Both the position numbers and the translations under genes were made by a program. The notes beneath the pieces were generated by a model. That model was not told the origin of the DNA and ran no database searches. It saw nothing but the letters and a program-made list of their open reading frames with translations. Positions 1 to 64,000 of a DNA stretch of 64,000 bases are shown here, in pieces. The stretch's first letter is position 1. Every line of letters starts with the position of its first letter. The stretch comes from Rhodospirillaceae bacterium SYSU D60007 (GTDB lineage: Bacteria; Pseudomonadota; Alphaproteobacteria; Reyranellales; Reyranellaceae): contig QOCQ01000013.1 in the NCBI GenBank assembly GCA_003574685.1, positions 1-64,000 on the forward strand. The letters run 5' to 3'.

Positions 1-822
1 GTGGAGAACCTGACGTTCACTGGTACCGGTACAACTTCAGGCACGGGCAACGCCACGGCCAACATCATGATCGGCAACACCGGCTCGAACACGCTGGATG
101 GCGGTGGCGGCAATGACTCGCTGTCTGGCCGCGCGGGCGACGATACGCTTCTCGGCGATGCCGGCAATGACAAGCTCCAGGGCGAGGCAGGCAACGACAC
201 GCTGTACGCCGGCGACGGCCGCGATTTTGTCAATGGCGGCGACGGCAACGACCTGCTCGACGGCGGCACAGGCGATGACGAGCTCTGGGCCTTCTCGGGC
301 GACGACACGATCCGCGGCGGCGACGGCACCGACCGCCTGTTCGGCAATGACGGACGTGATCTGCTCTACGGCGGCGCCGGCAACGATCATGCCGAAGGCG
401 GTGTCGGTAACGACCAGGTGATCGGCGATTCCGGCCACGACAGGCTTTACGGCGGCGACGGCCGGGATCTCGTCAACGGCGGCCACGGCGACGATGTTAT
501 CGACGGCGGCACCGGTGATGACGAGCTTTGGGCCCTGCCCGGCAATGATACGCTCTATGGCAGGGCCGGCGTCGATCGTCTGTTCGGCAACGAAGGAAAC
601 GACCGGCTCTCGGGCGGCGCTGGCAAGGATGTTTTGGACGGCGGCGTCGGAGAAGACACCGCGGTGTTCGACGGCAGCTTCGGCGCCTTCCGCATCCAGG
701 CGACATCAACTGCCGGCCAGTGGAAGGTAACGGAGGTTGCGAGCGGCGAGTTCGACCTCGTCGCCAATGTCGAGCTCTTCACCTTCCTCGACACGACCAT
801 CCGCGCCGACAGCCTGGTCTGA
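1..822 (+). CDS. RTX calcium-binding repeat protein, C-terminal part (cut by window edge)
   Basis: This is the 3' end of a secreted RTX protein. The visible 273 residues consist almost entirely of glycine/aspartate nonapeptides of the GGxGxDxLx type, which fold into a calcium-binding beta-roll. They end in a non-repeat tail, with GEFDLV and NVELFTF, typical of type I secretion substrates. The frame is open at base 1. The first residues (VENLTFTGTG) match the inside of an RTX domain rather than a start, so the GTG at position 1 is probably an internal valine and the N-terminal domain lies outside the window. The tail is nearly identical to that of the next gene. No type I exporter genes are visible. 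The catalytic or binding function is unknown because the N-terminus is missing. Confidence 0.9.
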   Translation: MENLTFTGTGTTSGTGNATANIMIGNTGSNTLDGGGGNDSLSGRAGDDTLLGDAGNDKLQGEAGNDTLYAGDGRDFVNGGDGNDLLDGGTGDDELWAFSGDDTIRGGDGTDRLFGNDGRDLLYGGAGNDHAEGGVGNDQVIGDSGHDRLYGGDGRDLVNGGHGDDVIDGGTGDDELWALPGNDTLYGRAGVDRLFGNEGNDRLSGGAGKDVLDGGVGEDTAVFDGSFGAFRIQATSTAGQWKVTEVASGEFDLVANVELFTFLDTTIRADSLV

Positions 823-1289
823 TGCCCCGCTGGAATGCGAGCCTCCGGTTCGCATTCCCCCGTAGCGGAGTTTCTCCCGCGAACGACGTACTTGCCGTTG
901 CCGTCTCGACGATGAGTTGCGCGCACGCGGCAAGGACGCCTGCGCATGCATCCTGCAGTGTTCGTGACAGCCCTCGGCGTTTCGGCTGCGAGGACCGCGT
1001 GAACGTGCACAGAGGGTGTGACACTGCGCGTGAAACAGGTCGGCAGTGGACAAAAAGGCCTTTGCCTCTGCGGCTGCCACGTGACATCAGGAGCACGTGC
1101 TGAGTGCCGCATCTGAGTGCGCCAGCATCTCCGCACGCCACTGAACAGCAACGAATGGTTCGTGATGCACGATTTGCGTAGTTTTGCCGCCTTCGGCGGC
1201 TTCTGGAATGTGTACGCCGTAAACACCGTCAGATTTCCAGCACATCCAACAACTGGCCTCCTCGCCGTCATTGACTGCGGAGGCGCCGC
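823..1289. other. Intergenic region between two RTX genes
   Basis: These 467 bases hold no supported gene. A short hairpin follows the first RTX stop, and a good ribosome-binding sequence (GGAGG, about 7 bases before the ATG) precedes the second RTX gene. Short open frames in the middle show no domain features. The promoter of the second RTX gene is presumably here, but I could not assign -35/-10 boxes. Confidence 0.5.
832..858 (+). terminator. Candidate terminator hairpin after the first RTX gene
   Basis: Arms GGAATGCGA and TCGCATTCC are perfectly complementary (9 bp) around a 9-base loop, about 10 bases after the stop codon. A C-run rather than a U-run follows, so this is a weak intrinsic terminator or an mRNA-stabilising hairpin. 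Confidence 0.45.
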
Positions 1290-2828
1290 ATGACTGCCCT
1301 TGGCGTCTACGCGGGCAACTCTGTTGCCAAAGTCCAGGCATTCGAGGAGTGGCTGGGCAGGAAGTCCGAAATTGTACTGACGCATCTCGGCATGGAGAGT
1401 TGGAAGGACTTCATCGGCAGCGCCTCGTATTTGAGCCGCGATGTCTGGGCCAACATTGACACGCCGGTCTCATGGTCTGTTCCGCTTAACGTGTACCGCA
1501 CGTCGCTGGAGGATGCCGCCGCCGGCGACTTCAACAGCTACTACAGAACCGCCGCCGAGTGGATCGACCGGTATTCGACATCCGAAAAGATCTACATACG
1601 TCCCGGTTGGGAGTTCAACGGATTTTGGATGCCCTGGTCGGCCGAAGGCAAGGAGCAGGCCTACATCGACGCGTTCCGGCACTTGGTGGATACTTTCCGT
1701 TCCGTCTCGGACCGCTTCGTCTTCGAGTGGGTGGTGAACATCGGCAATTTCGGCATGGATCCGGCCGATGCATACCCGGGCGACAGCTATGTCGATATCG
1801 TCGGCATGGATTTCTACCACAACCCTGCCTGGGATCCTGCCGACCCGCTGCGTGCCTGGAACCAGATGGCCAACCGCAAGTACGGGCTCGAGTGGCTCGA
1901 AGACTTTGCCACGGCCCATGGCAAGCCCACCGCCTACAGCGAGTGGGGCGTGATGACGGACAACATGCAGCCCTATCTCGAGCTGGTTTCTGACTGGTTC
2001 GAAAGCCACGATGTCGAGTACCAGGTCTACTGGGATGCCAATGCGGGTGGCTACGCAGGAAAGCTTTCCGAAGACGCTCACCCGAACACGGGAAGCGCCT
2101 TCCGGGACCTGTTCACCGGGACGACACAGAGCGACGATGCCGGCTCGAACACGCTTCCTGGCACGAGCGACAGCGACCAGGTTGTGGGCGACGCGGGCAA
2201 CAACTCTCCGCATGGGGAGGAGGGCCGGGATTCCATCAATGGCGGCCACGGCAACGATCTGATCGACGGCGGCGCGGGCGACGACGAGCTCTGGGGCTTT
2301 CCGGGAAATGATACGATCCGCGGCGGCGACGGCACCGACCGGCTGTTCGGCAATGACGGACGGGATTTCCTCTACGGCGGCTCGGGCAACGACCATGCCG
2401 AAGGCGGAGCCGGCAACGACCAGGTGACGGGCGACTCCGGCCACGACACCCTGCGGGGCGGCGATGGCCGGGATTACATCAACGGCGGGCACGGCAACGA
2501 CGTGCTCGACGGCGGCACCGGGGGTGACGAGCTCTGGGCCCTGCGCGGAAACGACGCGGTCTACGGCGGCGCCGGTGGCGATCGCCTGTTCGGCAACGAA
2601 GGAAACGACCGGCTCGCGGGCGGCGGCGGCAAGGACGTTCTGGATGGCGGCGCCGGCCAGGACAAAGCGGCGTTCGAAGGCAACGCCAGCGCCTTCCGCA
2701 TCGCGGCAACGGCATCTCCCGGCCAATGGAAGGTGACCGAGATTGCCAGCGGCGAGTTCGACCTCGTGACCAATGTCGAGTTGTTCACGTTCCTCGACAC
2801 GACCATCCGCGCCGACAGCCTGGTCTGA
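1290..2828 (+). CDS. GH26-like glycoside hydrolase with C-terminal RTX repeats
   Basis: This is a 512-residue two-part protein. Residues 1-280 resemble glycoside hydrolase family 26 (beta-mannanase type). RPGWEFNG carries the candidate acid/base Glu108, and YSEWG carries the candidate nucleophile Glu218; VGMDFYHNP and YWDAN also fit the TIM-barrel strands. Residues about 285-470 are GGxGxDxLx RTX nonapeptides, and the last 45 residues are a type I secretion tail nearly identical to that of the preceding gene. There is no N-terminal signal peptide, as expected for type I export. The start is supported by a GGAGG sequence 7 bases upstream. The likely role is an extracellular, calcium-stabilised polysaccharide hydrolase. 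The substrate (mannan or another beta-glycan) is inference. Confidence 0.85.
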   Translation: MTALGVYAGNSVAKVQAFEEWLGRKSEIVLTHLGMESWKDFIGSASYLSRDVWANIDTPVSWSVPLNVYRTSLEDAAAGDFNSYYRTAAEWIDRYSTSEKIYIRPGWEFNGFWMPWSAEGKEQAYIDAFRHLVDTFRSVSDRFVFEWVVNIGNFGMDPADAYPGDSYVDIVGMDFYHNPAWDPADPLRAWNQMANRKYGLEWLEDFATAHGKPTAYSEWGVMTDNMQPYLELVSDWFESHDVEYQVYWDANAGGYAGKLSEDAHPNTGSAFRDLFTGTTQSDDAGSNTLPGTSDSDQVVGDAGNNSPHGEEGRDSINGGHGNDLIDGGAGDDELWGFPGNDTIRGGDGTDRLFGNDGRDFLYGGSGNDHAEGGAGNDQVTGDSGHDTLRGGDGRDYINGGHGNDVLDGGTGGDELWALRGNDAVYGGAGGDRLFGNEGNDRLAGGGGKDVLDGGAGQDKAAFEGNASAFRIAATASPGQWKVTEIASGEFDLVTNVELFTFLDTTIRADSLV

Positions 2829-2839
2829 CCCCTCACTGA

Positions 2840-2877
2840 AGCGCGGGCATCCTCGACACGGTCGGGACGCCCGCGCT
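2840..2877. terminator. Candidate bidirectional terminator between convergent genes
   Basis: Arms AGCGCGGGC (2840-2848) and GCCCGCGCT (2869-2877) are a perfect 9-bp GC-rich inverted repeat with a 20-base loop. They lie in the 56-base gap between the RTX glycosidase and the convergent TRAP permease gene. There is no clear T-tract. Confidence 0.45.
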
Positions 2878-2884
2878 CCGCGTG

Positions 2885-4153
2885 TCAGAGCTTGCCTGTC
2901 ACCAGATACATCGCGATCCAGGGCTGCCAGACAACGATAGCAAGGCAAACGAGCATCAGGACGATGAACGGCAGCGCTGCGCGGCACAGCAGGCCGAAAT
3001 TCTGCTTGAAGGTGCTCATCGCCACGATCAGGTTCAGCCCGACCGGCGGCGTCAGATAGCCGATCTCCAGATTCAGGATCATGATGACGCCGAACAGGAC
3101 CCGGTTGAAGCCATAGGCCTCGGCGACCGGCATCAGAAGCGGCGCCAGGACCAGGATCGCCTCACCGGTGGTCATCAGGCAACCGACGACCAGCAGCAGG
3201 ACGTTGACCATCAGCATGAACACGATCGGGCTGTCGATATAGCCCTGCATCAACGCGACCATGGACTGGGGCACGCGATGCTCGATCAGGATAATGTTGA
3301 GGCTGAGAGCCACGGCAAGAACAGGAAACAGCGAGCCGCCGAGCTTCGAGGCGTCCAGCACGACGGCATAAAAGTCGCGCAGCCTCAGCTCCTTGTGGAT
3401 GAAGATCTCCACGAACATGGCATACGCCAGCGCCACTGCTGCCGCCTCCGTCGCGGTGAAATAGCCGCTGTAAATGCCGCCGAGCAGGATCACGGGCATC
3501 AGCAAGGCCCAGATGCCCTTGCGGCAGGTATGGAGGAACTCGGCGAGGTCAAACCGCTGCGTCGGCATGCGGCGATTGAACCAGATGGAATAGCCTGACA
3601 GCACGACGGTCAGCAGGACTCCGGGCCCGAATCCGGCGGCGAACAGGTCGGTGATGGAGGTTTCCGTCACCAGCCCGTAGATGATCATTGGAATCGATGG
3701 GGGAACGATGATTCCCAGCGTGCCGCCGGAGGTAATGGCGCCCAGCGTAAACTTCAGGTCGTAACCGGCCTGCCGCATCGCCGGATACATCACCGAGCCG
3801 ATCGCCAGCATGGTGACGATCGACGAGCCGGAGATGGCGGCGAACACGGCACAGGACAGCACGCAGGCCACCGCCATGCCGCCCGGCAAGGGCCGCGTGA
3901 TCGCGGCCAGCATGTTGATCAGTCGCTGCGCAATCGAGCCGCGGGTCATGACGTTGCCGCAGAGCACGAACATCGGCACCGACAGGATCAGCTCCTTGTC
4001 GAGGCCGACCCACATGTCCTCGACGATGTAGTCGAGCTGACCGCGGCCCCACACCAGGTGCACGAACGCCGTTGCGGCCAGCAGGATGACGAGCAGCGGC
4101 TGGCGCAGCACCAGCAGCAGCACCACCAGCGCCGCCAGCACCAGGCCCATCAT
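2885..4153 (-). CDS. dctM: TRAP transporter large permease (DctM family)
   Basis: This is a 422-residue integral membrane protein of about 12 hydrophobic segments and is the ion-coupled transport subunit of a TRAP carrier. Family hallmarks are visible: the segment from GNVMTRG through RPLPGGMA, the AAISGSS motif, and SGGTLGIIVPPSIPMIIYG, followed by a second structural repeat with YLTPPVGLN. It overlaps the small permease gene by 4 bases and is the last gene of the P-Q-M set. It works with DctQ in the inner membrane and takes substrate from the periplasmic DctP protein. TRAP carriers move organic acids such as dicarboxylates, sialic acid or ectoine; nothing here tells the substrate. Confidence 0.93.
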   Translation of the reverse strand: MMGLVLAALVVLLLVLRQPLLVILLAATAFVHLVWGRGQLDYIVEDMWVGLDKELILSVPMFVLCGNVMTRGSIAQRLINMLAAITRPLPGGMAVACVLSCAVFAAISGSSIVTMLAIGSVMYPAMRQAGYDLKFTLGAITSGGTLGIIVPPSIPMIIYGLVTETSITDLFAAGFGPGVLLTVVLSGYSIWFNRRMPTQRFDLAEFLHTCRKGIWALLMPVILLGGIYSGYFTATEAAAVALAYAMFVEIFIHKELRLRDFYAVVLDASKLGGSLFPVLAVALSLNIILIEHRVPQSMVALMQGYIDSPIVFMLMVNVLLLVVGCLMTTGEAILVLAPLLMPVAEAYGFNRVLFGVIMILNLEIGYLTPPVGLNLIVAMSTFKQNFGLLCRAALPFIVLMLVCLAIVVWQPWIAMYLVTGKL

Positions 4154-4719
4154 TCCTGGATCTCCGGCGGTGCCGGCCGCAAGGCTGGCCAGACGGCGAA
4201 CAGGAAGTAGCGCAGGCCGGCCGACAGAAAGCCGGCCGGCATGGCGAGCTGAAACGGCCAGACCAGCCAGTCGAGCACCGGCGTGCGGAGCTGCGCGGTC
4301 CAGGTCGACTCAACGAAGACCAGCCCGAAATACGTCATCACCAGCATGAAGACGCCGGTCAGCACGTCGGCGAAGCGGTCCATGTACGGACCCCAGGCGG
4401 CCGGGATCCAGCCGAAGGCGACGCGCGGCACGAGGTGGCTGCCGGTGGCGGTGGCGACCCCGATGCCCGCGAAGGCGCCGATCACCAGCGCAAAGATCGA
4501 CAGCCGCTGCGAGGCGAAGATGCCAGTCGGCCCGATGTCAACGTCGATCAGGCGAAAGAACGGCCCCACGACTTCGCGGCCGAACACGTCCAGCACCAGG
4601 ATGATGGCGATGAACGAGAAGCACGCAACTGCCAGCCAGCACTCGGCCCGGTGCCAGCCCGCGAGCAGGCGGCGCGCAGCACGCGGCGGCGCGTCGGCAG
4701 CCGAGGTATCATTTGTCAT
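4150..4719 (-). CDS. dctQ: TRAP transporter small permease (DctQ family)
   Basis: This 189-residue protein has four predicted membrane segments at residues about 28-50, 68-90, 108-130 and 150-172, the normal DctQ layout. FGREVVGPFFRL after the first helix matches the conserved early region of the family. It pairs with the large permease encoded just downstream (4-base overlap). It is separated from the upstream binding-protein gene by 190 bases that contain a dispersed inverted-repeat element, which is unusual inside a TRAP operon and may uncouple expression of the permeases from the binding protein. Confidence 0.9.
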   Translation of the reverse strand: MTNDTSAADAPPRAARRLLAGWHRAECWLAVACFSFIAIILVLDVFGREVVGPFFRLIDVDIGPTGIFASQRLSIFALVIGAFAGIGVATATGSHLVPRVAFGWIPAAWGPYMDRFADVLTGVFMLVMTYFGLVFVESTWTAQLRTPVLDWLVWPFQLAMPAGFLSAGLRYFLFAVWPALRPAPPEIQE

Positions 4720-4743
4720 GGGCGCAACCGCCGAAGCGTCTTG

Positions 4744-4890
4744 CCTTCTCCCCGCGCAGGCGGGGTGCCCGAAGGGCGGATGAGGGGCTTCACGGCCTCT
4801 CCTTATCGAACCGCCCTGTTCGTTGAGGCGCCGAAAAGCCCCTCATCCGGCGCTGCGCGCCACCTTCTCCCCGCCTGCGCGGGAGGAAGG
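4744..4890. repeat. Dispersed inverted-repeat element, family A, copy 1
   Basis: The element begins with CCTTCTCCCCGCGCAGGCGG and ends with its imperfect complement. Nested inner arms GATGAGGGGCTT and AGCCCCTCATC frame a variable centre. The same architecture occurs at 20370, 47172 and 56776, with a diverged copy at 53825. This copy lies between dctP and dctQ. It is non-coding and probably forms a long RNA hairpin. No transposase is linked to it. Confidence 0.85.
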
Positions 4891-4909
4891 GAAGATGGTC
4901 GCGGGCGCA

Positions 4910-5941
4910 TCAGGTCCGCTTCTCACCACAGGCCTTCTTGCCGGCTTCCATGAGCTGGAAGAACTTCTCCGAGTCGCCGCCGACATCCTTCACCATGCGC
5001 GGCCACACCGGCTCCAGCGCCTTGCGCCACTGTGCCCGCTGCTCGGGCGTGGGCTGCACCACCGTTCCGCCGGCTTTCACGTGCATGCCGCGCAGCGTCT
5101 CCTCGAAACCGCGAACCTCCGCCCGAAGCTGCGAGGGCGCGCGCCGCGCCACGGCACGGTCGAGCGCCGCCTTGTGTTCGGCACCCAGCCTGTCATAGGC
5201 GCCCTTGTTCATGATGATGATTCCGGGTGCATCCGACATCTCCACCCGTGTCAGCACCGGCGCCGCCTTGCCTAGACCCGACGGCAGGTAAAACGTGACG
5301 ACGGTCGCGTTCACGTCGACCAGGCCTGTCTGGAAGGCCGACGCGATTTCCGTGATGCCGACAGGCGACGGGTTGGCACCAAGCGCCGACCACATGCCCG
5401 ACGACACGCGGTTCGCGGCTGACGCGGCTTTCAGACCCTTCACCTCGTCCGGCGTCAGGTAAGGCTTCTTGCCGACGATATCGACCGTGCCGACCTCGGA
5501 CCAGCCCAGGAAGCGGATGCCTCGCTTTGCCAGCATTTCGGACACCGGCTTCGTGAGGCCGTCGATGACGCAATCCTGTTCGGCGATGGTAGTGAAGTAG
5601 AAAGGCAGCCCCAGCAGCGCCATCTCCGGCATGATCAGCGCCACCGCGCCGGTGGAGAAGCCGCCCATATCGATGCGGCCGCGCGCAAGCTGCTGCACCG
5701 TATCCTGCTCGTTGCCGAGCTGCGCGCCGATGAAGGACTGGATCTTCAGCCCCTCCTTGCTCTCCTCCGCGACGTCCTTCTCGAAACGCTCAAGCTGCAT
5801 CACCCACGGCGTCTTCGGTGGCGCACCGGTGGTATAGCGGAGCTCAACCGGGTTCTTGTCCTGGCCCACGGCCAATCCGGCAGCACACATCGACGCGGCT
5901 GCGACAACGGCGGCCGATACGGTCGTACGGAACAACATCAT
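4910..5941 (-). CDS. dctP: TRAP transporter substrate-binding protein (DctP family)
   Basis: This 343-residue periplasmic binding protein has an N-terminal signal peptide of about 26 residues ending near AGLAVGQ. DctP-family landmarks include VELRYTTGAPPKTPW near the mature N-terminus, the LARGRIDMGGFSTGAV segment, GLPFYF, and YLTPDEVKGLK followed by a conserved arginine-containing stretch. It delivers the ligand to the DctQM permease encoded downstream on the same strand. The start could be either of two adjacent methionines. The ligand is unknown; TRAP binding proteins typically bind a carboxylate through the conserved arginine. Confidence 0.92.
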   Translation of the reverse strand: MMLFRTTVSAAVVAAASMCAAGLAVGQDKNPVELRYTTGAPPKTPWVMQLERFEKDVAEESKEGLKIQSFIGAQLGNEQDTVQQLARGRIDMGGFSTGAVALIMPEMALLGLPFYFTTIAEQDCVIDGLTKPVSEMLAKRGIRFLGWSEVGTVDIVGKKPYLTPDEVKGLKAASAANRVSSGMWSALGANPSPVGITEIASAFQTGLVDVNATVVTFYLPSGLGKAAPVLTRVEMSDAPGIIIMNKGAYDRLGAEHKAALDRAVARRAPSQLRAEVRGFEETLRGMHVKAGGTVVQPTPEQRAQWRKALEPVWPRMVKDVGGDSEKFFQLMEAGKKACGEKRT

Positions 5942-6068
5942 CCTCGCTTCCTCCAGAAGGCGCGCAGCTGCACTTCGCGGCCAGATTTGTTGGGGCGACT
6001 GTGGCGTGCCGCCTGAAGAAAGGCGAGAAAAAAAGTGACGAGGCCGTCACCTCAAGAAAAAGTGCGAT

Positions 6069-6782
6069 CTAGCGGCGCTTCTCCACGACGGCGAACCACG
6101 GGCGGCCGCTGACCTCGGCAAGCGTGCCGCCGCCGTTGAGGGGGAAGATGCTCATGGTAACCGTATCCCGCACATTGCCGCCGATCGCCCGCAATTGACC
6201 GCCACGCGCATCGATCACGATGTCGCAATGTGCGACTTCCCGATCGACGGCGGCGCGTAGTTCCCACGCATCGCGTGGTGCCGCCCAGCGCGTCCCGGCG
6301 CAGACCAGATCGCCGGACCTGGGTGCGTAGCTGCGCCAGTCGTGGACGATGAAGCGCCGGCCGCCGCCGTTGAGCTGGCCATCAAGAATCGGCGTCAGGA
6401 AGCCGGCGTGCCGGCCGCTGGAGGGGAAATCGCCCGAAGGAATCCCTGCCTGGTTCATCACCCAGGCCACGAAGATGCCCGACCAGGGCTTGCCGCTGCG
6501 GCCATCCCATTCGCTGCGACCGACGAGGCCCCAGTAGTCGGCGATGCGCGAGGACATCGGCTCGCGCGTTTCGTGAACACCGCCATTGTGGCTGCCGGGG
6601 CCGCCATAGACCAGGACTTCGCCGCCGGCACGACGCCACTCGCTCCACGCGACGGAGGCCACTGGATCGCTGGGAGCATATCCGTCGCTGCTACCGCAGG
6701 CTGCGAGCGCAAGCGCGCCCAAGGCAGATATGAGGCAGGCGCGCAGCCCGGCGGCCAGCCCCGGCGGAGGTTGATCGTTCAT
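6069..6782 (-). CDS. DUF2272-like lipoprotein
   Basis: This 237-residue protein starts with a lipoprotein signal ending in LALAACG, with Cys29 as the predicted lipidation site. The body contains SRIADYWGLVG, then PWSGIFVAWVMNQAG and an SSGRHAGFL segment. That pattern resembles DUF2272 proteins, whose fold has been likened to small peptidoglycan amidases; I give this only as a resemblance. It is divergent from the acyl-CoA ligase gene. The 238-base gap between them is clearly AT-richer than the surroundings and likely contains both promoters. The function is unknown, with an envelope role the best guess. Confidence 0.7.
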   Translation of the reverse strand: MNDQPPPGLAAGLRACLISALGALALAACGSSDGYAPSDPVASVAWSEWRRAGGEVLVYGGPGSHNGGVHETREPMSSRIADYWGLVGRSEWDGRSGKPWSGIFVAWVMNQAGIPSGDFPSSGRHAGFLTPILDGQLNGGGRRFIVHDWRSYAPRSGDLVCAGTRWAAPRDAWELRAAVDREVAHCDIVIDARGGQLRAIGGNVRDTVTMSIFPLNGGGTLAEVSGRPWFAVVEKRR

Positions 6783-7020
6783 CTTCTTCGTTCAGCCGGA
6801 GGGATCGACTGAATTTACAGTACCATAGAATCTTATGTTGTACCAGCACCTTATATGCTTTTATGAAGGTTATAGATGAACGGGCAGGGAATTTGCTTTC
6901 AAACGCTCCGCGCGTGCGGGACCATCGCTTGACCGGGCGTGTGCATCGGCTCACATAGGTGCGAGAATTAACGCGACGTGATGGACCCTGTCGCGCAGAA
7001 ATGAAGAGTGGGAGAGCGCG

Positions 7021-8754
7021 ATGGCCGGCTATGTGTGGGAAAAGAGCTACCCGCCGGGCGTAACCTGGGAGCTCGACATACCGCGCAAGGGCATCCACGA
7101 CGTGTTCGAGGAGAGCTGCGCGCAATACGGTGACCGGCCGTTCACGGACTTCCTCGACAAGGTGATGAGCTTCCGTGCGTACAAGGAAGCAAGCGACCGC
7201 GCCGCGGCCGGCTTCCAGAGGCTGGGCGTTGGGCCGGGCGTTCATGTCGGCCTCTACCTGCCCAACACGCCGCACTATCTCATCGCCTTCTTCGGCATCC
7301 TCAAGGCCGGCGGCCGGGTGGTGAACTACAGCCCGCTCGATGCCGAGCGCGAGCTCGAGCACAAGATCGGCGACAGCGAAACCGACATTCTGGTCACGCT
7401 CGACGTCAAGGCGCTGTACCCCAAGATGGCGAAGATGCGCGGCAAGACGCGGCTGAAGAAGCTGGTCGTCGGCAGCATCGCCGACTATCTGCCGTGGCCG
7501 AAGAACTGGCTGTATCCGATCGCCAAAAAGGCCGACATCGATACGTGGCCACGCGACGACTGGCATATGTCCTTCAAGGATCTGCTGGACAATGACGGCT
7601 GCTACCAGAGCCACAGGATCAGCGAGGACCTCTGGGACGAGGTGGCGCTGCTGCAGTACACCGGCGGAACCACCGGCCTGCCCAAGGCGGCGATGCTGAC
7701 GCATGGCAGCATCATGGCGGCGATGAGCCAGGGCCAGGCGTGGACGAAGCCCTACACCACGGCCGGCACCGAGAAGGTGGTCTGCGTGCTGCCGCTGTTC
7801 CACATCTACGCGCTGTCGGGAATCATGCTGGGCGCCGTGCGCAATGGCAATCAGCTCATCCTTTATCCGCGCCCGGATATCGATCTCATCGTCAAGGACC
7901 TGAACCGGAAGAAGCCCACCTTCCTGCCCGGCGTGCCGACGCTCTACACGGCCATCAACAAGCATCCGCTGGCCAAGACGCTCGATCTCAAGTCGCTGAA
8001 GATCTGCATGTCCGGTGGGGCGCCACTGCCGGTGGAGGTGCAGAACGAGTTCGAGAAGTTGACGGGCGCCACCCTCATCGAGGGTTATGGACTCACCGAA
8101 ACCTCCCCCACCGGCTGCATCTGTCCGGTTGACAAGGCGGTGCGTCGCGTCGGTTCCTGCGGTGTGCCCATGCCCGGCACCATCGTCGAGATACGCGCGC
8201 TGGACGACACCACGAAGGTGCTGCCGCCGGGCAAGGAAAATGTCGGCGAGGTCTGCATCATCGGTCCGCAGGTGATGAAGGGCTACTGGAAGAAGCCCGA
8301 GGAAACCGAGAAGGTGCTCTTCACGCACCCCGCCAGCAATTGGAAGGGTCTGCGGACCGGCGACATGGGCTACATGGATGCCGATGGCTGGGTCTTTCTC
8401 GTGGACCGTTCCAAGGACATGATCATTTCGTCGGGCTACAACGTCTATCCGCGCGTCATCGAAGAGGCGACTTACGAGCATCCCGCGGTGGACGAGTGCA
8501 TCGTCATCGGCATCCACGACGAGTACCGCGGCGAGGCGCCCAAGGTGTTCGTCAAGCTCAAGCCCGGTGCCTCTCTTACCTTCGAAGAGCTGAAGCAGCA
8601 TCTGGAGGGAAAGATCGGCCGCCATGAAATGCCGGTGGCCTTCGAAGTTCGCGCCGAACTGCCGAAGACACCGGTCGGCAAGCTGTCGAAGAAGGAGCTC
8701 AAGGCCGAGGAAGCCGCCAAGCGCGAGGCCGCCAGGCAGGTGGCGGCGCAGTAA
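7021..8754 (+). CDS. AMP-forming acyl-CoA ligase (long-chain fatty acid or dicarboxylate type)
   Basis: This 577-residue protein of the ANL adenylating superfamily activates a carboxylic acid with ATP and joins it to CoA. The P-loop-like motif YTGGTTGLPKAAM lies at about residues 218-230, the A5 motif GYGLTETSP at about 357, and the hinge and lysine region DRSKDMIISSGYNVYP at about 461. The C-terminal catalytic lysine lies in TPVGKLSKKEL. Length and the opening segment (VWEKSYPPGV) match alphaproteobacterial long-chain fatty acid-CoA ligases and PimA-type dicarboxylate-CoA ligases, and I cannot separate those two by eye. GGGAG lies about 8 bases before the ATG. A long antisense frame covers the same region but is a GC-content shadow. 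Confidence 0.92.
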   Translation: MAGYVWEKSYPPGVTWELDIPRKGIHDVFEESCAQYGDRPFTDFLDKVMSFRAYKEASDRAAAGFQRLGVGPGVHVGLYLPNTPHYLIAFFGILKAGGRVVNYSPLDAERELEHKIGDSETDILVTLDVKALYPKMAKMRGKTRLKKLVVGSIADYLPWPKNWLYPIAKKADIDTWPRDDWHMSFKDLLDNDGCYQSHRISEDLWDEVALLQYTGGTTGLPKAAMLTHGSIMAAMSQGQAWTKPYTTAGTEKVVCVLPLFHIYALSGIMLGAVRNGNQLILYPRPDIDLIVKDLNRKKPTFLPGVPTLYTAINKHPLAKTLDLKSLKICMSGGAPLPVEVQNEFEKLTGATLIEGYGLTETSPTGCICPVDKAVRRVGSCGVPMPGTIVEIRALDDTTKVLPPGKENVGEVCIIGPQVMKGYWKKPEETEKVLFTHPASNWKGLRTGDMGYMDADGWVFLVDRSKDMIISSGYNVYPRVIEEATYEHPAVDECIVIGIHDEYRGEAPKVFVKLKPGASLTFEELKQHLEGKIGRHEMPVAFEVRAELPKTPVGKLSKKELKAEEAAKREAARQVAAQ

Positions 8755-8780
8755 CGCCAGGGTGCTACGAGAGCGCGGCG

Positions 8781-9143
8781 TTATTCCTCCGAAAGTCCGC
8801 GTTGGCGCACTTTCTCCAAGAAGGCGCGCGCATCGGCGTCGCCAAGGCCGGTCAGCCGCATCACGGTCTGGACGGCCAGTTCCTGCTTACCCGACTGGTC
8901 GGCGCGTGCCACTGTGCGGCGCAGCATGCGCGAGTCCAGCAGCGACTCCAGATCGACGGCGCCTAGGGGCGGCGCGGCGGCCGGCGCCGCAGCCGTTACC
9001 GGCGCAGATGTGTCGAGACGCTGGACAGGCGCGGCGTCAGCCTCAGCGCCGATCACCCGTTCGCGCCCGCGAAGCCGCAAGCTGACGACCACAGCGAGCA
9101 CGATCAACACGCCGATGGTCACGGCGAAGATCACGATCTCCAT
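8781..9143 (-). CDS. Membrane-anchored protein with one L7/L12-like repeat
   Basis: This is a 120-residue protein with one N-terminal membrane helix (residues 3-23), then a basic stretch, a 35-residue Ala/Pro linker, and a small helical domain at residues 83-113. The domain contains AVQTVMRLTGLGDADARAFLE, here quoted only up to its key part: the hydrophobic-RLTGLG-xx-AR pattern of the ribosomal protein L7/L12 C-terminal domain, where the usual form is VRExTGLGLKEAK. It lies 6 bases downstream of a larger protein with three such repeats and is probably co-transcribed with it. The function is unknown. Confidence 0.75.
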   Translation of the reverse strand: MEIVIFAVTIGVLIVLAVVVSLRLRGRERVIGAEADAAPVQRLDTSAPVTAAAPAAAPPLGAVDLESLLDSRMLRRTVARADQSGKQELAVQTVMRLTGLGDADARAFLEKVRQRGLSEE

Positions 9144-9149
9144 GGTTCG

Positions 9150-9824
9150 CTAGCCCCGGCGGATCTGGTCGATATAGTGCCGCGCGGCTTCGATGCTGCA
9201 GCCACTGACGCTCTGGATCAGCCGCATCGCCTGCTCGTTCTGGCCAGCGGCGAGGAGCTGCGCCACGCTCTGCTGCAGGCGCGGATCTTCCAGCGGCCGC
9301 CGCGGGTCGCTGCCGCCACCCTGGCCGGCAGCAAGCTCATCGACGTATTCCCTGGCTTCCTTGAGCCCCATGCCCGTGCGTTCGCGAACCAGCTTGATGG
9401 CCTCGATGGCCTGTCCGCGGCTGACAAGCGCCAGCGCTTCCGTGCGCATGCTCGTTCCGGCGACCGGCGCGGCGCTGCCGGATGCGCCCAGAAGCTGCCG
9501 CGCCACCGTCATCATGGAGGGCGCATCGGGCAGCGACTCGACGTAGTCCTTGGCCTCCTTCAGCCCCAAACCCGTCATCTCGCGCACCATCTTGATGGCC
9601 TGGATCTTTTCGCCGCGCGCCGCCATGGCCCGCACGACCGAGTCTGCTGCCGCCATGGTCATGCTGGAGCCGGCTGAAGGTTCAGAGACTGGCACCGGCG
9701 GCGCCTCGGTGGGCGGCGCCTCGATCACCCTGGTGCCGCCACGACCGCGCAACAGGAGCCAGAGGAGCAACACCAGCCCCACCCCCGCAGCGATCATGGC
9801 GACGACCAGGACCGTGATGTCCAT
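9150..9824 (-). CDS. Membrane-anchored protein with three L7/L12-like repeats
   Basis: This 224-residue protein has an N-terminal membrane helix (residues 4-26) and a proline-rich linker, then three copies of a helical repeat at about 63-98, 127-164 and 186-222. The first two carry IKMVREMTGLGLKEAKDYVE and IKLVRERTGMGLKEAREYVD. This is the signature of the ribosomal stalk protein L7/L12 C-terminal domain, which contacts translational GTPases. The third copy is diverged. The protein is not a ribosomal protein: the L7/L12 dimerisation domain is absent and a membrane anchor replaces it. It is followed 6 bases later by a one-repeat paralogue. The repeat identity is clear; the role is unknown. Confidence 0.8.
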   Translation of the reverse strand: MDITVLVVAMIAAGVGLVLLLWLLLRGRGGTRVIEAPPTEAPPVPVSEPSAGSSMTMAAADSVVRAMAARGEKIQAIKMVREMTGLGLKEAKDYVESLPDAPSMMTVARQLLGASGSAAPVAGTSMRTEALALVSRGQAIEAIKLVRERTGMGLKEAREYVDELAAGQGGGSDPRRPLEDPRLQQSVAQLLAAGQNEQAMRLIQSVSGCSIEAARHYIDQIRRG

Positions 9825-9992
9825 TCAACCCCGCTCCCGCGTTTGCGGGCGTTCATATCACAGGGCTGCGCACCGCGCATGCTGTGCGGGCGGCTCACAT
9901 CTGCTGATCCGGCGCCGCATCGCCACCGGCTTCCCCTGCCGGGACGCACCCGGTACTCTCGCGGCCTTCGTCGCACCGTCCGGACCGATACC

Positions 9993-11594
9993 GTGGATAC
10001 GCTGCCTTTCAGCTTTGACTTTCCCTACGACTCGCGCCGCCTGCCGATCTTCGCCAGCAACGTTGTGGCCACCTCACAGCATCTGGCGGCCACGGCCGGC
10101 TTGCGCATGCTGGTGCGGGGCGGCAGCGCTGCCGACGCGGCCATCGCCACGGCCATCACGCTCACCGTCGTCGAGCCGACCATGAACGGCATTGGCGGCG
10201 ATGCCTTCTGCATCCTGTGGGACGGCAGCAAGCTGGTCGGCCTCAACGCCTCGGGCCGCGCGCCGGCGCTGATGACGGCCGACCGCTACAAGGGCCGCGA
10301 CCAGATGCCGGGCGAAGGCTGGGACTCCGTCAGCGTGCCCGGCTGCGTCTCGCTATGGGTGGAGCTGCACCGCAAGTACGGCAAGCTGCCCTTCGCCGAC
10401 CTGTTCGAACCGGCGATCACCTACGCCCGCGACGGCTTTCGCGTGTCCTGGATGGTGGCGCAGCAGTGGGAGCGCGCCATTCCGCGGCTGAAGGACCAGC
10501 CCGGCTGGGCGGCAGCCTTCATCCCCGGTGGTCGCGCGCCGCAACCGGGAGAGCTGTGGAAGTTCCCGGCCCAGGCCGAGACGCTGCGCAAGATCGCCGA
10601 AAGCGGCGGCGAGGCCTTCTACCGCGGCGAGTTCGCGGCCCGGATGGAGAAGTTCGCCGTTGAATGCGGCGGTACGCTGCGGGCCTCCGACCTCGCGGCC
10701 CACACGGCCGACTGGGTCGATCCGATCGGGCTTGCCTATCACGGCACGACGCTGCACGAGATCCCGCCCAACGGGCAGGGAATCGCCGCCTGCATGGCGC
10801 TGGGCATCCTCGAGAATTTCGACCTCACCGGCTTCGCGCCGGACGGCCCCGAGGTGGCGCATCTGCGGATCGAGGCGATGAAGCTCGCCTTCGCCGACGC
10901 CCACCGCTACGTGGCTGACCCGAAGCACATGGAGGTGACGCCGCAGGCGCTGCTCGACAAGGCCTATCTGAAGTCGCGCGCGAAGCTCATCAATCCGAAG
11001 AAGGCGCAGCGCTTCGGCCCCGGCGCGCTGAAGCTGGGCGGCACCGTCTATCTCGGCACGGCCGATGCCTCGGGCATGATGGTATCGCTGATCCAGTCGA
11101 ACTACGCGGGCTTCGGATCAGGCGTGGTGGTGCCTGACACCGGCATTGCGCTGCAGAACCGCGCCGCCGGGTTTTCGCTGCAGCCGGGCCATCCCAACCT
11201 TGTCGGCCCCGGCAAGCGGCCGTTCCACACCATCATTCCCGCCTTCATCACGAAGGACGGCAAGCCGCTCGCGACGTTCGGCCTGATGGGCGGCGGCATG
11301 CAGCCGCAGGGTCACATGCAGGTGCTCTCGCGCATCGTCGATTTCGGCCAGAACCCGCAGGCCGCCATCGATGCGCCGCGCTGGCGCCTCCACGAAGGCG
11401 GTGATCTGTGGCTGGAGCCGCACATGCCCGCCGCCACCGCCGATGCGCTGGCCGCGCTGGGCCATCAGGTGGTCAGAACCCCCTGGCCCAGCTTCGATTT
11501 CGGCTCCAGCCAGATCATCTGGCGCTATCCCGACGGCGGCCCCTATCTCGGTGCCTCGGAAAGCCGCCGCGACGGTGCCGCGGTCGGCTTTTGA
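9993..11594 (+). CDS. ggt: Gamma-glutamyltransferase family protein (first of two)
   Basis: This is a 533-residue N-terminal-nucleophile hydrolase of the gamma-glutamyltransferase family. RGGSAADAAIATAI and PTMNGIGGDAF mark the large-subunit region. The predicted self-cleavage nucleophile is Thr351 in GGTVYLGTADASG, and the small subunit carries GGGMQPQGHMQVL. Such enzymes cleave or transfer gamma-glutamyl groups, or hydrolyse related amides. An open frame extends upstream to 9843, but family similarity starts at VDTLPFSFDFP, so I chose the GTG at 9993. No secretion signal is visible, so it may be cytoplasmic like many GGT homologues of unknown substrate. A second homologue lies at 25911. Confidence 0.88.
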   Translation: MDTLPFSFDFPYDSRRLPIFASNVVATSQHLAATAGLRMLVRGGSAADAAIATAITLTVVEPTMNGIGGDAFCILWDGSKLVGLNASGRAPALMTADRYKGRDQMPGEGWDSVSVPGCVSLWVELHRKYGKLPFADLFEPAITYARDGFRVSWMVAQQWERAIPRLKDQPGWAAAFIPGGRAPQPGELWKFPAQAETLRKIAESGGEAFYRGEFAARMEKFAVECGGTLRASDLAAHTADWVDPIGLAYHGTTLHEIPPNGQGIAACMALGILENFDLTGFAPDGPEVAHLRIEAMKLAFADAHRYVADPKHMEVTPQALLDKAYLKSRAKLINPKKAQRFGPGALKLGGTVYLGTADASGMMVSLIQSNYAGFGSGVVVPDTGIALQNRAAGFSLQPGHPNLVGPGKRPFHTIIPAFITKDGKPLATFGLMGGGMQPQGHMQVLSRIVDFGQNPQAAIDAPRWRLHEGGDLWLEPHMPAATADALAALGHQVVRTPWPSFDFGSSQIIWRYPDGGPYLGASESRRDGAAVGF

Positions 11595-11629
11595 GACAGT
11601 TTGAGACAGATAGAACGGGGTTGTGCCCC

Positions 11630-11660
11630 TTGACCTTCCCATCATGGGAAGGTCTATCTG
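11630..11660 (+). promoter_or_regulatory. CueR-type operator/promoter of copA
   Basis: A perfect dyad, ACCTTCCCAT (11633-11642) and ATGGGAAGGT (11644-11653) around a single C, fills the spacer between -35 TTGACC (11630-11635) and -10 TATCTG (11655-11660). The spacer is 19 bp, the over-long spacing characteristic of promoters activated by MerR-family regulators through DNA untwisting, and the dyad matches the known CueR site closely. The regulator gene itself is two genes downstream. The -10 box ends 6 bases before the copA ATG. Confidence 0.92.
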
Positions 11661-11666
11661 TCCCTC

Positions 11667-14078
11667 ATGAAATACGATTCTCCCAAAACGTTGCGGCTGC
11701 CCATCGTCGGCATGACCTGTGCCGGCTGCGTGCGCCGCGTCGAGACAGCGCTGCAAGCTGTCCACGGTGTTGACGACGCAAGCGTCAACCTTGCCTCCGA
11801 ATCAGCCACCGTCTCGGCGTCGCAAGGCGTCGATGCCGGCGCCCTCGCCCGGGCGATCGAAGCCGCCGGCTACAAGGTCGGCACCTCCACGGTCGACCTC
11901 GCCGTCGAGGGCATGACCTGCGCCTCCTGCGTCGGACGCGTGGAGCGGGCGCTGATGCAGGTGCCCGGCGTCACCGCAGCCAGCGTCAATCTCGCTTCCG
12001 AACGGGCCCGCGTCAGCTTCGCCGGTTCGCTCGACGACGTCCTTCCGACCCTGCTGCACGCTGTCGAACAGGCCGGCTATCGCGCGCGTGCGCTCGACCG
12101 TCCCGGCGGCAGCGGCGACGAAGAGGCAGTCCGTGCCGCTGCCCTGCGACGCGAACGGCTGGCCGTTTCCCTAGCCATCCTGCTGACACTTCCGCTGGTC
12201 GTGCCGATGTTGCTGGAGCCGCTGGGCATGCATGTCATGCTGCCCGGCTGGCTGCAGCTCCTGCTGGCCACGCCGGTGCAGTTCGTCCTGGGCTGGCGCT
12301 TCTATGTCGGGGCATACAAGGCCTTGCGCGCGCGCACCGGCAACATGGACCTGCTGGTGGCGCTGGGCACCTCGGCGGGCTGGGGTCTCTCCACCTGGCT
12401 GCTGCTCACCGCGCCGGCCGGCACCGCACCGCATCTCTATTACGAAGCATCCGCAGTGGTGATCGCGCTGGTGCTGCTGGGCAAGTACTTCGAGGCCCGC
12501 GCCAAGCGTCAGACATCGGCCGCGATCCGGGCCCTGATGGCGCTGCGTCCCGAGACGGCACGGCTCGAGCGGGACGGCACCGAGGTCGAGGTGCCGGCTG
12601 ACACGGTGCGCTCCGGCGACATGGTGGTCGTGCGCCCGGGCGAGCGTATCCCGGTCGATGGCGTGATCGTCGCCGGAGACACCCACGCCGACGAATCGCT
12701 GATCACCGGCGAGAGCGCCCCCGTGCCCCGGCACCCGGGCGACAAGGTGACCGGCGGCGCCATCAACGCCGAAGGCCTGATCCGGGTGCGCGCCACGGCC
12801 GTGGGCGCCGAGTCGACGCTGGCCCACATCGTGCGGCTGGTGGAGAGCGCCCAGGCCGCCAAGGCGCCGATCCAGCGCCTGGTGGACCGGGTGAGCGCCG
12901 TGTTCGTTCCCGTCATTCTGGGCATCGCGCTCGCGACCTTTGCCGGCTGGTGGCTGGCCGCGGGCGATCCGGAACGCGCCATCATCAACGCCGTCGCGGT
13001 GCTGGTGATCGCCTGCCCGTGCGCGCTGGGCCTGGCGACGCCGACGGCGATCATGGCCGGCACCGGCGTGGCCGCACGCCATGGCATCCTGATCAAGGAC
13101 GCCGAGGCGCTGGAGCGCGCGCACCGCATCGACGTGGTGGCGTTTGACAAGACCGGCACGTTGACCGAGGGCAAGCCGTCGGTCGTGGCGTTCGAACCCG
13201 CCGGCATCGACCGCAGCGAAGCGCTGCGCCTGGCCGCCGCGCTGCAGGCCGGCAGCGAGCATCCGCTGGCGCGTGCCGTCATCGCTGCCGCTTCGGCTGA
13301 GGGACTCGCGCTGCCGGCCGCCAGCGAGGTGCGTGCCCTGCCCGGCCGCGGCATCGCCGGGCGCGTCGAGAATCGCGAGCTGCGGCTGGGCAGCGAGCGG
13401 CTGATGCAGGAGATGGGGATAGACCTCGCGCGCCTTCGCGAGCCCGCCACGAGGCTTCGCGAGCAAGGCCGTACGGTGTCCTGGCTGGCCGACGCCGCCA
13501 CGAAGCAGGTCCTGGCGCTGATCGCCTTCGGCGATGCGCTGAAGCCCGCCGCGCTCGCAGCCATCGCCCGGCTGCATGCGCTGGGCATCCGCACCGTCAT
13601 GCTGACCGGCGACAATGCCGGCAGCGCCGGCGTGGCCGCGGGCAAGCTGGGTATCGACGAGGTGGTGGCCGACATACTGCCGCAGGACAAGGCCGCGGCG
13701 CTGGCGCGGCTGAGGTCGGGCGGCAAGATCGTGGCCATGGTGGGCGACGGCATCAACGACGCGCCGGCGCTGGCTGCCGCGGATGTCGGCATCGCGCTGT
13801 CGAGCGGCACGGATGTCGCCATGCACGCCGCCGGCATCACGCTGATGCGCGGCGATCCGGCGCTGGCGGCCGATGCGATTGGCATCGCGCGCCGTACGCA
13901 TGCCAAGATCTGGCAGAACCTGTTCTGGGCCTTCATCTACAACCTGCTGGGCGTGCCGCTGGCAGCATTCGGCCTGCTAAGCCCCGTGATCGCCGGCGCG
14001 GCGATGGCGGCCAGCAGCGTCAGCGTCGTCTCGAATGCCCTGCTGCTGCGCCGCTGGCGCCCGGGATCACAGCCATGA
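11667..14078 (+). CDS. copA: Copper-exporting P1B-type ATPase
   Basis: This 803-residue inner-membrane pump uses ATP to expel Cu(I). Two N-terminal heavy-metal domains carry GMTCAGC and GMTCASC. The membrane metal site is the CPC motif (Cys450-Pro-Cys452). The phosphorylated aspartate is Asp494 in DKTGTLTEG, and the hinge is [18 protein letters not shown]. Eight membrane helices are expected from the hydrophobic pattern. The gene lies directly behind a CueR operator and overlaps cueR by 4 bases, so copper should induce both. The promoter predicts transcription starting at or within a base or two of the ATG, leaving no room for a ribosome-binding site. Confidence 0.96.
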
Positions 14079-14485
14079 ACATCGGCGAAGCAGCCCGCGA
14101 CTCGGGCGTCTCGGCCAAGATGATCCGCTACTACGAGAGCATCGGCCTGCTGCCGCGGGCGGAGCGCACCGATTCCGGCTATCGCCTCTATCGCAATGCC
14201 GACGTGCACACGCTGCGCTTCATCCGCCGCGCCCGTGACCTCGGCTTCTCCATGGAGCAGATATCGGAGCTGCTGGCGCTGTGGCGCGAGCCGGGGCGCG
14301 CCAGCGCCGACGTCAAGAAGCTGGCGCAGACGCATATCGACGAGCTGGAGACACGCGCCGCCCAGCTCATGGCCATGAGCCGCACCCTGCGCCACCTCGC
14401 CGAGCACTGCCACGGCGACCAGCGCCCCGAATGCCCCATCCTCGACGATCTGGCGGAGGGTGGCGGCAGCAACCAGCAGCCATGA
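14075..14485 (+). CDS. cueR: Copper-responsive MerR-family regulator CueR
   Basis: This 136-residue regulator has an N-terminal winged helix-turn-helix ([21 protein letters not shown]), quoted here by its key part IGEAA...MIRYYE, the MerR GYRLY motif, a dimerisation helix and a metal-binding loop. The loop has Cys112 and Cys120 in [11 protein letters not shown], the two Cu(I) ligands of CueR. It overlaps copA by 4 bases (ATGA), so it is expressed from the same copper-activated promoter, giving positive feedback. The next gene overlaps its stop codon in the same way. Confidence 0.95.
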
Positions 14486-15036
14486 AGAAAGCGCCGACCA
14501 TGAAGCAGAGGCAGAGCGGCTCGAAAGCAGGAGAAGGAGGCGACTCTCCCTCCCAACTGATCGATGCGAGAATCAGGGAGCTGGGCGATTGGCGGAGCGA
14601 AACGCTCGCCCGGATGCGGACCCTCATCAAGCAGGCCGATTCCGACGTCGTCGAGGAGTGGAAGTGGCGCGGTGTCCCGGTGTGGTCGCACGCCGGAATC
14701 ATTTGCACCGGCGAGACCTACAGGAACATCGTGAAGCTGACCTTCGCCAGGGGTGCCGCGCTGGAGGACCCTTCACGCCTCTTCAACGCCAGCCTCGAAG
14801 GCAACACCCGTCGCGCCATCGATCTCCACGAGGGCGACAAGATCGATGAAAAGGCATTCAAAGCGCTCATCCGCGCCGCCGCGGCACTGAACACGTCGCT
14901 CCGAACTACCGCCCGCGCCGTCCGCACCCGGAAGAACCAAAGAACGCTGGCGGGTAAGGCTGCCGATAACGGGGTCACCCAACGTGACGCATCGAAACGT
15001 TTGGCTCTTCGCGCTGCGGCGTTTCGATGTGCATGA
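14482..15036 (+). CDS. DUF1801 family protein
   Basis: This 184-residue protein has a DUF1801/YdhG-like domain at about residues 25-140, with ARMRTLIKQAD, VEEWKWRGVPVWSHAG and KLTFARGA as landmarks. The positively charged C-terminal tail is poorly conserved. It overlaps cueR by 4 bases and so looks like the third gene of the copper operon. DUF1801 proteins include a Bacillus frataxin-like iron chaperone, so a link to metal handling is possible but is only suggested by context. A second ATG 18 bases further in could be the true start. Confidence 0.75.
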   Translation: MKKAPTMKQRQSGSKAGEGGDSPSQLIDARIRELGDWRSETLARMRTLIKQADSDVVEEWKWRGVPVWSHAGIICTGETYRNIVKLTFARGAALEDPSRLFNASLEGNTRRAIDLHEGDKIDEKAFKALIRAAAALNTSLRTTARAVRTRKNQRTLAGKAADNGVTQRDASKRLALRAAAFRCA

Positions 15037-15114
15037 AACATATGACCGATTGAGAATGGCACCCTCTTGTTGGATTGCGGCACACTGCCTGATTGTGAAC
15101 AAGAGGAGTGAAGC

Positions 15115-15252
15115 ATGGCCGAACGGCATCTGGTCATTCGCGGCGGCACGGTGGTGGAAGCGAGCAGCAGTGATCCTCGCGCGGCTGCCATGGAAATCAT
15201 TGCCGGGACGCCTCGTGCGTGGCGCGCGCATGGCGCAGGCGTGATCCGATGA
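15115..15252 (+). pseudogene. N-terminal stub resembling an amidohydrolase/D-aminoacylase
   Basis: This 45-codon ORF has a good ribosome-binding sequence (AGGAG, 6 bases upstream). It begins with HLVIRGGTVVEA, the opening strand of many amidohydrolases (usual form DLVIRGGTVVDG), then loses resemblance after about residue 20. It ends in an ATGA overlap with the CoA-transferase start. I read it as the 5' end of an amidohydrolase gene fused by deletion to unrelated sequence and kept as a short leader ORF. It could instead be a real small protein. Confidence 0.5.
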
Positions 15253-16523
15253 ACGAGGAGAGCTACAACGGCCGGCCACGGCTTCAGGCGCACATAGCCC
15301 GGCCCGCCGGTGCACCGCTGCCGCTGGCGGGGCCGCTCGTCATCGACTTCACCCGCGTCGTCGCCGGGCCGGTCTGTACGCAGATGCTGGCGGATCTCGG
15401 CGCCCGGGTGGTGAAGATCGAGAATCCCGCCGGCGGCGATGATCTGCGCCATATGCGGCTGGCGGTGCTGGGCGGTGAAAGCGCCCCCTTTCTCGCCTAC
15501 AATAGGGGAAAGCGCAGCGTCGCGCTCGACCTTGCGCATCCGGAAGGCCGTTCGGTCGCCCTTGAGCTCGCGAGGAAAGCCGACGTGGTGGTCGAGAACT
15601 TCACCACCGGTGTCATGGAGCGGCTGGGGCTCGGCTACCAGACGATCGCCGAGGCCAATCCTCGCCTGGTGTTCTGCTCGATTTCCGCTTACGGCCGCAG
15701 CGGCACCTACGCCAGCCGCGCCGGCTATGACCCCGTCGTGCAGGCGGAGAGCGGCCTGATGTCGCTCACCGGTTTCGAGGACGGACCGCCGCTGCGCATG
15801 GGCCCGCCGATGATCGACATCTCGACCGGCATGATGGCGTGCAATGCCGTGCTGGCGGCCCTGCTGGCGCGGGAGCACACGGGCGTCGGGCAGCGCGTCG
15901 AGGTCTCGCTGTTCGACAATGCCGCATCGATCACCGGCATGTTCGGCATGAGCTATCTGATGAGCGGCGTGACGCCGACGCGTTTCGGCCAGGCGCCGCC
16001 GGGCGCCTCGCCGGTCGGGCTGTTCAATGCCAGCGATGCGCCCTTCTACCTCACGTGCGTAAACGACCGGCTCTTTCGCCGCCTGGCCGAAGCGCTGGAA
16101 CGCCCCGAGCTGGCGGACGATCCGCGCTTCGTCACCAATCCCGCCCGCGCGGCCCATCGTGACGCGCTGTATGCCGTTCTCGACGCCATTTTCGCGACGC
16201 GTCCGCGCGATGCGTGGATGCAATTGCTGCAAGCGGCCAACGTGCCGGCCGGCCCGGTGCGCACGATCGACGAGGCTTTCGCCAGCCCCGAGATGCGCGC
16301 ACGCAATGTGGCCAGCGAAATTCCCCATCCGACCGCCGGAACGGTACCCAACATCGCGCCGCCCTTCCGTTTTTCGCTCACGCCGCCGGCCGACCCGGTC
16401 GCGGCCCCGCTGCTGGGCCAGCACACCAGCGAAGTCCTGGACGAGCTGCTGGGCTACGACGAGCCGCGTCTGGCGGCGCTGGCGGCGGCCGGCGTCTTCG
16501 GTCCGCAAGAGAGGAAGGCATGA
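15249..16523 (+). CDS. CaiB/BaiF family CoA-transferase (family III)
   Basis: This 424-residue protein moves CoA between carboxylic acids, probably through an aspartyl-CoA intermediate. Landmarks are LVIDFTRVVAGPVCTQMLADLGARVVKIE, reduced here to the FTRVVAGP and GARVVKIE motifs, then NRGKRSVALDL, and AGYDPVVQAESG with the candidate catalytic Asp. The C-terminal region PLLGQHTSEVLDELLG is typical. The start is taken at the ATG overlapping the preceding stub; an in-frame upstream extension to 15219 is less likely. The stop overlaps the next gene (ATGA), so it is co-translated with the amidohydrolase. The substrate is unknown. Confidence 0.9.
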   Translation: MNEESYNGRPRLQAHIARPAGAPLPLAGPLVIDFTRVVAGPVCTQMLADLGARVVKIENPAGGDDLRHMRLAVLGGESAPFLAYNRGKRSVALDLAHPEGRSVALELARKADVVVENFTTGVMERLGLGYQTIAEANPRLVFCSISAYGRSGTYASRAGYDPVVQAESGLMSLTGFEDGPPLRMGPPMIDISTGMMACNAVLAALLAREHTGVGQRVEVSLFDNAASITGMFGMSYLMSGVTPTRFGQAPPGASPVGLFNASDAPFYLTCVNDRLFRRLAEALERPELADDPRFVTNPARAAHRDALYAVLDAIFATRPRDAWMQLLQAANVPAGPVRTIDEAFASPEMRARNVASEIPHPTAGTVPNIAPPFRFSLTPPADPVAAPLLGQHTSEVLDELLGYDEPRLAALAAAGVFGPQERKA

Positions 16524-17587
16524 GCGACAGTTCCACGGCGCGTCCTGTTGTGGAGGATTTTCTGCCGGTGCGTGCCGACTGGCTCGCGCGCTACAGCGAG
16601 CCCGAGCTCGAGCCCAACCTGCCGATCGTCGATCCGCACCATCACCTGATGGACGCCCCCGGGCATCGCTACATGCTGCCCGAATTCCTTGCGGATGCGG
16701 CAAGCGGGCACCGCCTGATCGCGTCGCTGTTCGTCGAGTGCCGCGTCTTCTACCGCCCCTATGGGCCGCAGCACTTGCGATCCCTGGGCGAAACCGAGTT
16801 CGTGAATGGCGTGGCGGCGCTGGCGGCCAGCGGAACCTATGGTCGTGTCCGCGCCTGCGCCGGAATCATCGGCAATGTCGATCTGCGCTTCGGCGAGCTG
16901 GCGGGTGAAGCGTTGGCGGCGCATGTCGCGGCGGCCGGCGGCCGATTCCGCGGCATCCGCAACGTGGCGGCGTGGCACAAGGACGACATCAAGGCCACCA
17001 CCGCCAACCCGCCGCCGGGCCTGTTGCGGGATCCCGCCTTCCGCCGCGGTTTCGCGCATCTCGCAAAACTCGGGCTCACCTTCGATGCCTGGATCCTGCA
17101 CACCCAGCTCGCCGACCTGATCGATCTCGCCCGCGCCTTTCCCGATACCACGATCATCTGCGATCACATCGGCGGCCCGGCGGGTATCGGTCCCTATGCC
17201 GGACGGCTGGACGAAGTCTTTGCCGAGTGGCGCGAGTCGATGCGCGAGCTTGCCCGCTGCCCCAACGTGAACGTCAAGCTCGGCGGCATGGGCATGCACG
17301 TGATGGGCTTTGGCCTGCACGCCGGCGAGCGCCCGGCAAGCTCGCAGGTGCTTGCGGACACGTGGAAGCCCTACGTTGACACTTGCATCGACGCGTTTGG
17401 TCCGGCGCGCGCCATGTTCGAAAGCAACTTCCCGGTCGACAAGGGTACCTGTAGCTGGGTCGTGCTGTGGAACGCCTTCAAGCGTCTCGCCGATGGCTGC
17501 TCCGTCGCCGAAAAGCGCGCCCTGTTCATGGACACCGCCTGCCGCGTCTACGGCCTCGACCTCGCCGCCGCGGGCATCGAGGTATAG
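16520..17587 (+). CDS. Amidohydrolase-superfamily protein (LigI/lactonase-like)
   Basis: This is a 355-residue TIM-barrel hydrolase of the amidohydrolase-related family that includes 2-pyrone-4,6-dicarboxylate lactonase and fuconolactonase. The metal-site motif VDPHHHLMD is at residues about 37-45, ICDHIGGP at about 213, and MFESNFPVDKG near 300 carries the terminal aspartate. It overlaps the CoA-transferase by 4 bases, which suggests a shared catabolic step in which one enzyme opens or closes a lactone and the other handles the CoA ester. That pathway link is inference. Confidence 0.85.
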   Translation: MSDSSTARPVVEDFLPVRADWLARYSEPELEPNLPIVDPHHHLMDAPGHRYMLPEFLADAASGHRLIASLFVECRVFYRPYGPQHLRSLGETEFVNGVAALAASGTYGRVRACAGIIGNVDLRFGELAGEALAAHVAAAGGRFRGIRNVAAWHKDDIKATTANPPPGLLRDPAFRRGFAHLAKLGLTFDAWILHTQLADLIDLARAFPDTTIICDHIGGPAGIGPYAGRLDEVFAEWRESMRELARCPNVNVKLGGMGMHVMGFGLHAGERPASSQVLADTWKPYVDTCIDAFGPARAMFESNFPVDKGTCSWVVLWNAFKRLADGCSVAEKRALFMDTACRVYGLDLAAAGIEV

Positions 17588-17660
17588 CGGACACCGAGCC
17601 GGCTTAAACTCCTGCCCTTGGCGCAGGGGCATTCGCATGGCCCTTGACGCCGTATTTGTT

Positions 17661-17785
17661 CGTCGTCCTGAGCGCAGCGAAGGACCCTGCGATGGTTCGG
17701 ACAAGCCCCGCAGAATCGGTGATTCACCGCCGCGAGCCTACCCTGTCGGGCGACCGCAAGGTCCTTCGCTGCGCTCAGGACGACG
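17661..17785. repeat. Inverted-repeat element with 26-bp perfect arms
   Basis: Left arm 17661-17686 begins CGTCGTCCTGAGCGCAGCGA, and right arm 17760-17785 is its exact reverse complement; the centre is 73 bases. GTCCTGAGCGCAGCGAAGGA-type repeats are widespread between genes in proteobacteria. No coding capacity or transposase is seen. Confidence 0.85.
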
Positions 17786-17891
17786 CCAAAATTGCCCTAC
17801 GCGAATGCCTGCTCCGGGAGGATTTTGGCTCGTAGGCGAACGTCCCCGGAGAAGTTATCCACAGGCTTTCACGGACCCTGCAATCTCCCGC

Positions 17892-17934
17892 TTGACAGTG
17901 AGTCTTCGCTCATTATTCTATGAGTGTACACTCA
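17892..17934 (+). promoter_or_regulatory. Promoter with two TGAG-N6-CTCA operator-like sites
   Basis: A consensus -35 TTGACA (17892-17897) is followed after 16 bp by TATTCT (17914-17919). Two 14-bp dyads of the same form are present: TGAGTCTTCGCTCA (17899-17912, between the boxes) and the perfect palindrome TGAGTGTACACTCA (17921-17934, just past -10). They are 22 bp apart centre to centre, two DNA turns. The layout fits a repressor such as a TetR-family dimer pair. No such regulator gene is adjacent. Confidence 0.65.
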
Positions 17935-17999
17935 CTTTGTTCAGTGGCACGCGATTTCTGGAAGAGACGTCGCGCAGCCGGGGATGCAGGGAGCGGGCA

Positions 18000-18479
18000 A
18001 TGGGCGACAGCGAGATCCTTATTCCACGGGAGCTGCTCAGGCTGTGGCTGGACTGCGGCGAGGCGGACCCCCTTGACCCATCGGTGCGGCGCTTCATGCA
18101 GGAGCGCATCGGCGCCGACCTTTCCGACGTGCGGGTTCATACCGGGCCGATTGCCGCCCGGCTCTGCGAAACGCTGAAGGCGCGCGCACTGACGCTGGGC
18201 AACGACATCCTGTTCGCCGACGGCGAATACGAACCGGTATCGGCGGAAGGTCGCTGGCTGCTGGCCCACGAGCTTGTGCATGTCCTGCAACAGCGGGCGG
18301 CACGCGGCGCGGCGCCCGGCCGGCGCGCCAGCTCGCGCTTCATCGCCGTTGGCGGCGATGACGATGCCTGCGAACAGGAAGCCGACCGCCTCGCCGCCGA
18401 AGTGCTGGACGGCGGCTTGCGTTCGGCGGTCAGCCCCGACTACACCGGCGCCATCCGTAGCGTGCGGCGGGCGGCCTAG
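18000..18479 (+). CDS. Stand-alone DUF4157 protein with zinc-protease motif
   Basis: This 159-residue protein is nearly all DUF4157 domain. The segment FMQERIGADLSDVRVHTG (residues 32-49) is the family opening, ALTLGNDILFADGEY is the central strand pair, and HELVH (His90-Glu91-xx-His94) with following QQ is a zinc-metallopeptidase motif. DUF4157 usually appears as part of larger proteins near contractile injection systems or polymorphic toxins. Here it stands alone, and no such system is in the window. The promoter about 80-100 bases upstream carries paired operators. The start was chosen at the ATG where domain similarity begins; an in-frame extension upstream crosses the promoter and repeat and is not credible. 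Confidence 0.8.
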   Translation: MGDSEILIPRELLRLWLDCGEADPLDPSVRRFMQERIGADLSDVRVHTGPIAARLCETLKARALTLGNDILFADGEYEPVSAEGRWLLAHELVHVLQQRAARGAAPGRRASSRFIAVGGDDDACEQEADRLAAEVLDGGLRSAVSPDYTGAIRSVRRAA

Positions 18480-18487
18480 CGGCGCCC

Positions 18488-18892
18488 CTACTCCTGCTCG
18501 TCCTTCGGCATCTTCTCGATGATCTTGCGCCGCACCTCAGGGTCGGCGCGCGCGACAGTGAAGATCTGCTGGTAGCGATCGACTGTCATGCCCTTGCGCT
18601 CCACCGCCTGGGCCATCTCAGTCAGGGCCTGTTCACGCACCTTCTGCTCGGCTTCCGGCCCCTGCTTCGCCGCCTCCTCCACCTTCGGCGCCCATTGCTT
18701 GTTGAGCTGACGCACTTCAGTCGCAGCGGCGGCAAACACCTCGATCTCCTTGTCGCTTACCTGCTGCGGCTGTGGCGCCTTGCTTTCGGGCTGCGGCGAA
18801 GGAGTCTGCTGCGCCACTGCAACGGGAGCGGTGGTGAATGCGAGCGCGGCGCCGAGGGCCGCGGCGGCGCGTAGGCTTCGGGTCAGAGCCAT
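18488..18892 (-). CDS. DUF4168 secreted protein
   Basis: This 134-residue protein has a signal peptide (residues 1-28, cleavage near VAVAQ) and a Pro/Gln-rich stretch, then a helical domain matching DUF4168. Its landmarks are VSDKEIEVFAAAATEV, a long charged helix, and MTVDRYQQIFTVARADPEVRRK, of which the key part is RYQQI...ARADPE. It is expected in the periplasm or envelope. Its function is unknown. It is convergent with the DUF4157 gene and divergent from the Bkd operon, with which it shares a 193-base upstream region. Confidence 0.8.
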   Translation of the reverse strand: MALTRSLRAAAALGAALAFTTAPVAVAQQTPSPQPESKAPQPQQVSDKEIEVFAAAATEVRQLNKQWAPKVEEAAKQGPEAEQKVREQALTEMAQAVERKGMTVDRYQQIFTVARADPEVRRKIIEKMPKDEQE

Positions 18893-19049
18893 GGTTGTTC
18901 CTTTCGCAGGATTCCGCACGAGTCGCGCGCATAGTCCGCCGCAGCGGGAATGCTGCGCACGTCCGAACAACAAACCCGAGGCGTCGCTGAAAGTTCCCGC
19001 CGGCGCTCCGGATCGCACTGGCGTGAACGGCGCCGCGTCCCCACAATAG

Positions 19050-20318
<1,269 letters not shown>

Positions 20319-20369
20319 ATGTCTTCCGGCAATACCAAAATCCGCGCAAGGCGCTCGCTTGCCGTTCTG

Positions 20370-20559
20370 CCTTCTCCCCGCGAAGGCGGGGAAAAGGTGC
20401 CCGAAGGGCGGATGAGGGGCTTCGCTGACTTGCAACAAGCGATGTATGGACCTGAAAGGCCAACGCTCCCGCCATCGCCGCATGGTGCCTGCTGCAGCGC
20501 CGTGAAGCCCCTCATCCGGCGCTACGCGCCACCTTCTCCCCGCCTTCGCGGGGAGAAGG
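20370..20559. repeat. Dispersed inverted-repeat element, family A, copy 2 (inside the bkd operon)
   Basis: This copy shows the outer arms CCTTCTCCCCGCGAAGGCGG and CCCCGCCTTCGCGGGGAGAA and the inner GATGAGGGGCTT/AGCCCCTCATC arms. It occupies most of the 308-base gap between E1 alpha and E1 beta. The spacer remains an open frame (20319-20624) that begins directly after the E1 alpha stop and ends two bases before the E1 beta GTG. Confidence 0.85.
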
Positions 20560-20626
20560 GAATACGGTGCAAGCTACACCCGCGCTCCGTGCTCGCGAAC
20601 GCCCTGCCGATGAGAGGGAGCTGACC

Positions 20627-21640
20627 GTGCCGCGGCGTACGATGATCGAGGCGATACGCGATGCGCTGGATGTCAGCATGCAGCGCGACGAGGACGTCGT
20701 GGTGTTCGGCGAGGACGTGGGCTATTTTGGCGGCGTGTTCCGAGCCACGCAGGGGCTGCAGCAGAAATACGGCACGCAGCGCTGTTTCGACACGCCAATC
20801 AACGAATCCGGTATCATCGGGGTCGCGGTTGGCATGGCGGCCTATGGGCTGCGCCCCTGCGCGGAGATCCAGTTCGCCGATTACATGTATCCGGCCTACG
20901 ACCAGCTCGTGTCCGAAGCGGCGCGGCTGCGCTACCGCTCGGCCGGCGAGTTCACGGCGCCAATGGTGGTGCGCATGCCCACCGGCGGCGGCATCTTCGG
21001 CGGCCAGACGCACAGCCAGAGCCCGGAGGCGCTGTTCACCCATGTCTGCGGCCTGAAGACCGTGGTGCCGTCAAACCCTTACGACGCCAAGGGCCTGCTG
21101 ATTGCTGCGATCGAGGACGACGATCCCGTGATCTTCCTGGAGCCCAAGCGGCTCTACAACGGACCATTCGACGGACACCACGACCGCCCGGTGACGCCGT
21201 GGTCGCGCCATCCGCAGGGTGAAGTGCCCGACGGCCACTATACCGTGCCGCTGGGCCAGGCGGCCGTGCGCCGGCCCGGCAGCGCCGTCACGGTGCTGGC
21301 CTACGGCACGATGGTCTACGTGGCGCAGGCGGCAGCCGAGGAGACCGGCATCGATGCCGAGATCATCGATCTGCGCACGCTGGTGCCGCTCGACCTTGAG
21401 GTGATCGTGGCCTCGGTGACCAGGACGGGCCGCTGCGTGGTCGTGCACGAGGCGACGCTGACGTCAGGCTTCGGCGCCGAGCTGGTGGCGCTGGTGCAGG
21501 AGAACTGCTTCTACCATCTCGAGGCGCCGATCATGCGAGTCACCGGCTGGGACACCCCCTACCCGCACGCGCAGGAATGGGACTACTTCCCCGGCCCCGA
21601 CCGCGTCGGCCGCGCGCTGCGCGACGTGATGGAGGCGTGA
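20627..21640 (+). CDS. bkdA2: 2-oxoisovalerate dehydrogenase E1 subunit beta
   Basis: This 337-residue beta subunit completes the E1 heterotetramer. MIEAIRDALDVSM, VFGEDVGYFGGVF and GIIGVAVGMAAYG are pyrimidine-domain motifs, and VHEATLTSGFGAEL is the C-terminal transketolase-like domain. I chose the GTG at 20627 because GAGGGAG lies 6 bases upstream and the protein then has the usual length. An earlier in-frame GTG at 20567 lies in the repeat element. E2 follows after one base. Confidence 0.93.
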   Translation: MPRRTMIEAIRDALDVSMQRDEDVVVFGEDVGYFGGVFRATQGLQQKYGTQRCFDTPINESGIIGVAVGMAAYGLRPCAEIQFADYMYPAYDQLVSEAARLRYRSAGEFTAPMVVRMPTGGGIFGGQTHSQSPEALFTHVCGLKTVVPSNPYDAKGLLIAAIEDDDPVIFLEPKRLYNGPFDGHHDRPVTPWSRHPQGEVPDGHYTVPLGQAAVRRPGSAVTVLAYGTMVYVAQAAAEETGIDAEIIDLRTLVPLDLEVIVASVTRTGRCVVVHEATLTSGFGAELVALVQENCFYHLEAPIMRVTGWDTPYPHAQEWDYFPGPDRVGRALRDVMEA

Positions 21641-21641
21641 C

Positions 21642-23036
21642 GTGGCGCTGCGCATCGTCAAGCTGCCGGATGTCGGCGAGGGCGTGGCCGAGGCCGAGCT
21701 GGTCGAGTGGCACGTGAAGGTGGGCGACAGCGTGCTGGAGGACCAGGTGCTTGCGGCCGTGATGACTGACAAGGCGACGGTAGAAATTCCCGCACCCGTG
21801 GCCGGCACCGTGGTGGCCTTGGGCGGCGAGGTGGGCGACAAGCTCGCGGTGGGCGCCGAGCTCGTGCGGCTCGAAGTCGCCGGCGCAACCGGCGACGCGG
21901 AGGCTGACATCGCGGCGAAGCCGCGCCAGGCCGGCGCAAGCGCAGCAGCCAGTACCGACAACGTCGTGGCAATGCGGCCGGCATCCGGCGGCAGCATGCG
22001 TCGCGAGTCTGCCGAAATCGAGATGGGTCCCGGCGCAGGCGCAGCGGCTGATGTGGCGGCTCGCACCGGCCTGGATGCCGGCCGCGCGGCGTCGGCCCTG
22101 CGCGCACCGCTGCCGCGTTCCCTGCCCGGTGCTGCATCTGGTCCACCGCGCCCGGCCGGCGAAAAGCCGCTGGCGGCACCGTCGGTACGCAAGCGCGCGC
22201 GCGACGCCGGCATCGATTTGCGTCAGGTGCGCGGCAGCGGGCCCGCCGGCCGCATCACGCACGATGATCTGGAGGCCTTCCTGCACGGCACGCCGGCGGC
22301 ACCGGTCGCCGCAACGCGCGTCGCCAACACCGCGGTCGAGACGGTGAAGGTGGTCGGGCTGCGCCGGCGGATTGCGCAGCGCATGGCCGACTCAAAGCGG
22401 CGCGCGGCGCACTTCGCCTATGTTGAGGAAGTGGACGTCACCACGCTCGAAGAGCTGCGCGCGACGCTCAATGCCGAGGAACGCCCGGGGCACGTGCGGC
22501 TCACGCTGCTGCCTTTCCTGATGCAGGCGCTGGTGAAGGCTGTCGCCGATTTTCCGCAGATGAACGCGCACTATGACGATGACAACGATGTCGTGGAGCG
22601 CTACGGCGGCGTGCATATCGGCATCGCCACCCAGACGCCAGGCGGCCTGATGGTCCCCGTCGTGCGCCATTGCGAGGCGCGCGGGCTATGGGAATGTGCC
22701 AGCGAGGCGCAGCGCCTGGCGCAGGCCGCGCGCGAGGGACGCGCCACCCGCGAGGAGCTGACGGGATCGACGATCACCATCACTAGCCTCGGTGCGCTGG
22801 GCGGCATCGTCAGCACGCCGGTCATCAACCGCCCGGAGGTGGCGATCATCGGCGTGAACAAGCAGGTGATGCGGCCGGTCTGGCAGGACGGCCAGTTCGT
22901 GCCGCGGCGCATGATGAATCTCTCCTCCTCGTTCGACCATCGCATCGTCGATGGCTACGACGCCGCCCGATTCATCCAGCGCATCCGGGCCTTGCTGGAA
23001 GCGCCGGCCACGATCTTCATCGAGGGGCCAGGCTGA
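21642..23036 (+). CDS. bkdB: Branched-chain 2-oxoacid dehydrogenase E2 (lipoamide acyltransferase)
   Basis: This 464-residue core enzyme begins with GTG. Its lipoyl domain (residues 3-78) has the lipoylated Lys44 in [11 protein letters not shown] long Ala/Pro-rich linker follows. The peripheral-subunit-binding domain at about 178-215 contains [12 protein letters not shown] and [11 protein letters not shown]. The catalytic domain (about 235-464) ends with FDHRIVDG, where His433 is catalytic. It passes the acyl group from E1 to CoA. One base separates it from E1 beta and one from E3, so all three are translationally linked. The linker is longer and more varied than usual. Confidence 0.94.
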
Positions 23037-23037
23037 C

Positions 23038-24435
23038 ATGCGCGACATCGGCGTAAAGGTGCTGGTGATCGGCGGCGGGCCGGGCGGCTACGTCACGGCA
23101 ATCCGCGCCGGCCAGCTTGGACTCGACGTGGCGCTGGTCGAGGAGCAGTACCTCGGCGGCACCTGCCTGAATGTGGGCTGCATCCCCAGCAAGGCGCTGA
23201 TCCACGCTGCCGATGCCTTCGGCCATGCCGTGGAACAGGCGAAATCGGCGCCCTTCGGCCTGCGGGTCGAACGCCCGAGCATCGACTTCCCGCGCACGCT
23301 GGAATGGAAGGATTCGGTCGTCGGCCGGCTGAAGGGCGGCGTGACGGCGCTGCTGAAACGCCACAACGTCAAGACCGTGCGGGGACGCGCTGCAATGCTC
23401 GACGGCAAGACCTGCCGCGTCGAGGCCGACACCGGCCCGCAGGTGATCCGCGCCGAGCACGTGGTGCTGGCCACCGGCTCCGAGCCCGTAGCGCTGCCCG
23501 GCCTGCCGTTCGGCGGCAAGGTGATCTCCTCGACCGAAGCGCTGGCCCTGCCTGCCCTGCCGCAGCGCCTGGTCGTCGTGGGTGCCGGCTATATCGGACT
23601 GGAGCTCGGGACTGCCTACGCCAAGCTCGGCAGCAAGGTCACAGTGGTCGAGGCGGAGGAGCGCATCCTGCCGGCCTATGATGCGGAGCTGGCGCGCCCT
23701 GTCGCGCGCCGCCTGCAGGCGCTGGGCGTCGAGGTACTGACACGGGCGCGTGCCTCCAGCCTTTCCGGCGACGGCACCGCTCTGCGTGTGGAAGACGCGG
23801 GCGGCACGCCGCGTGACCTCGCGGCGGATTATTTCCTGGTTGCGGTGGGACGGCGACCACGCGTTTCAGGGCTGGCGCTGGAGCGGCTGGACCTGACGAT
23901 GAACGGCAACGGCAGCGTGCGCATCGACGAGCGCTGCGCCACCTCCATGCGCAATATCTGGGCGATCGGCGATCTCTCCGGCGAGCCGATGCTGGCGCAT
24001 CGCGCCATGGCGCAGGGCAGCATGGTGGCGGAGATCATCGCCGGCCAGCGCCGCAGCTTCGACAAGATCGCGATCCCGGCGATCTGCTTCACCGATCCCG
24101 AGGTGGTGAGCGTCGGCCTGGCGCCTGACGCGGCGCGCGCCGCAGGCCGCGAGGTGGTCACGGCAACGTTCCCGCTGCAGGCTAACGGCCGCGCCCTCAC
24201 GCTGCGTGCCGAGGACGGCTTCGTGCGGGTGGTCGCGCGCGCCGACAATCACCTCGTGCTCGGCATCGCCGCCGTCGGCGCCGGTGTCTCGGAGCTGGCT
24301 GGCTCGTTTAGCCTGGCGCTGGAGATGGGCGCGCGGCTGGAGGACATTGCCGGCACCATCCACGCGCACCCCACCCTGAGCGAAGCCTTTCACGAGGCGA
24401 GCCTGCGCGCGCTGGGCGAGGCCGTGCATGTGTGA
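23038..24435 (+). CDS. lpdA: Dihydrolipoyl dehydrogenase (E3)
   Basis: This 465-residue flavoprotein reoxidises the lipoyl group of E2 and makes NADH. It has the FAD-binding GGGPGGY motif (residues 12-18), the redox disulfide Cys43/Cys48 in [13 protein letters not shown], the NAD-binding [12 protein letters not shown], the second FAD motif [15 protein letters not shown], and the C-terminal [14 protein letters not shown] with the catalytic His-Glu pair. The ATG one base after the E2 stop is the natural start. It is the last gene of the complex and may also serve other lipoamide enzymes. Confidence 0.95.
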
Positions 24436-24471
24436 AGCCTGATCGATACGAGAAGCAGAGGAGATATTGCC

Positions 24472-24840
24472 ATGGCGAGCGAACGGTTGGCCCCGGGCCT
24501 GACGGCGGAAATCACGACGGCGGTCGACGATACGCTGGTTGTCAGGCACATGGGCGGTGACGGCGTGTTGTCGACACCATCGATGATCGGCCTGATGGAA
24601 CGCGCGGCTATTCAGGCAGTACAGGCCCAGCTCCCGGGCGGTCATACGACCGTCGGGTTCGAGGTCAACGTCAAGCATTTCGGCGCCACGCCCAAGGGCC
24701 AGAAGGTTACGGTCAAGGCCGAACTCCTGGAGGTTGACGGCCGCAAGCTTCGCTTCAAGGTCGAGGCGCACGACGAGAACAAGAAGGTCGGCGACGGCAC
24801 CCATCGCAGGGCAATCATTGAGGTGCAGAAGAAGGCTTGA
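24472..24840 (+). CDS. Hotdog-fold thioesterase (FlK-like)
   Basis: This 122-residue protein resembles the fluoroacetyl-CoA thioesterase FlK family. The landmarks are VLSTPSMIGLMERAA, with the candidate Thr/Glu catalytic pair, and HTTVGFEVNVKHFGAT with a conserved His. FlK-like proteins hydrolyse short acyl-CoA thioesters. A clear GAGGAG sequence precedes the ATG. It lies 36 bases after E3, so it could remove dead-end acyl-CoA products of branched-chain degradation. That role is inference. Confidence 0.85.
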   Translation: MASERLAPGLTAEITTAVDDTLVVRHMGGDGVLSTPSMIGLMERAAIQAVQAQLPGGHTTVGFEVNVKHFGATPKGQKVTVKAELLEVDGRKLRFKVEAHDENKKVGDGTHRRAIIEVQKKA

Positions 24841-24882
24841 GCGGCCAGAGTTTCCCTCAAGTTTCACGAACGGTTGTTGCCC

Positions 24883-25890
24883 ATGAGCGTTGGTTTGTTG
24901 GCCCTTCTCGACGATGTTGCGGCGCTGGCCAAGGTCGCCGCCGCATCGCTCGACGATCTCGCGACCCAGGCAACCAAGGCCGGCGCAAAGGCCGCTGGCG
25001 TGGTCATCGACGATACGGCCGTCACGCCGCGCTATGTGACCGGGTTCACGCCGGCGCGGGAGCTGCCGATCATCGGCAGGATCGCGCTTGGCTCGCTCAA
25101 GAACAAGCTCCTGATCCTGCTGCCCGCAGCGATGATCCTGAGCCTCTTCCTGCCCCAGGCTATAACACCGCTTCTGATGCTTGGCGGCGCCTATCTTTGC
25201 TACGAAGGCGTCGAGAAGGTCTACGAGTTCTTTTTTCCGCACGAGGCGCACGTTCACGAAGCCGAGGTCGAAACCATCGCGCTGGATGCCCGGGCCTTCG
25301 AGGATGAGAAGATCGCAAGCGCGATCAAGACCGATTTCATTCTCTCGGCCGAGATCATGGCCATTACCCTTGCCGCAATCCCCGGCAATGGCCCGGTGAA
25401 CCAGGCAATCATCCTTGCGCTGGTCGGCCTCGGCATCACGGCGGCGGTCTATGGTGTCGTCGCGCTCATCGTAAAGGCGGACGATGTCGGCCTGGCGCTT
25501 GCGGGTGTTGCGCCCGGCTCGCCGGTCGGCATGCCTCTGCACGTGACCGGCCGCGCCCTCGTCCTGGGCATGCCGTATCTGCTTCGCGCATTGGCGGTCA
25601 TCGGCACGGCAGCGATGATCTGGGTCGGCGGCGGCATCATCCTTCATGGCCTTGAGGCGTATGGCCTCGGCTGGCCCAGCCACGCGCTGCACGATGCGGG
25701 GGCTGCTGTCGGGCAGGCCGTGCCCGTTGCGGGGTCCCTTGTCGCCTGGCTGGTAGAGGCCGCCGGCGCCGGCGTGGCCGGGTTCATTGTCGGCCTGCTC
25801 GCCATTCCGCTGACCAGCCGGTTGGTGTCTCCGCTGTGGCGGCAAATCAAATCACTCGCCCGCCGGGCCATGGTGCGCAACCGGACCTGA
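24883..25890 (+). CDS. DUF808 (YedI-like) membrane protein
   Basis: This 335-residue inner-membrane protein matches the YedI/DUF808 family. The N-terminal segment GLLALLDDVAALAKVAAASLDD is summarised by its LLDDVA and LAKVAA repeats, followed by VTPRYVTGF, GGAYLCYEGVEKV and several hydrophobic helices. Its function is not established; E. coli YedI is uncharacterised. The ATG at 24883 is preferred over an in-frame TTG 9 bases earlier. It ends 20 bases before the convergent gamma-glutamyltransferase gene. Confidence 0.85.
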   Translation: MSVGLLALLDDVAALAKVAAASLDDLATQATKAGAKAAGVVIDDTAVTPRYVTGFTPARELPIIGRIALGSLKNKLLILLPAAMILSLFLPQAITPLLMLGGAYLCYEGVEKVYEFFFPHEAHVHEAEVETIALDARAFEDEKIASAIKTDFILSAEIMAITLAAIPGNGPVNQAIILALVGLGITAAVYGVVALIVKADDVGLALAGVAPGSPVGMPLHVTGRALVLGMPYLLRALAVIGTAAMIWVGGGIILHGLEAYGLGWPSHALHDAGAAVGQAVPVAGSLVAWLVEAAGAGVAGFIVGLLAIPLTSRLVSPLWRQIKSLARRAMVRNRT

Positions 25891-25910
25891 GAGCAGCCTG
25901 CGCTCGATCT

Positions 25911-27623
25911 CTACCAGCCCATCGCCCGGCCAGTACGGCGCGGATCCGCCGCCCCATAGAGCCTGCCGTTCTTGAGGTCGGCGGAGACGGCGCAGACTCC
26001 TGCGGTTCTGAGGGAGAGATCAGGCAGCCAGTTCACCTTGTGGCCCATGGCATCCAGCGCATCACCCGCAGGCTGGCCAATCCCACGCTCGAGATCAAGT
26101 CGGCCGGGATAGTAGGTATGCGGCTCGAAGCTGTCGGGGAAGTTGCGGGTCACGAAGCGTGGTGCCTCGACCGCTTGCTGGATGTCCATGCCGAAGACCA
26201 GATGATTGATCAGCACCTGCATCATGCCCTGCGGCTGCAGGTCACCGCCCGGCGCGCCGAACGGCATCAGGAATTCGCCCTTGCGCATCGCCATCGCGGG
26301 ATTGGGCGTGAGCCGCGGCCGCTTGCCCGGCGCAACGACGGAGGTATGGGCAGGATCGCCCCATGACTGCGAGCCACGCGATGACGGGCAGAGCCCAAGC
26401 CCGGGAATGACCGGCCCTTCCCAGGACACGTCGCTCGGGGTCGCTGAAAACGCGTTGCCCCGGGAATCGACCACGCAGACATAGGAGGTGTCGCCCGGCA
26501 ACCCCGGCGCGGCGGCGGCCACGGACGGCTTCCCGGTGCGGCCCGCACTGTAGCCGCCGACAGAACCGGGCGGCGGCATTTCGCCAAAGGCGCGATCACT
26601 GCGGATCGTCTTCAGCCGTTCCTGCGCATAGGCAGGCGACAGCAACGTCTCCATGGGAACGTCGACAAAGCGCGGATCGCCATAGTAGCGCTCGCGATCA
26701 GCAAAGCAGAGATTCATGACCTCGGCCAGCAGATGGACATACTCCTTCGAATTGTGGCCCAGTGCCCTGAGATCGACCTCGTTCAACAGCGACAGCATCT
26801 GCAGCAGAACCGGCCCCTGGCACCAGGGACCGCAGCTATACACGTCGGTGCCCTTGAAGGTGTGGCGCAGCGGCTTCTCGACCTCGGAGCGGTACTCGGC
26901 GAGATCCTGCTGCGTGAGCAGGCCGCCGTTCTCCCGGTGATACTTTGCGATCGTCCGGGCAATGTCGCCGCGATAGAAGGCGTCGCGCGCCGCCGCCAGC
27001 CCGGCATCGCGACCCCTGCCCGCCGCTGCCTTTTCCTCGTCGGCCATGAACTGGATCGTGCGGGCAAGATCGGCCTGCACCAGCCGGTCGCCTTCCCGCA
27101 GCGGCGCGCCGTTGCGATGCCAGATCGCAGTGTTTTGCGGCCAGCGCCGATAATCCTCGGCCTTGTCCTGCAGATACGTCGCCATGACGCTATGCACCGC
27201 GAAGCCCTCGCGCGCATAGCGGATGGCCGATGCCGCAACCTCGCCGAAGCTCATCGTGCCGTAGCGTTCCAGCGCCAGCAGCCAGGCGTCAGGCGCCGCC
27301 GGAACGACCGTGCGCAGGATGCCCGTGGGAATCGTGCCATTGTGGTCGCGGATGAACCTCTCGACGTTCAGCGCCTTCGGCCACCAGCCAAGACCGGCGA
27401 TCGACACGACTTCGTCGCGCTCGGCAAGGTAGATCAGCATCGGCGCCACGCCGGAGAACTGGACCTGATCGCTGTGTACGACACCCAGCGCGATGCCGCC
27501 GGCGACGCCCGCATCGATCGCGTTGCCGCCGGCGCGCAGGATGTCATGCGCCGCTTCGGTGGCGAGATACTGGCCGGCTGATGCCATGTAGTGATGGCCG
27601 ATGACCATAGGCTGCATCCGCAT
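25911..27623 (-). CDS. Gamma-glutamyltransferase family protein (second of two)
   Basis: This 570-residue homologue of gamma-glutamyltransferase has the predicted self-cleavage nucleophile Thr379 in GDTSYVCVVDSRGNAFS. AAHDILRAGGNAIDAGVAGG marks the large subunit, and GAPGGDLQPQGMMQVLINH marks the small subunit. There is no signal peptide. It is only distantly similar to the homologue at 9993, so this is not a recent duplication. The transpeptidase lid-loop region is not obvious, and many such proteins are hydrolases or acylases of unknown substrate. Confidence 0.88.
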   Translation of the reverse strand: MRMQPMVIGHHYMASAGQYLATEAAHDILRAGGNAIDAGVAGGIALGVVHSDQVQFSGVAPMLIYLAERDEVVSIAGLGWWPKALNVERFIRDHNGTIPTGILRTVVPAAPDAWLLALERYGTMSFGEVAASAIRYAREGFAVHSVMATYLQDKAEDYRRWPQNTAIWHRNGAPLREGDRLVQADLARTIQFMADEEKAAAGRGRDAGLAAARDAFYRGDIARTIAKYHRENGGLLTQQDLAEYRSEVEKPLRHTFKGTDVYSCGPWCQGPVLLQMLSLLNEVDLRALGHNSKEYVHLLAEVMNLCFADRERYYGDPRFVDVPMETLLSPAYAQERLKTIRSDRAFGEMPPPGSVGGYSAGRTGKPSVAAAAPGLPGDTSYVCVVDSRGNAFSATPSDVSWEGPVIPGLGLCPSSRGSQSWGDPAHTSVVAPGKRPRLTPNPAMAMRKGEFLMPFGAPGGDLQPQGMMQVLINHLVFGMDIQQAVEAPRFVTRNFPDSFEPHTYYPGRLDLERGIGQPAGDALDAMGHKVNWLPDLSLRTAGVCAVSADLKNGRLYGAADPRRTGRAMGW

Positions 27624-27684
27624 CAGGCCCTCCCTCGATTAGCGGTGCAGCGACGAGAAGGCTCGACGGCAGCACCTGATTGCT

Positions 27685-27774
27685 TCATCCAGCGCCGCCG
27701 GCAGGTTGGGGCAGCCACGGATTGAGCAGTGCGACGCCGGTAGGTTCGAAGTCGGCGGTGTCGAGCAGAAACAT
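27685..27774 (-). pseudogene. vapC: Collapsed VapC toxin (N- and C-terminal ends fused)
   Basis: Directly overlapping the antitoxin stop (TGATG) is a 29-codon frame that begins MFLLDT, the usual start of a PIN-domain VapC toxin, and continues at once with ADFEPTGVALLNPW, which is the usual end of VapC. The roughly 110 residues between, including nearly all the acidic active site, are missing in frame. The product cannot be an active RNase. Confidence 0.72.
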
Positions 27775-28031
27775 CAGCCGAGGTCGGCCGGCTTGAAGAT
27801 ACCTCCTCCAAGGCGGGGCGGCTTGAAGTCGAAATCAGCATCGCCTGCCTGGGCGAGCGCCTCGGCAAGACTCATAGTGCTGCCGGTCAGGCGCTGATAA
27901 TCCCTGATCGTCAGCAGGACATGCGCAGGCCGGCCGCGATCCGTGATGAAGACCGGACCGCGTTGCGCCGCCTTCTTGGCACGGCTGGTATCCTGATTGA
28001 ACTCCCGGCTTGTCAGAGTGGTTGTCGTCAT
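27774..28031 (-). CDS. vapB: VapB/Phd-YefM family antitoxin, orphaned
   Basis: This 85-residue antitoxin has the Phd/YefM DNA-binding N-terminus (SREFNQDTSRAKKAA) and PVFITDRGRPAHVLLTIRDY, summarised by VFITDRGRPAHVLL, the hallmark strand. The C-terminal toxin-binding tail is proline- and glycine-rich. GGAGG precedes the ATG. The gene still has a full promoter with an operator-like dyad, but its toxin partner is reduced to a 29-codon relic. It may now act only as a repressor or counter a related toxin elsewhere. Confidence 0.85.
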   Translation of the reverse strand: MTTTTLTSREFNQDTSRAKKAAQRGPVFITDRGRPAHVLLTIRDYQRLTGSTMSLAEALAQAGDADFDFKPPRLGGGIFKPADLG

Positions 28032-28049
28032 TTCAGCCTCCGCAGCAAT

Positions 28050-28079
28050 ACTATATGTAGATACGTTTCTACATTTCAA
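28050..28079 (-). promoter_or_regulatory. Promoter and autoregulatory operator of the vapB antitoxin
   Basis: Read on the minus strand, TTGAAA (28079-28074) and TATAGT (28055-28050) are spaced 18 bp apart. The spacer is exactly the inverted repeat TGTAGA-N6-TCTACA. This places a dimer-binding site between the -35 and -10 boxes, the normal position for antitoxin autorepression. Confidence 0.72.
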
Positions 28080-28217
28080 TGCCGCCTCTGTTGAAAAGCG
28101 CTCGCGGAGCGGTTGACATCTGTCGCCGCTGCACCCGCACGGTCAGCGGCGTCGAGCGGTAACGTAAGCCGATAGTCCTCGGCTCCTGCGGGTACCGGGA
28201 TTGGCTTCCGGGACTGC

Positions 28218-28892
28218 TCACTGGTACGCGACCCGCCTCATCAACTCGCGCGTTACCGCGATCCGGTAGACGTGCTCGGGAAACCGTTTGTCATCTGCCA
28301 ACAGGGCAGATATCGCCTGATCGTTTCCGATCTTGAGCACGGCCTCCATCTCGCCTGCCGCTTGTCGATCGAAAGGAACGAACACGCCGCACGTGATGAC
28401 GAAGCCCTCGACAGGGGCGACCCTTGCTGCAAGAAATTCGCCATGCCGCAGAGTTTGTTCCAGGCCTTCGTCCAGCAGCCAGACCTCACCACCGCGCAGC
28501 AGGTCCTTGAGAAGCACGCCGACAATCTCGTTTTTTTCAATGACACGGAACACGGAAAAGCGCGCGGCGCACAAGGCTTGCAGCACGAGTGCTTCATCGG
28601 GATCACCATTCTTCGGCCGGGTACGGGCACAGCGGTCGATGGCACGCGTCGTTCCCGCTCCGACGCTATAGAGAGCAAGATCATAGGCAAGGGACAGCTC
28701 GGCCTCGCTGTTGGCGATGACGGTGTTGCCGTCTGCCAAGCCGATTCGTTTGGCACCCCTCAGAAAGGCTGCGTGCGACATGTTCTTCAGCGCCGCGGTC
28801 TGGATCTCGGTGCGCAATTCTCGCCAGCGCCGGTACCTGCGAAGAACGTCGTCCCGGTTGAGGGATTGCATGCCGCTGGCCTCCATTACCAC
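28218..28892 (-). CDS. Uncharacterised protein, paralogue 1
   Basis: I do not recognise this 224-residue family. Features shared with the copy at 39330 are RRYRRWRELRT near residue 18, KRIGLADGNTVIANSEAEL-type central strand (key part IADGNTxIANSE), YDLALYSxGAGxTRAIDRxAR, ARFSxFRVIEK, LWLLDEGxEQT, and VITCGxxVPFD. No membrane segment or signal peptide is present, so it is probably cytoplasmic. The two copies are about 60% identical by eye. Here it lies between the antitoxin and a divergent FAD oxidoreductase. Confidence 0.75.
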   Translation of the reverse strand: MVMEASGMQSLNRDDVLRRYRRWRELRTEIQTAALKNMSHAAFLRGAKRIGLADGNTVIANSEAELSLAYDLALYSVGAGTTRAIDRCARTRPKNGDPDEALVLQALCAARFSVFRVIEKNEIVGVLLKDLLRGGEVWLLDEGLEQTLRHGEFLAARVAPVEGFVITCGVFVPFDRQAAGEMEAVLKIGNDQAISALLADDKRFPEHVYRIAVTRELMRRVAYQ

Positions 28893-28998
28893 TCCCTCGA
28901 TCCTGCACTATCCGATCCGTGGGCATACTACGCCGGCAAATCGAAACCATGGCCAAGCCCCTTGATATGAGCGAAGTTCCGCTGTGGAAATCTGCTCG

Positions 28999-30318
28999 AT
29001 GAAAGACCTTCTAACCACCGACTTCCGAAACGCGCCCTGGTGGTGGGAGGCCGCGCCGCTGACCGAGAGCGCCGGTGGCACGCTTGCTCCCTCATACGAC
29101 GCGGTCATCGTTGGATCGGGCTATACGGGGTTGCGCGCGGCCTTGACGCTGGCGCGGGCGGGGCGAAGCGTTGCGGTATTCGACAAGGAGCGACCGGGCT
29201 TCGGCGCGTCTCGCCGCAATGCCGGATTTCTGGGCCGCACCCTGAAGTGGCCTTATATCGACCTGAAGGCGACGAAAGGCACCACCCACGCCACGGCCAT
29301 CTATCGCGACCTGTCGATGGCCTACGAGAGCACGCTTGCCTTCATTGAAGAGGAAGGCATCGCGTGCCACGCCGTGCGCTGCGGCCGGCTCATCGCAGCA
29401 ACCTCGGCAGCGCATTACGCCGTGCTGGAACGCGAACTGGACGGCATGAAGGCCGATCTCGGGCTGCCCTACTGGATGGTGCCGCGCGCACGGCTGCGCG
29501 AGGAGATGGCGACCGACCTCTACGATGGCGGTGCCGTCATTCCCGATCTCGGATCCCTGCATCCGGGCCTCTATCATCACGGACTGATGACGCGGGCACT
29601 GGATGCGGGCGTCGCGATCTTCGGTCGTTGCGAGGTGACAACGATCGGGCAAGCCGGACAACCCGGGCGCTTCCGCATCACCGCTGCCGCCGGAGAGACA
29701 CGCGCGCGCGATGTGGTGATCGCCACCAACGGCTACACGCCCCCGCACTTCGCCTGGCATGCACGGCGCGTCATTCCCTTCGTCGGCTACATGGCGGCGA
29801 CGGAACCGTTGCCGCCGGCGCTGCTGGAGAAGCAGCTTCCGCACCGGCGCACGGTGATCGATTCCAATCTCGACATTGATTTCTTCCGTCCGGCGCCCGA
29901 CTCGCCGCGCCTGCTGTTCGGCGGCGCCACGGCCAATGGACTTCAGGATCCCGTCGCCATCGCGACGCTGCTGCATGGGCGTCTCAGACGCGCGCTGCCC
30001 GACCTCGCCGACGTCAGGCTCAGCCATGTCTGGACGGGACAATGCGCCGGGACCTTCGACATGATGCCGCATATCGGCTGCCATGACGGCATCTGGTACG
30101 GCATGGGCTACAACTACGCCGGCGTGCCGATGGGCTCGCTCTTCGGACTGAAGATCGCGCAGAAGATTCTTGGCCTGCCGGAGGGGACTACTGCCTTCGA
30201 GCAGGCGCCATTTCCGACTCTGCCGCTGTATCGCGGAAACCCGTGGTTTCTGCCGTTGGCCATGCGCTACTTCGCCTGGAAGGACAAACGCCTTGCACGA
30301 AGCCGCCCTGCCGCCTGA
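28999..30318 (+). CDS. FAD-dependent oxidoreductase (DAO family, PuuB-like)
   Basis: This 439-residue flavoprotein has the dinucleotide-binding motif DAVIVGSGYTGLRAAL (about residues 34-49) and ends the first FAD region with FDKERPGFGASRRNAGF. WWEAAP near the N-terminus and VIATNGYTPP in the middle are typical of the gamma-glutamylputrescine oxidase group. The C-terminal YNYAGVPMG lies at the flavin. It probably oxidises an amine or amino acid with oxygen. I took the ATG at 28999; a GTG 15 bases earlier is possible. A SnoaL-like gene follows. Confidence 0.87.
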   Translation: MKDLLTTDFRNAPWWWEAAPLTESAGGTLAPSYDAVIVGSGYTGLRAALTLARAGRSVAVFDKERPGFGASRRNAGFLGRTLKWPYIDLKATKGTTHATAIYRDLSMAYESTLAFIEEEGIACHAVRCGRLIAATSAAHYAVLERELDGMKADLGLPYWMVPRARLREEMATDLYDGGAVIPDLGSLHPGLYHHGLMTRALDAGVAIFGRCEVTTIGQAGQPGRFRITAAAGETRARDVVIATNGYTPPHFAWHARRVIPFVGYMAATEPLPPALLEKQLPHRRTVIDSNLDIDFFRPAPDSPRLLFGGATANGLQDPVAIATLLHGRLRRALPDLADVRLSHVWTGQCAGTFDMMPHIGCHDGIWYGMGYNYAGVPMGSLFGLKIAQKILGLPEGTTAFEQAPFPTLPLYRGNPWFLPLAMRYFAWKDKRLARSRPAA

Positions 30319-30371
30319 AAGCTGTCATGCCGCAAGGTACCGCCGAAACCAGAAACCAGGAGCAAACAGCG

Positions 30372-30764
30372 ATGCCCGAAGCTACCGTCACGCTTGACCT
30401 GATGAAGGCCATCTCTGCCGCATTCAACAGCCGCGATGTCGAGCGCATCGTCTCGTTCTTCGCCGAGGACGCTACCTTCTATCTGGCGCGCGGGCCGGAG
30501 CCGGTCGGCCGCACGCTCAGCGGCAAGGCGACGATCCGCAAGGCGTTGGCCGACCGCTTCAAGGTTATCCCGGACATGCGCTGGGAACACAAGGAGTACA
30601 TCCTCGCCGGCAACCGCGCCCTTTCGGTCTGGACCGTGAAGGGCAAGGGCGCCGACGGCGAGGACCTGAACTACCAGGGCTGCGACATCTACGAATTCCG
30701 CGACGGCAAGATCCTGAACAAGGATACCTACTGGAAGATCGTCGAGCACAAGGACCGGCTCTAG
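30372..30764 (+). CDS. SnoaL-like / NTF2-fold protein
   Basis: This is a 130-residue alpha-beta-barrel protein of the NTF2/SnoaL superfamily. AFNSRDVERIVSFFAEDATF is the classic opening (FNSRD...FFAEDATF), with IRKALADRF and YEFRDGKI following. Members bind small hydrophobic ligands or act as isomerases or cyclases. It sits 53 bases after the FAD oxidoreductase on the same strand and could act on the same compound. An upstream in-frame ATG at 30327 would add 15 residues without family similarity. Confidence 0.82.
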   Translation: MPEATVTLDLMKAISAAFNSRDVERIVSFFAEDATFYLARGPEPVGRTLSGKATIRKALADRFKVIPDMRWEHKEYILAGNRALSVWTVKGKGADGEDLNYQGCDIYEFRDGKILNKDTYWKIVEHKDRL

Positions 30765-30786
30765 CTCGGATCTCAAATGCCGTTCC

Positions 30787-30901
30787 TGCCGGGGGCGCGC
30801 CACTCCAGTGGCGCCGACGGCGTGCCGTCTTGCGTACACGCCGCTGGTCGCCCTCCGCTTCGCTGCGGGCGATGCGCCACTGGAGTGGCGCGCTCCCGGC
30901 A
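30787..30901. repeat. Dispersed inverted-repeat element, family B, copy 1
   Basis: The outer arms run TGCCGGGGGCGCGCCACTCC and on to AGTGGCGC, with a near-perfect complement at the right end (one mismatch). Each arm itself contains the hairpin GCGCCACT-CC-AGTGGCGC. The centre holds CGCCGCTGGTCGCCCTCC. A second copy with perfect 33-bp arms lies at 49256. Confidence 0.85.
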
Positions 30902-30945
30902 ACAATCCTTGCTCTCTTTCGCTTGAAGAGAACACGCCCTGAGGT

Positions 30946-31854
30946 TCATCTGTGCGTCGTCTTCAACGCCGGCAGCACGTGCCGCGCGATGCGCTCGAAC
31001 ATCGGCACCTGTTCATCCAGCATCGGGTAGTAGAGGGCTATCTCCGGGATGCCGAGCGCAATCACCTGCTCGACCATCTGCGCGAACATCTCCTCGGACT
31101 CGTAGTATCTGATCCTGCCCCCGCTGGAACGGGAGGTCGGATCGAACATGAGATAGGAGCGGCGCAGGCTGGCCGGGTCGCGACCGATGGCGGCACATCG
31201 TGCGTCGATAGCTGCGATGCGACGCCGCGTCTCGTCGATCTGGGCCTCGAAGGTTTTGGCGAAGCTGATGCTGTTCCAGATGTCGGCATGACGCGCGGCG
31301 TGACCCAGCATGACGGGCCCCATCGCCGCGATCATGATAGGTGGGCGCGGCAACTGGACAGGACGCGGACGAAGGGCGGCTCCATCCACCTGATAGAAGC
31401 GGCCCTGAAGCGACGTCTCCTCGTGCGACAACAGCCGGTGGACAATCTCGACATACTCGCCGAAACGCGCGACGCGTTCTTTCGCACTCCAGTTCGGAAT
31501 GCCCATCATGCGATATGACGGGTCGATCTCCAGCCCGATGCCAAGCCCCACATCGAGCCGGCCGCCGGAAATGTGATCCGCCGTAAGGGCCTGCAATGCC
31601 AGGAGGGCGGGGTTGCGCAACGGAATCTGCGCGACCAGGGTTGTCAGACGAATGCGCGTTGTGGCCTGGGCGATGGCGGCAAGCTGTGACCACAGCTCGA
31701 ACCAGGGTCCCTTGCCACCAGCCCAATCGACCAGATGGTCGGCGAGACCGATGGAGTCGAAACCAAGTGCCTCGACCTGCCGGCAGCGACGGAGAAACTC
31801 GGGCCACGGCACGTTCGGCAGCACGAGCACGGAGAACCGGAATTGGTTGGGCAC
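30946..31854 (-). CDS. Luciferase-like (LLM class) flavin-dependent oxidoreductase
   Basis: This 302-residue TIM-barrel oxidoreductase uses FMN or F420. LGFDSIGLADHLVDW, IRLTTLVAQIPLRNPALLA and HISGGRLDVGLGIG are the usual strand motifs (for example SGGRLDVGLG). The track of similarity begins at a GTG preceded by a strong GGAGGGG, so that is the start; a longer frame upstream overlaps the cyclase gene and is not credible. It is 65 bases downstream of the cyclase on the same strand and might be co-transcribed with it. The substrate is unknown. Confidence 0.87.
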   Translation of the reverse strand: MPNQFRFSVLVLPNVPWPEFLRRCRQVEALGFDSIGLADHLVDWAGGKGPWFELWSQLAAIAQATTRIRLTTLVAQIPLRNPALLALQALTADHISGGRLDVGLGIGLEIDPSYRMMGIPNWSAKERVARFGEYVEIVHRLLSHEETSLQGRFYQVDGAALRPRPVQLPRPPIMIAAMGPVMLGHAARHADIWNSISFAKTFEAQIDETRRRIAAIDARCAAIGRDPASLRRSYLMFDPTSRSSGGRIRYYESEEMFAQMVEQVIALGIPEIALYYPMLDEQVPMFERIARHVLPALKTTHR

Positions 31855-31919
31855 CGCTTCCCCTCCCGACGAATGAGCGTGTCCACGTGGGGTAGTCTCT
31901 CTCGCCTCACCGGGTTTGG

Positions 31920-33143
31920 CTATTGCGGAAGCAGCTCGGATTTCAGCGCCACCACGTTGGAGACCGCGAGCGGACGGCTGAGGCCCTTGATCGCCAGCAT
32001 CCCGATCTCGGTGAGCTCGACGAAATCGCCAACCGCCGTGGCGACCCGCGATGTCACCAGGATCTGGCGGTCCGATGCAACGTCGCTGAGGCGAGCGGCT
32101 GTGTTCACGACAGTGCCGATCGCACTGTAGTCGAAACGCCCTTCGAAGCCGATCTGGCCCATTGTGGCAAAGCCCTGCGCGATGCCTATGCCGAAACCGA
32201 TCTGGTGGCCGCGCTTGCGCCACAGCACTGCCAGCGCCGCCACAGCATCCCGCATGGCCACAGCCAGCCTGACGGCACGCTCGGCCGGGTTAAGACACGG
32301 CAGCGGATCGTTGAAGATCACCATCATCCCGTCGCCGACGAAGCGATCGAGCGTGCCTTCGAACGACTGGATGAGCGGCACGAGCGCTGCGTGGTAGTCG
32401 CGCAACAGTTCGACGACCTCTTCAGGCTCCGCATTCTCGGCAAAGGCGGTGAAGCCGCGTACGTCGCAGAAAAGCGCGGCGATGTCCCGACGATGGCTCT
32501 GGAGGATGCTTTCGTCGCCCGTCGACACGATCAGCTCCGCGAGCGACGGCGCGAGGAACCGCTTCAACCGGTTTATGCGCTCAATTTCGCTGACCTGCGC
32601 CGCCACACGCTCCTCGAGGGTCTTGTTCCACCGCGCCAGCTCGGCCGACTGCGCTTCCAGCGCCGTGTGCGCACGCAGCAGGGCGTCGCGCGAGGCTTCG
32701 AGCTCGCGCTGGGCCGCGAGCAGCGCCGCGTTGGCGGCCTCCAGGCGCCGATTGAGCATCGCCTCGCGTTCCTGCAGCAGCGTCATGTCATAGGCCTTCT
32801 GCTGCATGCGCCGTGCCGCATCGCGCTCGGACGTCACCTCCAGCAGTACTACCCAGACGCCGCCCTCGTCCCGCCAGAAATGAAGATCGGCAGCGCGGCC
32901 CCTGGCAATCTCAACGGAGGGGAGCAGGTACGGTGTCTCGATAAGCGGCAGAAATCCCTCCAGGAACACCGCCTGCTCGACGGCAGGCGCGCCGAGGCGC
33001 AGCGCGGCCAGGCCATACGCCTCCAGTTGCCCGCCGGCATCGATGAGCACCAGGGCATCGTCCACATAAAGAAAGGCGACCGCGCGGCCTGCCAGGGTCA
33101 GCGCCTGCAGCCGATCCATGACTTGCGCTGGCAATTTTTCCAT
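31920..33143 (-). CDS. Class III adenylate/guanylate cyclase with PAS-like and coiled-coil regions
   Basis: This 407-residue protein has an N-terminal PAS-like fold (about residues 10-115), a long heptad-rich coiled coil (115-190), and a class III cyclase domain from about 215. Metal ligands lie in CDVRGFTAF and FVGDGMM, and the transition-state Asn/Arg in VVNTAARL. The usual substrate-specifying Lys is Arg (LDRFVGD) and the second specificity site is Ser (DYSAIG), so ATP or GTP preference is uncertain. It lies 3 bases after the Ras-like GTPase gene. It has no membrane segment, and the coiled coil may couple to partner proteins of the operon. The product would be cAMP or cGMP. Confidence 0.9.
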   Translation of the reverse strand: MEKLPAQVMDRLQALTLAGRAVAFLYVDDALVLIDAGGQLEAYGLAALRLGAPAVEQAVFLEGFLPLIETPYLLPSVEIARGRAADLHFWRDEGGVWVVLLEVTSERDAARRMQQKAYDMTLLQEREAMLNRRLEAANAALLAAQRELEASRDALLRAHTALEAQSAELARWNKTLEERVAAQVSEIERINRLKRFLAPSLAELIVSTGDESILQSHRRDIAALFCDVRGFTAFAENAEPEEVVELLRDYHAALVPLIQSFEGTLDRFVGDGMMVIFNDPLPCLNPAERAVRLAVAMRDAVAALAVLWRKRGHQIGFGIGIAQGFATMGQIGFEGRFDYSAIGTVVNTAARLSDVASDRQILVTSRVATAVGDFVELTEIGMLAIKGLSRPLAVSNVVALKSELLPQ

Positions 33144-33146
33144 TGT

Positions 33147-33650
33147 TCAGGGCGCGACGCGGGCCGCAAGGTCCGTGAAGGCATCCTCGACGCCTTCGCC
33201 GGTGCGCGCGCTGCTGGGCCGCACCGACCAACCGCCGCGGCGCAGCTCCTCTAGGTCACCGTTCGAGACCGTCCACTGCTCGCTGAGATCGTGCTTGTTT
33301 ACCAGCAGCGTATAGGGCAGCGGACCGCACTCTGCCTCGACGCGCTGGTGCAGCGACAGCGCCATGTCAAGCGTCGCCCGCCGTGTTCCGTCGGCGACCA
33401 GCATGTAACCGGCCGAGCCACGCAAATAGCTCATCCGAAGCGAGGCCATGTCGTCCTCGCCGGCGAGATCCCAGAGAATCAGATGCACGGTCCGGTCGCC
33501 CATCGTCACTGTCTTCTTGTCGATCTTGACGCCGACCGTCGTCAGATAGGTCTCGGAGAAGATGCTCTGGACATAGCGCTTGACCAGGCTCGTCTTGCCC
33601 ACCGAGAAGCCGCCAAGCATGCAAATCTTCTTCTGGACCGTCGCCGTCAT
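33147..33650 (-). CDS. Ras/Rab-like small GTPase
   Basis: This 167-residue prokaryotic Ras-superfamily GTPase has all guanine-nucleotide motifs: G1 GGFSVGKT (residues 13-20), a switch I with Thr37/Thr38 in TYLTTVGV, G3 WDLAGEDD (Asp61, Gly64), G4 NKHD (118-121) and G5 SSART. Eukaryotic Rabs have WDTAGQE at G3; here Glu-Asp replaces Gln-Glu, so intrinsic hydrolysis may differ. There is no C-terminal cysteine for lipidation, so membrane recruitment would depend on partners. It overlaps the OmpA-domain gene by 4 bases and precedes the cyclase by 3, which argues for one signalling unit. Confidence 0.92.
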   Translation of the reverse strand: MTATVQKKICMLGGFSVGKTSLVKRYVQSIFSETYLTTVGVKIDKKTVTMGDRTVHLILWDLAGEDDMASLRMSYLRGSAGYMLVADGTRRATLDMALSLHQRVEAECGPLPYTLLVNKHDLSEQWTVSNGDLEELRRGGWSVRPSSARTGEGVEDAFTDLAARVAP

Positions 33651-35623
33651 GGCTCCTCCTCGAAGCGGACCGTGGCCGAGACGCGGCGGTTCAGCGAGCG
33701 GGCGCTGTCGGATTGGCCGAGGTTGGCCGGATCAAGCTGGCCGGCGCCGCCGATCGTGACCAGATCGTCAGCAACGCCGCGCTTCTTCAGGAGCGCGAGC
33801 ACGGCACCCGCCCGCGCGATGCTGAGCGACAGGTTGTATGTGCCGGGGCCGGTGTCGTCGGAGTGGCCGGTGAGCCTGATGCGTGCCTTCATGCGCAGCG
33901 TGAAGGCCAGCGCCGTCAGTTCCTTGATCTCGTTCGCCAGCTCGTCGAGCACAGCCTCCTGCCCGGGCGCCGGCAGCGACTCGTTGGTATTGAAGCGGAT
34001 CTCGCGGACCTCGATGGCGCGGCGCAGGTTGCCAAGGACAGATTCGGCGACGTTCTGGACTTGCGAGAAGTCGAACTGCGGACCGCCCGCCGGCAGCAGG
34101 CGGGCCGCCGTGCGCGCGCGCGACAGCCAGACGGGCGTTGCCGACCCCGCCGCCAGAATGCGATCGCCCGCGATCCACAGCGTCACGCTGGGCGGTGGTG
34201 CGAGCGAAACCTGGAGGCGCTTCAGCACGAAGACGGTATCGAGCGCCTGGTAAGGCTGCCAGCGACTGACAACGTCCGCCGGATCAATGCCGGACTTGAC
34301 CAGGATCGCCACAGGGTCGGCGGCAAGCGGATCGCGCAGGCCCGCGACCACGAACTTGCCGTCACGCTCGGCCGCCTCGGTAACGACGATGCCCGGCTCG
34401 CCGCGCAGTCGTTCGATGTAGTCCGACCAGCGCCGCAGTTCAGCCGCACGGCGTTCGGCCTTGGCGGCGCGCAGACGCTCCTGCTCGGCAGCGATTCTGG
34501 CCTGCTCCTGCGCCATCTCGGCGGCGATCCTCGCCTGCTCCTGCGCAATCCTTTGCGCGACCTGCCACCGCCACAGCCCCACGCCTCCGGCAATGGCCAC
34601 GAGCAGGAACGCGAGCGCAAAGACGTACCACGGAAAGCCGCGTCGGGGCGTGCGCCTGCCCTGTTGCCGCAACGCCGCGCATCCGGCCAGATGTGCCTCG
34701 ACATCGGGGAGGCCAGAGCTGTCGCCGTCGAACATTTCGAGCGTCTGGCGGCGCTCCTCATGAATGCGGGCAAGAACGTCGCGCAACTTGCCGCGAAGCT
34801 CCTCCGGCGGATTGCCGCGGATGACCGCGACCAGCATCGCGAGCGGCCCCGCCTCGCACCACAGGCGCAGGTCGCCGAGCCGCAGGGTGTCGACCGCCTG
34901 CTGTTCGGCGCCCTTGAACGAATCGCGGACGAAATCCTGGATCGCCGTCAGCATCGAGGAAACAAGCTGCGGATCCTGGCTTGCCGCATCCTCGGCCGCG
35001 ACATGCGAGATCAGGAGACCCGTGTGGCTGTGGATCAGGAAAACGTGTTCAACCTGATAGACAAGGGTGTGATTGAGCACGACCTCGGCGAAGGGCTTGC
35101 CGGTCCGCCAGGCTTCAAATCGCCAGCGCAGCCCGCGCCAGCTAAGGCTTTGCCGCAGTGATTCGTTCAGGGACTGAAAGGTGTTGTCGATCGTCTCTCC
35201 GACCGCCTTGCGGATCGCAGGGACGATCACCGGGTGAAGGATGCCGATCAGCGCGCGCGGATCGTTGCGAATCGAGCTCGCTGCCGCCTTCTCCAGCGCT
35301 GGCGCCAGGACCTGGCCCAGCCGCGAATCGCTTGATGCGACCGCGGTCGGCAACACGCGACCCACAGCCACGCCAAGCTGCTCGGGATCCTCGATGACCT
35401 CGCGCAGCCGGCCGAGCACCTCGATTTCGTGCCCGACCAGCACGCGGCGCAGCTCGTCGAGCCGCGGATCGATGGTCGAGAAGCCGCTGGGCGGCGCGAA
35501 GCTCGGCTCGACGGTTCGCGCCAGCTCGACGAGCAGACCCGCCAGCACCTTGCGGTCCACCCCGCCATCGTCCGGGGGCGGACGGACCAGCCACTCGAGG
35601 GTCTCGGCGGCGGAGGTGCTCAT
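33647..35623 (-). CDS. Membrane protein with cytoplasmic N-domain and C-terminal OmpA domain
   Basis: This protein has 658 residues. An N-terminal soluble, mostly helical region of about 330 residues is followed by one membrane helix (YVFALAFLLVAIAGGVGLW), then a Gln/Glu/Arg-rich coiled coil, a BON-like strand region (VTLWIAGDRILAAGSA), and a C-terminal OmpA peptidoglycan-binding domain with GHSDDTGPGTYNLSLSIARA and SLNRRV. The N-domain is probably cytoplasmic and the OmpA domain periplasmic. The protein could link the cell wall to the GTPase and cyclase encoded downstream. I chose the ATG at 35623, 10 bases after the preceding gene; a GTG at 35671 would overlap that gene. Confidence 0.82.
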   Translation of the reverse strand: MSTSAAETLEWLVRPPPDDGGVDRKVLAGLLVELARTVEPSFAPPSGFSTIDPRLDELRRVLVGHEIEVLGRLREVIEDPEQLGVAVGRVLPTAVASSDSRLGQVLAPALEKAAASSIRNDPRALIGILHPVIVPAIRKAVGETIDNTFQSLNESLRQSLSWRGLRWRFEAWRTGKPFAEVVLNHTLVYQVEHVFLIHSHTGLLISHVAAEDAASQDPQLVSSMLTAIQDFVRDSFKGAEQQAVDTLRLGDLRLWCEAGPLAMLVAVIRGNPPEELRGKLRDVLARIHEERRQTLEMFDGDSSGLPDVEAHLAGCAALRQQGRRTPRRGFPWYVFALAFLLVAIAGGVGLWRWQVAQRIAQEQARIAAEMAQEQARIAAEQERLRAAKAERRAAELRRWSDYIERLRGEPGIVVTEAAERDGKFVVAGLRDPLAADPVAILVKSGIDPADVVSRWQPYQALDTVFVLKRLQVSLAPPPSVTLWIAGDRILAAGSATPVWLSRARTAARLLPAGGPQFDFSQVQNVAESVLGNLRRAIEVREIRFNTNESLPAPGQEAVLDELANEIKELTALAFTLRMKARIRLTGHSDDTGPGTYNLSLSIARAGAVLALLKKRGVADDLVTIGGAGQLDPANLGQSDSARSLNRRVSATVRFEEEP

Positions 35624-35633
35624 CTCGCGAAGG

Positions 35634-36272
35634 CTAGCTGGCTGGCCAGCCGCGCGAAGAGTCGCCTGCACCCTTGCCTATTTTTGTCCCGTTGTCCTGA
35701 TTCAGGCACTTGGCCACTTCGACGAAGAGGCCGGCCAGCAAATTCCGATCAGTTTTGACGTTCGTGAGTTCCGCGAACATCTTCTCGATCGTGTGATGGA
35801 GGTCCTCGTTTCGTCGCTTGATCTCGTCATGCAGCGATTGCACCTCGCGCGACAGACGGTCGGCAAAGTCCCGCTCGAGCTGGCTCACCTGATCCGACAT
35901 CGTTCGCAGGCGCTTTTCCAGCAACTGGTTCTGCTCGCGCAGAGAGCGCTCGATTTCCTTGTCGGCATCGGCGCGCAGGTCCTTTTCCTCGCGAAGCTGG
36001 CTTGCGAGCGAGTCCACCTGCTTCTTCGAATTTGTGTCCTGGGCACTCAGCGTGCGCGCTGTTTCGGACTCGATTTCCTTGAAGCGCTGCAGAAACCGTT
36101 CCTCCAGCTTGGAGAAACGGCGGTCATAGTCCTGCATCTGGTTGCCAAACAGCAAGTCGCGGATCTTGTCCACGCCCACCACTTCAGGGCCGGCGGTTTG
36201 ACCGTTGCCGGCCGGCGCGATGATCTTCGCGGTGTCGGATGACACCACTTCCGGTTTCTGCTTTTCAGCCAT
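35634..36272 (-). CDS. Coiled-coil protein, first gene of the GTPase operon
   Basis: This 212-residue protein is soluble, with a disordered start (residues 1-35), then GVDKIRDLLFGNQMQDYDRRF, of which IRDLLFGNQM is the most distinctive part, followed by about 130 residues of charged coiled coil and a short globular-looking C-terminus. GGAGG precedes the ATG. The gene is 10 bases upstream of the OmpA-domain gene, so it is probably an adaptor or scaffold of the same system. I do not assign a family. An extended upstream frame to 36491 has no support. Confidence 0.8.
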   Translation of the reverse strand: MAEKQKPEVVSSDTAKIIAPAGNGQTAGPEVVGVDKIRDLLFGNQMQDYDRRFSKLEERFLQRFKEIESETARTLSAQDTNSKKQVDSLASQLREEKDLRADADKEIERSLREQNQLLEKRLRTMSDQVSQLERDFADRLSREVQSLHDEIKRRNEDLHHTIEKMFAELTNVKTDRNLLAGLFVEVAKCLNQDNGTKIGKGAGDSSRGWPAS

Positions 36273-36965
36273 CCCCTGCCTCCCATGGCTTTTAGAACCG
36301 CCGAAATCGCCAGCTTCGGCCACTCGTCGTTCAATGTTCGACACATGCTTTCTTGAGGGGATCCTGTTCTTGCAGAGAATTCCCCTGCCGGCGGACATCC
36401 CGGTTCTGCGGGAGCCCGCAGAACCGCCCAACGCCCGGCAAATCAGGCTTCTTGATGCCGCTCTGGCCCGCTGACGACGCGCTGACGGCACGTGGAAAAG
36501 GCCCGCCTTGCATCAATGCGGAACTTCGGGCGCGCGCAAAACCTGACAGCTTCGCCCCGATGACCAGACCTTGATATCTCCTCTCGGGATTCAGACCAAC
36601 TAAGCCAGCGCGCCCTGGTCTCGCATCTCGCCCGACAGCGGAACCGCCCCACTAAGAGCCTACGGATTGTCGATAGCCTGGTCTCGGAACTACTATACCT
36701 TTAGTGCACGAAGCCAGGCCGGTCAACAGATACCGCGAGTAACTGCCGCGGGCACAGCGAGATTGCACCAGACGCCGACCTTCAACCGCAAGTCGAGGCA
36801 GCAATTGATTTGCGGCGACGTAGTAGGACAGTGCTTTTGCCGCCGACAGAAATGTACAAGGGAGCATGCTATCATCACGATAGATGCTTATCTTCATTTG
36901 AGGCGGCAGGTGGACAAAGCGTCCGTGATGCATCACCCTGGGATGAGCGCTCCAGGGCCGCTTCC
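36273..36965. other. 693-base gap with one palindrome, no gene seen
   Basis: No supported coding region exists here. Short frames on both strands show no domain, no good start and no conserved neighbours. The GTPase-operon promoter should lie at the left end of this gap. The only clear structure is the palindrome at 36402-36425. Base composition between about 36700 and 36920 is less GC-rich than the surroundings. Confidence 0.5.
36402..36425. repeat. Perfect 24-bp inverted repeat
   Basis: Arms GGTTCTGCGGG and CCCGCAGAACC are exact complements separated by AG. It lies 130 bases upstream of the coiled-coil gene start and could be an operator or RNA hairpin. No T-tract follows on either strand. 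Confidence 0.6.
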
Positions 36966-37973
36966 CTATCCACGGATCGGAGGCGGGCCGCCGATATCCC
37001 TGAAGTCGGTCAGCGGCAGCAAGTCCGGCTTCAAAGCCGCTTCGACGATGCAGCGGAAGCTTTCTGCTTTCGTGATCCGCGCGTCGGCCTCCTCGGGGCT
37101 GTAGAACCCGATCTCGTCGAAGTTCCCGAAAGCCAGGCGCCGTGTCGCCTCGTCGAAGAGTTTCATCCGGCCCGGCCAGCAGATCTCGATGCATCCGAGC
37201 GCGCCGAACAGGGGGGAACCGATATCGCTCGACATGAAGTGCGGGTTGTCCGGACCGTCATGAACATAGTAGTGCGGCTTGAGTTTGAATTGCCATGAGC
37301 CCTTGAGGTAGTTCGCCCGCGACAGAACGAACTCTCCAAGCGGCGGCCCCTGCATGCGGAACAGCGAATAGCGCGGGTTCTCCCTGAAGGCCGCATCGTC
37401 ATAGGCGACGCCGAAACGGACGACATCAAAATCCATCACAGGCGTCGACAGCTTCCATTCCCCGGTGCTCGTATCGGCGCGGCCGAGCCGCAATCGATAA
37501 AGCGGAACACGAAACCGCCCCTTCTTCTGTTTGGCCTTGTTGTCGAAACCGGAGATATAGGCGTGCCCCACGATCGTTGACGTCATCACGGCAAGCAGCG
37601 GCAGCGGCGCAACGTCAGGGCCAGGCCCCGGCTGCGGCACCGGCGTCGGTATTGCTGGCTGGCCGGGCCCGGGTTGCGGGGTGGCGCCACCGTTCGCAAG
37701 TTGGTTCAGAAGAACGAGGGTTTGATGGCCGGGATGAACAGTCGCGTCCGGCACGGCCAGTTTGTGGAACTTCTGGAACGTGTAGATGTACTGGTCCGTC
37801 TGCGCGCTGTAGCCCGCATTCGGGTTGAGACCCGCACCGGCGCCGCCCTTGCCCGGTGGGATGCGCGACAGAAGGTCATGGACGACGCGGACATCGGGCG
37901 CGCGGTTCCCGCCGTTCCGCCCGTGATAGCCGACTGGCGCGCTGATCGTGACGGTCATGTCATAGGTCCCCAT
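36966..37973 (-). CDS. Peptidoglycan-binding-like protein with Cys/His-rich C-domain
   Basis: This is a 335-residue protein without a signal peptide. Residues 25-92 (VRVVHDLLSRI, TDQYIYTFQKFHKL, HPGHQTLVLLNQL) resemble a PG_binding_1 domain. A Pro/Gly-rich linker (93-120) joins it to a domain of about 210 residues ending in PHYYVHDG...FMSSDIGSPLFGALGCIEICW. The His238, Ser/Asp and Cys261 spacing recalls the His-x-Ser-x-Gly-Cys active site of YkuD/Tlde1-type L,D-transpeptidases, but the match is imperfect. This shape (PG-binding plus wall enzyme, no signal) is typical of secreted effectors or lysins. No delivery system is adjacent. Confidence 0.65.
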   Translation of the reverse strand: MGTYDMTVTISAPVGYHGRNGGNRAPDVRVVHDLLSRIPPGKGGAGAGLNPNAGYSAQTDQYIYTFQKFHKLAVPDATVHPGHQTLVLLNQLANGGATPQPGPGQPAIPTPVPQPGPGPDVAPLPLLAVMTSTIVGHAYISGFDNKAKQKKGRFRVPLYRLRLGRADTSTGEWKLSTPVMDFDVVRFGVAYDDAAFRENPRYSLFRMQGPPLGEFVLSRANYLKGSWQFKLKPHYYVHDGPDNPHFMSSDIGSPLFGALGCIEICWPGRMKLFDEATRRLAFGNFDEIGFYSPEEADARITKAESFRCIVEAALKPDLLPLTDFRDIGGPPPIRG

Positions 37974-38083
37974 ACAAGCGGCGCGCGTGCGTCACGCTCG
38001 GGCGATCCTATCGTCGGGAGACTGTCCCGCTCTTGGACGGAGACGACAAAAGATCAGGACTGACGCGACAATCTGCGTCAGGA

Positions 38084-39178
38084 TCAACCGCCAGCGAGAT
38101 TGTAGCGGCGCAGGAATCCGGGATCAGGATCAAAGCCGAGACCGGATGCCGTCGGCACGTCGAGCGATGCCTGCCAGCGGGTGAGCCCGAAGCCATAGGG
38201 GTCCATCGAGTCCTCGGCCTCGATAGTGGCGAAGTAGCCTTCTTCCTTGTTCACTGCCAGCATGTGCAGCGAGGCGAGCGCGGCCGGCCCGACGAACGGT
38301 GTATGAGGGGCGGCGATCTTCCCGGCCCTGGCGAGCACTGCGAGCGCACGGCTCGCTTCTGACAGGCCGCCCAACATGCAGACGTCGGGCTGCAGCACGC
38401 CGATCGAGGACGCTTTGGCGTACAGCGCCATCTGCTCCGCCGAACCGAGGTCTGCGCCCATGCCGACGACGATGCCCGGCAAGGCTGGCTCGTCGAGCAG
38501 GTCCTCGGGCGGCCAGATCGGATCTTCGAGCCATAGCAGGTCGAGGTCGGCCCATCGCTTCCCGTCGCGACCCAGGTCGGCCAGCGTGTGGGCGTTGTTG
38601 CAGTCGGCGACGAACGGCGTCGTCGCGGGAATTGCGCGACGCGCCTCCTCGATCACCTCCAGGCTGGCTTCGTGGACCTTCACGGCCGCGACGCCGCTCG
38701 CCAGCGCCTGCTCGACGCGTTGGCGCGCCCGCCCGGCATGATCGTACTTGTCGAGGCTCGCCATCACCGGAACGCGGGTGCGCCTGGCTCCGCCCAACAG
38801 GGCCGAAACCGACCGGCCGGCTTGCTTGCCGGCAATGTCCCACAGTGCAATATCGACGGCCGCCAGCGCATTCAGCACCGTCCCGGCGCGGCCGAAGCTC
38901 GCGAAGCGCTTGCGGACCGCGAGGTTCAGTGCCTCCCGCTGATCGATAGACTTGCCGAGATAGTGCGGCGCGATCGCGTCGCGGATGGTGGCGAACAGCG
39001 CTTGCTGCATCGGCGGGCGCAGCGACAGGCATTCACCGTAGCCCTCGACGCCCGACCGGGTCGTCACACGGCAGAGCGTGAGGCAGAGGTCACCCGGCGC
39101 GAGCGGCGACGGGACGCCGGCCGGCCGACGCGGCGCCGGGATGCGCAGCGCAAGAGGCTCGATACGATCGATGATCAT
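38084..39178 (-). CDS. Enolase-superfamily protein (mandelate racemase/MLE-like)
   Basis: This 364-residue protein has the MLE-type N-terminal cap and a barrel with VADCNNA (metal Asp), WLEDPIWPPED (metal Glu) and PHTPFVGPAAL (late active-site strand). Two catalytic positions deviate: the KxK motif reads KVH, and the third metal-ligand strand reads GMGADLG where GEN/GEH is usual. This makes the ordinary racemase or cycloisomerase reaction doubtful and suggests a different acid-sugar dehydratase-like chemistry or a reduced activity. The start overlaps the stop of a small upstream ORF (ATGA). Confidence 0.85.
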   Translation of the reverse strand: MIIDRIEPLALRIPAPRRPAGVPSPLAPGDLCLTLCRVTTRSGVEGYGECLSLRPPMQQALFATIRDAIAPHYLGKSIDQREALNLAVRKRFASFGRAGTVLNALAAVDIALWDIAGKQAGRSVSALLGGARRTRVPVMASLDKYDHAGRARQRVEQALASGVAAVKVHEASLEVIEEARRAIPATTPFVADCNNAHTLADLGRDGKRWADLDLLWLEDPIWPPEDLLDEPALPGIVVGMGADLGSAEQMALYAKASSIGVLQPDVCMLGGLSEASRALAVLARAGKIAAPHTPFVGPAALASLHMLAVNKEEGYFATIEAEDSMDPYGFGLTRWQASLDVPTASGLGFDPDPGFLRRYNLAGG

Positions 39179-39333
39179 GCCGACAATGGCCGCGGTCTTC
39201 GCCGACCCAGCCAGGCCAGGGCCACGCTCCCGACACCAAGCGCGGCGGCGCCCTGCAGCAGCTCCCAGTGCGAGGAGCCGATGTGCCCACTGCCGGGCAG
39301 GCTGACGGTTGAAACCTGCACCGCGTCGCTCAC
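39175..39333 (-). CDS. Small membrane-protein ORF (52 residues), PEP-CTERM-like tail
   Basis: This GTG-started frame is coupled at both ends: it overlaps the upstream paralogue's stop (GTGA) and the downstream enolase start (ATGA). The product begins polar, then has SSHWELLQGAAALGVGSVAL and WLGRRRPRPLSA, that is, one hydrophobic helix followed by a basic tail, as in C-terminal sorting signals or small membrane proteins. No family is recognised. Chance is possible, but overlaps on both sides favour a real gene. Confidence 0.45.
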   Translation of the reverse strand: MSDAVQVSTVSLPGSGHIGSSHWELLQGAAALGVGSVALAWLGRRRPRPLSA

Positions 39334-40013
39334 TGATACGTGACCCGGCTCATCAGATTCCGCTTTACTGCCATCCTGTAGACGTGCTCGGCAAAACGCC
39401 AGTTATCCGCCAGCGCGGCATATGTCGCCGGATCTCCTTCGATCGCAAGAAAGATCTCAACGTCCGCAGCCATTTGCTGATCGAAAGGAACGACCGCGCC
39501 GCACGTAATGACGTATCGCTCGACAGTGGCAACCCTCGTTGCAAGAAACTCGCCAGGCTTGAAGGTTTGTTCCACGCCTTCGTCCAGCAGCCAGAGCTCG
39601 CGACCGCGCATCAGGTCCTTGAGAGGCATGCCGGCAAGCTCGGGCTTTTCGATGACGCGGAACCAGGAAAAGCGCGCCGTACGCAGGGCTTCCAGGATGA
39701 GTGTCTCGTCGGGGTCGCTGGTCTGGGGCCGGCTCCGGGCATAGCGGTCGATGGCGCGGGTCTTGCCCGCCCCGGTGCTATAGAGGGCGAGGTCATAGGC
39801 AAGCATCATTTCCGATTCGCTGTTGGCGATGAGCGTGTTGCCGTCGGCGATCCCGATTCGCTTCGCACCCTTCAGAAAGACGGAGAGTGCGATATTCTTC
39901 AGCGCTGCGGACTGAATGTCGGTGCGCAACTGCCGCCAGCGCCGGTACCTGCGAAGGATTTTTTCCCGACTGACGGACGGGCTCGTCTCGGCAGTGTCCA
40001 TTCCTGCTCTCAC
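39330..40013 (-). CDS. Uncharacterised protein, paralogue 2
   Basis: This 227-residue homologue of the protein at 28218 shares the RRYRRWRQLRT segment, KRIGIADGNTLIANSESE, YDLALYSTGAGKTRAIDRYAR, ARFSWFRVIEK, LWLLDEGVEQT and VITCGAVVPFD, and the same C-terminal VTYQ ending. It has no signal peptide or membrane segment. Neighbours differ (an HTH regulator upstream, a small ORF and an enolase-superfamily gene downstream), so context gives no common function. The family is unknown to me. Confidence 0.75.
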   Translation of the reverse strand: MRAGMDTAETSPSVSREKILRRYRRWRQLRTDIQSAALKNIALSVFLKGAKRIGIADGNTLIANSESEMMLAYDLALYSTGAGKTRAIDRYARSRPQTSDPDETLILEALRTARFSWFRVIEKPELAGMPLKDLMRGRELWLLDEGVEQTFKPGEFLATRVATVERYVITCGAVVPFDQQMAADVEIFLAIEGDPATYAALADNWRFAEHVYRMAVKRNLMSRVTYQ

Positions 40014-40052
40014 TCGCTGATCAAATCGTCACACGGCGGATCCGCTCCATGA

Positions 40053-40352
40053 TCATGGCATTACCCGGCGAGCGCCCCGCCTCACGGCGTCGGGCTCATG
40101 TTCGACGATCTTCAGCAGCACGCGAGCGGAGCGGTCTGGTGTCCGCCGTCCGGTTTCCCACTCCTTCACCGCATCCGGCGAGAAGCCGAAGCGGTTGGAA
40201 AACTCGATGCGGGTGAGCCCGAGCCGCTTGCGAATGAGGCGAACATTGACCTCGTCCGGCAAATGCACCACGAATCCCTTCTCGATTTCGCCGCGCGCGA
40301 AAGCCCGCGCCTTTCGGACGCTTGAGAGAATCCGCCTACCGGCCCTTGACAT
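40053..40352 (-). CDS. HTH antitoxin-like regulator (NadS/HigA type), toxin not seen
   Basis: This 99-residue protein has a C-terminal Cro/CI-type helix-turn-helix: VRLIRKRLGLTRIEFSNRFG, then SPDAVKEWETGRRTPDRSAR and LLKIVEHEPDAV, the last being characteristic of NadS-like antitoxins that pair with a RelE/HigB toxin encoded directly upstream. The 163 bases upstream on this strand hold no toxin-like frame. It may regulate only itself, or may be the remaining half of a lost toxin-antitoxin pair. Confidence 0.75.
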   Translation of the reverse strand: MSRAGRRILSSVRKARAFARGEIEKGFVVHLPDEVNVRLIRKRLGLTRIEFSNRFGFSPDAVKEWETGRRTPDRSARVLLKIVEHEPDAVRRGARRVMP

Positions 40353-40515
40353 GTCTCATCGCTCCTTCGCGGTCAAGCGCGAAGGTGGTAATGCCACTCT
40401 CCCGCTCCACCATCAACGAGATCCACCCGGCGGCCATGGACAGCCCGCCTTGCCTGTTGCGGGCACTGGCGCCGTGGCTGGCGAATGGCTATCTTGACAA
40501 TCGCAAGGGAGTGAG

Positions 40516-40734
40516 ATGAGCAACGATACCAAGACGCTGATCGCGCGGGTGCGCGCTTTGCCGCCCGAGGATCGCATCGCATTGGTTGAGGACGTGCTCG
40601 ACAGCCTGGACCATGCCGATCCCGATATTGACCGACTGTGGGCGCGGGAGGCGACCGACCGTGTGGCGGCGTACCGGCGCGGTGCGCTTGCCGCCAGGGA
40701 CCTGAGCGACGTTATTGCCAAATATCGACCGTGA
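40516..40734 (+). CDS. Addiction-module antitoxin (Unstab_antitox/TIGR02574 type)
   Basis: This 72-residue acidic helical protein has the family pattern LPPEDRIALVEDVLDSLDH and a later SDVIAKYRP. Such proteins neutralise RelE/ParE-family toxins encoded directly downstream. Here the downstream toxin frame starts at an overlapping GTGA but ends after 18 codons, so the antitoxin is orphaned. AGGGAG precedes the ATG. It is divergent from the HTH gene at 40053, with a 163-base gap. Confidence 0.8.
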   Translation: MSNDTKTLIARVRALPPEDRIALVEDVLDSLDHADPDIDRLWAREATDRVAAYRRGALAARDLSDVIAKYRP

Positions 40735-40787
40735 CGGTCCGGTTTCTTGAGATTGCCGAGATCGAACTCGATCCGGCCGTCTGCTAA
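40731..40787 (+). pseudogene. Truncated ParE/RelE toxin stub
   Basis: The frame starts at a GTG overlapping the antitoxin stop and reads VTVRFLEIAEIELDPAVC before TAA. This matches the first helix of ParE/RelE toxins (usual form VRFLPEAEIELDEAVxYY). The remaining 75 or so residues, including the catalytic C-terminal part, are absent. It is a toxin relic beside an intact antitoxin. Confidence 0.72.
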
Positions 40788-40949
40788 CACATAGCCCCGC
40801 CACCGTAGCATCTTGCGGTTTCCCTACTTAGCGGTGTCGGCGGCCACTTTGTTGATCGTCCCGCTAAGGTTGTGTGTGCTGCTGCGGATGGGGCCCGATA
40901 GCGCAAGCACACTCTACGCACCTGCCGGTCCGCCGTTTTCTCACGCCAT

Positions 40950-42257
40950 TTACAGGGGCACCGGCTCCTCAATCAGAAGCAAGCGTCGGAGCCGCGCCAG
41001 CATGTCGAAACTGTTCGACACGTCGATACTCGCTGTCTCCAGAATCGCGGCATTTCCAGTTATCTGGTGCCGGGCGTGAACATCTTCGCCTGCTCCTAGG
41101 CCTGGATGATATGGATAGAGTAGCGTCAGGCGCGGTGTGCGATATAGCTGCGCGTAGGCCATCATTTGATACACATCGGCTTGCGAGACACCTTGCTTGG
41201 GATCGTCGATCCTCGACGAAATCCGTTTCCATTTGGTATCGATCACGTGCGTTACCACGCCTGCGCGGCGGATCAGGATGTCCGGCTTCGTCTGGAACAG
41301 GCCGCGACCACCGTCCTGCGCGGACAGGCAGAACAGCCGGCCGCCTTGCAGCGAGACTGTGAGGCCGGTTCCCGCCAGCGCACGCGCGATCAGACGCCCG
41401 ACATATTCTTCGAACAGGGCGTTCATCTCGAAAAGCATGGCGGTTCCTTGACCGGAGCCACCCGTTGTCGTCTGGTAACGGTCCTGCAGAAAGAGGCGGG
41501 CCATGGTAAACAGCTCCTGCCAGGGCTGATTGGTGCGATCAATCACGACCTCGTGCCATCGCAGAGCCGACACCGGCACATCCGCGATCTCCGCGTAGAC
41601 AAAGGCGAGTTCACGCAACCGCTGCTGGTTTGCAGAACGACGCGAGAGGCGCAACACATGGGAAATCGCCGCCTTCATGATCCGGTTGAGCGCAATATCC
41701 TCGGACAGCAGATCAAACCGGCAGGCTAGGCGGGATGGATTGACCGCGTGGTGGGTGAACTGCCGGCTTATGTCGAGCTTGCCACGCAACGTCGGTATGT
41801 CCTCATCCTGACCGACATAGCGGCGTGGCATCCCCTTGCGCAGAGCCGAGGTCAGCTTGTCGCAGAAGACACGGATCAGGATTTCCAGCAGCGTTTCGCG
41901 TTGCCAAGCGAGATCGGTAATGGTCCCAAGATCAATCCTGAGGTCGAGCGCAACGCCCAGCATATGAACCAGGCGCTTGCGAATCGCTGCATTCTGATGA
42001 TCGACCGTTTCACCCGGCGTCACGTCGATCTTGGGCAGAATTTCCAAGCTCGACTCGTTGGTCGCCAGAATTCCGACCACGCCGCGGGCGCGCAAGGCGT
42101 GTCGGCCGTGCTCAAGCACGCCGCTTCCACCCCGACCAGCAAAGACCGAGTGGGCAGCCAAGCTCGCGAGCCTGTCGGCATGGCGGGGCGGGATCTGTCC
42201 CTCGCCATGGCCATAGGCAAGTTTGTCCCATTCACGAACTGTGTAGGACGGCATCAA
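40950..42257 (-). CDS. mcrC: McrC-like nuclease subunit of a type IV restriction system
   Basis: This 435-residue protein is the DNA-cleaving partner of McrB. The N-terminal half contains YTVREWDKL, VGILATNESSLEILPKID and GMPRRYVGQDEDIPTLRGKLD (key part RRYVxxxExxxxLRGKLD), hallmarks of the McrC family. The C-terminal PD-(D/E)xK nuclease has TKPDIL near residue 325 and VIDTKWK near 341. It overlaps mcrB by 4 bases. With McrB it would cut modified foreign DNA, for example methylcytosine-containing phage DNA. Confidence 0.92.
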   Translation of the reverse strand: MMPSYTVREWDKLAYGHGEGQIPPRHADRLASLAAHSVFAGRGGSGVLEHGRHALRARGVVGILATNESSLEILPKIDVTPGETVDHQNAAIRKRLVHMLGVALDLRIDLGTITDLAWQRETLLEILIRVFCDKLTSALRKGMPRRYVGQDEDIPTLRGKLDISRQFTHHAVNPSRLACRFDLLSEDIALNRIMKAAISHVLRLSRRSANQQRLRELAFVYAEIADVPVSALRWHEVVIDRTNQPWQELFTMARLFLQDRYQTTTGGSGQGTAMLFEMNALFEEYVGRLIARALAGTGLTVSLQGGRLFCLSAQDGGRGLFQTKPDILIRRAGVVTHVIDTKWKRISSRIDDPKQGVSQADVYQMMAYAQLYRTPRLTLLYPYHPGLGAGEDVHARHQITGNAAILETASIDVSNSFDMLARLRRLLLIEEPVPL

Positions 42258-45200
42258 ATTTCGAACTCCGAGAAATCGAATTTGGCCTTTACGCTCCAGC
42301 GCACCCTGCCTCCGTCAAGTTCATCGTCGGCAAAACCTGCGGGCGCCGCCAATGTTCTGGCTTCGAGGAAGTGGGAACCGTTCGTACCGTTGCCATCACC
42401 GAGCACCGCGGCGACCTTCGACCAGTCCTCATAGAAATATTCCGCCAGAAGCGGGATGACCTTGTGGCGCATGACATTCTCAACATCCGCACGGCTGGAG
42501 CATGAAGTGAAATAGGCGTGACCGATCTGGTGCTCACGATCGAAGAGATACTCTATCCGCTCATTGATGGTGCGCATCAGTTTGCACAAGTCGATTCCGT
42601 CCAGATCTCCGGCGTCCAAGTGTCTTGCCGCTAAAGCCCTCCGAAGCTCTTCGGTATCCGGCATCAGTTCGCGGAAAGTAAAGCGGCGGCGCAGCGCGGT
42701 ATCCAGCAATGCAATCGAGCGGTCCGCAGTGTTCATGGTGGCGATGATGTGCAGGTTTGCCGGGACACCGAAGCTCGTCCCGGAGTAGGGAAGCCGGACC
42801 CTGACTTCATTTTCGCAGCCGAGCCGTTTGTCGACTTCGAGCAAGGTGATCAGCTCGCCAAAAACCTTGGAAATATTGGCCCGGTTGATCTCATCGATGA
42901 TGAGGACGTGCGGTCGTGCCACCGGACGCTCGGCATTCGGGCTGAATACTACCGCCTCCAGGGCGTCCCAGTCGATCAAGTCTGGATCGAGTTGATAGGC
43001 CGACTGACGCCGGAAGTTCCGCGCATAAAATCCTTCGCGCTCTGCTACTTTGTTGTCGCGCCAGATCCATTCAACGCTGCGCCTGTGTGGATGGAAGCTG
43101 GCATCGGGATCGAAATAATACTCGCCGGTCACCCGTCCGAACGCGCGATAGCTGTCCCGTCCATCCGAGATGACGACATAGTCGCCGATCTGAAGGCCAG
43201 ACCGGAATGCGTAGATCATCTCGATGTTCGGGTCCTTGCCGGATGCCTTGGGATCCTTCTTGTTCCACTCCTTCCTGATCTCTTCGAAATCGTCGAAACG
43301 TTCGTCGGACCAATCGACATCGCCACCCCAACCGAGATGGATCAGCGATCCATTGAGGCCCTCACGGATCCGGTCCTCTTGGCTGCCGCGCTGCCCGAGA
43401 GCAATTTTGTAGATCGGCCTCGAACGATCGAGTCGCTTTATCGGCGCATCGCCGGTGTCGAGACGCGCTCTCTCACTGATGATCTTGAAGACACCGGCGT
43501 GCGGCTTGAGGCTGAAGCCGCCTGATGCACCGGGCCGGGCCTCATCTTCGTCGCCTTCCTGTTCGCTCTTTGTGGTCGGCCGCAAACCCTCGACGAAATC
43601 TTCATACGAAAAGGATTGGTGAAAGGTGACGAACTCGATTCGGCCTTCACCAACAAGACGGCGGTACTCGGCCATCAGAGCATCTCGGTGGTGGCGCAAA
43701 GGCTCCGCTGCGTTGTCCCCGAGGCAGATCCGCACGGCTTCCCATGCCGTGGCGTAGGTCTTGCCTGTTCCGGGCGGGCCGTAAAGGATAAGATTGGTGG
43801 CGGCGGGCATCCCGGCCATGAGTTCAAATGCCATGGCTTTATGCCCTTCGTGTGCGGCGAGCTGATAGGTGAAGACTGTAGAACTGCTTGGATTCGGCAT
43901 GGTGTGTGTCGGCTGAAGGACGTTGGCGTACTGCTGGAATTGCTCGCCGCCGAGCGCGTCGCAGATGGCCGGAAACTCATCGCGCAGCCCCATGTCGCGG
44001 TTGAGGTCGCCGGCGCGGATCGAGACCTGTGCTGCACCGTTCTCGCGGGCCGGGTCGACATAATAGTTGCGGGCGCACAGCCGGATTCGATCCGCATCGC
44101 GGATCAGATGGTCGTAAGTCTCAGGCGGCGTCACCGGTACGTCATTGCTGTCGACAATGATATAGCCGGCGTTGTGTAGCTGGGCTGCGGCGTCGTCTTT
44201 CTGCCCCCATCCGCCATTGAGCTTCGTCTTGCCGCGCAGGAAACCAACGATCGGCTTGGAGGGATAGACACGATCAGGCCGCTTCCGCGTCGAGCGGACC
44301 CAATAGTCACGCGGCTCGCCGAACGCGTCGAATATGGAACCGTGCTCGCCCGACTGCCTGTAGTTGTCATAGGCGTCCATCGCCGCTTCGATAGCGTCGC
44401 GGGAAAAGGCCACGGCGCCGTCCTCCCGGTAGTAGTGGACCACCCAGAGCGCGCCTTGCACATCGATCATGTCACGCGGCGCAAGGCCGTTAGCATGGAA
44501 GGCGCGGTGCACCGCCTGCATGAAGCGCAATTCGTCGCGATAGGTGTCCGCCATCGACGTATGGTCAGGAAACCGGTACCCGACCGCTTCCTGCCACAAG
44601 TCCTGACGTACGGAATGGCGAATATAGATGCCATCATCCGGAGCCAGATGCAGGAACAGGAACTCCGCTATTTGGCGCGCAGGATCGGGCTTGCCCTCTG
44701 GAACCGCCTCAACCCAGGCGGTGACGAAAGCCTCCAATGCTTCAGGATGGCCGGCCGGGGTGCCGAGCGCTGCATTAGCAAGGGTCCGCAATGCTGGCCA
44801 GAGCCGCACGCGATCAGCGTTGCCCTTAGGCGACATGGGATGATAGGCGAGAAAGTGCAGCAGATTGCTTTTGGCAAGCGCCGTGCCAATGGCATCGGCC
44901 AGCTCCTGATCCGACCCCGCCCGGCCGATCGCTGCCTTTAGTTCGCCCGCGATCTTTAGCTTGTATGTCCGTTCGCTCTTGTCAAAATCCGGATCGGGTC
45001 GATCGAACCGATCGAGCGCGGGAAAGAAATGGCGCAAGCGGCCGATCCAGCGAGCAACGGCGGCGGGATCGAGAGTCAACGTGGAGTCCGATTGCAACAG
45101 TATGCCTGTCAAGCGGCGCAATGCATCGGGGTCGCCGATCCGCAAGACAACGCAGTCGGCTTTACCAAATGACCAGTCGCGGCTGAGGGCGGAATGCCGT

Positions 45201-45484
45201 CCGCCATCCTTCTTGCCGCTGTGATAGGGGCGTGGCTCGCAGGCAAAGCCATTCGCCTCCAGAACACCCTGCCATTTTCTATGAAGAAAGACGTTTCGCG
45301 CCGGATCCTCGATTTCCCACAACAGCCGCTCACCCTGCGCGAACTCGAAGGCTAGCATTTTCTTCGTGACGCCCTCTCCGGGACGCAAGCCGGAGCTGCG
45401 GATCACGTCGAAAAACGTCCGGCGCAGCGGAACGGGACGATCTCCTTCGTTCTCGTTGAGGCGTGCCTCGAAATCCTCCCACAT
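42254..45484 (-). CDS. mcrB: McrB-like AAA+ GTPase with large N-terminal region and inserted PUA/EVE-like domain
   Basis: This 1076-residue motor of a McrBC-type system has its AAA+ core from about residue 545: Walker A ILYGPPGTGKTYAT near 567, FHQSFSYEDFVEGLRP, Walker B VLIIDEINRANISK near 861, and the McrB-specific MNTADRSIALLDTALRRRF near 921. Between FHQSFS and Walker B lies an insertion of about 120 residues (IYKIALGQR, LIHLGWGGDVDW, IGDYVVISDGRDSYRAFGRV) resembling a PUA/EVE-type modified-base reader. The N-terminal 540 residues are of unknown fold and differ from the short E. coli McrB reader. The likely target is modified DNA. Confidence 0.9.
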   Translation of the reverse strand: MWEDFEARLNENEGDRPVPLRRTFFDVIRSSGLRPGEGVTKKMLAFEFAQGERLLWEIEDPARNVFLHRKWQGVLEANGFACEPRPYHSGKKDGGRHSALSRDWSFGKADCVVLRIGDPDALRRLTGILLQSDSTLTLDPAAVARWIGRLRHFFPALDRFDRPDPDFDKSERTYKLKIAGELKAAIGRAGSDQELADAIGTALAKSNLLHFLAYHPMSPKGNADRVRLWPALRTLANAALGTPAGHPEALEAFVTAWVEAVPEGKPDPARQIAEFLFLHLAPDDGIYIRHSVRQDLWQEAVGYRFPDHTSMADTYRDELRFMQAVHRAFHANGLAPRDMIDVQGALWVVHYYREDGAVAFSRDAIEAAMDAYDNYRQSGEHGSIFDAFGEPRDYWVRSTRKRPDRVYPSKPIVGFLRGKTKLNGGWGQKDDAAAQLHNAGYIIVDSNDVPVTPPETYDHLIRDADRIRLCARNYYVDPARENGAAQVSIRAGDLNRDMGLRDEFPAICDALGGEQFQQYANVLQPTHTMPNPSSSTVFTYQLAAHEGHKAMAFELMAGMPAATNLILYGPPGTGKTYATAWEAVRICLGDNAAEPLRHHRDALMAEYRRLVGEGRIEFVTFHQSFSYEDFVEGLRPTTKSEQEGDEDEARPGASGGFSLKPHAGVFKIISERARLDTGDAPIKRLDRSRPIYKIALGQRGSQEDRIREGLNGSLIHLGWGGDVDWSDERFDDFEEIRKEWNKKDPKASGKDPNIEMIYAFRSGLQIGDYVVISDGRDSYRAFGRVTGEYYFDPDASFHPHRRSVEWIWRDNKVAEREGFYARNFRRQSAYQLDPDLIDWDALEAVVFSPNAERPVARPHVLIIDEINRANISKVFGELITLLEVDKRLGCENEVRVRLPYSGTSFGVPANLHIIATMNTADRSIALLDTALRRRFTFRELMPDTEELRRALAARHLDAGDLDGIDLCKLMRTINERIEYLFDREHQIGHAYFTSCSSRADVENVMRHKVIPLLAEYFYEDWSKVAAVLGDGNGTNGSHFLEARTLAAPAGFADDELDGGRVRWSVKAKFDFSEFEI

Positions 45485-45600
45485 TCAGATTCCCCCGATT
45501 CGGCAATGCATATAGCTCGTTGACCACGCGCACCCGTTTCCACGGTTTTGCGTCGATGGCAGTGGCGGTTGATATCGACGTGTTATTGACTCATGCTCCC

Positions 45601-47151
45601 TCACTCCCACTCGATCGTGCCCGGCGGCTTGCTGGTGATGTCGTAGGTGACGCGGTTGATGCCGCGGACTTCGTTGATGATGCGGGTGGCGACGCGGCCC
45701 AGGAAATCGTGCGGGAACGGGAAGTAGTCGGCGGTCATGCCGTCGGTCGAGGTGACGGCGCGCAGCGCGCAGGCGTGGTCGTAGGTGCGGCCGTCGCCCA
45801 TCACGCCCACGGTGCGCACCGGCAGCAGCACCGCGAAGGCCTGCCAGATCTGGTCGTAGAGGCCGGCCTTGCGGATCTCGTCGAGATAGACCGCGTCCAC
45901 CTTGCGCAAGAGGTCGAGCTTCTCGCGCGTGACGTCGCCGGGGATACGGATCGCCAGCCCCGGGCCGGGGAACGGGTGGCGGTTCACCATGTCGGCGGGC
46001 AGACCGAGCTCGCGGCCCAGCGCCCGCGCCTCGTCCTTGAACAGCTCGCGCAGCGGCTCGATCAGCTTCAGGTGCATGCGCTCCGGCAGTCCGCCGACAT
46101 TGTGGTGCGACTTGATGGTGACCGACGGCCCACCGGTGAACGACACCGATTCGATCACGTCGGGATAGAGCGTGCCCTGCGCCAGGAATTCGGCGTCGCC
46201 GACCTTCTTTGCCTCCTCCTGGAAGACATCAATGAACAGCCGGCCGATCGTCTTGCGCTTGATCTCGGGATCAGTGACGCCGGCCAGCGCGCCCAGGAAC
46301 AGCTCCGAGGCGTCGCGGTGGATCAGCGGGATATTGTAGTGGTCGCGAAACAGCGTCACCACCTGCCCGGCCTCGCCCAGCCGCAACAGGCCGTGATCGA
46401 CGAAGACGCATTGAAGCTGCTCGCCGATCGCCTCGTGCAGCAGCACAGCCACGACCGATGAGTCGACCCCGCCCGATAGGCCGCAGATCACGCGCGCCTT
46501 GCCGACTTTCGCGCGGATGTCGGCAATGGCGCGCTGCCTGAACGCGCCCATCGTCCAGTCGCCGGCGCAGCCCGCGATGTTGAGCGCGAAGTTGCGCAGC
46601 AGCTTCGTGCCGTCGGGCGTGTGCACCACCTCGGGGTGGAACTGCACGCCATAGAACTTGCGCGCCTCGTCGGCGACGGCAGCGAAGGGTGCGTTCTCGC
46701 TGGTCGCCACCACTTTGAATCCAGGTGGCAGGCGCGTGACGCGATCGCCGTGGCTCATCCATACCGGCTTGCGGTCGCCGGGCTTCCATACGCCGTCGAA
46801 CAGGGCGCTCGGTGCCTTCACCTCGACCTCGGCGCGGCCGAACTCGCGATGGTGGCCGGCTTCGACCGCGCCGCCGAGCTGGGCCGCCATGGCCTGCTCG
46901 CCGTAGCAGATGCCCAGCACCGGCACGCCCTGGGTGAAGGCGGCCTGCGGCACGCGCGGCGTGCCCGTCTCCGTGACCGACGCCGGCCCCCCAGAGAGGA
47001 TGATGCCCCGGGGATCGAAGGATCTTACCCTGGCATCATCCAGCGCGTTGAACGGATGGATCTCGCAGTAAACGCCGGCCTCGCGCACCCGGCGCGCGAT
47101 GAGCTGCGTATACTGCGCGCCGAAATCGATAATCAGGATGCGGTCGGTCAT
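45601..47151 (-). CDS. guaA: GMP synthase (glutamine-hydrolysing)
   Basis: This 516-residue enzyme converts XMP to GMP using glutamine and ATP. The class I glutaminase domain has the catalytic Cys82 in VLGICYGEQ and FHPEVVHT with the His/Glu pair. The ATP pyrophosphatase domain has the P-loop [10 protein letters not shown]. The C-terminal dimerisation domain ends in the usual way with KPPGTIEWE. Length is normal. guaB, which makes XMP, is 2.3 kb upstream on the same strand, separated by rsmB-like and GNAT genes. Confidence 0.97.
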
Positions 47152-47171
47152 TCAGAGGGGCTCCTTGACTT

Positions 47172-47324
47172 CCTTCTCCCCGCGAAGGCGGGCAGAAGGT
47201 GCCCGAAGGGCGGATGAGGGGCTTGGGGGCGTCGCAACAAGCAGGGCGGCTCGATGATGAGAGACCGCGAAGCCCCTCATCCGGCGCTGCGCGCCACCTT
47301 CTCCCCGCCTTCGCGGGAAGAAGG
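47172..47324. repeat. Dispersed inverted-repeat element, family A, copy 3
   Basis: The outer arms CCTTCTCCCCGCGAAGGCGG and CCCCGCCTTCGCGGG and the inner GATGAGGGGCTT/AGCCCCTCATC arms are as in the other copies. It occupies nearly the whole gap between guaA and the GNAT gene upstream of it. Confidence 0.85.
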
Positions 47325-47348
47325 CAAGAAGGACGGAACACCAACGGT

Positions 47349-47888
47349 TCATTTCGCGGCCAGGCGGTCCAGCGCGGTCACGAGGTCGGTCCAGCCATAG
47401 GCGATCTCGCGCACTTTCACGCCGGCCAGGCTCTCGGTCTTTTCGCCCAGCCGGCGGCCGCCCATGGCCTCGTAGAAGAAGCGCGCGGGATTGTCGGCGA
47501 GCACCCAGACGATGACAGCGTCAACGTCGCGCGCGATCAGCCAGTCGAGGCTCGCCATCAGCAGCCGCTTGCCGGCGCCTTCGCCCTGGCGCACTGGCGC
47601 CACGTAGAGCCGGTAGATCTCGCCGCCCTCGGGTTGCGCCAGCGACGCGCGGCGTGCCGGGCCGATGCTCACCAGCCCCAGCACACCGTCGCCGTCCTCG
47701 GCCAGCAGCGTCTCGCTGTGCCGGTCGCGCGCGGCCAGCTCGCGCTGCCAGGCCGCCGCGTGGCGCACGTCCGACATACCCACCAGCATGGCGGCGGGCA
47801 GGATGCCGGCATAGGCATCGCGCCACGCCGCCACGTAGATGCGCGCCAGCGCCGCGGCGTCCTCGGGTCGGGCGGGGCGGATGCGCAT
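47349..47888 (-). CDS. GNAT family N-acetyltransferase
   Basis: This is a 179-residue acetyltransferase. The acetyl-CoA-binding strand-loop is LYVAPVRQGEGAGKRLL (core Q/R-x-x-G-x-G/A). IRPARPEDAAALARIYVAAW is the common RimI-like N-terminus, and NPARFFYEAMGGRRLGE is the common end of the fold. It starts at the ATG 2 bases after the rsmB-like gene's stop, so it is probably translated with it. The acceptor is unknown. Confidence 0.88.
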   Translation of the reverse strand: MRIRPARPEDAAALARIYVAAWRDAYAGILPAAMLVGMSDVRHAAAWQRELAARDRHSETLLAEDGDGVLGLVSIGPARRASLAQPEGGEIYRLYVAPVRQGEGAGKRLLMASLDWLIARDVDAVIVWVLADNPARFFYEAMGGRRLGEKTESLAGVKVREIAYGWTDLVTALDRLAAK

Positions 47889-47890
47889 GG

Positions 47891-49243
47891 TCAGACCTTC
47901 CGCTCCAGGATGGCGACGAAGAAGCCATCCGTGCCGTGGCGCGCCGGTGTCAGGCGCAGGCTGTCGCCCGATGTCGCAGCGGATGGAAAAGGCGTGCCCA
48001 CGGTTTCCTTCCACACCTCGGATACAGGCACCGCCGCAAAGCCGGGATCGCCGGCAAGGAAGGCGGCAACGCGCTCCTCGTTCTCAACCGGCAGCAGCGA
48101 GCATGTGGCATAGATAAGCCGCCCGCCGGGTTTCACCAGCCTTGCTGCGGCGGCGACGATCTCGGCCTGTTTCACCGGCAGCTCGGCCACGTCCTCCGGC
48201 CTGAGCGTCCAGCGCGCATCGGGATTGCGCCGCCAGGTGCCGATGCCGGTGCAGGGCGCATCCACCAGCACGCGATCGAATTTGCCGGCATGGCGCTTCA
48301 GCCACTTGCGGCCCTCGGCATCCAGTGCGCGCCGCTCGACATTGTGCACGCCGGCGCGGCGCAGGCGCTGGGCCGAGCGCTCCAGCCGGAAGGCCGAGAC
48401 GTCGCAGGCCACGACGCGGCCCTTGTTCTCCATCGTGGCGGCAATCGCCAACGTCTTGCCGCCGGCGCCGGCACAATAGTCCACCACCTGCATGCCCGGC
48501 TTTGCGCCCACCAGCAGGCCGACGAGCTGCGAGCCTTCGTCCTGGATCTCGATCAACCCATCACGGAAGGCCTGCGTGCCCACCACCGAGGCGCGCGCCT
48601 TCAGCCGCAGGCCCAGCGGCGAGAGCTTCGTTGCCACCGCCTCGATGTCGTCTTCGGCCAGCGCGCGGCGGGCCTGGCCGCGGTCGCCCTTCAGCGGGTT
48701 GGCGCGCAGATCGACCGGCGCCGGCTGGGCCAGCGCCGCCACCTCGCGCTCGAAGCCATCACCGAACGCCGCCTCCAGATGCGGCTCGACCCATTGCGGG
48801 ATGTTGAGCCGGGTGGCGCGCGGCTGGGCGGGGTGGTCCAGCGTGTGACCTTCCAGACGCCGCAGCGTGGCGCGCTCCATGTCCGTCAGCGAGGCCGGCC
48901 GGTAGCGGCCGGCATCGATGGTCTTCTCCATGCGGTCGACCACCAGCCCGTCGTTCAGCACGCCATCGGCAAAGACCCGCATGCGCGGCGATATCTCGCC
49001 GGGATGGCGCGCATGCTCCAGCCACCATTCGATCTGCGCGCGGCGGCGCAGTACGCCATAGACGCGCTCGGCGATCGAGCGCCTGTCACCCCCGCCGATG
49101 AACTTGCGTTGCCGCAGGTAGTCACCGACGACTGCATCAGCCGGTCGCGTGGGGTGTGCCAGCACCTCGCTCAGGATCTCAATGGCCGTGGCGATGCGCG
49201 CGCCGGGAGTCACGATCGTCCTCCCGTCTGCCTTGGCCCGCAT
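47891..49243 (-). CDS. RsmB/NOP2-like RNA m5C methyltransferase
   Basis: This 450-residue SAM-dependent enzyme methylates cytosine-5 in rRNA or tRNA. The catalytic motifs are VDAPCTGIGTWRRNPD and YATCSLLPVENE, each with one of the two active-site cysteines. VVDYCAGAGGKTLAIA binds SAM. An N-terminal helical NusB-like region is present. In alphaproteobacteria such proteins are usually annotated as RsmB. A family B repeat lies just upstream, between this gene and guaB. Confidence 0.9.
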   Translation of the reverse strand: MRAKADGRTIVTPGARIATAIEILSEVLAHPTRPADAVVGDYLRQRKFIGGGDRRSIAERVYGVLRRRAQIEWWLEHARHPGEISPRMRVFADGVLNDGLVVDRMEKTIDAGRYRPASLTDMERATLRRLEGHTLDHPAQPRATRLNIPQWVEPHLEAAFGDGFEREVAALAQPAPVDLRANPLKGDRGQARRALAEDDIEAVATKLSPLGLRLKARASVVGTQAFRDGLIEIQDEGSQLVGLLVGAKPGMQVVDYCAGAGGKTLAIAATMENKGRVVACDVSAFRLERSAQRLRRAGVHNVERRALDAEGRKWLKRHAGKFDRVLVDAPCTGIGTWRRNPDARWTLRPEDVAELPVKQAEIVAAAARLVKPGGRLIYATCSLLPVENEERVAAFLAGDPGFAAVPVSEVWKETVGTPFPSAATSGDSLRLTPARHGTDGFFVAILERKV

Positions 49244-49255
49244 TTCTCAAACCAC

Positions 49256-49397
49256 GTCCCTGCCGGGAGCGCGCCACTCCAGTGGCGCCGGCGGCGTGCT
49301 AACGCCGCCATCATGTCGTCTTGCGCACACGCCGCTGGTCGCCCTCCACATCGCTGCGGGCGATGCGCCACTGGAGTGGCGCGCTCCCGGCAGGGAC
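49256..49397. repeat. Dispersed inverted-repeat element, family B, copy 2 (33-bp perfect arms)
   Basis: Left arm 49256-49288 (begins GTCCCTGCCGGGAGCGCGCC) and right arm 49365-49397 are exact reverse complements. Each contains its own hairpin GCGCCACT-CC-AGTGGCGC. The centre matches copy 1 at 30787 except for a 13-base insertion (CTAACGCCGCCAT-like segment). Confidence 0.88.
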
Positions 49398-49449
49398 GAC
49401 GGCAAATCTTCATATGCAAATGCCCAGCGTCCAGCAGTAGCGGTCCAGA

Positions 49450-52406
<2,957 letters not shown>

Positions 52407-52430
52407 GGCTTCCTCCCATATGATCGAAAG

Positions 52431-52552
52431 GAGACAGTCGGAGACAGATAGACAGGCTGTTTTGAGACAGGTTGAGACAGGTGGAGACAGGTGGAGACAG
52501 TTTGAGACAGGTGGAGACAGTTTGAGACAGGTGGGGACAGTTTGAGACAGGC
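52431..52552. repeat. 10-bp-period GAGACAG tandem array
   Basis: About eleven copies of GAGACAG occur, mostly exactly 10 bases apart, alternating as TTTGAGACAG and GTGGAGACAG. Two similar units occur at 11591-11613, directly after the first GGT gene. The array is non-coding and sits upstream of the Rieske gene. The units are too short and spacers too uniform for CRISPR. Confidence 0.85.
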
Positions 52553-52564
52553 GTCAACAATAGC

Positions 52565-52646
52565 CTTCATGGTGAGCCTGTCGAACCATGAAGGCCTAGC
52601 ATGCAGGATGCCGGCCGCTTCATGGTTCGACAAGCTCACCATGAAG
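52565..52646. repeat. Inverted-repeat element with 29-bp arms
   Basis: Left arm 52565-52593 begins CTTCATGGTGAGCCTGTCGA, and right arm 52618-52646 is its reverse complement with one mismatch. Both arms begin and end with the CTTCATGGT/ACCATGAAG pair, so each can also fold alone. It resembles the common proteobacterial intergenic repeat of the GAGCTTGTCGAACCATG type. It lies between the GAGACAG array and the cytochrome gene end. Confidence 0.85.
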
Positions 52647-52688
52647 CGGCTCTCTGCCCTCACAAAGTATCGCAACTCTTATGGAAAG

Positions 52689-53051
52689 TCAACGAACGGT
52701 CTTGAGAAAGGCAATGATGTCGGCCCGGTCTGCCGGGTCGGCGACGGAGAAGCCCATGCGGCTGCCGGGCAGGAACTTGCCCGGCCCGGCCAGCCACTGG
52801 TCAAGCCGGGCCTCGTCCCACACGAAGCCGGCGTTCTTCAGGGCGGCGGAGTAGCTGAACCCCGGCGCTGTGCCGGCCTTGCGGCCGACCACGCCGCGGT
52901 GCAGCGGACCCACGCGGTTGGCATCCAGCGAATGGCAGCCGATGCAGCGCGCCTCCCACAGGTCGCGGCCGCGGCCGGTATCGACCGCGGCCAGTTGCGC
53001 ACCCGTGCAGAGCTGCGCGGCGAGCGCCGCGCAGGCCAGCAGCGTGTCCAC
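52689..53051 (-). CDS. Class I cytochrome c
   Basis: This 120-residue periplasmic cytochrome has the haem-binding CIGCH and the Met ligand in GSRMGF. ANRVGPLHRGVVGRKAG and FLPGSRMG follow the mitochondrial/bacterial cytochrome c pattern. The N-terminus is hydrophobic and acts as an export signal. It starts with GTG one base after the ferritin-like gene, so the two are co-translated. It is probably an electron carrier working with that partner. Confidence 0.85.
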   Translation of the reverse strand: MDTLLACAALAAQLCTGAQLAAVDTGRGRDLWEARCIGCHSLDANRVGPLHRGVVGRKAGTAPGFSYSAALKNAGFVWDEARLDQWLAGPGKFLPGSRMGFSVADPADRADIIAFLKTVR

Positions 53052-53052
53052 G

Positions 53053-53640
53053 TCAGGCGCCGAGTGTCAGCGCCTTGGGCGGCAGGGAGTCGCCCAGCGC
53101 CTGGCTCAACGCGACCCAGTGCATGGTCTCGTCGGCCGCCAGCCGGCCGGCGATTTGCGCCAGCATCCGGTCGCCGAACGACGGGATGACGCCGAGATAG
53201 GCGTTGGCGGCGCCCCGCTCGAGCCGCTGCGCCAGGCGCAGCACGTCAGTCTGGTTCTTGAGCGACGCGGCATTCAGCGCCTTGGCCACCTCGGCGTCGG
53301 GTTTCGCGGCCACCGGTGTGCCACCCATCTTGCGGATGGTGGCGACCAGCGCGTCGCGATGCTCCTTGTGGTGGCCCTGGAACTGCACCGCCACGGGCAG
53401 TACGGCCTTGGTGACCAGACCGCTGCCGGCAGCGATCGAGTAGGCGCTGATCGCCTCGTGCTCCAGGCCCAGCGCCACATTCAGGATCTGCACGTCGGCA
53501 TCGGCCGAAGCGCCGTTGGTCTGGGCCTGTGCGGCCATGCGATCGCAGCCCGCCAGCAGCGCCACGGCACCTGCCGACAGAAAGGCAGTCCCCGAAGCGC
53601 GCAGCAGCGAACGGCGGCCGGTCTGGACGATGGACGACAT
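53053..53640 (-). CDS. Ferritin-like lipoprotein with Tat-type signal
   Basis: This 195-residue protein has a twin-arginine-like start (GRRSLLRASG) and a lipobox LLAGC, Cys32 being the predicted lipid anchor. The body is a four-helix ferritin-like fold with the likely metal ligands in EHEAI, HHKEHRDAL and ETMHWVAL. It resembles DUF4439/Dps-like membrane-attached proteins of unknown role. It is paired with a cytochrome c gene one base downstream, which suggests a periplasmic redox function. GGGAG precedes the ATG. Confidence 0.78.
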   Translation of the reverse strand: MSSIVQTGRRSLLRASGTAFLSAGAVALLAGCDRMAAQAQTNGASADADVQILNVALGLEHEAISAYSIAAGSGLVTKAVLPVAVQFQGHHKEHRDALVATIRKMGGTPVAAKPDAEVAKALNAASLKNQTDVLRLAQRLERGAANAYLGVIPSFGDRMLAQIAGRLAADETMHWVALSQALGDSLPPKALTLGA

Positions 53641-53824
53641 GGATGATCTCCCTTGCCTCGTACGGGGCAAGCCACATGCCGCCCCTGCATCGCTTACGCG
53701 GGCCTCGCGGAACGGGATGAGCCCCGCGGATCACGAACGCGCGGGAGAAAAGTGATGCGAATGTGAGAACGGCGGTGCATCCGTTCGGTTTGATGGTGCG
53801 TATGGCAGGGCCGCCTTGACCAGT

Positions 53825-53946
53825 CTTCCCCCGGAGGGGGAAGGTGCCCGAAGGGCGGAAGGGGGTGGTGCAACACCTGCGGCGTCGTGCTGGTTGCGGC
53901 ATCCCCCTTCCGGCGTTTCGCGCCGCCTTCCCCCTCCGGGGGAAGG
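53825..53946. repeat. Dispersed inverted-repeat element, family A, diverged copy 4
   Basis: The outer arms read CTTCCCCCGGAGGGGGAAGG and the matching right end CCTTCCCCCTCCGGGGGAAG, and GTGCCCGAAGGGCGGA and a CCGGCG centre follow as in the other copies. It is shorter and lacks the GATGAGGGGC inner arms in their usual form. It ends 3 bases before the LysR gene's stop. Confidence 0.7.
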
Positions 53947-53948
53947 AA

Positions 53949-54842
53949 TTAATCCGGCAGCTCGAAGCGCAGGTTGAGCTCGGTGCCCATCCAGGTAACG
54001 AACTGGCGCAGGGTCTGGCGCTGGCGGGCGGAGGGCGGGAACACGAGGTAGTGGCCGACATAGCGCATGTCGCCCGCGCGCCCGCCCAGCGGCGCCACCA
54101 GCCGCTTGCTTTTGAGCTCGCGTTCGGCCAGCCGGGTCGACTCCAGCGCCACGCCCAGCCCGTCGGCGGCCGCCGCGATGGCGAGAAAGCTGCGGTCGAA
54201 GCGGGTTCCGTGCGGCAGCGGCGCGTTCAGGTCGTTGGCGGCGAACCACGCCGGCCAGCGGATCTGCTTGTTGTCGCTTTCGATCAGCACATGGCGCAGC
54301 AGATCGGCCGGCTTGCGGATCGAGCGCGCCAGCTTCGGCGCGCAGAGGGGCGTTACCGTCTCCTCCCCCAGCGGCAGAACAGCAAGGCCCTCCTGGCGCG
54401 GCGGGCCGTAGATGATGTCGGCGTCGAACTCGTCGGTGAGGAAACGCGTGTAGTCAGTGCCCGCCGACAACCGGATTTCCACGCCCGGACAAGCCTGCAG
54501 GAAGCGCGGCAACCTGGGGGTGAGCCACTGGGCCGCAAAGCTCGGCGCGCAGTGCAGGCGCAGCAGCCGCGGGCTGCGCGTGGACACCATCTCCATGCCG
54601 CGCCGCAGCTCGTCGAAGGCGCGGCCGATATGGCGCATCAGCGTTTCGCCCTCGGGGCTCAGCCGCACCGCCCGGCCGTTGCGCTCGAACAGCGTCGCCC
54701 CGAGACTGCGCTCCAGCTTGCGGATGGCATGGCTGACGGCGCTCGGCGTGAGGTGCAGCTCGCTCGCCGCCGCGCGAAACGAGGCGCTGCGTCCGGCCGC
54801 CTCGAATGCCCGAAGCAGCGACAGGGGTGCGAGCTGGGCCAT
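53949..54842 (-). CDS. LysR-family regulator (GcvA-like)
   Basis: This 297-residue regulator has an N-terminal winged HTH (SLLRAFEAAGRSASFRAAAS, ELHLTPSAVSHAIRKLE) and a C-terminal effector domain with LRLHCAPSFAAQWLTPRLPRF, the signature of GcvA-type LysR proteins. It probably controls a nearby metabolic operon, but no divergent target gene is present; its neighbour rlmJ lies on the same strand. The effector is unknown. Confidence 0.88.
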   Translation of the reverse strand: MAQLAPLSLLRAFEAAGRSASFRAAASELHLTPSAVSHAIRKLERSLGATLFERNGRAVRLSPEGETLMRHIGRAFDELRRGMEMVSTRSPRLLRLHCAPSFAAQWLTPRLPRFLQACPGVEIRLSAGTDYTRFLTDEFDADIIYGPPRQEGLAVLPLGEETVTPLCAPKLARSIRKPADLLRHVLIESDNKQIRWPAWFAANDLNAPLPHGTRFDRSFLAIAAAADGLGVALESTRLAERELKSKRLVAPLGGRAGDMRYVGHYLVFPPSARQRQTLRQFVTWMGTELNLRFELPD

Positions 54843-54903
54843 GCCCTCAGATGAGCAGGATTCACCAATCCCGTCAAACGGGTCACCTCACGGAGCATGG
54901 CCG

Positions 54904-55758
54904 TCAGGGCGCGCCGGCCAGCCAGCGCAGGCTGCCCTGCCCGCTGGAGTCGCGGCGCAGCGTGCGCGCCAGCCAGGCGAGCGCCGCCCGCAGGCTCTCG
55001 TCGAAAGTCCAGGGTGGGTTGATCACGATCAGGCCGCAGGCGTGCAGACCCTCCGCAGGAATCGGCCGCACCAGGCTGAGCTCGAGATCGAGCGCGCGCG
55101 ATGCCATGTCGGCGATCGCGGCACGCAGCAGCGCCACCGCGGCCTCGTCCTTCAGCGGATACCACAGGGCATAGACGCCGGTCGCGAAGCGGCGCAGGGC
55201 ACCGGCCAGGGCATGGGCAGCGCGCGGGAACTCGTCGCTGCGCTCGAAGGGCGGATCGATGAGAATGAGTCCGCGGCGCTCGGGCGACGGCAGCAAGGCC
55301 TTTAACGCGGCGTAGCCGTCGCTGGCCCTGATCTCGACCGCCTTGTCGCCGGCGAATTCGCGCCGCAGCAGCGCCGCCTCGCCGGCGTGGGCCTCGCACA
55401 GGATGCAGCGGTCGCCCGCACGCAGCAGCGGACGGATGAGTCTCGGCGAGCCGGGGTAGTGCGCGAGCATTTCGCCGCCGATGCCGAACTTGCGGTCATA
55501 GCCGCGCACCGCCTTGATATATCGCTGCACTGCCGGCGGCGGCGCGTCTGCCGTCAGCACGCGTGCGATACCGTCGCGCCATTCGCCGGAGCGCACCGCC
55601 TGTTCGCCGCCGAGATCGTAGCCGCCGCGGCCGGCATGGGTGTCGAGCACGAACAGCTTCCTGTCCTTGGCCGTCAGCAGCCGCATCAGCTCCAGCAGCG
55701 CCACGTGCTTGAGCACGTCGGCGAAATTGCCGGCATGGAACCCGTGACGGTAATTCAT
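54904..55758 (-). CDS. rlmJ: 23S rRNA m6A2030 methyltransferase RlmJ
   Basis: This 284-residue enzyme methylates A2030 of 23S rRNA. It opens with MNYRHGFHAGNFADVLKH, the RlmJ hallmark, and carries VLDTHAGRGGYDL for SAM and the catalytic LILIDPPFE motif. The length matches the E. coli protein closely. I chose the ATG at 55758, where family similarity begins; the frame open to 55839 overlaps the divergent acetamidase start. Confidence 0.93.
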   Translation of the reverse strand: MNYRHGFHAGNFADVLKHVALLELMRLLTAKDRKLFVLDTHAGRGGYDLGGEQAVRSGEWRDGIARVLTADAPPPAVQRYIKAVRGYDRKFGIGGEMLAHYPGSPRLIRPLLRAGDRCILCEAHAGEAALLRREFAGDKAVEIRASDGYAALKALLPSPERRGLILIDPPFERSDEFPRAAHALAGALRRFATGVYALWYPLKDEAAVALLRAAIADMASRALDLELSLVRPIPAEGLHACGLIVINPPWTFDESLRAALAWLARTLRRDSSGQGSLRWLAGAP

Positions 55759-55829
55759 CGCCCCGCCTATATCATGGCGGGCCGCTTCATGCTTGGATCG
55801 CGCCGGCGATTGATCACTGGGGCCGCCGC

Positions 55830-56765
55830 ATGACCGCACTGCTGAAATCCACCCCCGAGACTGTGCACTGGGGCTATTTCGACGCCAACCTCAAGCCGGC
55901 ACTGACCGTGAAATCGGGCGACATCGTCACCATCGAATGCGTCTCGGGCGCCGCCGAAATCCTGCCGGCGCCGCCTTTCACCGTGCTGCCGGAGCACCGC
56001 GAGATCCATGCCAAGTGCCGCCCGCATATCGGCCGCCACATCCTCACCGGGCCGGTCTACGTGGAGGGCGCCGAGCGCGGCGATGCGCTGCAGGTGGATG
56101 TGCTCGACATCAAATTCCGCACCGACTGGGGCTGGAACGTGCAGCGCCCGCTGATGGGCACCCTGCCCGACGACTTTCCCTCCTACCGGCTCACGCACAT
56201 CCCGATCGCCGCCAACCGTAATGTCTGCACCCTGCCCTGGGGCACGGAGATTTCGCTGCGGCCGTTCTTCGGCATCATGGGCGTGGCGCCGCCGCCGGAA
56301 TGGGGCCAGTGCAGCTCGGTCGAGCCGCGCGCTTTCGGCGGCAATATCGACAACAAGGAGCTGGGCGTCGGCAGCACGATCTATTTGCCGGTGTTCGCGC
56401 CCGGCGCGCTGTTCTCGACCGGCGACGGGCATGGCGTGCAGGGCGACGGAGAGGTGAACCTCACGGCGCTGGAAACCTGCCTTGCCGGCACGTTCCGCTT
56501 CACCGTGCGCAAGGACATGAAGCTGAACAATCCCCGCGCCGAGACGAAGACGCACTGGATCACGCACGGCTTCGACGTCGATCTCGACAACGCCGCGCGC
56601 GAGGCCCTGCGCGACATGATCCGCCTGATCCGCGGCAAGACCGGCATTTCGGCCGAAGACGCCTACATGCTGTGCAGCCTCGCCGCCGACCTGCACGTGA
56701 CGCAGACCGTGGACGGCAACAAGGGCATCCACTGCATGATCGAAAAGCCCCTGATCGGCGGGTGA
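55830..56765 (+). CDS. Acetamidase/formamidase family protein
   Basis: This 311-residue amidase of the FmdA/AmdA family hydrolyses small amides such as formamide or acetamide. HWGYFDANLKPALTVKSGD and TGPVYVEGAERGDAL are early landmarks, FFGIMGVAPPP and GGNIDNKELG hold zinc/active-site residues, and STGDGHGVQGDGEV is the conserved late motif. It is divergent from rlmJ with a 71-base gap. A family A repeat follows. Confidence 0.92.
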   Translation: MTALLKSTPETVHWGYFDANLKPALTVKSGDIVTIECVSGAAEILPAPPFTVLPEHREIHAKCRPHIGRHILTGPVYVEGAERGDALQVDVLDIKFRTDWGWNVQRPLMGTLPDDFPSYRLTHIPIAANRNVCTLPWGTEISLRPFFGIMGVAPPPEWGQCSSVEPRAFGGNIDNKELGVGSTIYLPVFAPGALFSTGDGHGVQGDGEVNLTALETCLAGTFRFTVRKDMKLNNPRAETKTHWITHGFDVDLDNAAREALRDMIRLIRGKTGISAEDAYMLCSLAADLHVTQTVDGNKGIHCMIEKPLIGG

Positions 56766-56775
56766 CCTGATCAGG

Positions 56776-56928
56776 CCTTCTCCCCGCGAAGGCGGGGAGA
56801 AGGCGGCGCGCAGCGCCGGATGAGGGGCTTTCCGGCGTCACAACAAGCACGATGGCTCGATGAGGAGATGCTGCGAAGCCCCTCATCCGCCCTTCGGGCA
56901 CCTTCTCCCCGCCTGCGCGGGGAGAAGG
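56776..56928. repeat. Dispersed inverted-repeat element, family A, copy 5 (opposite orientation)
   Basis: The same arms appear, but the order of the inner blocks is reversed: the CGCGCAGCGCCGGATGAGGG block follows the left arm, and the CATCCGCCCTTCGGGCACC block precedes the right arm. It therefore lies flipped relative to copies 1-3. It sits between the convergent acetamidase and nfeD genes. Confidence 0.85.
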
Positions 56929-56934
56929 AAAGAG

Positions 56935-57366
56935 CTAGCGCGGCTCTACCAGCAGTTCGGCGCCTTCGACGCCGATGATGCGCACCTCGGCGCCGGCCAC
57001 CATGTCGGGGCCGCGCACCGCCCAGCTCGAATCGCCCACACGCGCGCGGCCGCGGCCGCTGACGATCGGCTCCTCCAGCTTGACGATCTGGCCGACCAGG
57101 GCGGCGGCACGCGCATTCAGCGTCGCATGCGCCTTGCCCTTCAGGCGGTTGGCGATGACGGGCCGCAGCAGCAGCGCCGCAATCACGCTGGCAACGGCGA
57201 AGGCGAGGAGCTGGATCTCCAGTCCCATCGACGGCCATACCAGCAGCAGCAGGCCCACGACCGCCGCGCCGATGGCGAGGAACAGGAACAGCACGCCCGG
57301 CAGCGCCAGCTCGCAGACCATCAATATGGCTGCCGCCACCCACCACCACCAGAACACGGTCGTCAT
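56935..57366 (-). CDS. NfeD-like membrane protein
   Basis: This 143-residue protein has three or four hydrophobic segments (about residues 5-60 and a further one) and a small OB-fold domain at the C-terminus with LVGQIVKLEEPIVSGRGRARVGD, of which GRGRARVGDSSW is the NfeD hallmark. NfeD proteins accompany SPFH/band 7 proteins such as the one encoded 45 bases upstream on the same strand; together they act in membrane organisation or quality control. Confidence 0.88.
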   Translation of the reverse strand: MTTVFWWWWVAAAILMVCELALPGVLFLFLAIGAAVVGLLLLVWPSMGLEIQLLAFAVASVIAALLLRPVIANRLKGKAHATLNARAAALVGQIVKLEEPIVSGRGRARVGDSSWAVRGPDMVAGAEVRIIGVEGAELLVEPR

Positions 57367-57411
57367 GGTGTCCCCCGATTACTTCTTGCGGCTGGCGGTT
57401 CTTTTCAATGC

Positions 57412-58422
57412 CTAGCCGCGCTCCCATGGTCCGGGCGCCGATGCCGCGGGCGGCGGCAACGGGGCTGCCGGCTTTACGGCCGCGCCCAGCGCGTCGCGAA
57501 GCTGGCTGCCTTCCCTGGTCAGCTCTGCAAGGCCGCCCAGCGTGCCCATGATGCCGGTTGCCTCGACGGGCAGGAAGAACACCTTGCTGTTGTTCGACGA
57601 GCCCATCGCATGCAGCGCCTCGACGTATTTCTGGCCGAGGAAGTAGTTAATGGCCTGGGCGCCGCCGCTGCCGATCGCGGCCGTCACCACCTGCGTTGCC
57701 TTGGCCTCCGCCTCGGCGGCGCGCTCGCGCGCCTCTGCGTCGCGGAAAGCCGCCTCGCGCCGGCCTTCGGCCTGCAGGATCTGCGACTGCTTCTCGCCCT
57801 CGGCCTTCTTGATCTGCGCTTCGCGGAAGCCCTCGGCCTCCAGGATCTGCGCGCGCTTTTCGCGCTCCGCCTTCATCTGCCGCGCCATGGCCTGGACCAT
57901 GTCCTGCGGCGGGATGATGTCTTTCAGCTCGACACGCAGCACCTTGATGCCCCACGCGTTGGTGGCGTGGTCGATCACCGTCAGAAGCTGGTCGTTGATC
58001 TCGTTGCGCTTGGAGAGCACGTCGTCCAGCGCCATGCTGCCCATGACGTTGCGGATGTTGGTCAGGGCGAGATTGGTCATCGCCTGCACCAGATGGCGCA
58101 CCTCGTAGGCAGCGGCACGCGCATCGATCACCTGGTAAAAGGCCACCGCATCGACGGCCACGATGGCGTTGTCCTTGGTGATCACCTGCTGCTGGGGAAT
58201 GTCGAGCACCGACTCCTGCATGTTGATGCGCGCGCCTACGCGCTCGATGATCGGCACCATGAAATTCAGGCCGGGCCGCAGCACGCGCGTGTACTGGCCG
58301 AAGCGCTCGACGGTCCATTCCCAGCCCTGCGGCACCGTACGCACCGCCTGGAACAGGATCACAACCGCGATGACGACCGCGAGCACCGCAAACAAAAGAA
58401 GAACCAAGCCACCCGCGCTCAT
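57412..58422 (-). CDS. SPFH/band 7 protein (QmcA/stomatin-like)
   Basis: This 336-residue protein has an N-terminal membrane helix (residues 5-27), the band 7/SPFH domain (about 28-180, with VPQGWEWTVERFGQYTRVL and RVELKDIIPP), and an Ala/Glu-rich coiled coil (about 180-260) ending in a Pro-rich tail. It probably forms ring-shaped oligomers in membrane microdomains, working with the NfeD protein. GGAGG precedes the ATG. Confidence 0.92.
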   Translation of the reverse strand: MSAGGLVLLLFAVLAVVIAVVILFQAVRTVPQGWEWTVERFGQYTRVLRPGLNFMVPIIERVGARINMQESVLDIPQQQVITKDNAIVAVDAVAFYQVIDARAAAYEVRHLVQAMTNLALTNIRNVMGSMALDDVLSKRNEINDQLLTVIDHATNAWGIKVLRVELKDIIPPQDMVQAMARQMKAEREKRAQILEAEGFREAQIKKAEGEKQSQILQAEGRREAAFRDAEARERAAEAEAKATQVVTAAIGSGGAQAINYFLGQKYVEALHAMGSSNNSKVFFLPVEATGIMGTLGGLAELTREGSQLRDALGAAVKPAAPLPPPAASAPGPWERG

Positions 58423-58567
58423 CGCGTACCTCCCTCCTGTACCCCTGCGCCCCCCAATGGGCACCCAGGATCAAGCTAGCAGACTTGAGCGCATACTCAA
58501 AGCACCACTCCCTCGCGCGGAGGTCCTGGCGTAGGGTGTCGGTCTGCGTATCGAGCCGGAGTCTGCC

Positions 58568-60238
58568 ATGAGCGCCCCTGCCCCCTTCGAAACCCACAGA
58601 GTGGAGAACCAGGCCCGGCCGCTGGAGGACTACAACGTGTTCCGCGGCGATAGGGCGCTGGCCGAGGGAGTCTCGCGGGAGGGCGGCGGCTGGATCGAGG
58701 ACCGGGCCGTGGCGTTCGGCGCCCGCTGCGGGGCGGCGCCCACCATCCGCGAGGCCGAGCTGGCGGAGCGCTTCAGCCCGCAGCTTCGCACCCATGACCG
58801 CTTCGGCCGGCGGATCGACGAGGTCGAGTACCATCCGGGCTACCACGCCCTCATGACGATGGCTTTCGAGGCCGGCATCCATGCGCTGCCCTGGACCGAA
58901 AAACGGCGCGGCGCGCATGTCGCGCGCGCAGCGCTCTACATCCCGTTCAACCAGACCAATGACGGGCCGGCCTGTCCGCTGACCATGACCTTCGCCTCGA
59001 TCCCGGCGCTGCGCAGCACGCCGGACGTGGCGGACGAATGGGAGCCGCGCATCCTCGCCAGCGCCTACGATCCGCGGGCGCTGCCTGCCGGCGAGAAGCG
59101 CGCCGTCACCATCGGCATGGCGATGACGGAAAAGCAGGGCGGCTCGGACGTGCGCAGCAACACCAGCCGCGCGGCGCCGCAGGGCAACCGCGCGCCCGGC
59201 AGCGCCTACGAGATCGTGGGCCACAAATGGTTCTGCTCGGCGCCCATGAGCGATGCCTTCCTGGTGCTGGCCCAGGCGCCCGGCGGTCTGTCGTGCTTCC
59301 TGGTGCCACGCTGGCGGCCGGACGGCACGCGCAACACGCTGCACATCCAGCGGCTGAAGAACAAGCTGGGCAACCGGTCCAACGCCTCCTCCGAGATCGA
59401 GCTGCATGGCGCCTTCGGCCGGCTGCTGGGTGAGGAAGGCAGGGGCGTAGCCACCATCATCGAGATGGTGCGGCACACCCGGCTGGATTGTTCGCTGGGC
59501 TCGGCCGGCGTCACGCGCCATGCTGTGGCGCAGGCGATCAACCATTGCCGCGACCGTGCCGCCTTCGGGCGCAAGCTGATCGCGCAGCCGCTGATGACCA
59601 ACGTGCTGGCCGACCTTGCGCTCGAATCCGAGGCTGCGACGGCGCTGGCGCTGCGCGTGGCGCGCGCCTTCGACGAGCAAGCCGACGATGAGGAGAAGGA
59701 GCGTTTTGCGCGCGTGGTGACGCCGGTCGCCAAGTACTGGATCTGCAAGCGTACGCCGGCCGTGGCGTACGAGGCGCTGGAATGCCATGGCGGCAACGGT
59801 TTCGTCGAAGAGAGCGTGATGCCGCGGCTCTACCGCGACTCGCCGGTCAATTCCGTGTGGGAGGGCTCGGGCAACGTGCAATGCCTAGATCTGTTACGTG
59901 CCGTGGGGCGCGATCCGGCCTCGCTGGCCGCGTTTCTGGCCGAGGTCGGTCGGGCCAAAGGCAAGGACGGCCGACTCGACCGGTTCCTCGGCGACCTCAA
60001 GAAGGAGCTGGCAGATCTTGCCAACATCGAAACGCGTGCGCGCCGGCTGGTCGAGCGGCTGGCGCTCGCGCTGCAGGCTGCACTTCTGGTGCAGCACGCG
60101 CCGGCTTTCGTGGCCGAGGCGTTCCTCGCCTCGCGCATCGCCGGCGACCATGGCGGCGCCTTCGGCACCCTGCCCGCCCACATCGACACCGCCGCCATCG
60201 TCAGCCGCGCCGATCCGCTGGCCGCACAAGCAGCCTGA
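58568..60238 (+). CDS. aidB: AidB-like acyl-CoA dehydrogenase
   Basis: This 556-residue FAD enzyme belongs to the acyl-CoA dehydrogenase family and matches AidB. ENQARPLEDYNVF and HPGYHALMTMAFEAGIHALPW are AidB-type N-terminal motifs, MAMTEKQGGSDVRSNTSRA is the FAD-adjacent loop, and LECHGGNGFVEESVMPRLYRD lies at the active site. In E. coli AidB is part of the adaptive response to alkylating agents. No ada or alkA gene is nearby, so regulation here is unclear. Confidence 0.92.
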   Translation: MSAPAPFETHRVENQARPLEDYNVFRGDRALAEGVSREGGGWIEDRAVAFGARCGAAPTIREAELAERFSPQLRTHDRFGRRIDEVEYHPGYHALMTMAFEAGIHALPWTEKRRGAHVARAALYIPFNQTNDGPACPLTMTFASIPALRSTPDVADEWEPRILASAYDPRALPAGEKRAVTIGMAMTEKQGGSDVRSNTSRAAPQGNRAPGSAYEIVGHKWFCSAPMSDAFLVLAQAPGGLSCFLVPRWRPDGTRNTLHIQRLKNKLGNRSNASSEIELHGAFGRLLGEEGRGVATIIEMVRHTRLDCSLGSAGVTRHAVAQAINHCRDRAAFGRKLIAQPLMTNVLADLALESEAATALALRVARAFDEQADDEEKERFARVVTPVAKYWICKRTPAVAYEALECHGGNGFVEESVMPRLYRDSPVNSVWEGSGNVQCLDLLRAVGRDPASLAAFLAEVGRAKGKDGRLDRFLGDLKKELADLANIETRARRLVERLALALQAALLVQHAPAFVAEAFLASRIAGDHGGAFGTLPAHIDTAAIVSRADPLAAQAA

Positions 60239-60244
60239 AACCGG

Positions 60245-60400
60245 TCAGCAGAGGACGGCCTCGAAGACCCCGCGAACCTTCTCGACCACGGCGGTATCGA
60301 CCTCGGCGGAGGTCGGAAGGTTGATGCCGATGCGCGACAACTCGGCACTGTTGGGACACCACTGCGCATAAGCTGCGGGCTTCGGCGCGAATCCTGGCCG
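60245..60400 (-). pseudogene. C-terminal tail of a DegT/DnrJ aminotransferase
   Basis: Directly after the sulfotransferase stop codon, in the same frame, 51 codons read AAYAQWCPNSAELSRIGINL and PTSAEVDTAVVEKVRG up to a stop at 60245-60247. This is the usual end of DegT/DnrJ/EryC1/StrS sugar aminotransferases. No start codon or upstream catalytic domain is present. It is a relic, possibly left by replacement or deletion of a surface-sugar gene. Confidence 0.65.
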
Positions 60401-61501
60401 TCAGTAGCCGAAGCGGGCGGCGGTGGCCGACGTGATTTCGCGGATGGTGTTCCCCTCGGCCTCATCCAGGCCGGCCACGCAGTAGTCGGGGGCACGCAGG
60501 CGGTTGACCTGGGTTGAGATCCAGTCGGGGCCGGCGTCGAGCCCGGCATGCGCCAGCACGCGGCCAAGGGTTTCGGCTCCGCGACTACAGAGATCTTCGA
60601 AGCGGACCGGCAGCACGACAGCCCGCAAGGCAGCATCACGCGCGAGCCGGTCGGCTATCGTCGCATGCAGGAGATTCCAGTAGAGGCTCCACCCTTCGAC
60701 TTCGCGTTTTGCCTGCCAGAGGCGCTCGATCTCGGCGACCAGCGGCGTGTTTCCCGGGTTGATTGGCCTGCGGTCCAGACCGAACTCGAAATGACCGACG
60801 CGCTGCATGTAGCGAAGCGCGGCCGGGTGATCCCTTTCGGCTTCACTGAAGCGCCGGTGCTGGCGCATCAGCGACATGATATGCGATACCGGCTCGCGAA
60901 CGGGCAGGATGAAGCGCGCGTCGGGGAACATGCCGATCAGGGCGCCCAGGCGCACGATGTTGTAGTTACCCTTGGACAGATACCGGCTTCCGCTGCGCAA
61001 CCACAACAGCTTGCGGATGTGATCCCGGTAATGCGCCTCAAATCCCGGTGCCGCGCCGTTGCGATCCAGCGTGTTGTCGCGTTCCGGATCGTGGCAGTGC
61101 GGATGGAAGGCCATCCATAGCATTTCCTCGATCGCCTCGGGACTGTCGGGTGTGACCGGTATCCCGTCGCCATGGGCGCGATCGCGCGCCGTACCAGGGC
61201 GAGCGTAGAGACGTCGCGCGACACGATCCCAGAATACCGGCGCCAGAACTCCGGGATAGTCACGGTAGCGGTGCGTGACAGTGTCATCGTGGGCAGCAAG
61301 GCACTCCAGCAGGATCGTGCTGCCCGATCGCGCGAGGCCGCAGATGAAAATCGGTGCCCGGATCTCGATCTGCCGCAGCTCGTGCTCGAGTTGCCGCGTC
61401 TCGAAATTGCCGATGTGCCGCAGCAGCCGGGGCCGCCGCGCCAGCCATCCGCCCACAAGATCCAGCCACGGCTCGACATGAAATCCGGCGTGGACATTCA
61501 T
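60401..61501 (-). CDS. Sulfotransferase family protein
   Basis: This 366-residue PAPS-dependent sulfotransferase has the 5'-phosphosulfate-binding loop ICGLARSGST (residues 53-62) and the 3'-phosphate site RFILPVREPVSHIMS near 206. It is longer than average and no membrane segment is seen. It overlaps the membrane-protein gene by 4 bases and is the last gene of a cluster with an arylsulfotransferase. Possible acceptors are lipids or exopolysaccharides. Confidence 0.88.
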   Translation of the reverse strand: MNVHAGFHVEPWLDLVGGWLARRPRLLRHIGNFETRQLEHELRQIEIRAPIFICGLARSGSTILLECLAAHDDTVTHRYRDYPGVLAPVFWDRVARRLYARPGTARDRAHGDGIPVTPDSPEAIEEMLWMAFHPHCHDPERDNTLDRNGAAPGFEAHYRDHIRKLLWLRSGSRYLSKGNYNIVRLGALIGMFPDARFILPVREPVSHIMSLMRQHRRFSEAERDHPAALRYMQRVGHFEFGLDRRPINPGNTPLVAEIERLWQAKREVEGWSLYWNLLHATIADRLARDAALRAVVLPVRFEDLCSRGAETLGRVLAHAGLDAGPDWISTQVNRLRAPDYCVAGLDEAEGNTIREITSATAARFGY

Positions 61502-62220
61502 TGGAGCCTCGCTGCGCGCTTGATGAGCAACGACACGGCAATGAGCGTTCCCAGAAACAGCGCTTCCCAGCTCCCCAGCCAGCCAGGCGCAATATCGAGA
61601 TACCGCCGCACAGGCAGGCCGATGTCGATGCGTTCAGCCGGTCCGTCGGGGGCAAGATAGCCGATCGGGTTGCCGGCGACGAAATTCCACCAGACTCGCT
61701 TGTGGACGACCGGCACGGCCATGTGAAGCGGCACTGCCTGAACGACCTCGCCGTCCGCGTCGAGGATTTCGACCCGTGCAACACCGCCGCCATCCACCAC
61801 CCACCGGATATGCGCCGCAGGCGGCCGTACCTGCAGGACGGGTATCTCGTCCACCGGAGGAAAATCATACCCATAGCGGGCGTCGAGCCACGTCATCAGG
61901 CACAGCACCGGCACGGCGGCGGCCAGCACGGGGCCGATCACGAGCCCGATGCGTCCCAGCGCCACGGCAAGCAGGCGGCGGCTCACGGCCAGTCCTTCGC
62001 CCGCTCCGGTCTGCTCGTCGCGCAGCATGATCGTCAGCCGGTGCTGCTCGGCGATCGACCAGGCTATCCTGTGCTGCGGCGAGAGGAGGCCGTAGGTTCC
62101 CATCGACAGCAGCGCGGCTACTACCCCCCAGATGCCGAGGCGTGCCCAGGGCGGCAGGGCGCCAAGTGCGGCGGCATCGGCCCACGACAGCAGCGGCGAT
62201 GGCAGATCCAGCAGGCCCAT
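61498..62220 (-). CDS. Polytopic membrane protein of the sulfotransferase cluster
   Basis: This 240-residue protein has membrane helices at about residues 25-47, 88-112 and 215-235, and a periplasmic domain of about 100 residues with IPVLQVRPP and WWNFVAGNPIGYL. The region from SMGTYGLLSPQHRIAW to the second helix recalls EMC3/TMCO1-like (YidC superfamily) proteins, a weak resemblance. It overlaps the sulfotransferase by 4 bases and lies 9 bases after the AYVGPGAG protein, so it is part of the same operon. The function is unknown. Confidence 0.72.
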   Translation of the reverse strand: MGLLDLPSPLLSWADAAALGALPPWARLGIWGVVAALLSMGTYGLLSPQHRIAWSIAEQHRLTIMLRDEQTGAGEGLAVSRRLLAVALGRIGLVIGPVLAAAVPVLCLMTWLDARYGYDFPPVDEIPVLQVRPPAAHIRWVVDGGGVARVEILDADGEVVQAVPLHMAVPVVHKRVWWNFVAGNPIGYLAPDGPAERIDIGLPVRRYLDIAPGWLGSWEALFLGTLIAVSLLIKRAARLQ

Positions 62221-62229
62221 CCAGACTGC

Positions 62230-62478
62230 TCAGGAGTCGCGGTGCAGCGGCTCGGCAGCTGGCGGCCGCTCGGCCTTTCGCAGGCCCGCGCGCCGCGCCC
62301 GGCGCAGACGCAGAGGCAACAGGATCAGGAAGCCAATGGCAGCGGCTATAGCGGCCAAGAGCGCGCCGAAGGCAGCGAGCAGCCCCAGGCCGGCGCCCGG
62401 CCCCACGTAGGCCCAGGCCGGCATGGCAGGGATCCAGACCAGGACGGTCATCAGGCTCAGGCGCATCGTCCGGGACAT
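62230..62478 (-). CDS. Small AYVGPGAG membrane protein
   Basis: This 82-residue protein has a signal-type N-terminus cleaved near PAWA, then the conserved AYVGPGAGLG motif leading into one membrane helix, and a basic then polar tail. Proteins with this motif are short, unnamed, and seen next to sulfotransferase or phosphodiesterase genes. GAGGAGG lies 6 bases before the ATG at 62478, so this start is preferred over a GTG 18 bases earlier. Confidence 0.7.
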   Translation of the reverse strand: MSRTMRLSLMTVLVWIPAMPAWAYVGPGAGLGLLAAFGALLAAIAAAIGFLILLPLRLRRARRAGLRKAERPPAAEPLHRDS

Positions 62479-62524
62479 GCAGGCCCTCCTCTTCACACCA
62501 TCGGCGAAGCGCCGGCGGCCACCG

Positions 62525-63967
62525 CTAGTTCAATCCGAGACTGTCGCGAAACGCAGGCGTAAAGTCCCGCGTCGGGTCGAGCCGGTCGACCCAGAAAATG
62601 ATCGGGACACGGTTCTGGCGCGGCCCGCCGCGCACCGGGTTCACGAATTCCCAGACCACATCACCCTCCGGCGTCACCTCAAGGACGCGGCCGGCCATCG
62701 ATTCGACGATCAGGGTGTTGCCGTTGGCGAGCCGGTTCTGGCTCGATCGCGTCACGCTGTCGAGTGGCTCATCGGGGTGGTCGCCATAGCTCCATTCGAT
62801 CCTGAGACTGGGCGGATCGAACTCCAGCACGCGCGAGCGACCCGGGCCGCCGACGCCGCCCTCGTTGTCGAACAGCAGAATTCGGCCGGAAGGCAGCACC
62901 TCGGCATCATGCTGGCGAATCCACGGGCCGGTCATGACGGACACGAGGCGGTCGTTCTCCATGTCGAACAGCGCCAGCGTGCTGAGCTCGCGCAGCGACA
63001 CCAGCAGGTGGCCGGCGCGGCTGCCCGGCATACCGGCGACAGGCTGTGTCAGCACATGCACCGAATTGGCGTGCAGATAGTCGCCGTTGCTGGCGTGCGC
63101 CTGCCAGGACCCGAAATGCAGGCGCCGGCCGAAGCGCGACTGTGCGAAGGCGTTGATCAGCCACAACTTGCCCAGTTCCTGTCCGTCCGGCGACAGCCTG
63201 ACGACGAAATCGTCGATGCGCGGGCGGGTCAGGTGCTCGTGCTGCGGCACGATTGCCTGCGAAATCCGGTGCGTCAGCACGTAAATGTTGCCGGCCGGAT
63301 CGAAAGTGAAATCGTGATGGGCGTTTTCGAAGTAGCGCCAGATCGGCCGGCTGTTGCGATCGACCTTCACCAGACCGTAACCCCACGGCGTATCGCCGAT
63401 GGCGGTATAGAGCGCCAGCAGGTCGCCGTTGGGAAAGACGTGCGCCTTCTCGATGTAGATGAAGCGGTCGGGTCGCGGCTTCTTCACGCCGGCGCCCGGC
63501 TGCCACACCTGGCTGTAAGGGATATGCCACTCGTGCACGACGCGCCCGGTCATGTCGATCAGGAACGCGCGGTGATCGTGGCCGGATGTGTAAAGCGTCA
63601 GACCTGCCTGGGCGCGCGCGGCGTCGTGGCGGATCACCCCGCGCGCACTGGTGCGCGCCGGCTGCCAGAAATCGGTTTTCAGCGGATTGTTGTAGGCAAG
63701 CTCGCGGTCATACAGCGCCACGCCACCCTGAAACGCGCGGCGCAGCGGTTCTGCCGGAAAGGCGCGCACATACATCGCGAAGCTGCCGCCGACAAAGGCC
63801 AGAAAGGCGATGCAGACAACGGCCGCGACAGCGTACCAGCGCCCGGAACCCGCCCACAACGCTGCCGCTCGAACGTCCTCGCCTTCCGAGGACCGGCATG
63901 GCATACCCGACTCCATCACGCCCTCCAGGGCCGATCCCGGCGCGATGATGGTATTGATGATGCGCAC
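62525..63967 (-). CDS. Arylsulfotransferase (ASST) family membrane protein
   Basis: This 480-residue protein has one N-terminal membrane helix (about residues 42-65) and an extracytoplasmic beta-propeller. Its motifs HHDFTFDPAGNIYVLTHR, LHANSVHVL and SQNRLANGNTLIVESMAGRVLEV (key parts HHDF, HANSV, RLANGNTLI) match the Arylsulfotran_2 family. It is probably an envelope enzyme acting on sulfate esters or aryl alcohols. The frame stays open to the window edge, so the GTG at 63967 may not be the true start; ATG codons at 63916 and 63904 are alternatives. Confidence 0.82.
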   Translation of the reverse strand: MRIINTIIAPGSALEGVMESGMPCRSSEGEDVRAAALWAGSGRWYAVAAVVCIAFLAFVGGSFAMYVRAFPAEPLRRAFQGGVALYDRELAYNNPLKTDFWQPARTSARGVIRHDAARAQAGLTLYTSGHDHRAFLIDMTGRVVHEWHIPYSQVWQPGAGVKKPRPDRFIYIEKAHVFPNGDLLALYTAIGDTPWGYGLVKVDRNSRPIWRYFENAHHDFTFDPAGNIYVLTHRISQAIVPQHEHLTRPRIDDFVVRLSPDGQELGKLWLINAFAQSRFGRRLHFGSWQAHASNGDYLHANSVHVLTQPVAGMPGSRAGHLLVSLRELSTLALFDMENDRLVSVMTGPWIRQHDAEVLPSGRILLFDNEGGVGGPGRSRVLEFDPPSLRIEWSYGDHPDEPLDSVTRSSQNRLANGNTLIVESMAGRVLEVTPEGDVVWEFVNPVRGGPRQNRVPIIFWVDRLDPTRDFTPAFRDSLGLN

Positions 63968-64000
63968 GCGCCGAACTCCGGCAAAGGCGAGTCTGCCATT

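Follow-up and report, generated by a model that had tools for sequence, protein, structure and literature searches.

The four genes on the minus strand between positions 36272 and 31920 of the window, by which we mean the whole stretch of 64,000 nucleotides analysed here, form a Group 1 Rup system with a class III cyclase as output. Group 1 Rup GTPases have been defined computationally as GTPases lacking the Gln of the G3 motif (Wuichet and Søgaard-Andersen 2014, PMC4316618). According to the main text of that paper they have three kinds of neighbour. One is a coiled-coil protein, another contains an unnamed domain that is often joined to a membrane helix and an OmpA domain, and the third is an output protein whose N-terminal region has a Gln that is invariant; "typically" this output is of the diguanylate cyclase/phosphodiesterase or the histidine kinase type. 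The window operon has the four components, the G3 motif without Gln and the N-terminal Gln of the output, i.e. all the Group 1 Rup features given there except for the kind of output, which is a class III cyclase and not one of the enzymes named in the main text. As the authors wrote "typically", we regard the operon as a variant of the system and not as a non-member. The preliminary description of this DNA had taken the gene set to be undescribed, which is wrong, since the set is contained in the 2014 paper with the missing Gln included. Three points go beyond the main text of that paper, namely that the OmpA partner is predicted to contain a longin/Roadblock domain, that class III cyclases are often found as outputs, and that catalytic domains have most likely been exchanged while the receiver was retained. 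A literature search yielded no experimental work on Rup systems and no description of a longin domain combined with the OmpA protein.

As a working model, which we consider probable, we propose that the state of the cell envelope is read by the OmpA/longin protein, which sets the GTPase, and that the GTPase acts on the PAS–coiled-coil receiver of the cyclase. All four genes are on the minus strand and start with ATG. Gene 1 (36272–35634) codes for a cytoplasmic coiled-coil protein of 212 amino acids, gene 2 (35623–33647) for a single-pass membrane protein with an OmpA domain (658 amino acids), gene 3 (33650–33147) for the Ras-like Group 1 Rup GTPase (167 amino acids), and gene 4 (33143–31920) for the output protein of 407 amino acids, consisting of a PAS receiver, a coiled coil and a class III cyclase. 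The ORF coordinates confirm the tight packing noted in the preliminary description, with gaps of 10, −4 and 3 bases from gene 1 to gene 4.

The window was assigned to the class Alphaproteobacteria indirectly, as genomes of its class have outputs that are almost the same as those in named Mesorhizobium records. A close orthologue of the GTPase is present in 4 of the 75 genomes of the family to which the window belongs. Two of these loci (L029 and L030) contain the four genes in identical order, and a partial locus (L044) contains the last three, i.e. the OmpA, GTPase and cyclase genes. The DNA on either side of the set is not the same in L029 and L030, which suggests that the gene set is patchy in its distribution and travels or persists as one block. 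In L029 a transposase-like gene, judged by eye, lies directly 3′ of the cyclase gene (12437–13543, minus strand), in agreement with a patchy distribution. With a profile of the GTPase more distant loci were found in the class, each beside a neighbour of the OmpA type, and in many of them a PAS-like histidine kinase takes the last position in place of the cyclase. A profile of the cytoplasmic region of the OmpA protein matched 50 of 398 Pseudomonadota genomes; this search for the longin domain was bimodal, giving either E values below 1e-46, as for all 50 matches, or no match.

For the co-occurrence we used 79 loci that were seeded by the GTPase alone in a contig scan; L111 is a duplicate of L042. 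The OmpA/longin protein is found in 59 of the 66 loci with more than 3 kb upstream, and an output with the same receiver in 64 of the 73 loci with room downstream. Among the 60 independent loci with both flanks, 47 have an OmpA-type protein as well as an output and 2 have neither. The four-gene set thus occurs together far beyond chance. Among the carriers are Pseudomonadota, Cyanobacteriota, Chloroflexota, Bacteroidota, Calditrichota, KSB1, Campylobacterota, Spirochaetota and Acidobacteriota. The preliminary description had named homologues that rarely neighbour one another as evidence against its proposal; on the contrary, co-occurrence is strong across at least nine phyla and supports its claim of a four-gene signalling operon that links a GTPase to a cyclase. 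The gene order is not the same everywhere, and four loci of Chloroflexota (L120, L133, L138 and L174) have the order GTPase, coiled coil, longin protein, output.

This conservation across phyla bears on the explanation that unrelated genes have been clustered loosely or by chance, or that the operon is a defence system similar to Pycsar or Zorya. PADLOC models of cyclases match the catalytic domain and ZorB models match the OmpA domain. Cross-matches of this kind are general for class III cyclases and for OmpA domains, however, and the operon encodes neither an effector nor a MotA-type channel nor a partner in defence. We have therefore rejected the PADLOC assignment as a defence system, and with the co-occurrence refuting it we regard the whole explanation by chance or defence as extremely improbable.

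Near the operon a component of an McrBC restriction system (40950–42257, minus strand), an MqsA/HTH-like antitoxin (40053–40352, minus strand) and a Phd/YefM antitoxin (27777–28037, minus strand) are encoded, and these genes may mark a genomic island. The operon is flanked by genes for two paralogous proteins of ∼225 amino acids (28218–28892 and 39330–40013, both on the minus strand), which are about 11 kb apart, are 67% identical over 216 aligned residues and gave no match in a Pfam search. A luciferase-like monooxygenase gene follows the cyclase gene on the same strand (30949–31824, minus); it does not adjoin the operon in L029 or L030.

The GTPase matches the Pfam family Ras (7.5e-29). Being shorter than 240 amino acids and having Ras-like G1–G5 motifs, it belongs to the Ras superfamily by the criterion used for Group 1 Rup. 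The P-loop, the WDLAG of G3, the NKxD of G4 and the SA of G5 are all there, and a search for a lipidation motif in gene 3 found none, so that the motif check agrees with the earlier view of a GTPase with all G motifs and no lipid anchor. The G3 motif WDLAGEDD (33450..33473, minus strand) had been said to lack the usual Gln, and indeed the site of Gln61 is occupied by Glu; the Asp (Asp61) is kept, unlike in MglA. Gene 3 as a member of the MglA family was ruled out by this Asp and by the operon having no separate MglB. Among the GTPases of 122 loci the G3 Asp is nearly always kept, and Gln does not rank with the eight most frequent residues at the Gln61 site. The nearest solved relatives of gene 3 by sequence in the PDB are structures of Rab23. 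In the trees of the 2014 paper, Group 1 Rup is the bacterial family nearest to the Rab, Ras and Rho GTPases (PMC4316618).

When the 2014 paper appeared, no regulator was known for the Rup GTPases, and our candidate for it is the cytoplasmic domain of gene 2. The gene 2 protein comprises an N-terminal helical region, a longin/Roadblock-like domain (residues 188–318, 34670..35062, minus strand), a transmembrane segment (residues 331–353, 34565..34633, minus strand) and then the periplasmic part with the OmpA-type peptidoglycan-binding domain (residues 564–646, 33686..33934, minus strand). The OmpA domain and membrane helix proposed earlier were recovered, the former by a Pfam match (PF00691, 1.3e-9) and by the Asp/Arg signature GHSDDTG..SIARA, the latter by hydropathy as the one hydrophobic segment of the protein. 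The cytoplasmic part is without a Pfam model, and in HMM and single-sequence searches (Pfam, PDB sequences) neither Roadblock nor longin was matched. The domain was delimited by an AF2 model, Foldseek, VIA-align and profile–profile comparison. In the AF2 model residues 188–318 mostly have a pLDDT of about 65–90 per block of 10 residues; the N-terminal ∼185 residues are of low confidence and the model is unreliable there. The order of the elements (strands 190–198 and 204–209, helix 218–235, strands 246–249, 252–258 and 262–269, helix 274–290) is beta-beta-alpha-beta-beta-beta-alpha, the topology of the Roadblock/longin superfamily. The best matches by Foldseek are MglB, the Asgard protein Roadblock3, Mon1–Ccz1 and the longin domain of Sec22b. 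VIA-align gave Z scores of 14.0 for Fuzzy, 13.7 for the longin domain of VAMP7, 13.6 for Sec22b, 12.0 for Roadblock3 and 11.7 for MglB, where gaps in Z of less than 1 count as ties. Profile–profile alignment with hhalign against Roadblock aligned the same core (P 4.5e-4, probability 33%; control pairs P 0.1–0.5), which is suggestive only. Thus, a longin/Roadblock fold of the predicted domain is well supported, and homology to longin/Roadblock proteins is moderately supported.

This fold is that of regulators of small GTPases, which counts for the regulator role in our model; it fits an exchange factor, an activator of hydrolysis or a mere scaffold alike. Longin/Roadblock proteins include scaffolds, and Ragulator and adaptor longins recruit partners; PAS domains often bind ligands. 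One could therefore imagine that the OmpA protein is an anchor only, whose longin/Roadblock domain recruits GTPase and output to the envelope with the nucleotide state left unregulated, while the PAS domain reads the signal. Some members from Bacteroidota and Calditrichota (L159, L163, L177 and L182) would fit such a scaffold, being short longin-domain proteins of 270–310 amino acids with no clear membrane helix; these short forms suggest soluble versions of the system. Against a role as anchor only, the nucleotide-binding motifs of the GTPase are complete in all ∼122 loci, and the periplasmic part of the relatives of gene 2 varies among envelope-binding domains (OmpA in 20 of 42, BON in 11, SH3 in 4), as would be expected for an envelope input. 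On balance we regard a pure anchor as rather unlikely and favour the OmpA/longin protein as a putative regulator that senses the envelope.

The coiled-coil protein of gene 1 gave nothing above the cut-off in a Pfam search. It has orthologues in L029 and L030 as well as distant relatives, with conserved motifs at the N-terminus (IRDLLFG) and the C-terminus (DRxxLAxL), and a coiled-coil gene is present in 97 of 122 loci. The motif DRxxLAxLLxELA is common to residues 174–187 of gene 1 (35712–35753) and residues 22–35 of gene 2 (35519–35560). Judging from this likeness, which has a profile–profile P of 4e-4, the motif may be a common docking site of both proteins.

The N-terminal domain of the output protein, PAS-like according to the preliminary description, has a PAS fold in the AF2 model, and a long coiled coil comes after it. 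The PAS-fold receiver (residues 20–103, 32835..33086, minus strand) has a pLDDT of 94.6 and a VIA Z of 11.4 to the PAS domain of ThkA, and this N-terminal domain is common to 71 aligned Rup outputs. In the alignment of the Rup outputs the invariant Gln is Q115 of the window protein (32799..32801, minus strand), where the coiled coil begins behind the PAS domain. The 32 cyclases compared all have it, and so do 103 of 113 outputs of every kind, which extends the invariant-Gln rule of the 2014 paper to class III cyclase outputs. The catalytic domain follows at 31983..32489 on the minus strand (Pfam Guanylate_cyc, 1.6e-18). Both metal-binding Asp residues and the Asn and Arg of the transition state are kept (FCDVRGFT, RFVGDG, VVNTAAR). 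In class III cyclases Lys with Asp or Thr at the specificity sites stands for ATP, and Glu with Cys for GTP. The window protein has Arg and Ser at these sites, the residues of all four orthologues, which bears out the earlier remark on altered specificity residues; in most of the other outputs these positions hold Lys together with Asp or Thr. Since Arg/Ser corresponds to neither the ATP nor the GTP pattern, we leave the classification of gene 4 at class III cyclase. The genome of 5.3 Mb contains 29 matches to class III cyclases and 7 to cNMP-binding domains, which makes signalling by cyclic nucleotides plausible in this organism.

Across the loci the output may be a histidine kinase, a GGDEF or GGDEF/EAL protein, a sigma-54 activator with Fis HTH, a SpoIIE, HD or OmpR-type DNA-binding protein, or a class III cyclase. 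The sigma-54 activators of L139 and L140 (KSB1 and Calditrichota) are GTPase-linked transcription factors, a kind of output which the main text of the 2014 paper does not name. As these unrelated outputs share only the PAS receiver and the Gln, it is presumably on the receiver that the GTPase acts. The cyclase had at an early stage been read as an oddity local to four genomes, as no distant relatives of it had been found and the distant loci had kinases. This reading was ruled out by ∼37 cyclase outputs in the wider set of sampled loci, from Mesorhizobium, several other Pseudomonadota, Cyanobacteria and Chloroflexota; the sample is non-random and includes near-copies, so that the output counts are no frequencies. 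The class III cyclase is a common Rup output.

The variable part of the system bears on the opposite order of events, in which the cyclase side, or a ligand of the PAS domain, would control the GTPase by using Q115 to activate hydrolysis, and the end point would be the GTPase or the complex of OmpA protein and coiled coil, for example in organizing the cell envelope. The invariant Gln in the receiver region together with a G3 motif lacking Gln is in accordance with this order, and in the 2014 paper the GTPase of the actinobacterial conservons is proposed to be the output itself (PMC4316618). Nevertheless, what differs from locus to locus is an enzyme with the activities of the end of a pathway (sigma-54 activator, GGDEF/EAL, cyclase, kinase), as expected of an output, and we consider the reversed order to be unlikely. 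Hence we retain the direction from the OmpA/longin protein via the GTPase to the output.

In the tree of the cytoplasmic region of the OmpA protein, the window operon (with L029 and L030) is sister to Mesorhizobium operons (support 100/99), and the next sister is an operon from Bacteroidota with a histidine kinase (97/89). The outputs of the window and of Mesorhizobium have 46–47% identity in the PAS receiver and 26–27% in the catalytic domain, whereas within the family of the window the receiver is less conserved (64–76%) than the catalytic domain (82%). In the cyclase tree the catalytic domain of the window groups with CyaB of P. aeruginosa (93/93) and that of Mesorhizobium with cyanobacterial outputs (100/98). 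Forcing both catalytic domains into one clade was rejected (p-AU 1e-5), and with it a single origin of the cyclase outputs of window and Mesorhizobium. The long branches flagged by the program are a caution on this tree and make the full count of origins uncertain. From these sequence comparisons it is most likely that the catalytic domain was replaced on a retained receiver. Sister operons with a kept receiver and catalytic domains of different clades suggest that the outputs are exchanged as cassettes.

For the Rup cyclase model we infer which partners interact, which way the signal runs, what triggers it and what is produced, as follows. The OmpA domain would anchor the gene 2 protein on peptidoglycan, and the state of the envelope would be passed through the single membrane helix to the cytoplasmic longin/Roadblock-like domain. 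Together with the coiled-coil partner this domain would form a platform that acts on the Rab-like GTPase as an exchange factor or as an activator of hydrolysis and so changes its nucleotide state. In one of its nucleotide states the GTPase would dock on the PAS receiver and the adjoining coiled coil of the output, alter the register of the cyclase dimer and so switch the synthesis of the cyclic nucleotide. As the GTPase has no Gln of its own, Q115 at the junction of PAS domain and coiled coil may complete hydrolysis in trans and end the signal. More tentatively, and with some doubt, the peptidoglycan-anchored longin regulator could act directly on the nucleotide of the Rab-like GTPase, the outputs plugging in via a shared GTPase-binding PAS receiver, so that the system would be a one-to-one counterpart of eukaryotic longin–Rab regulation and produce a cyclic nucleotide of unusual specificity. 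In any case, the predicted longin/Roadblock domain and the shared receiver turn a named gene cluster into a testable pathway, in which one can ask what domain controls the nucleotide state and to what domain the active GTPase binds. The version with a cyclase offers a simple read-out (cAMP/cGMP), and catalytic domains that change while the receiver stays constant hint at a natural module for placing outputs under the control of a GTPase.

The operon resembles MglA/MglB and the conservons (CvnA–D) in that a small Ras-like GTPase is combined with a partner of Roadblock fold, and the conservons also have a signalling enzyme. Nevertheless, MglA has Thr at the site of the G3 Asp, and in contrast to both systems the Roadblock/longin-like domain of the window is part of a peptidoglycan-anchored membrane protein with no stand-alone MglB. 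The catalytic domain resembles the CyaB-type adenylate cyclases (P. aeruginosa CyaB, 3r5g) in its grouping and in the kept metal and transition-state residues; in contrast, CyaB has Lys and Thr at the specificity sites, and the window protein has a Rup-type PAS receiver. To the eukaryotic longin regulators of Rab proteins (Mon1–Ccz1, Fuzzy–Inturned with Rab23, TRAPP) there is a match in fold with Z of 11–14, but the subunit make-up is different and the analogy extends no further than fold and pairing. Fuzzy, which has the highest Z to the gene 2 domain, belongs to a complex that according to the structure titles was solved with Rab23. The matches of the GTPase to Rab23 and of the gene 2 domain to Fuzzy are thus a parallel worth testing, not a proof.

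Follow-up and report, generated by a model that had tools for sequence, protein, structure and literature searches.

Sulfation in two consecutive steps has been described for caprazamycin biosynthesis in Streptomyces, in which the PAPS-dependent sulfotransferase Cpz8 acts first and the PAPS-independent arylsulfate sulfotransferase (ASST) Cpz4 acts second (PMC6731281; PMC13426309). A triketide pyrone serves as the sulfate carrier and the sugar of the antibiotic as the acceptor (PMC6731281). According to a recent review, no natural substrate of the aryl sulfotransferases has been identified in more than 40 years, and E. coli AssT is an orphan enzyme whose natural donor is unknown (PMC13426309). 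The third relevant group is the Oxa1 superfamily, the members of which are insertases, some of them with small membrane partners (PMC8675477).

A four-gene locus was analyzed in a 64,000-nucleotide stretch of contig QOCQ01000013.1 from Rhodospirillaceae bacterium SYSU D60007, referred to as the window. All four open reading frames were located by base-level checking at 60401–63967 on the minus strand. They encode, in the direction of reading, an ASST-like protein (62525..63967, 480 aa as given), a small membrane protein named AYVG (62230..62496, 88 aa, or 82 aa if the ATG at 62478 is used), a second membrane protein named MEM (61498..62220, 240 aa), and a sulfotransferase named SULT (60401..61501, 366 aa). 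The tight spacing claimed by the sequence-only reading was borne out to the base: MEM and SULT overlap by 4 bases, AYVG ends at 62230 with a gap of 9 bases to MEM, and 46 bases separate the ASST gene from AYVG when the latter starts at the ATG at 62478, or 28 bases with the GTG at 62496. The ASST gene possibly begins elsewhere than at 63967, as its upstream frame is open to 64144 and the initial ~27 residues of the protein show little conservation and are modeled with low confidence. The same gene order and strand were repeated in 22 loci, and permuted or expanded forms were present in 4 further loci, the permuted order occurring in Mesorhizobium. In the flanks, only close relatives had any further gene families in common.

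SULT was assigned to the Sulfotransfer_3 family (PF13469, 2.9e-18; 67.4 bits against a curated cut-off of 27), and its closest solved relatives were 2zq5 and protein-tyrosine sulfotransferases. The hydropathy profile contained zero transmembrane segments, in keeping with a cytosolic PAPS-dependent enzyme. Both PAPS-binding motifs were kept. The predicted 5'-phosphosulfate-binding motif GLARSGSTILLECL (residues 55–68, with GLARSGST; 61298..61339, minus strand) was placed by its known position in the family; among 34 relatives, R58, G60, T62, L65, and L68 were invariant, and G55, L56, A57, and L64 were nearly so. In the predicted 3'-phosphate-binding segment R202...S210 (60872..60898, minus strand), R202, P204, and S210 were invariant in the same 34 relatives.

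The ASST-like protein matched Arylsulfotran_2 (PF14269, 2.1e-21) and Arylsulfotrans (PF05935, 1.3e-8) in Pfam. Its model (pLDDT 91.7) was a beta-propeller with an N-terminal transmembrane anchor helix, and its top match in the PDB, both by structure and by sequence, was Cpz4 (9kf6; Z 33.0, 314 residues aligned, rmsd 2.8), while E. coli AssT (3ets) gave Z 26.2 over 317 residues at rmsd 3.4. Loss of the catalytic histidine was suspected because no histidine beyond H353 was invariant. This was ruled out by the HMMER alignment to 3elq, which placed the AssT nucleophile H436 on H353 (62909..62911, minus strand); in the same column, the H436N mutant chain 4p04 has an asparagine. H353 was invariant in 60 relatives, as were H299 and N301, the equivalents of AssT H356 and N358 in an H-x-N motif (63065..63073, minus strand), and R326, the equivalent of AssT R374 (62990..62992, minus strand), was nearly invariant. 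H217 or H218 is the likely equivalent of AssT H252, the AssT alignment beginning only at residue 259. T501, described as an assisting active-site residue of AssT, appears not to be conserved; it was paired with R407, at a place where the alignment is weak. The protein resembles AssT (3ELQ) and other bacterial ASSTs in its propeller fold and in the H436, H356, N358, and R374 equivalents, whereas it differs from AssT in apparently lacking a T501 equivalent, in having a membrane anchor, and in being linked to a PAPS sulfotransferase. Residue alignment and modeling support its identification as a membrane-anchored ASST-type enzyme with kept catalytic residues, for which transfer activity is predicted.

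The co-occurrence of the families was determined in 385 genomes spread evenly over the class. The SULT subfamily was present in 12 genomes from 12 different families, and all 12 carried ASST, which was found in only 28 of the 385 genomes overall (Fisher p = 1.6e-15); in 10 of the 12, both genes were on the same contig and only a few kb apart. The sequence-only reading had named a rarity of joint occurrence outside close relatives as evidence against its idea, but the families were found together far outside close relatives. SULT appears to depend on ASST because it was never seen without ASST in these genomes, whereas ASST occurred without SULT in 16 of 28, including strong ones in one genus. 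Such dependence is as expected if SULT feeds ASST. The distance matrices also correlated (r 0.83–0.88). In a scan of named genomes, 26 of 80 ASST loci contained all four genes with variable flanks, and 10 of 11 proteobacterial genomes with an incomplete ASST locus carried AYVG-MEM-SULT elsewhere. These data support SULT and the ASST-type enzyme as a unit co-inherited across families and classes, and probably across phyla.

MEM was absent from 6 of the 12 SULT genomes. Its place was either empty or taken by another small membrane protein, in which no homology to MEM was detectable. Conversely, all ten stand-alone MEM genes collected in two surveys adjoined AYVG and SULT, and nine of them adjoined ASST, which in the tenth genome was on other contigs.

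AYVG has a signal peptide, one transmembrane segment (hydropathy peak at residues 42–60), and a cationic tail. Its AYVGPGAG motif (62389..62412, minus strand) lies at the predicted signal-peptide cleavage point, and nearly all copies follow the pattern A-x-A before the cleavage point and YVGPGAG after it. A profile built from six AYVG copies recovered the protein in every full cluster. The two membrane proteins had been called unnamed, and searches of Pfam and NCBIfam gave no assignment for either; MEM, however, proved less anonymous than this. The MEM profile matched archaeal MJ0480 (5c8j) with E 1e-8, and a second, distant, mostly AlkP-linked MEM profile matched it at 3.8e-9, with the third transmembrane segment colinear. 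The predicted Oxa1-like core of MEM, consisting of TM1, a helical hairpin, and TM2 (residues 2–118; 61867..62217, minus strand), was colinear with MJ0480 residues 4–123. In the AF2 model (pLDDT 91.2; helices 24–46, 49–67, and 73–116), a three-TM core has the hairpin between TM1 and TM2, in a presumed membrane orientation. TMCO1 (7tut) was matched with Z 10.9, rmsd 3.2, and 136 aligned residues, the next row being at 7.6, although a Z score by itself is insufficient evidence for a helical protein such as MEM. Pfam EMC3_TMCO1 (PF01956) was hit by none of 34 MEM members, and a distant member gave E 0.074, short of the curated cut-off; Foldseek by itself found no significant fold match for MEM, and direct phmmer of L111 against the PDB returned nothing. 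Judged from the profiles and the model together, MEM is a distant homologue of the Oxa1 superfamily. It shares the three-TM core and hairpin with MJ0480, TMCO1, and EMC3, but it is a bacterial inner-membrane protein, has an inserted extracytoplasmic beta domain (absent from a planctomycete copy), and has sulfation and AlkP enzymes as genomic partners.

Relatives of this module were found next to AlkP-fold enzymes. Loci of AlkP-fold phosphodiesterases (PF01663) carry AYVGPGAG proteins, and some adjoin PF13469 sulfotransferase or CysDN genes; in many phyla, an AlkP gene comes immediately before MEM. Operons with AlkP, AYVGPGAG, and MEM-like genes were present in Planctomycetes, Eisenbacteria, Myxococcota, and others. 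They have the AYVG and MEM parts in common with the four-gene cluster, but contain AlkP instead of ASST and an extra protein of ~65 aa ending in LKGLGYIS. Several loci joined the parts more closely: SULT was fused behind a small membrane protein (L172), MEM was fused to AlkP (L020), a sulfotransferase immediately followed MEM (L141 and L144), and an AYVG-AlkP operon lay downstream of CysD-CysN (L138). In L146, MEM, AYVG, and AlkP had a sulfatase and a divergent SULT as neighbors. No published description of the AlkP-containing operons was found in the open-access literature, and open-access papers on AYVGPGAG, on an alphaproteobacterial ASST operon, and on an EMC3-like protein with a sulfotransferase did not describe the four-gene system.

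By analogy with Cpz8 and Cpz4, the four genes would form a membrane sulfuryl-transfer operon working as a similar relay, a reading that we hold to be slightly better than even. The likeness lies in a clustered PAPS sulfotransferase and ASST and in the Cpz4 fold of the ASST-like protein; in contrast to Cpz8/Cpz4, the four-gene unit adds two membrane proteins, anchors its ASST in the membrane, and has no conserved carrier synthase. SULT would transfer sulfate from PAPS in the cytosol to a membrane-bound carrier, probably aromatic or lipid-linked. MEM and AYVG would dock SULT at the membrane via the predicted cytosolic hairpin of MEM, whose membrane groove and extracytoplasmic beta domain may help to bring the sulfated head group to the outer side of the membrane. 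There, the ASST propeller, which its N-terminal helix tethers to the inner membrane, would take the sulfate onto H353 and pass it to an envelope acceptor. Counting against the relay are the ASST genes without SULT, the SULT genomes without MEM, the apparent loss of T501, and the lack of a conserved carrier-making gene beside the cluster; moreover, the cargo of known Oxa1 proteins is polypeptides and not small sulfated molecules. The sequence-only idea of a two-step system, with a carrier sulfated inside and sulfate transferred outside, is supported in part, by a co-inherited SULT/ASST unit, catalytic residues, and the Cpz8/Cpz4 precedent, whereas we infer the sulfated carrier, its crossing of the membrane, the use of the SULT product as the ASST donor, and the acceptor of the outside transfer.

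It is possible, but only tentatively proposed, that MEM and AYVG form an undescribed bacterial Oxa1/EMC3-like module whose cargo, moved or presented, is not a protein but a carrier bearing sulfate or phosphate. Two unrelated outside enzymes would share this module, the ASST beta-propeller of Proteobacteria and, across many further phyla, enzymes of the AlkP fold. In a rival reading, MEM and AYVG would be private insertase or biogenesis factors for the ASST N-terminal helix or another sulfate-handling membrane protein and would not handle the sulfated substrate, with SULT and ASST still in one pathway. The homology of MEM to insertases (PMC8675477), the helix that anchors ASST, and the small membrane partners of Oxa1-superfamily members, of which AYVG might be one, fit this reading; we nevertheless regard it as rather unlikely, because many ASST homologues are without MEM and because the L020 fusion and the position of MEM after AlkP genes better fit a working subunit.

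Other readings question the relay itself. ASST might use foreign aryl sulfates outside the cell, as AssT, an enzyme without known natural donors, does with exogenous ones (PMC13426309). SULT would then act independently in making a sulfated lipid or glycan of the envelope, and a shared acceptor or regulation would keep the genes grouped; the strict absence of SULT without ASST in the 385 genomes makes this improbable, though ASST does occur without SULT. That ASST instead undoes the work of SULT, by removing sulfate or as quality control in the manner of the sulfatase or AlkP-fold partners of relatives, is suggested by L146, in which an AlkP-fold protein adjoining the sulfatase takes the place of ASST beside SULT, AYVG, and MEM, but the active-site residues match ping-pong transferases and render this role very improbable. 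As for four unrelated genes neighboring by chance or lineage synteny, the occurrence within the bacterium's family is patchy, a close ASST relative being present in only 2 of 37 same-family genomes including that of the window. Conservation across families and classes amid unrelated flanks, the permuted order noted above, and the co-occurrence statistics together with the 26 full loci refute chance clustering, which retains a negligible probability.

If the relay reading is true, the ASST family would gain both a natural function and a natural supply of sulfate. The conserved pairing of ASST and a PAPS sulfotransferase in one operon suggests that the donor is made internally, by which the natural-substrate question becomes testable. 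Moreover, bacterial EMC3/TMCO1 relatives outside YidC would be tied to envelope sulfation, and MEM could show either an insertase fold put to another use or an enzyme recruiting its own insertase.

Regarding the carrier, no carrier-making gene was conserved in the flanks of the cluster. A type III PKS (PF00195), the kind of enzyme used in the caprazamycin pathway, exceeded its cut-off in only 5 of 13 genomes with the cluster, at sites away from it, and was not supported as a fixed carrier source. A nearby sulfatase or phosphodiesterase had also been guessed; relatives do carry AlkP-fold phosphodiesterases and, once, a sulfatase, but the gene that borders the end of the window encodes an APS-kinase-like fusion protein. 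This neighbor adjoins only three ASST loci, and it was rejected as the only PAPS source, since a 639-aa frame of the genome also contains a full-length APS kinase domain.

The open reading frames, strand, overlap and gaps given by the sequence-only reading for a four-gene cluster were all borne out. On the minus strand, an arylsulfotransferase-like protein (ASST, 62525-63967; PF14269 and PF05935 in Pfam) lies most upstream, followed by a small AYVGPGAG protein (AYVG, 62230-62496, or with a start at 62478), a membrane protein (MEM, 61498-62220), and, most downstream, a sulfotransferase (SULT, 60401-61501; Pfam PF13469). The Pfam search gave no family name for AYVG or MEM of the window. An ordinary-looking pair of NfeD-like and SPFH/stomatin-like genes is located at 56935-58464.

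Rarity of these families together outside close relatives, named by the same reading as evidence against a joint system, was tested, and SULT and ASST were found together in 12 families of the class. The test drew on 385 genomes sampled evenly from the window's class; the SULT subfamily was called by its profile A6 (E <= 1e-40) and ASST by its profile A4. SULT was present in 12 genomes, one from each of 12 families, and ASST in 28, including all 12 with SULT (Fisher's exact test, 1.6e-15, over 385 genomes that are not fully independent, the 12 SULT genomes coming from 12 families). Both genes were on one contig, a few kb apart, in 10 of the 12; in the remaining genomes, G237 and G268, they were on different contigs. 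Within this sample SULT never occurred without ASST and ASST did occur without SULT, a one-way dependence consistent with SULT feeding ASST.

MEM was found in 6/385 genomes of the class and 8/398 of the phylum. All ten distinct stand-alone MEM genes from these surveys adjoined AYVG and SULT, and nine adjoined ASST; the tenth genome, G237, had three ASST matches, all on other contigs. The remaining two MEM genomes of these surveys were G268 and G776. A partial, transposase-like ORF (L018:2008-2502) lies in G237 directly upstream of AYVG, where ASST is expected. A named-genome scan with the ASST alignment returned 80 loci, 26 of them with the full four-gene set, in Thalassospira, Mesorhizobium, Methyloligella, Lutibaculum, Pelagibius, Kordiimonas, Parvibaculum, Nitrococcus and other Alpha- and Gammaproteobacteria, as well as one Desulfatitalea metagenome bin whose assignment is possibly wrong. 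The order of the window was kept at 22 of the 26, the Mesorhizobium order being AYVG-MEM-SULT-ASST; two of the loci had two or three ASST genes, and the flanks were otherwise without related genes. ASST, MEM and SULT gave pairwise distance matrices that correlated with one another at 0.83-0.88, and AYVG-MEM-SULT was present elsewhere in 10/11 proteobacterial genomes whose ASST locus was incomplete. The four-gene cluster is real and widely conserved. ASST-like genes also form tandem arrays of three (L052:929-5082, L066:3432-7420 and L073:6368-10835).

MEM-less genomes of the class kept ASST and SULT, as a rule with an AYVG-like gene. In several of these clusters, a membrane protein of 125-138 aa takes the place of MEM between AYVG and SULT (L170:3967-4353, L174:5399-5776, L175:4993-5367, L172:4987-5436, L171:5129-5542), and in L172 it is fused to the SULT N-terminus. 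A homology search detected no relation between this protein and MEM. The five share a D..KE motif. G776 (locus L146) has consecutive genes for AYVG, an AlkP-fold PF01663 protein and MEM; its PF13469 SULT is divergent, and a PF00884 sulfatase lies downstream. This adjoining sulfatase (L146:10729-12486) carries TPR repeats. In G268, an AlkP protein carries MEM as its C-terminal portion; AYVG and SULT sit side by side at another locus (L176), and ASST is separate. A recurrent operon of AYVGPGAG-AlkP1, AlkP2, a protein of ~65 aa ending in LKGLGYIS, and MEM occurs in Planctomycetes, Eisenbacteria, Myxococcota and Caldithrix-like bins (L136:4613-10140, L139:7420-12937, L141:7525-13020, L144:2652-7967, L143:4575-9760). 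A sulfotransferase-like gene directly follows MEM in three AlkP-type loci (L141 and L144, PF13469 confirmed; L142, by similarity), and CysD-CysN directly precedes another (L138). MEM and AYVG thus accompany two kinds of enzyme, and sulfation genes recur near each kind.

The MEM model (pLDDT 91.2) has three membrane helices, with a helical hairpin between the first and second and a beta domain (about 118-215) between the second and third. The MEM profile A5 had a single significant match among PDB sequences, the archaeal YidC-like protein MJ0480 (1e-8), which was found again, with the third helix colinear, by a second profile of mostly distant AlkP-linked copies (3.8e-9). The top VIA-align match was TMCO1 (Z 10.9 vs 7.6 for the next), a Z that alone is not enough for a helical protein. 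Because no MEM member reached the cut-off of Pfam EMC3_TMCO1, MEM is called a homologue within the Oxa1 superfamily rather than assigned to that Pfam family. In L020, MEM is fused behind an AlkP domain, itself after a signal-like N-terminus, an arrangement compatible with the superfamily's N-out topology. The beta domain is absent from a 149-aa planctomycete MEM (L145:2891-3337) that adjoins AYVG and SULT. AYVG starts with a signal peptide that has an A-x-A end; YVGPGAG comes next, and a single membrane helix and a basic tail complete the protein. AlkP-fold proteins of several phyla (L073, L136, L138, L139, L144) begin with the same segment.

The AF2 model of ASST (pLDDT 91.7) is a beta-propeller with an N-terminal membrane helix. 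Its best solved match was the caprazamycin biosynthesis enzyme Cpz4 (Foldseek 1.4e-16; VIA Z 33.0, 314 residues), followed by E. coli AssT (Z 26.2). A profile bridging to PF05935 proteins aligned H299, N301, R326 and H353 with AssT H356, N358, R374 and H436. AssT T501 falls on R407, in a weakly aligned region. H436 is the transiently sulfated nucleophile of AssT (PMC13426309), and the H436N mutant entry, with N in the same column, confirms the register of H353. H353, H299 and N301 were invariant across 60 relatives. In SULT, the 5' and 3' PAPS-binding motifs were kept in 34 relatives, and the closest solved relatives by sequence were protein-tyrosine sulfotransferases and 2zq5, deposited as uncharacterised, which we take to be a mycobacterial sulfotransferase.

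The nearest demonstrated chemistry is that of Cpz8/Cpz4, reportedly first described by Tang et al. 2013. In that pair, a triketide pyrone is sulfated by a PAPS sulfotransferase, and the antibiotic caprazamycin then receives the sulfate from a PAPS-independent enzyme (PMC6731281). If the cluster works analogously, SULT would load sulfate onto a carrier at the inner face, ASST would use the sulfated carrier at the outer face, and MEM and AYVG might serve as dock and passage; two-step sulfation by the cluster is mechanistically plausible. Unlike the pyrone system, the four-gene unit includes no type III PKS gene, and 5/13 cluster genomes had no type III PKS match; our guess for the carrier is a quinol or other membrane phenol. 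The literature searched held no description of the four-gene system, which would represent the two-step principle in a new form, with a new membrane component.

Just outside the window, at 64174-64977 of the contig (L002:4174-4977), a plus-strand gene divergent from ASST encodes a two-part protein, with an APS-kinase-like domain (PF01583, 4.8e-14) ahead of a nucleotidyltransferase-like one, and may help PAPS supply. This fusion gene is also adjacent in G007 (L007) and in L044, where it is directly upstream of ASST. A second, full-length APS kinase domain is present elsewhere in the SYSU D60007 genome.
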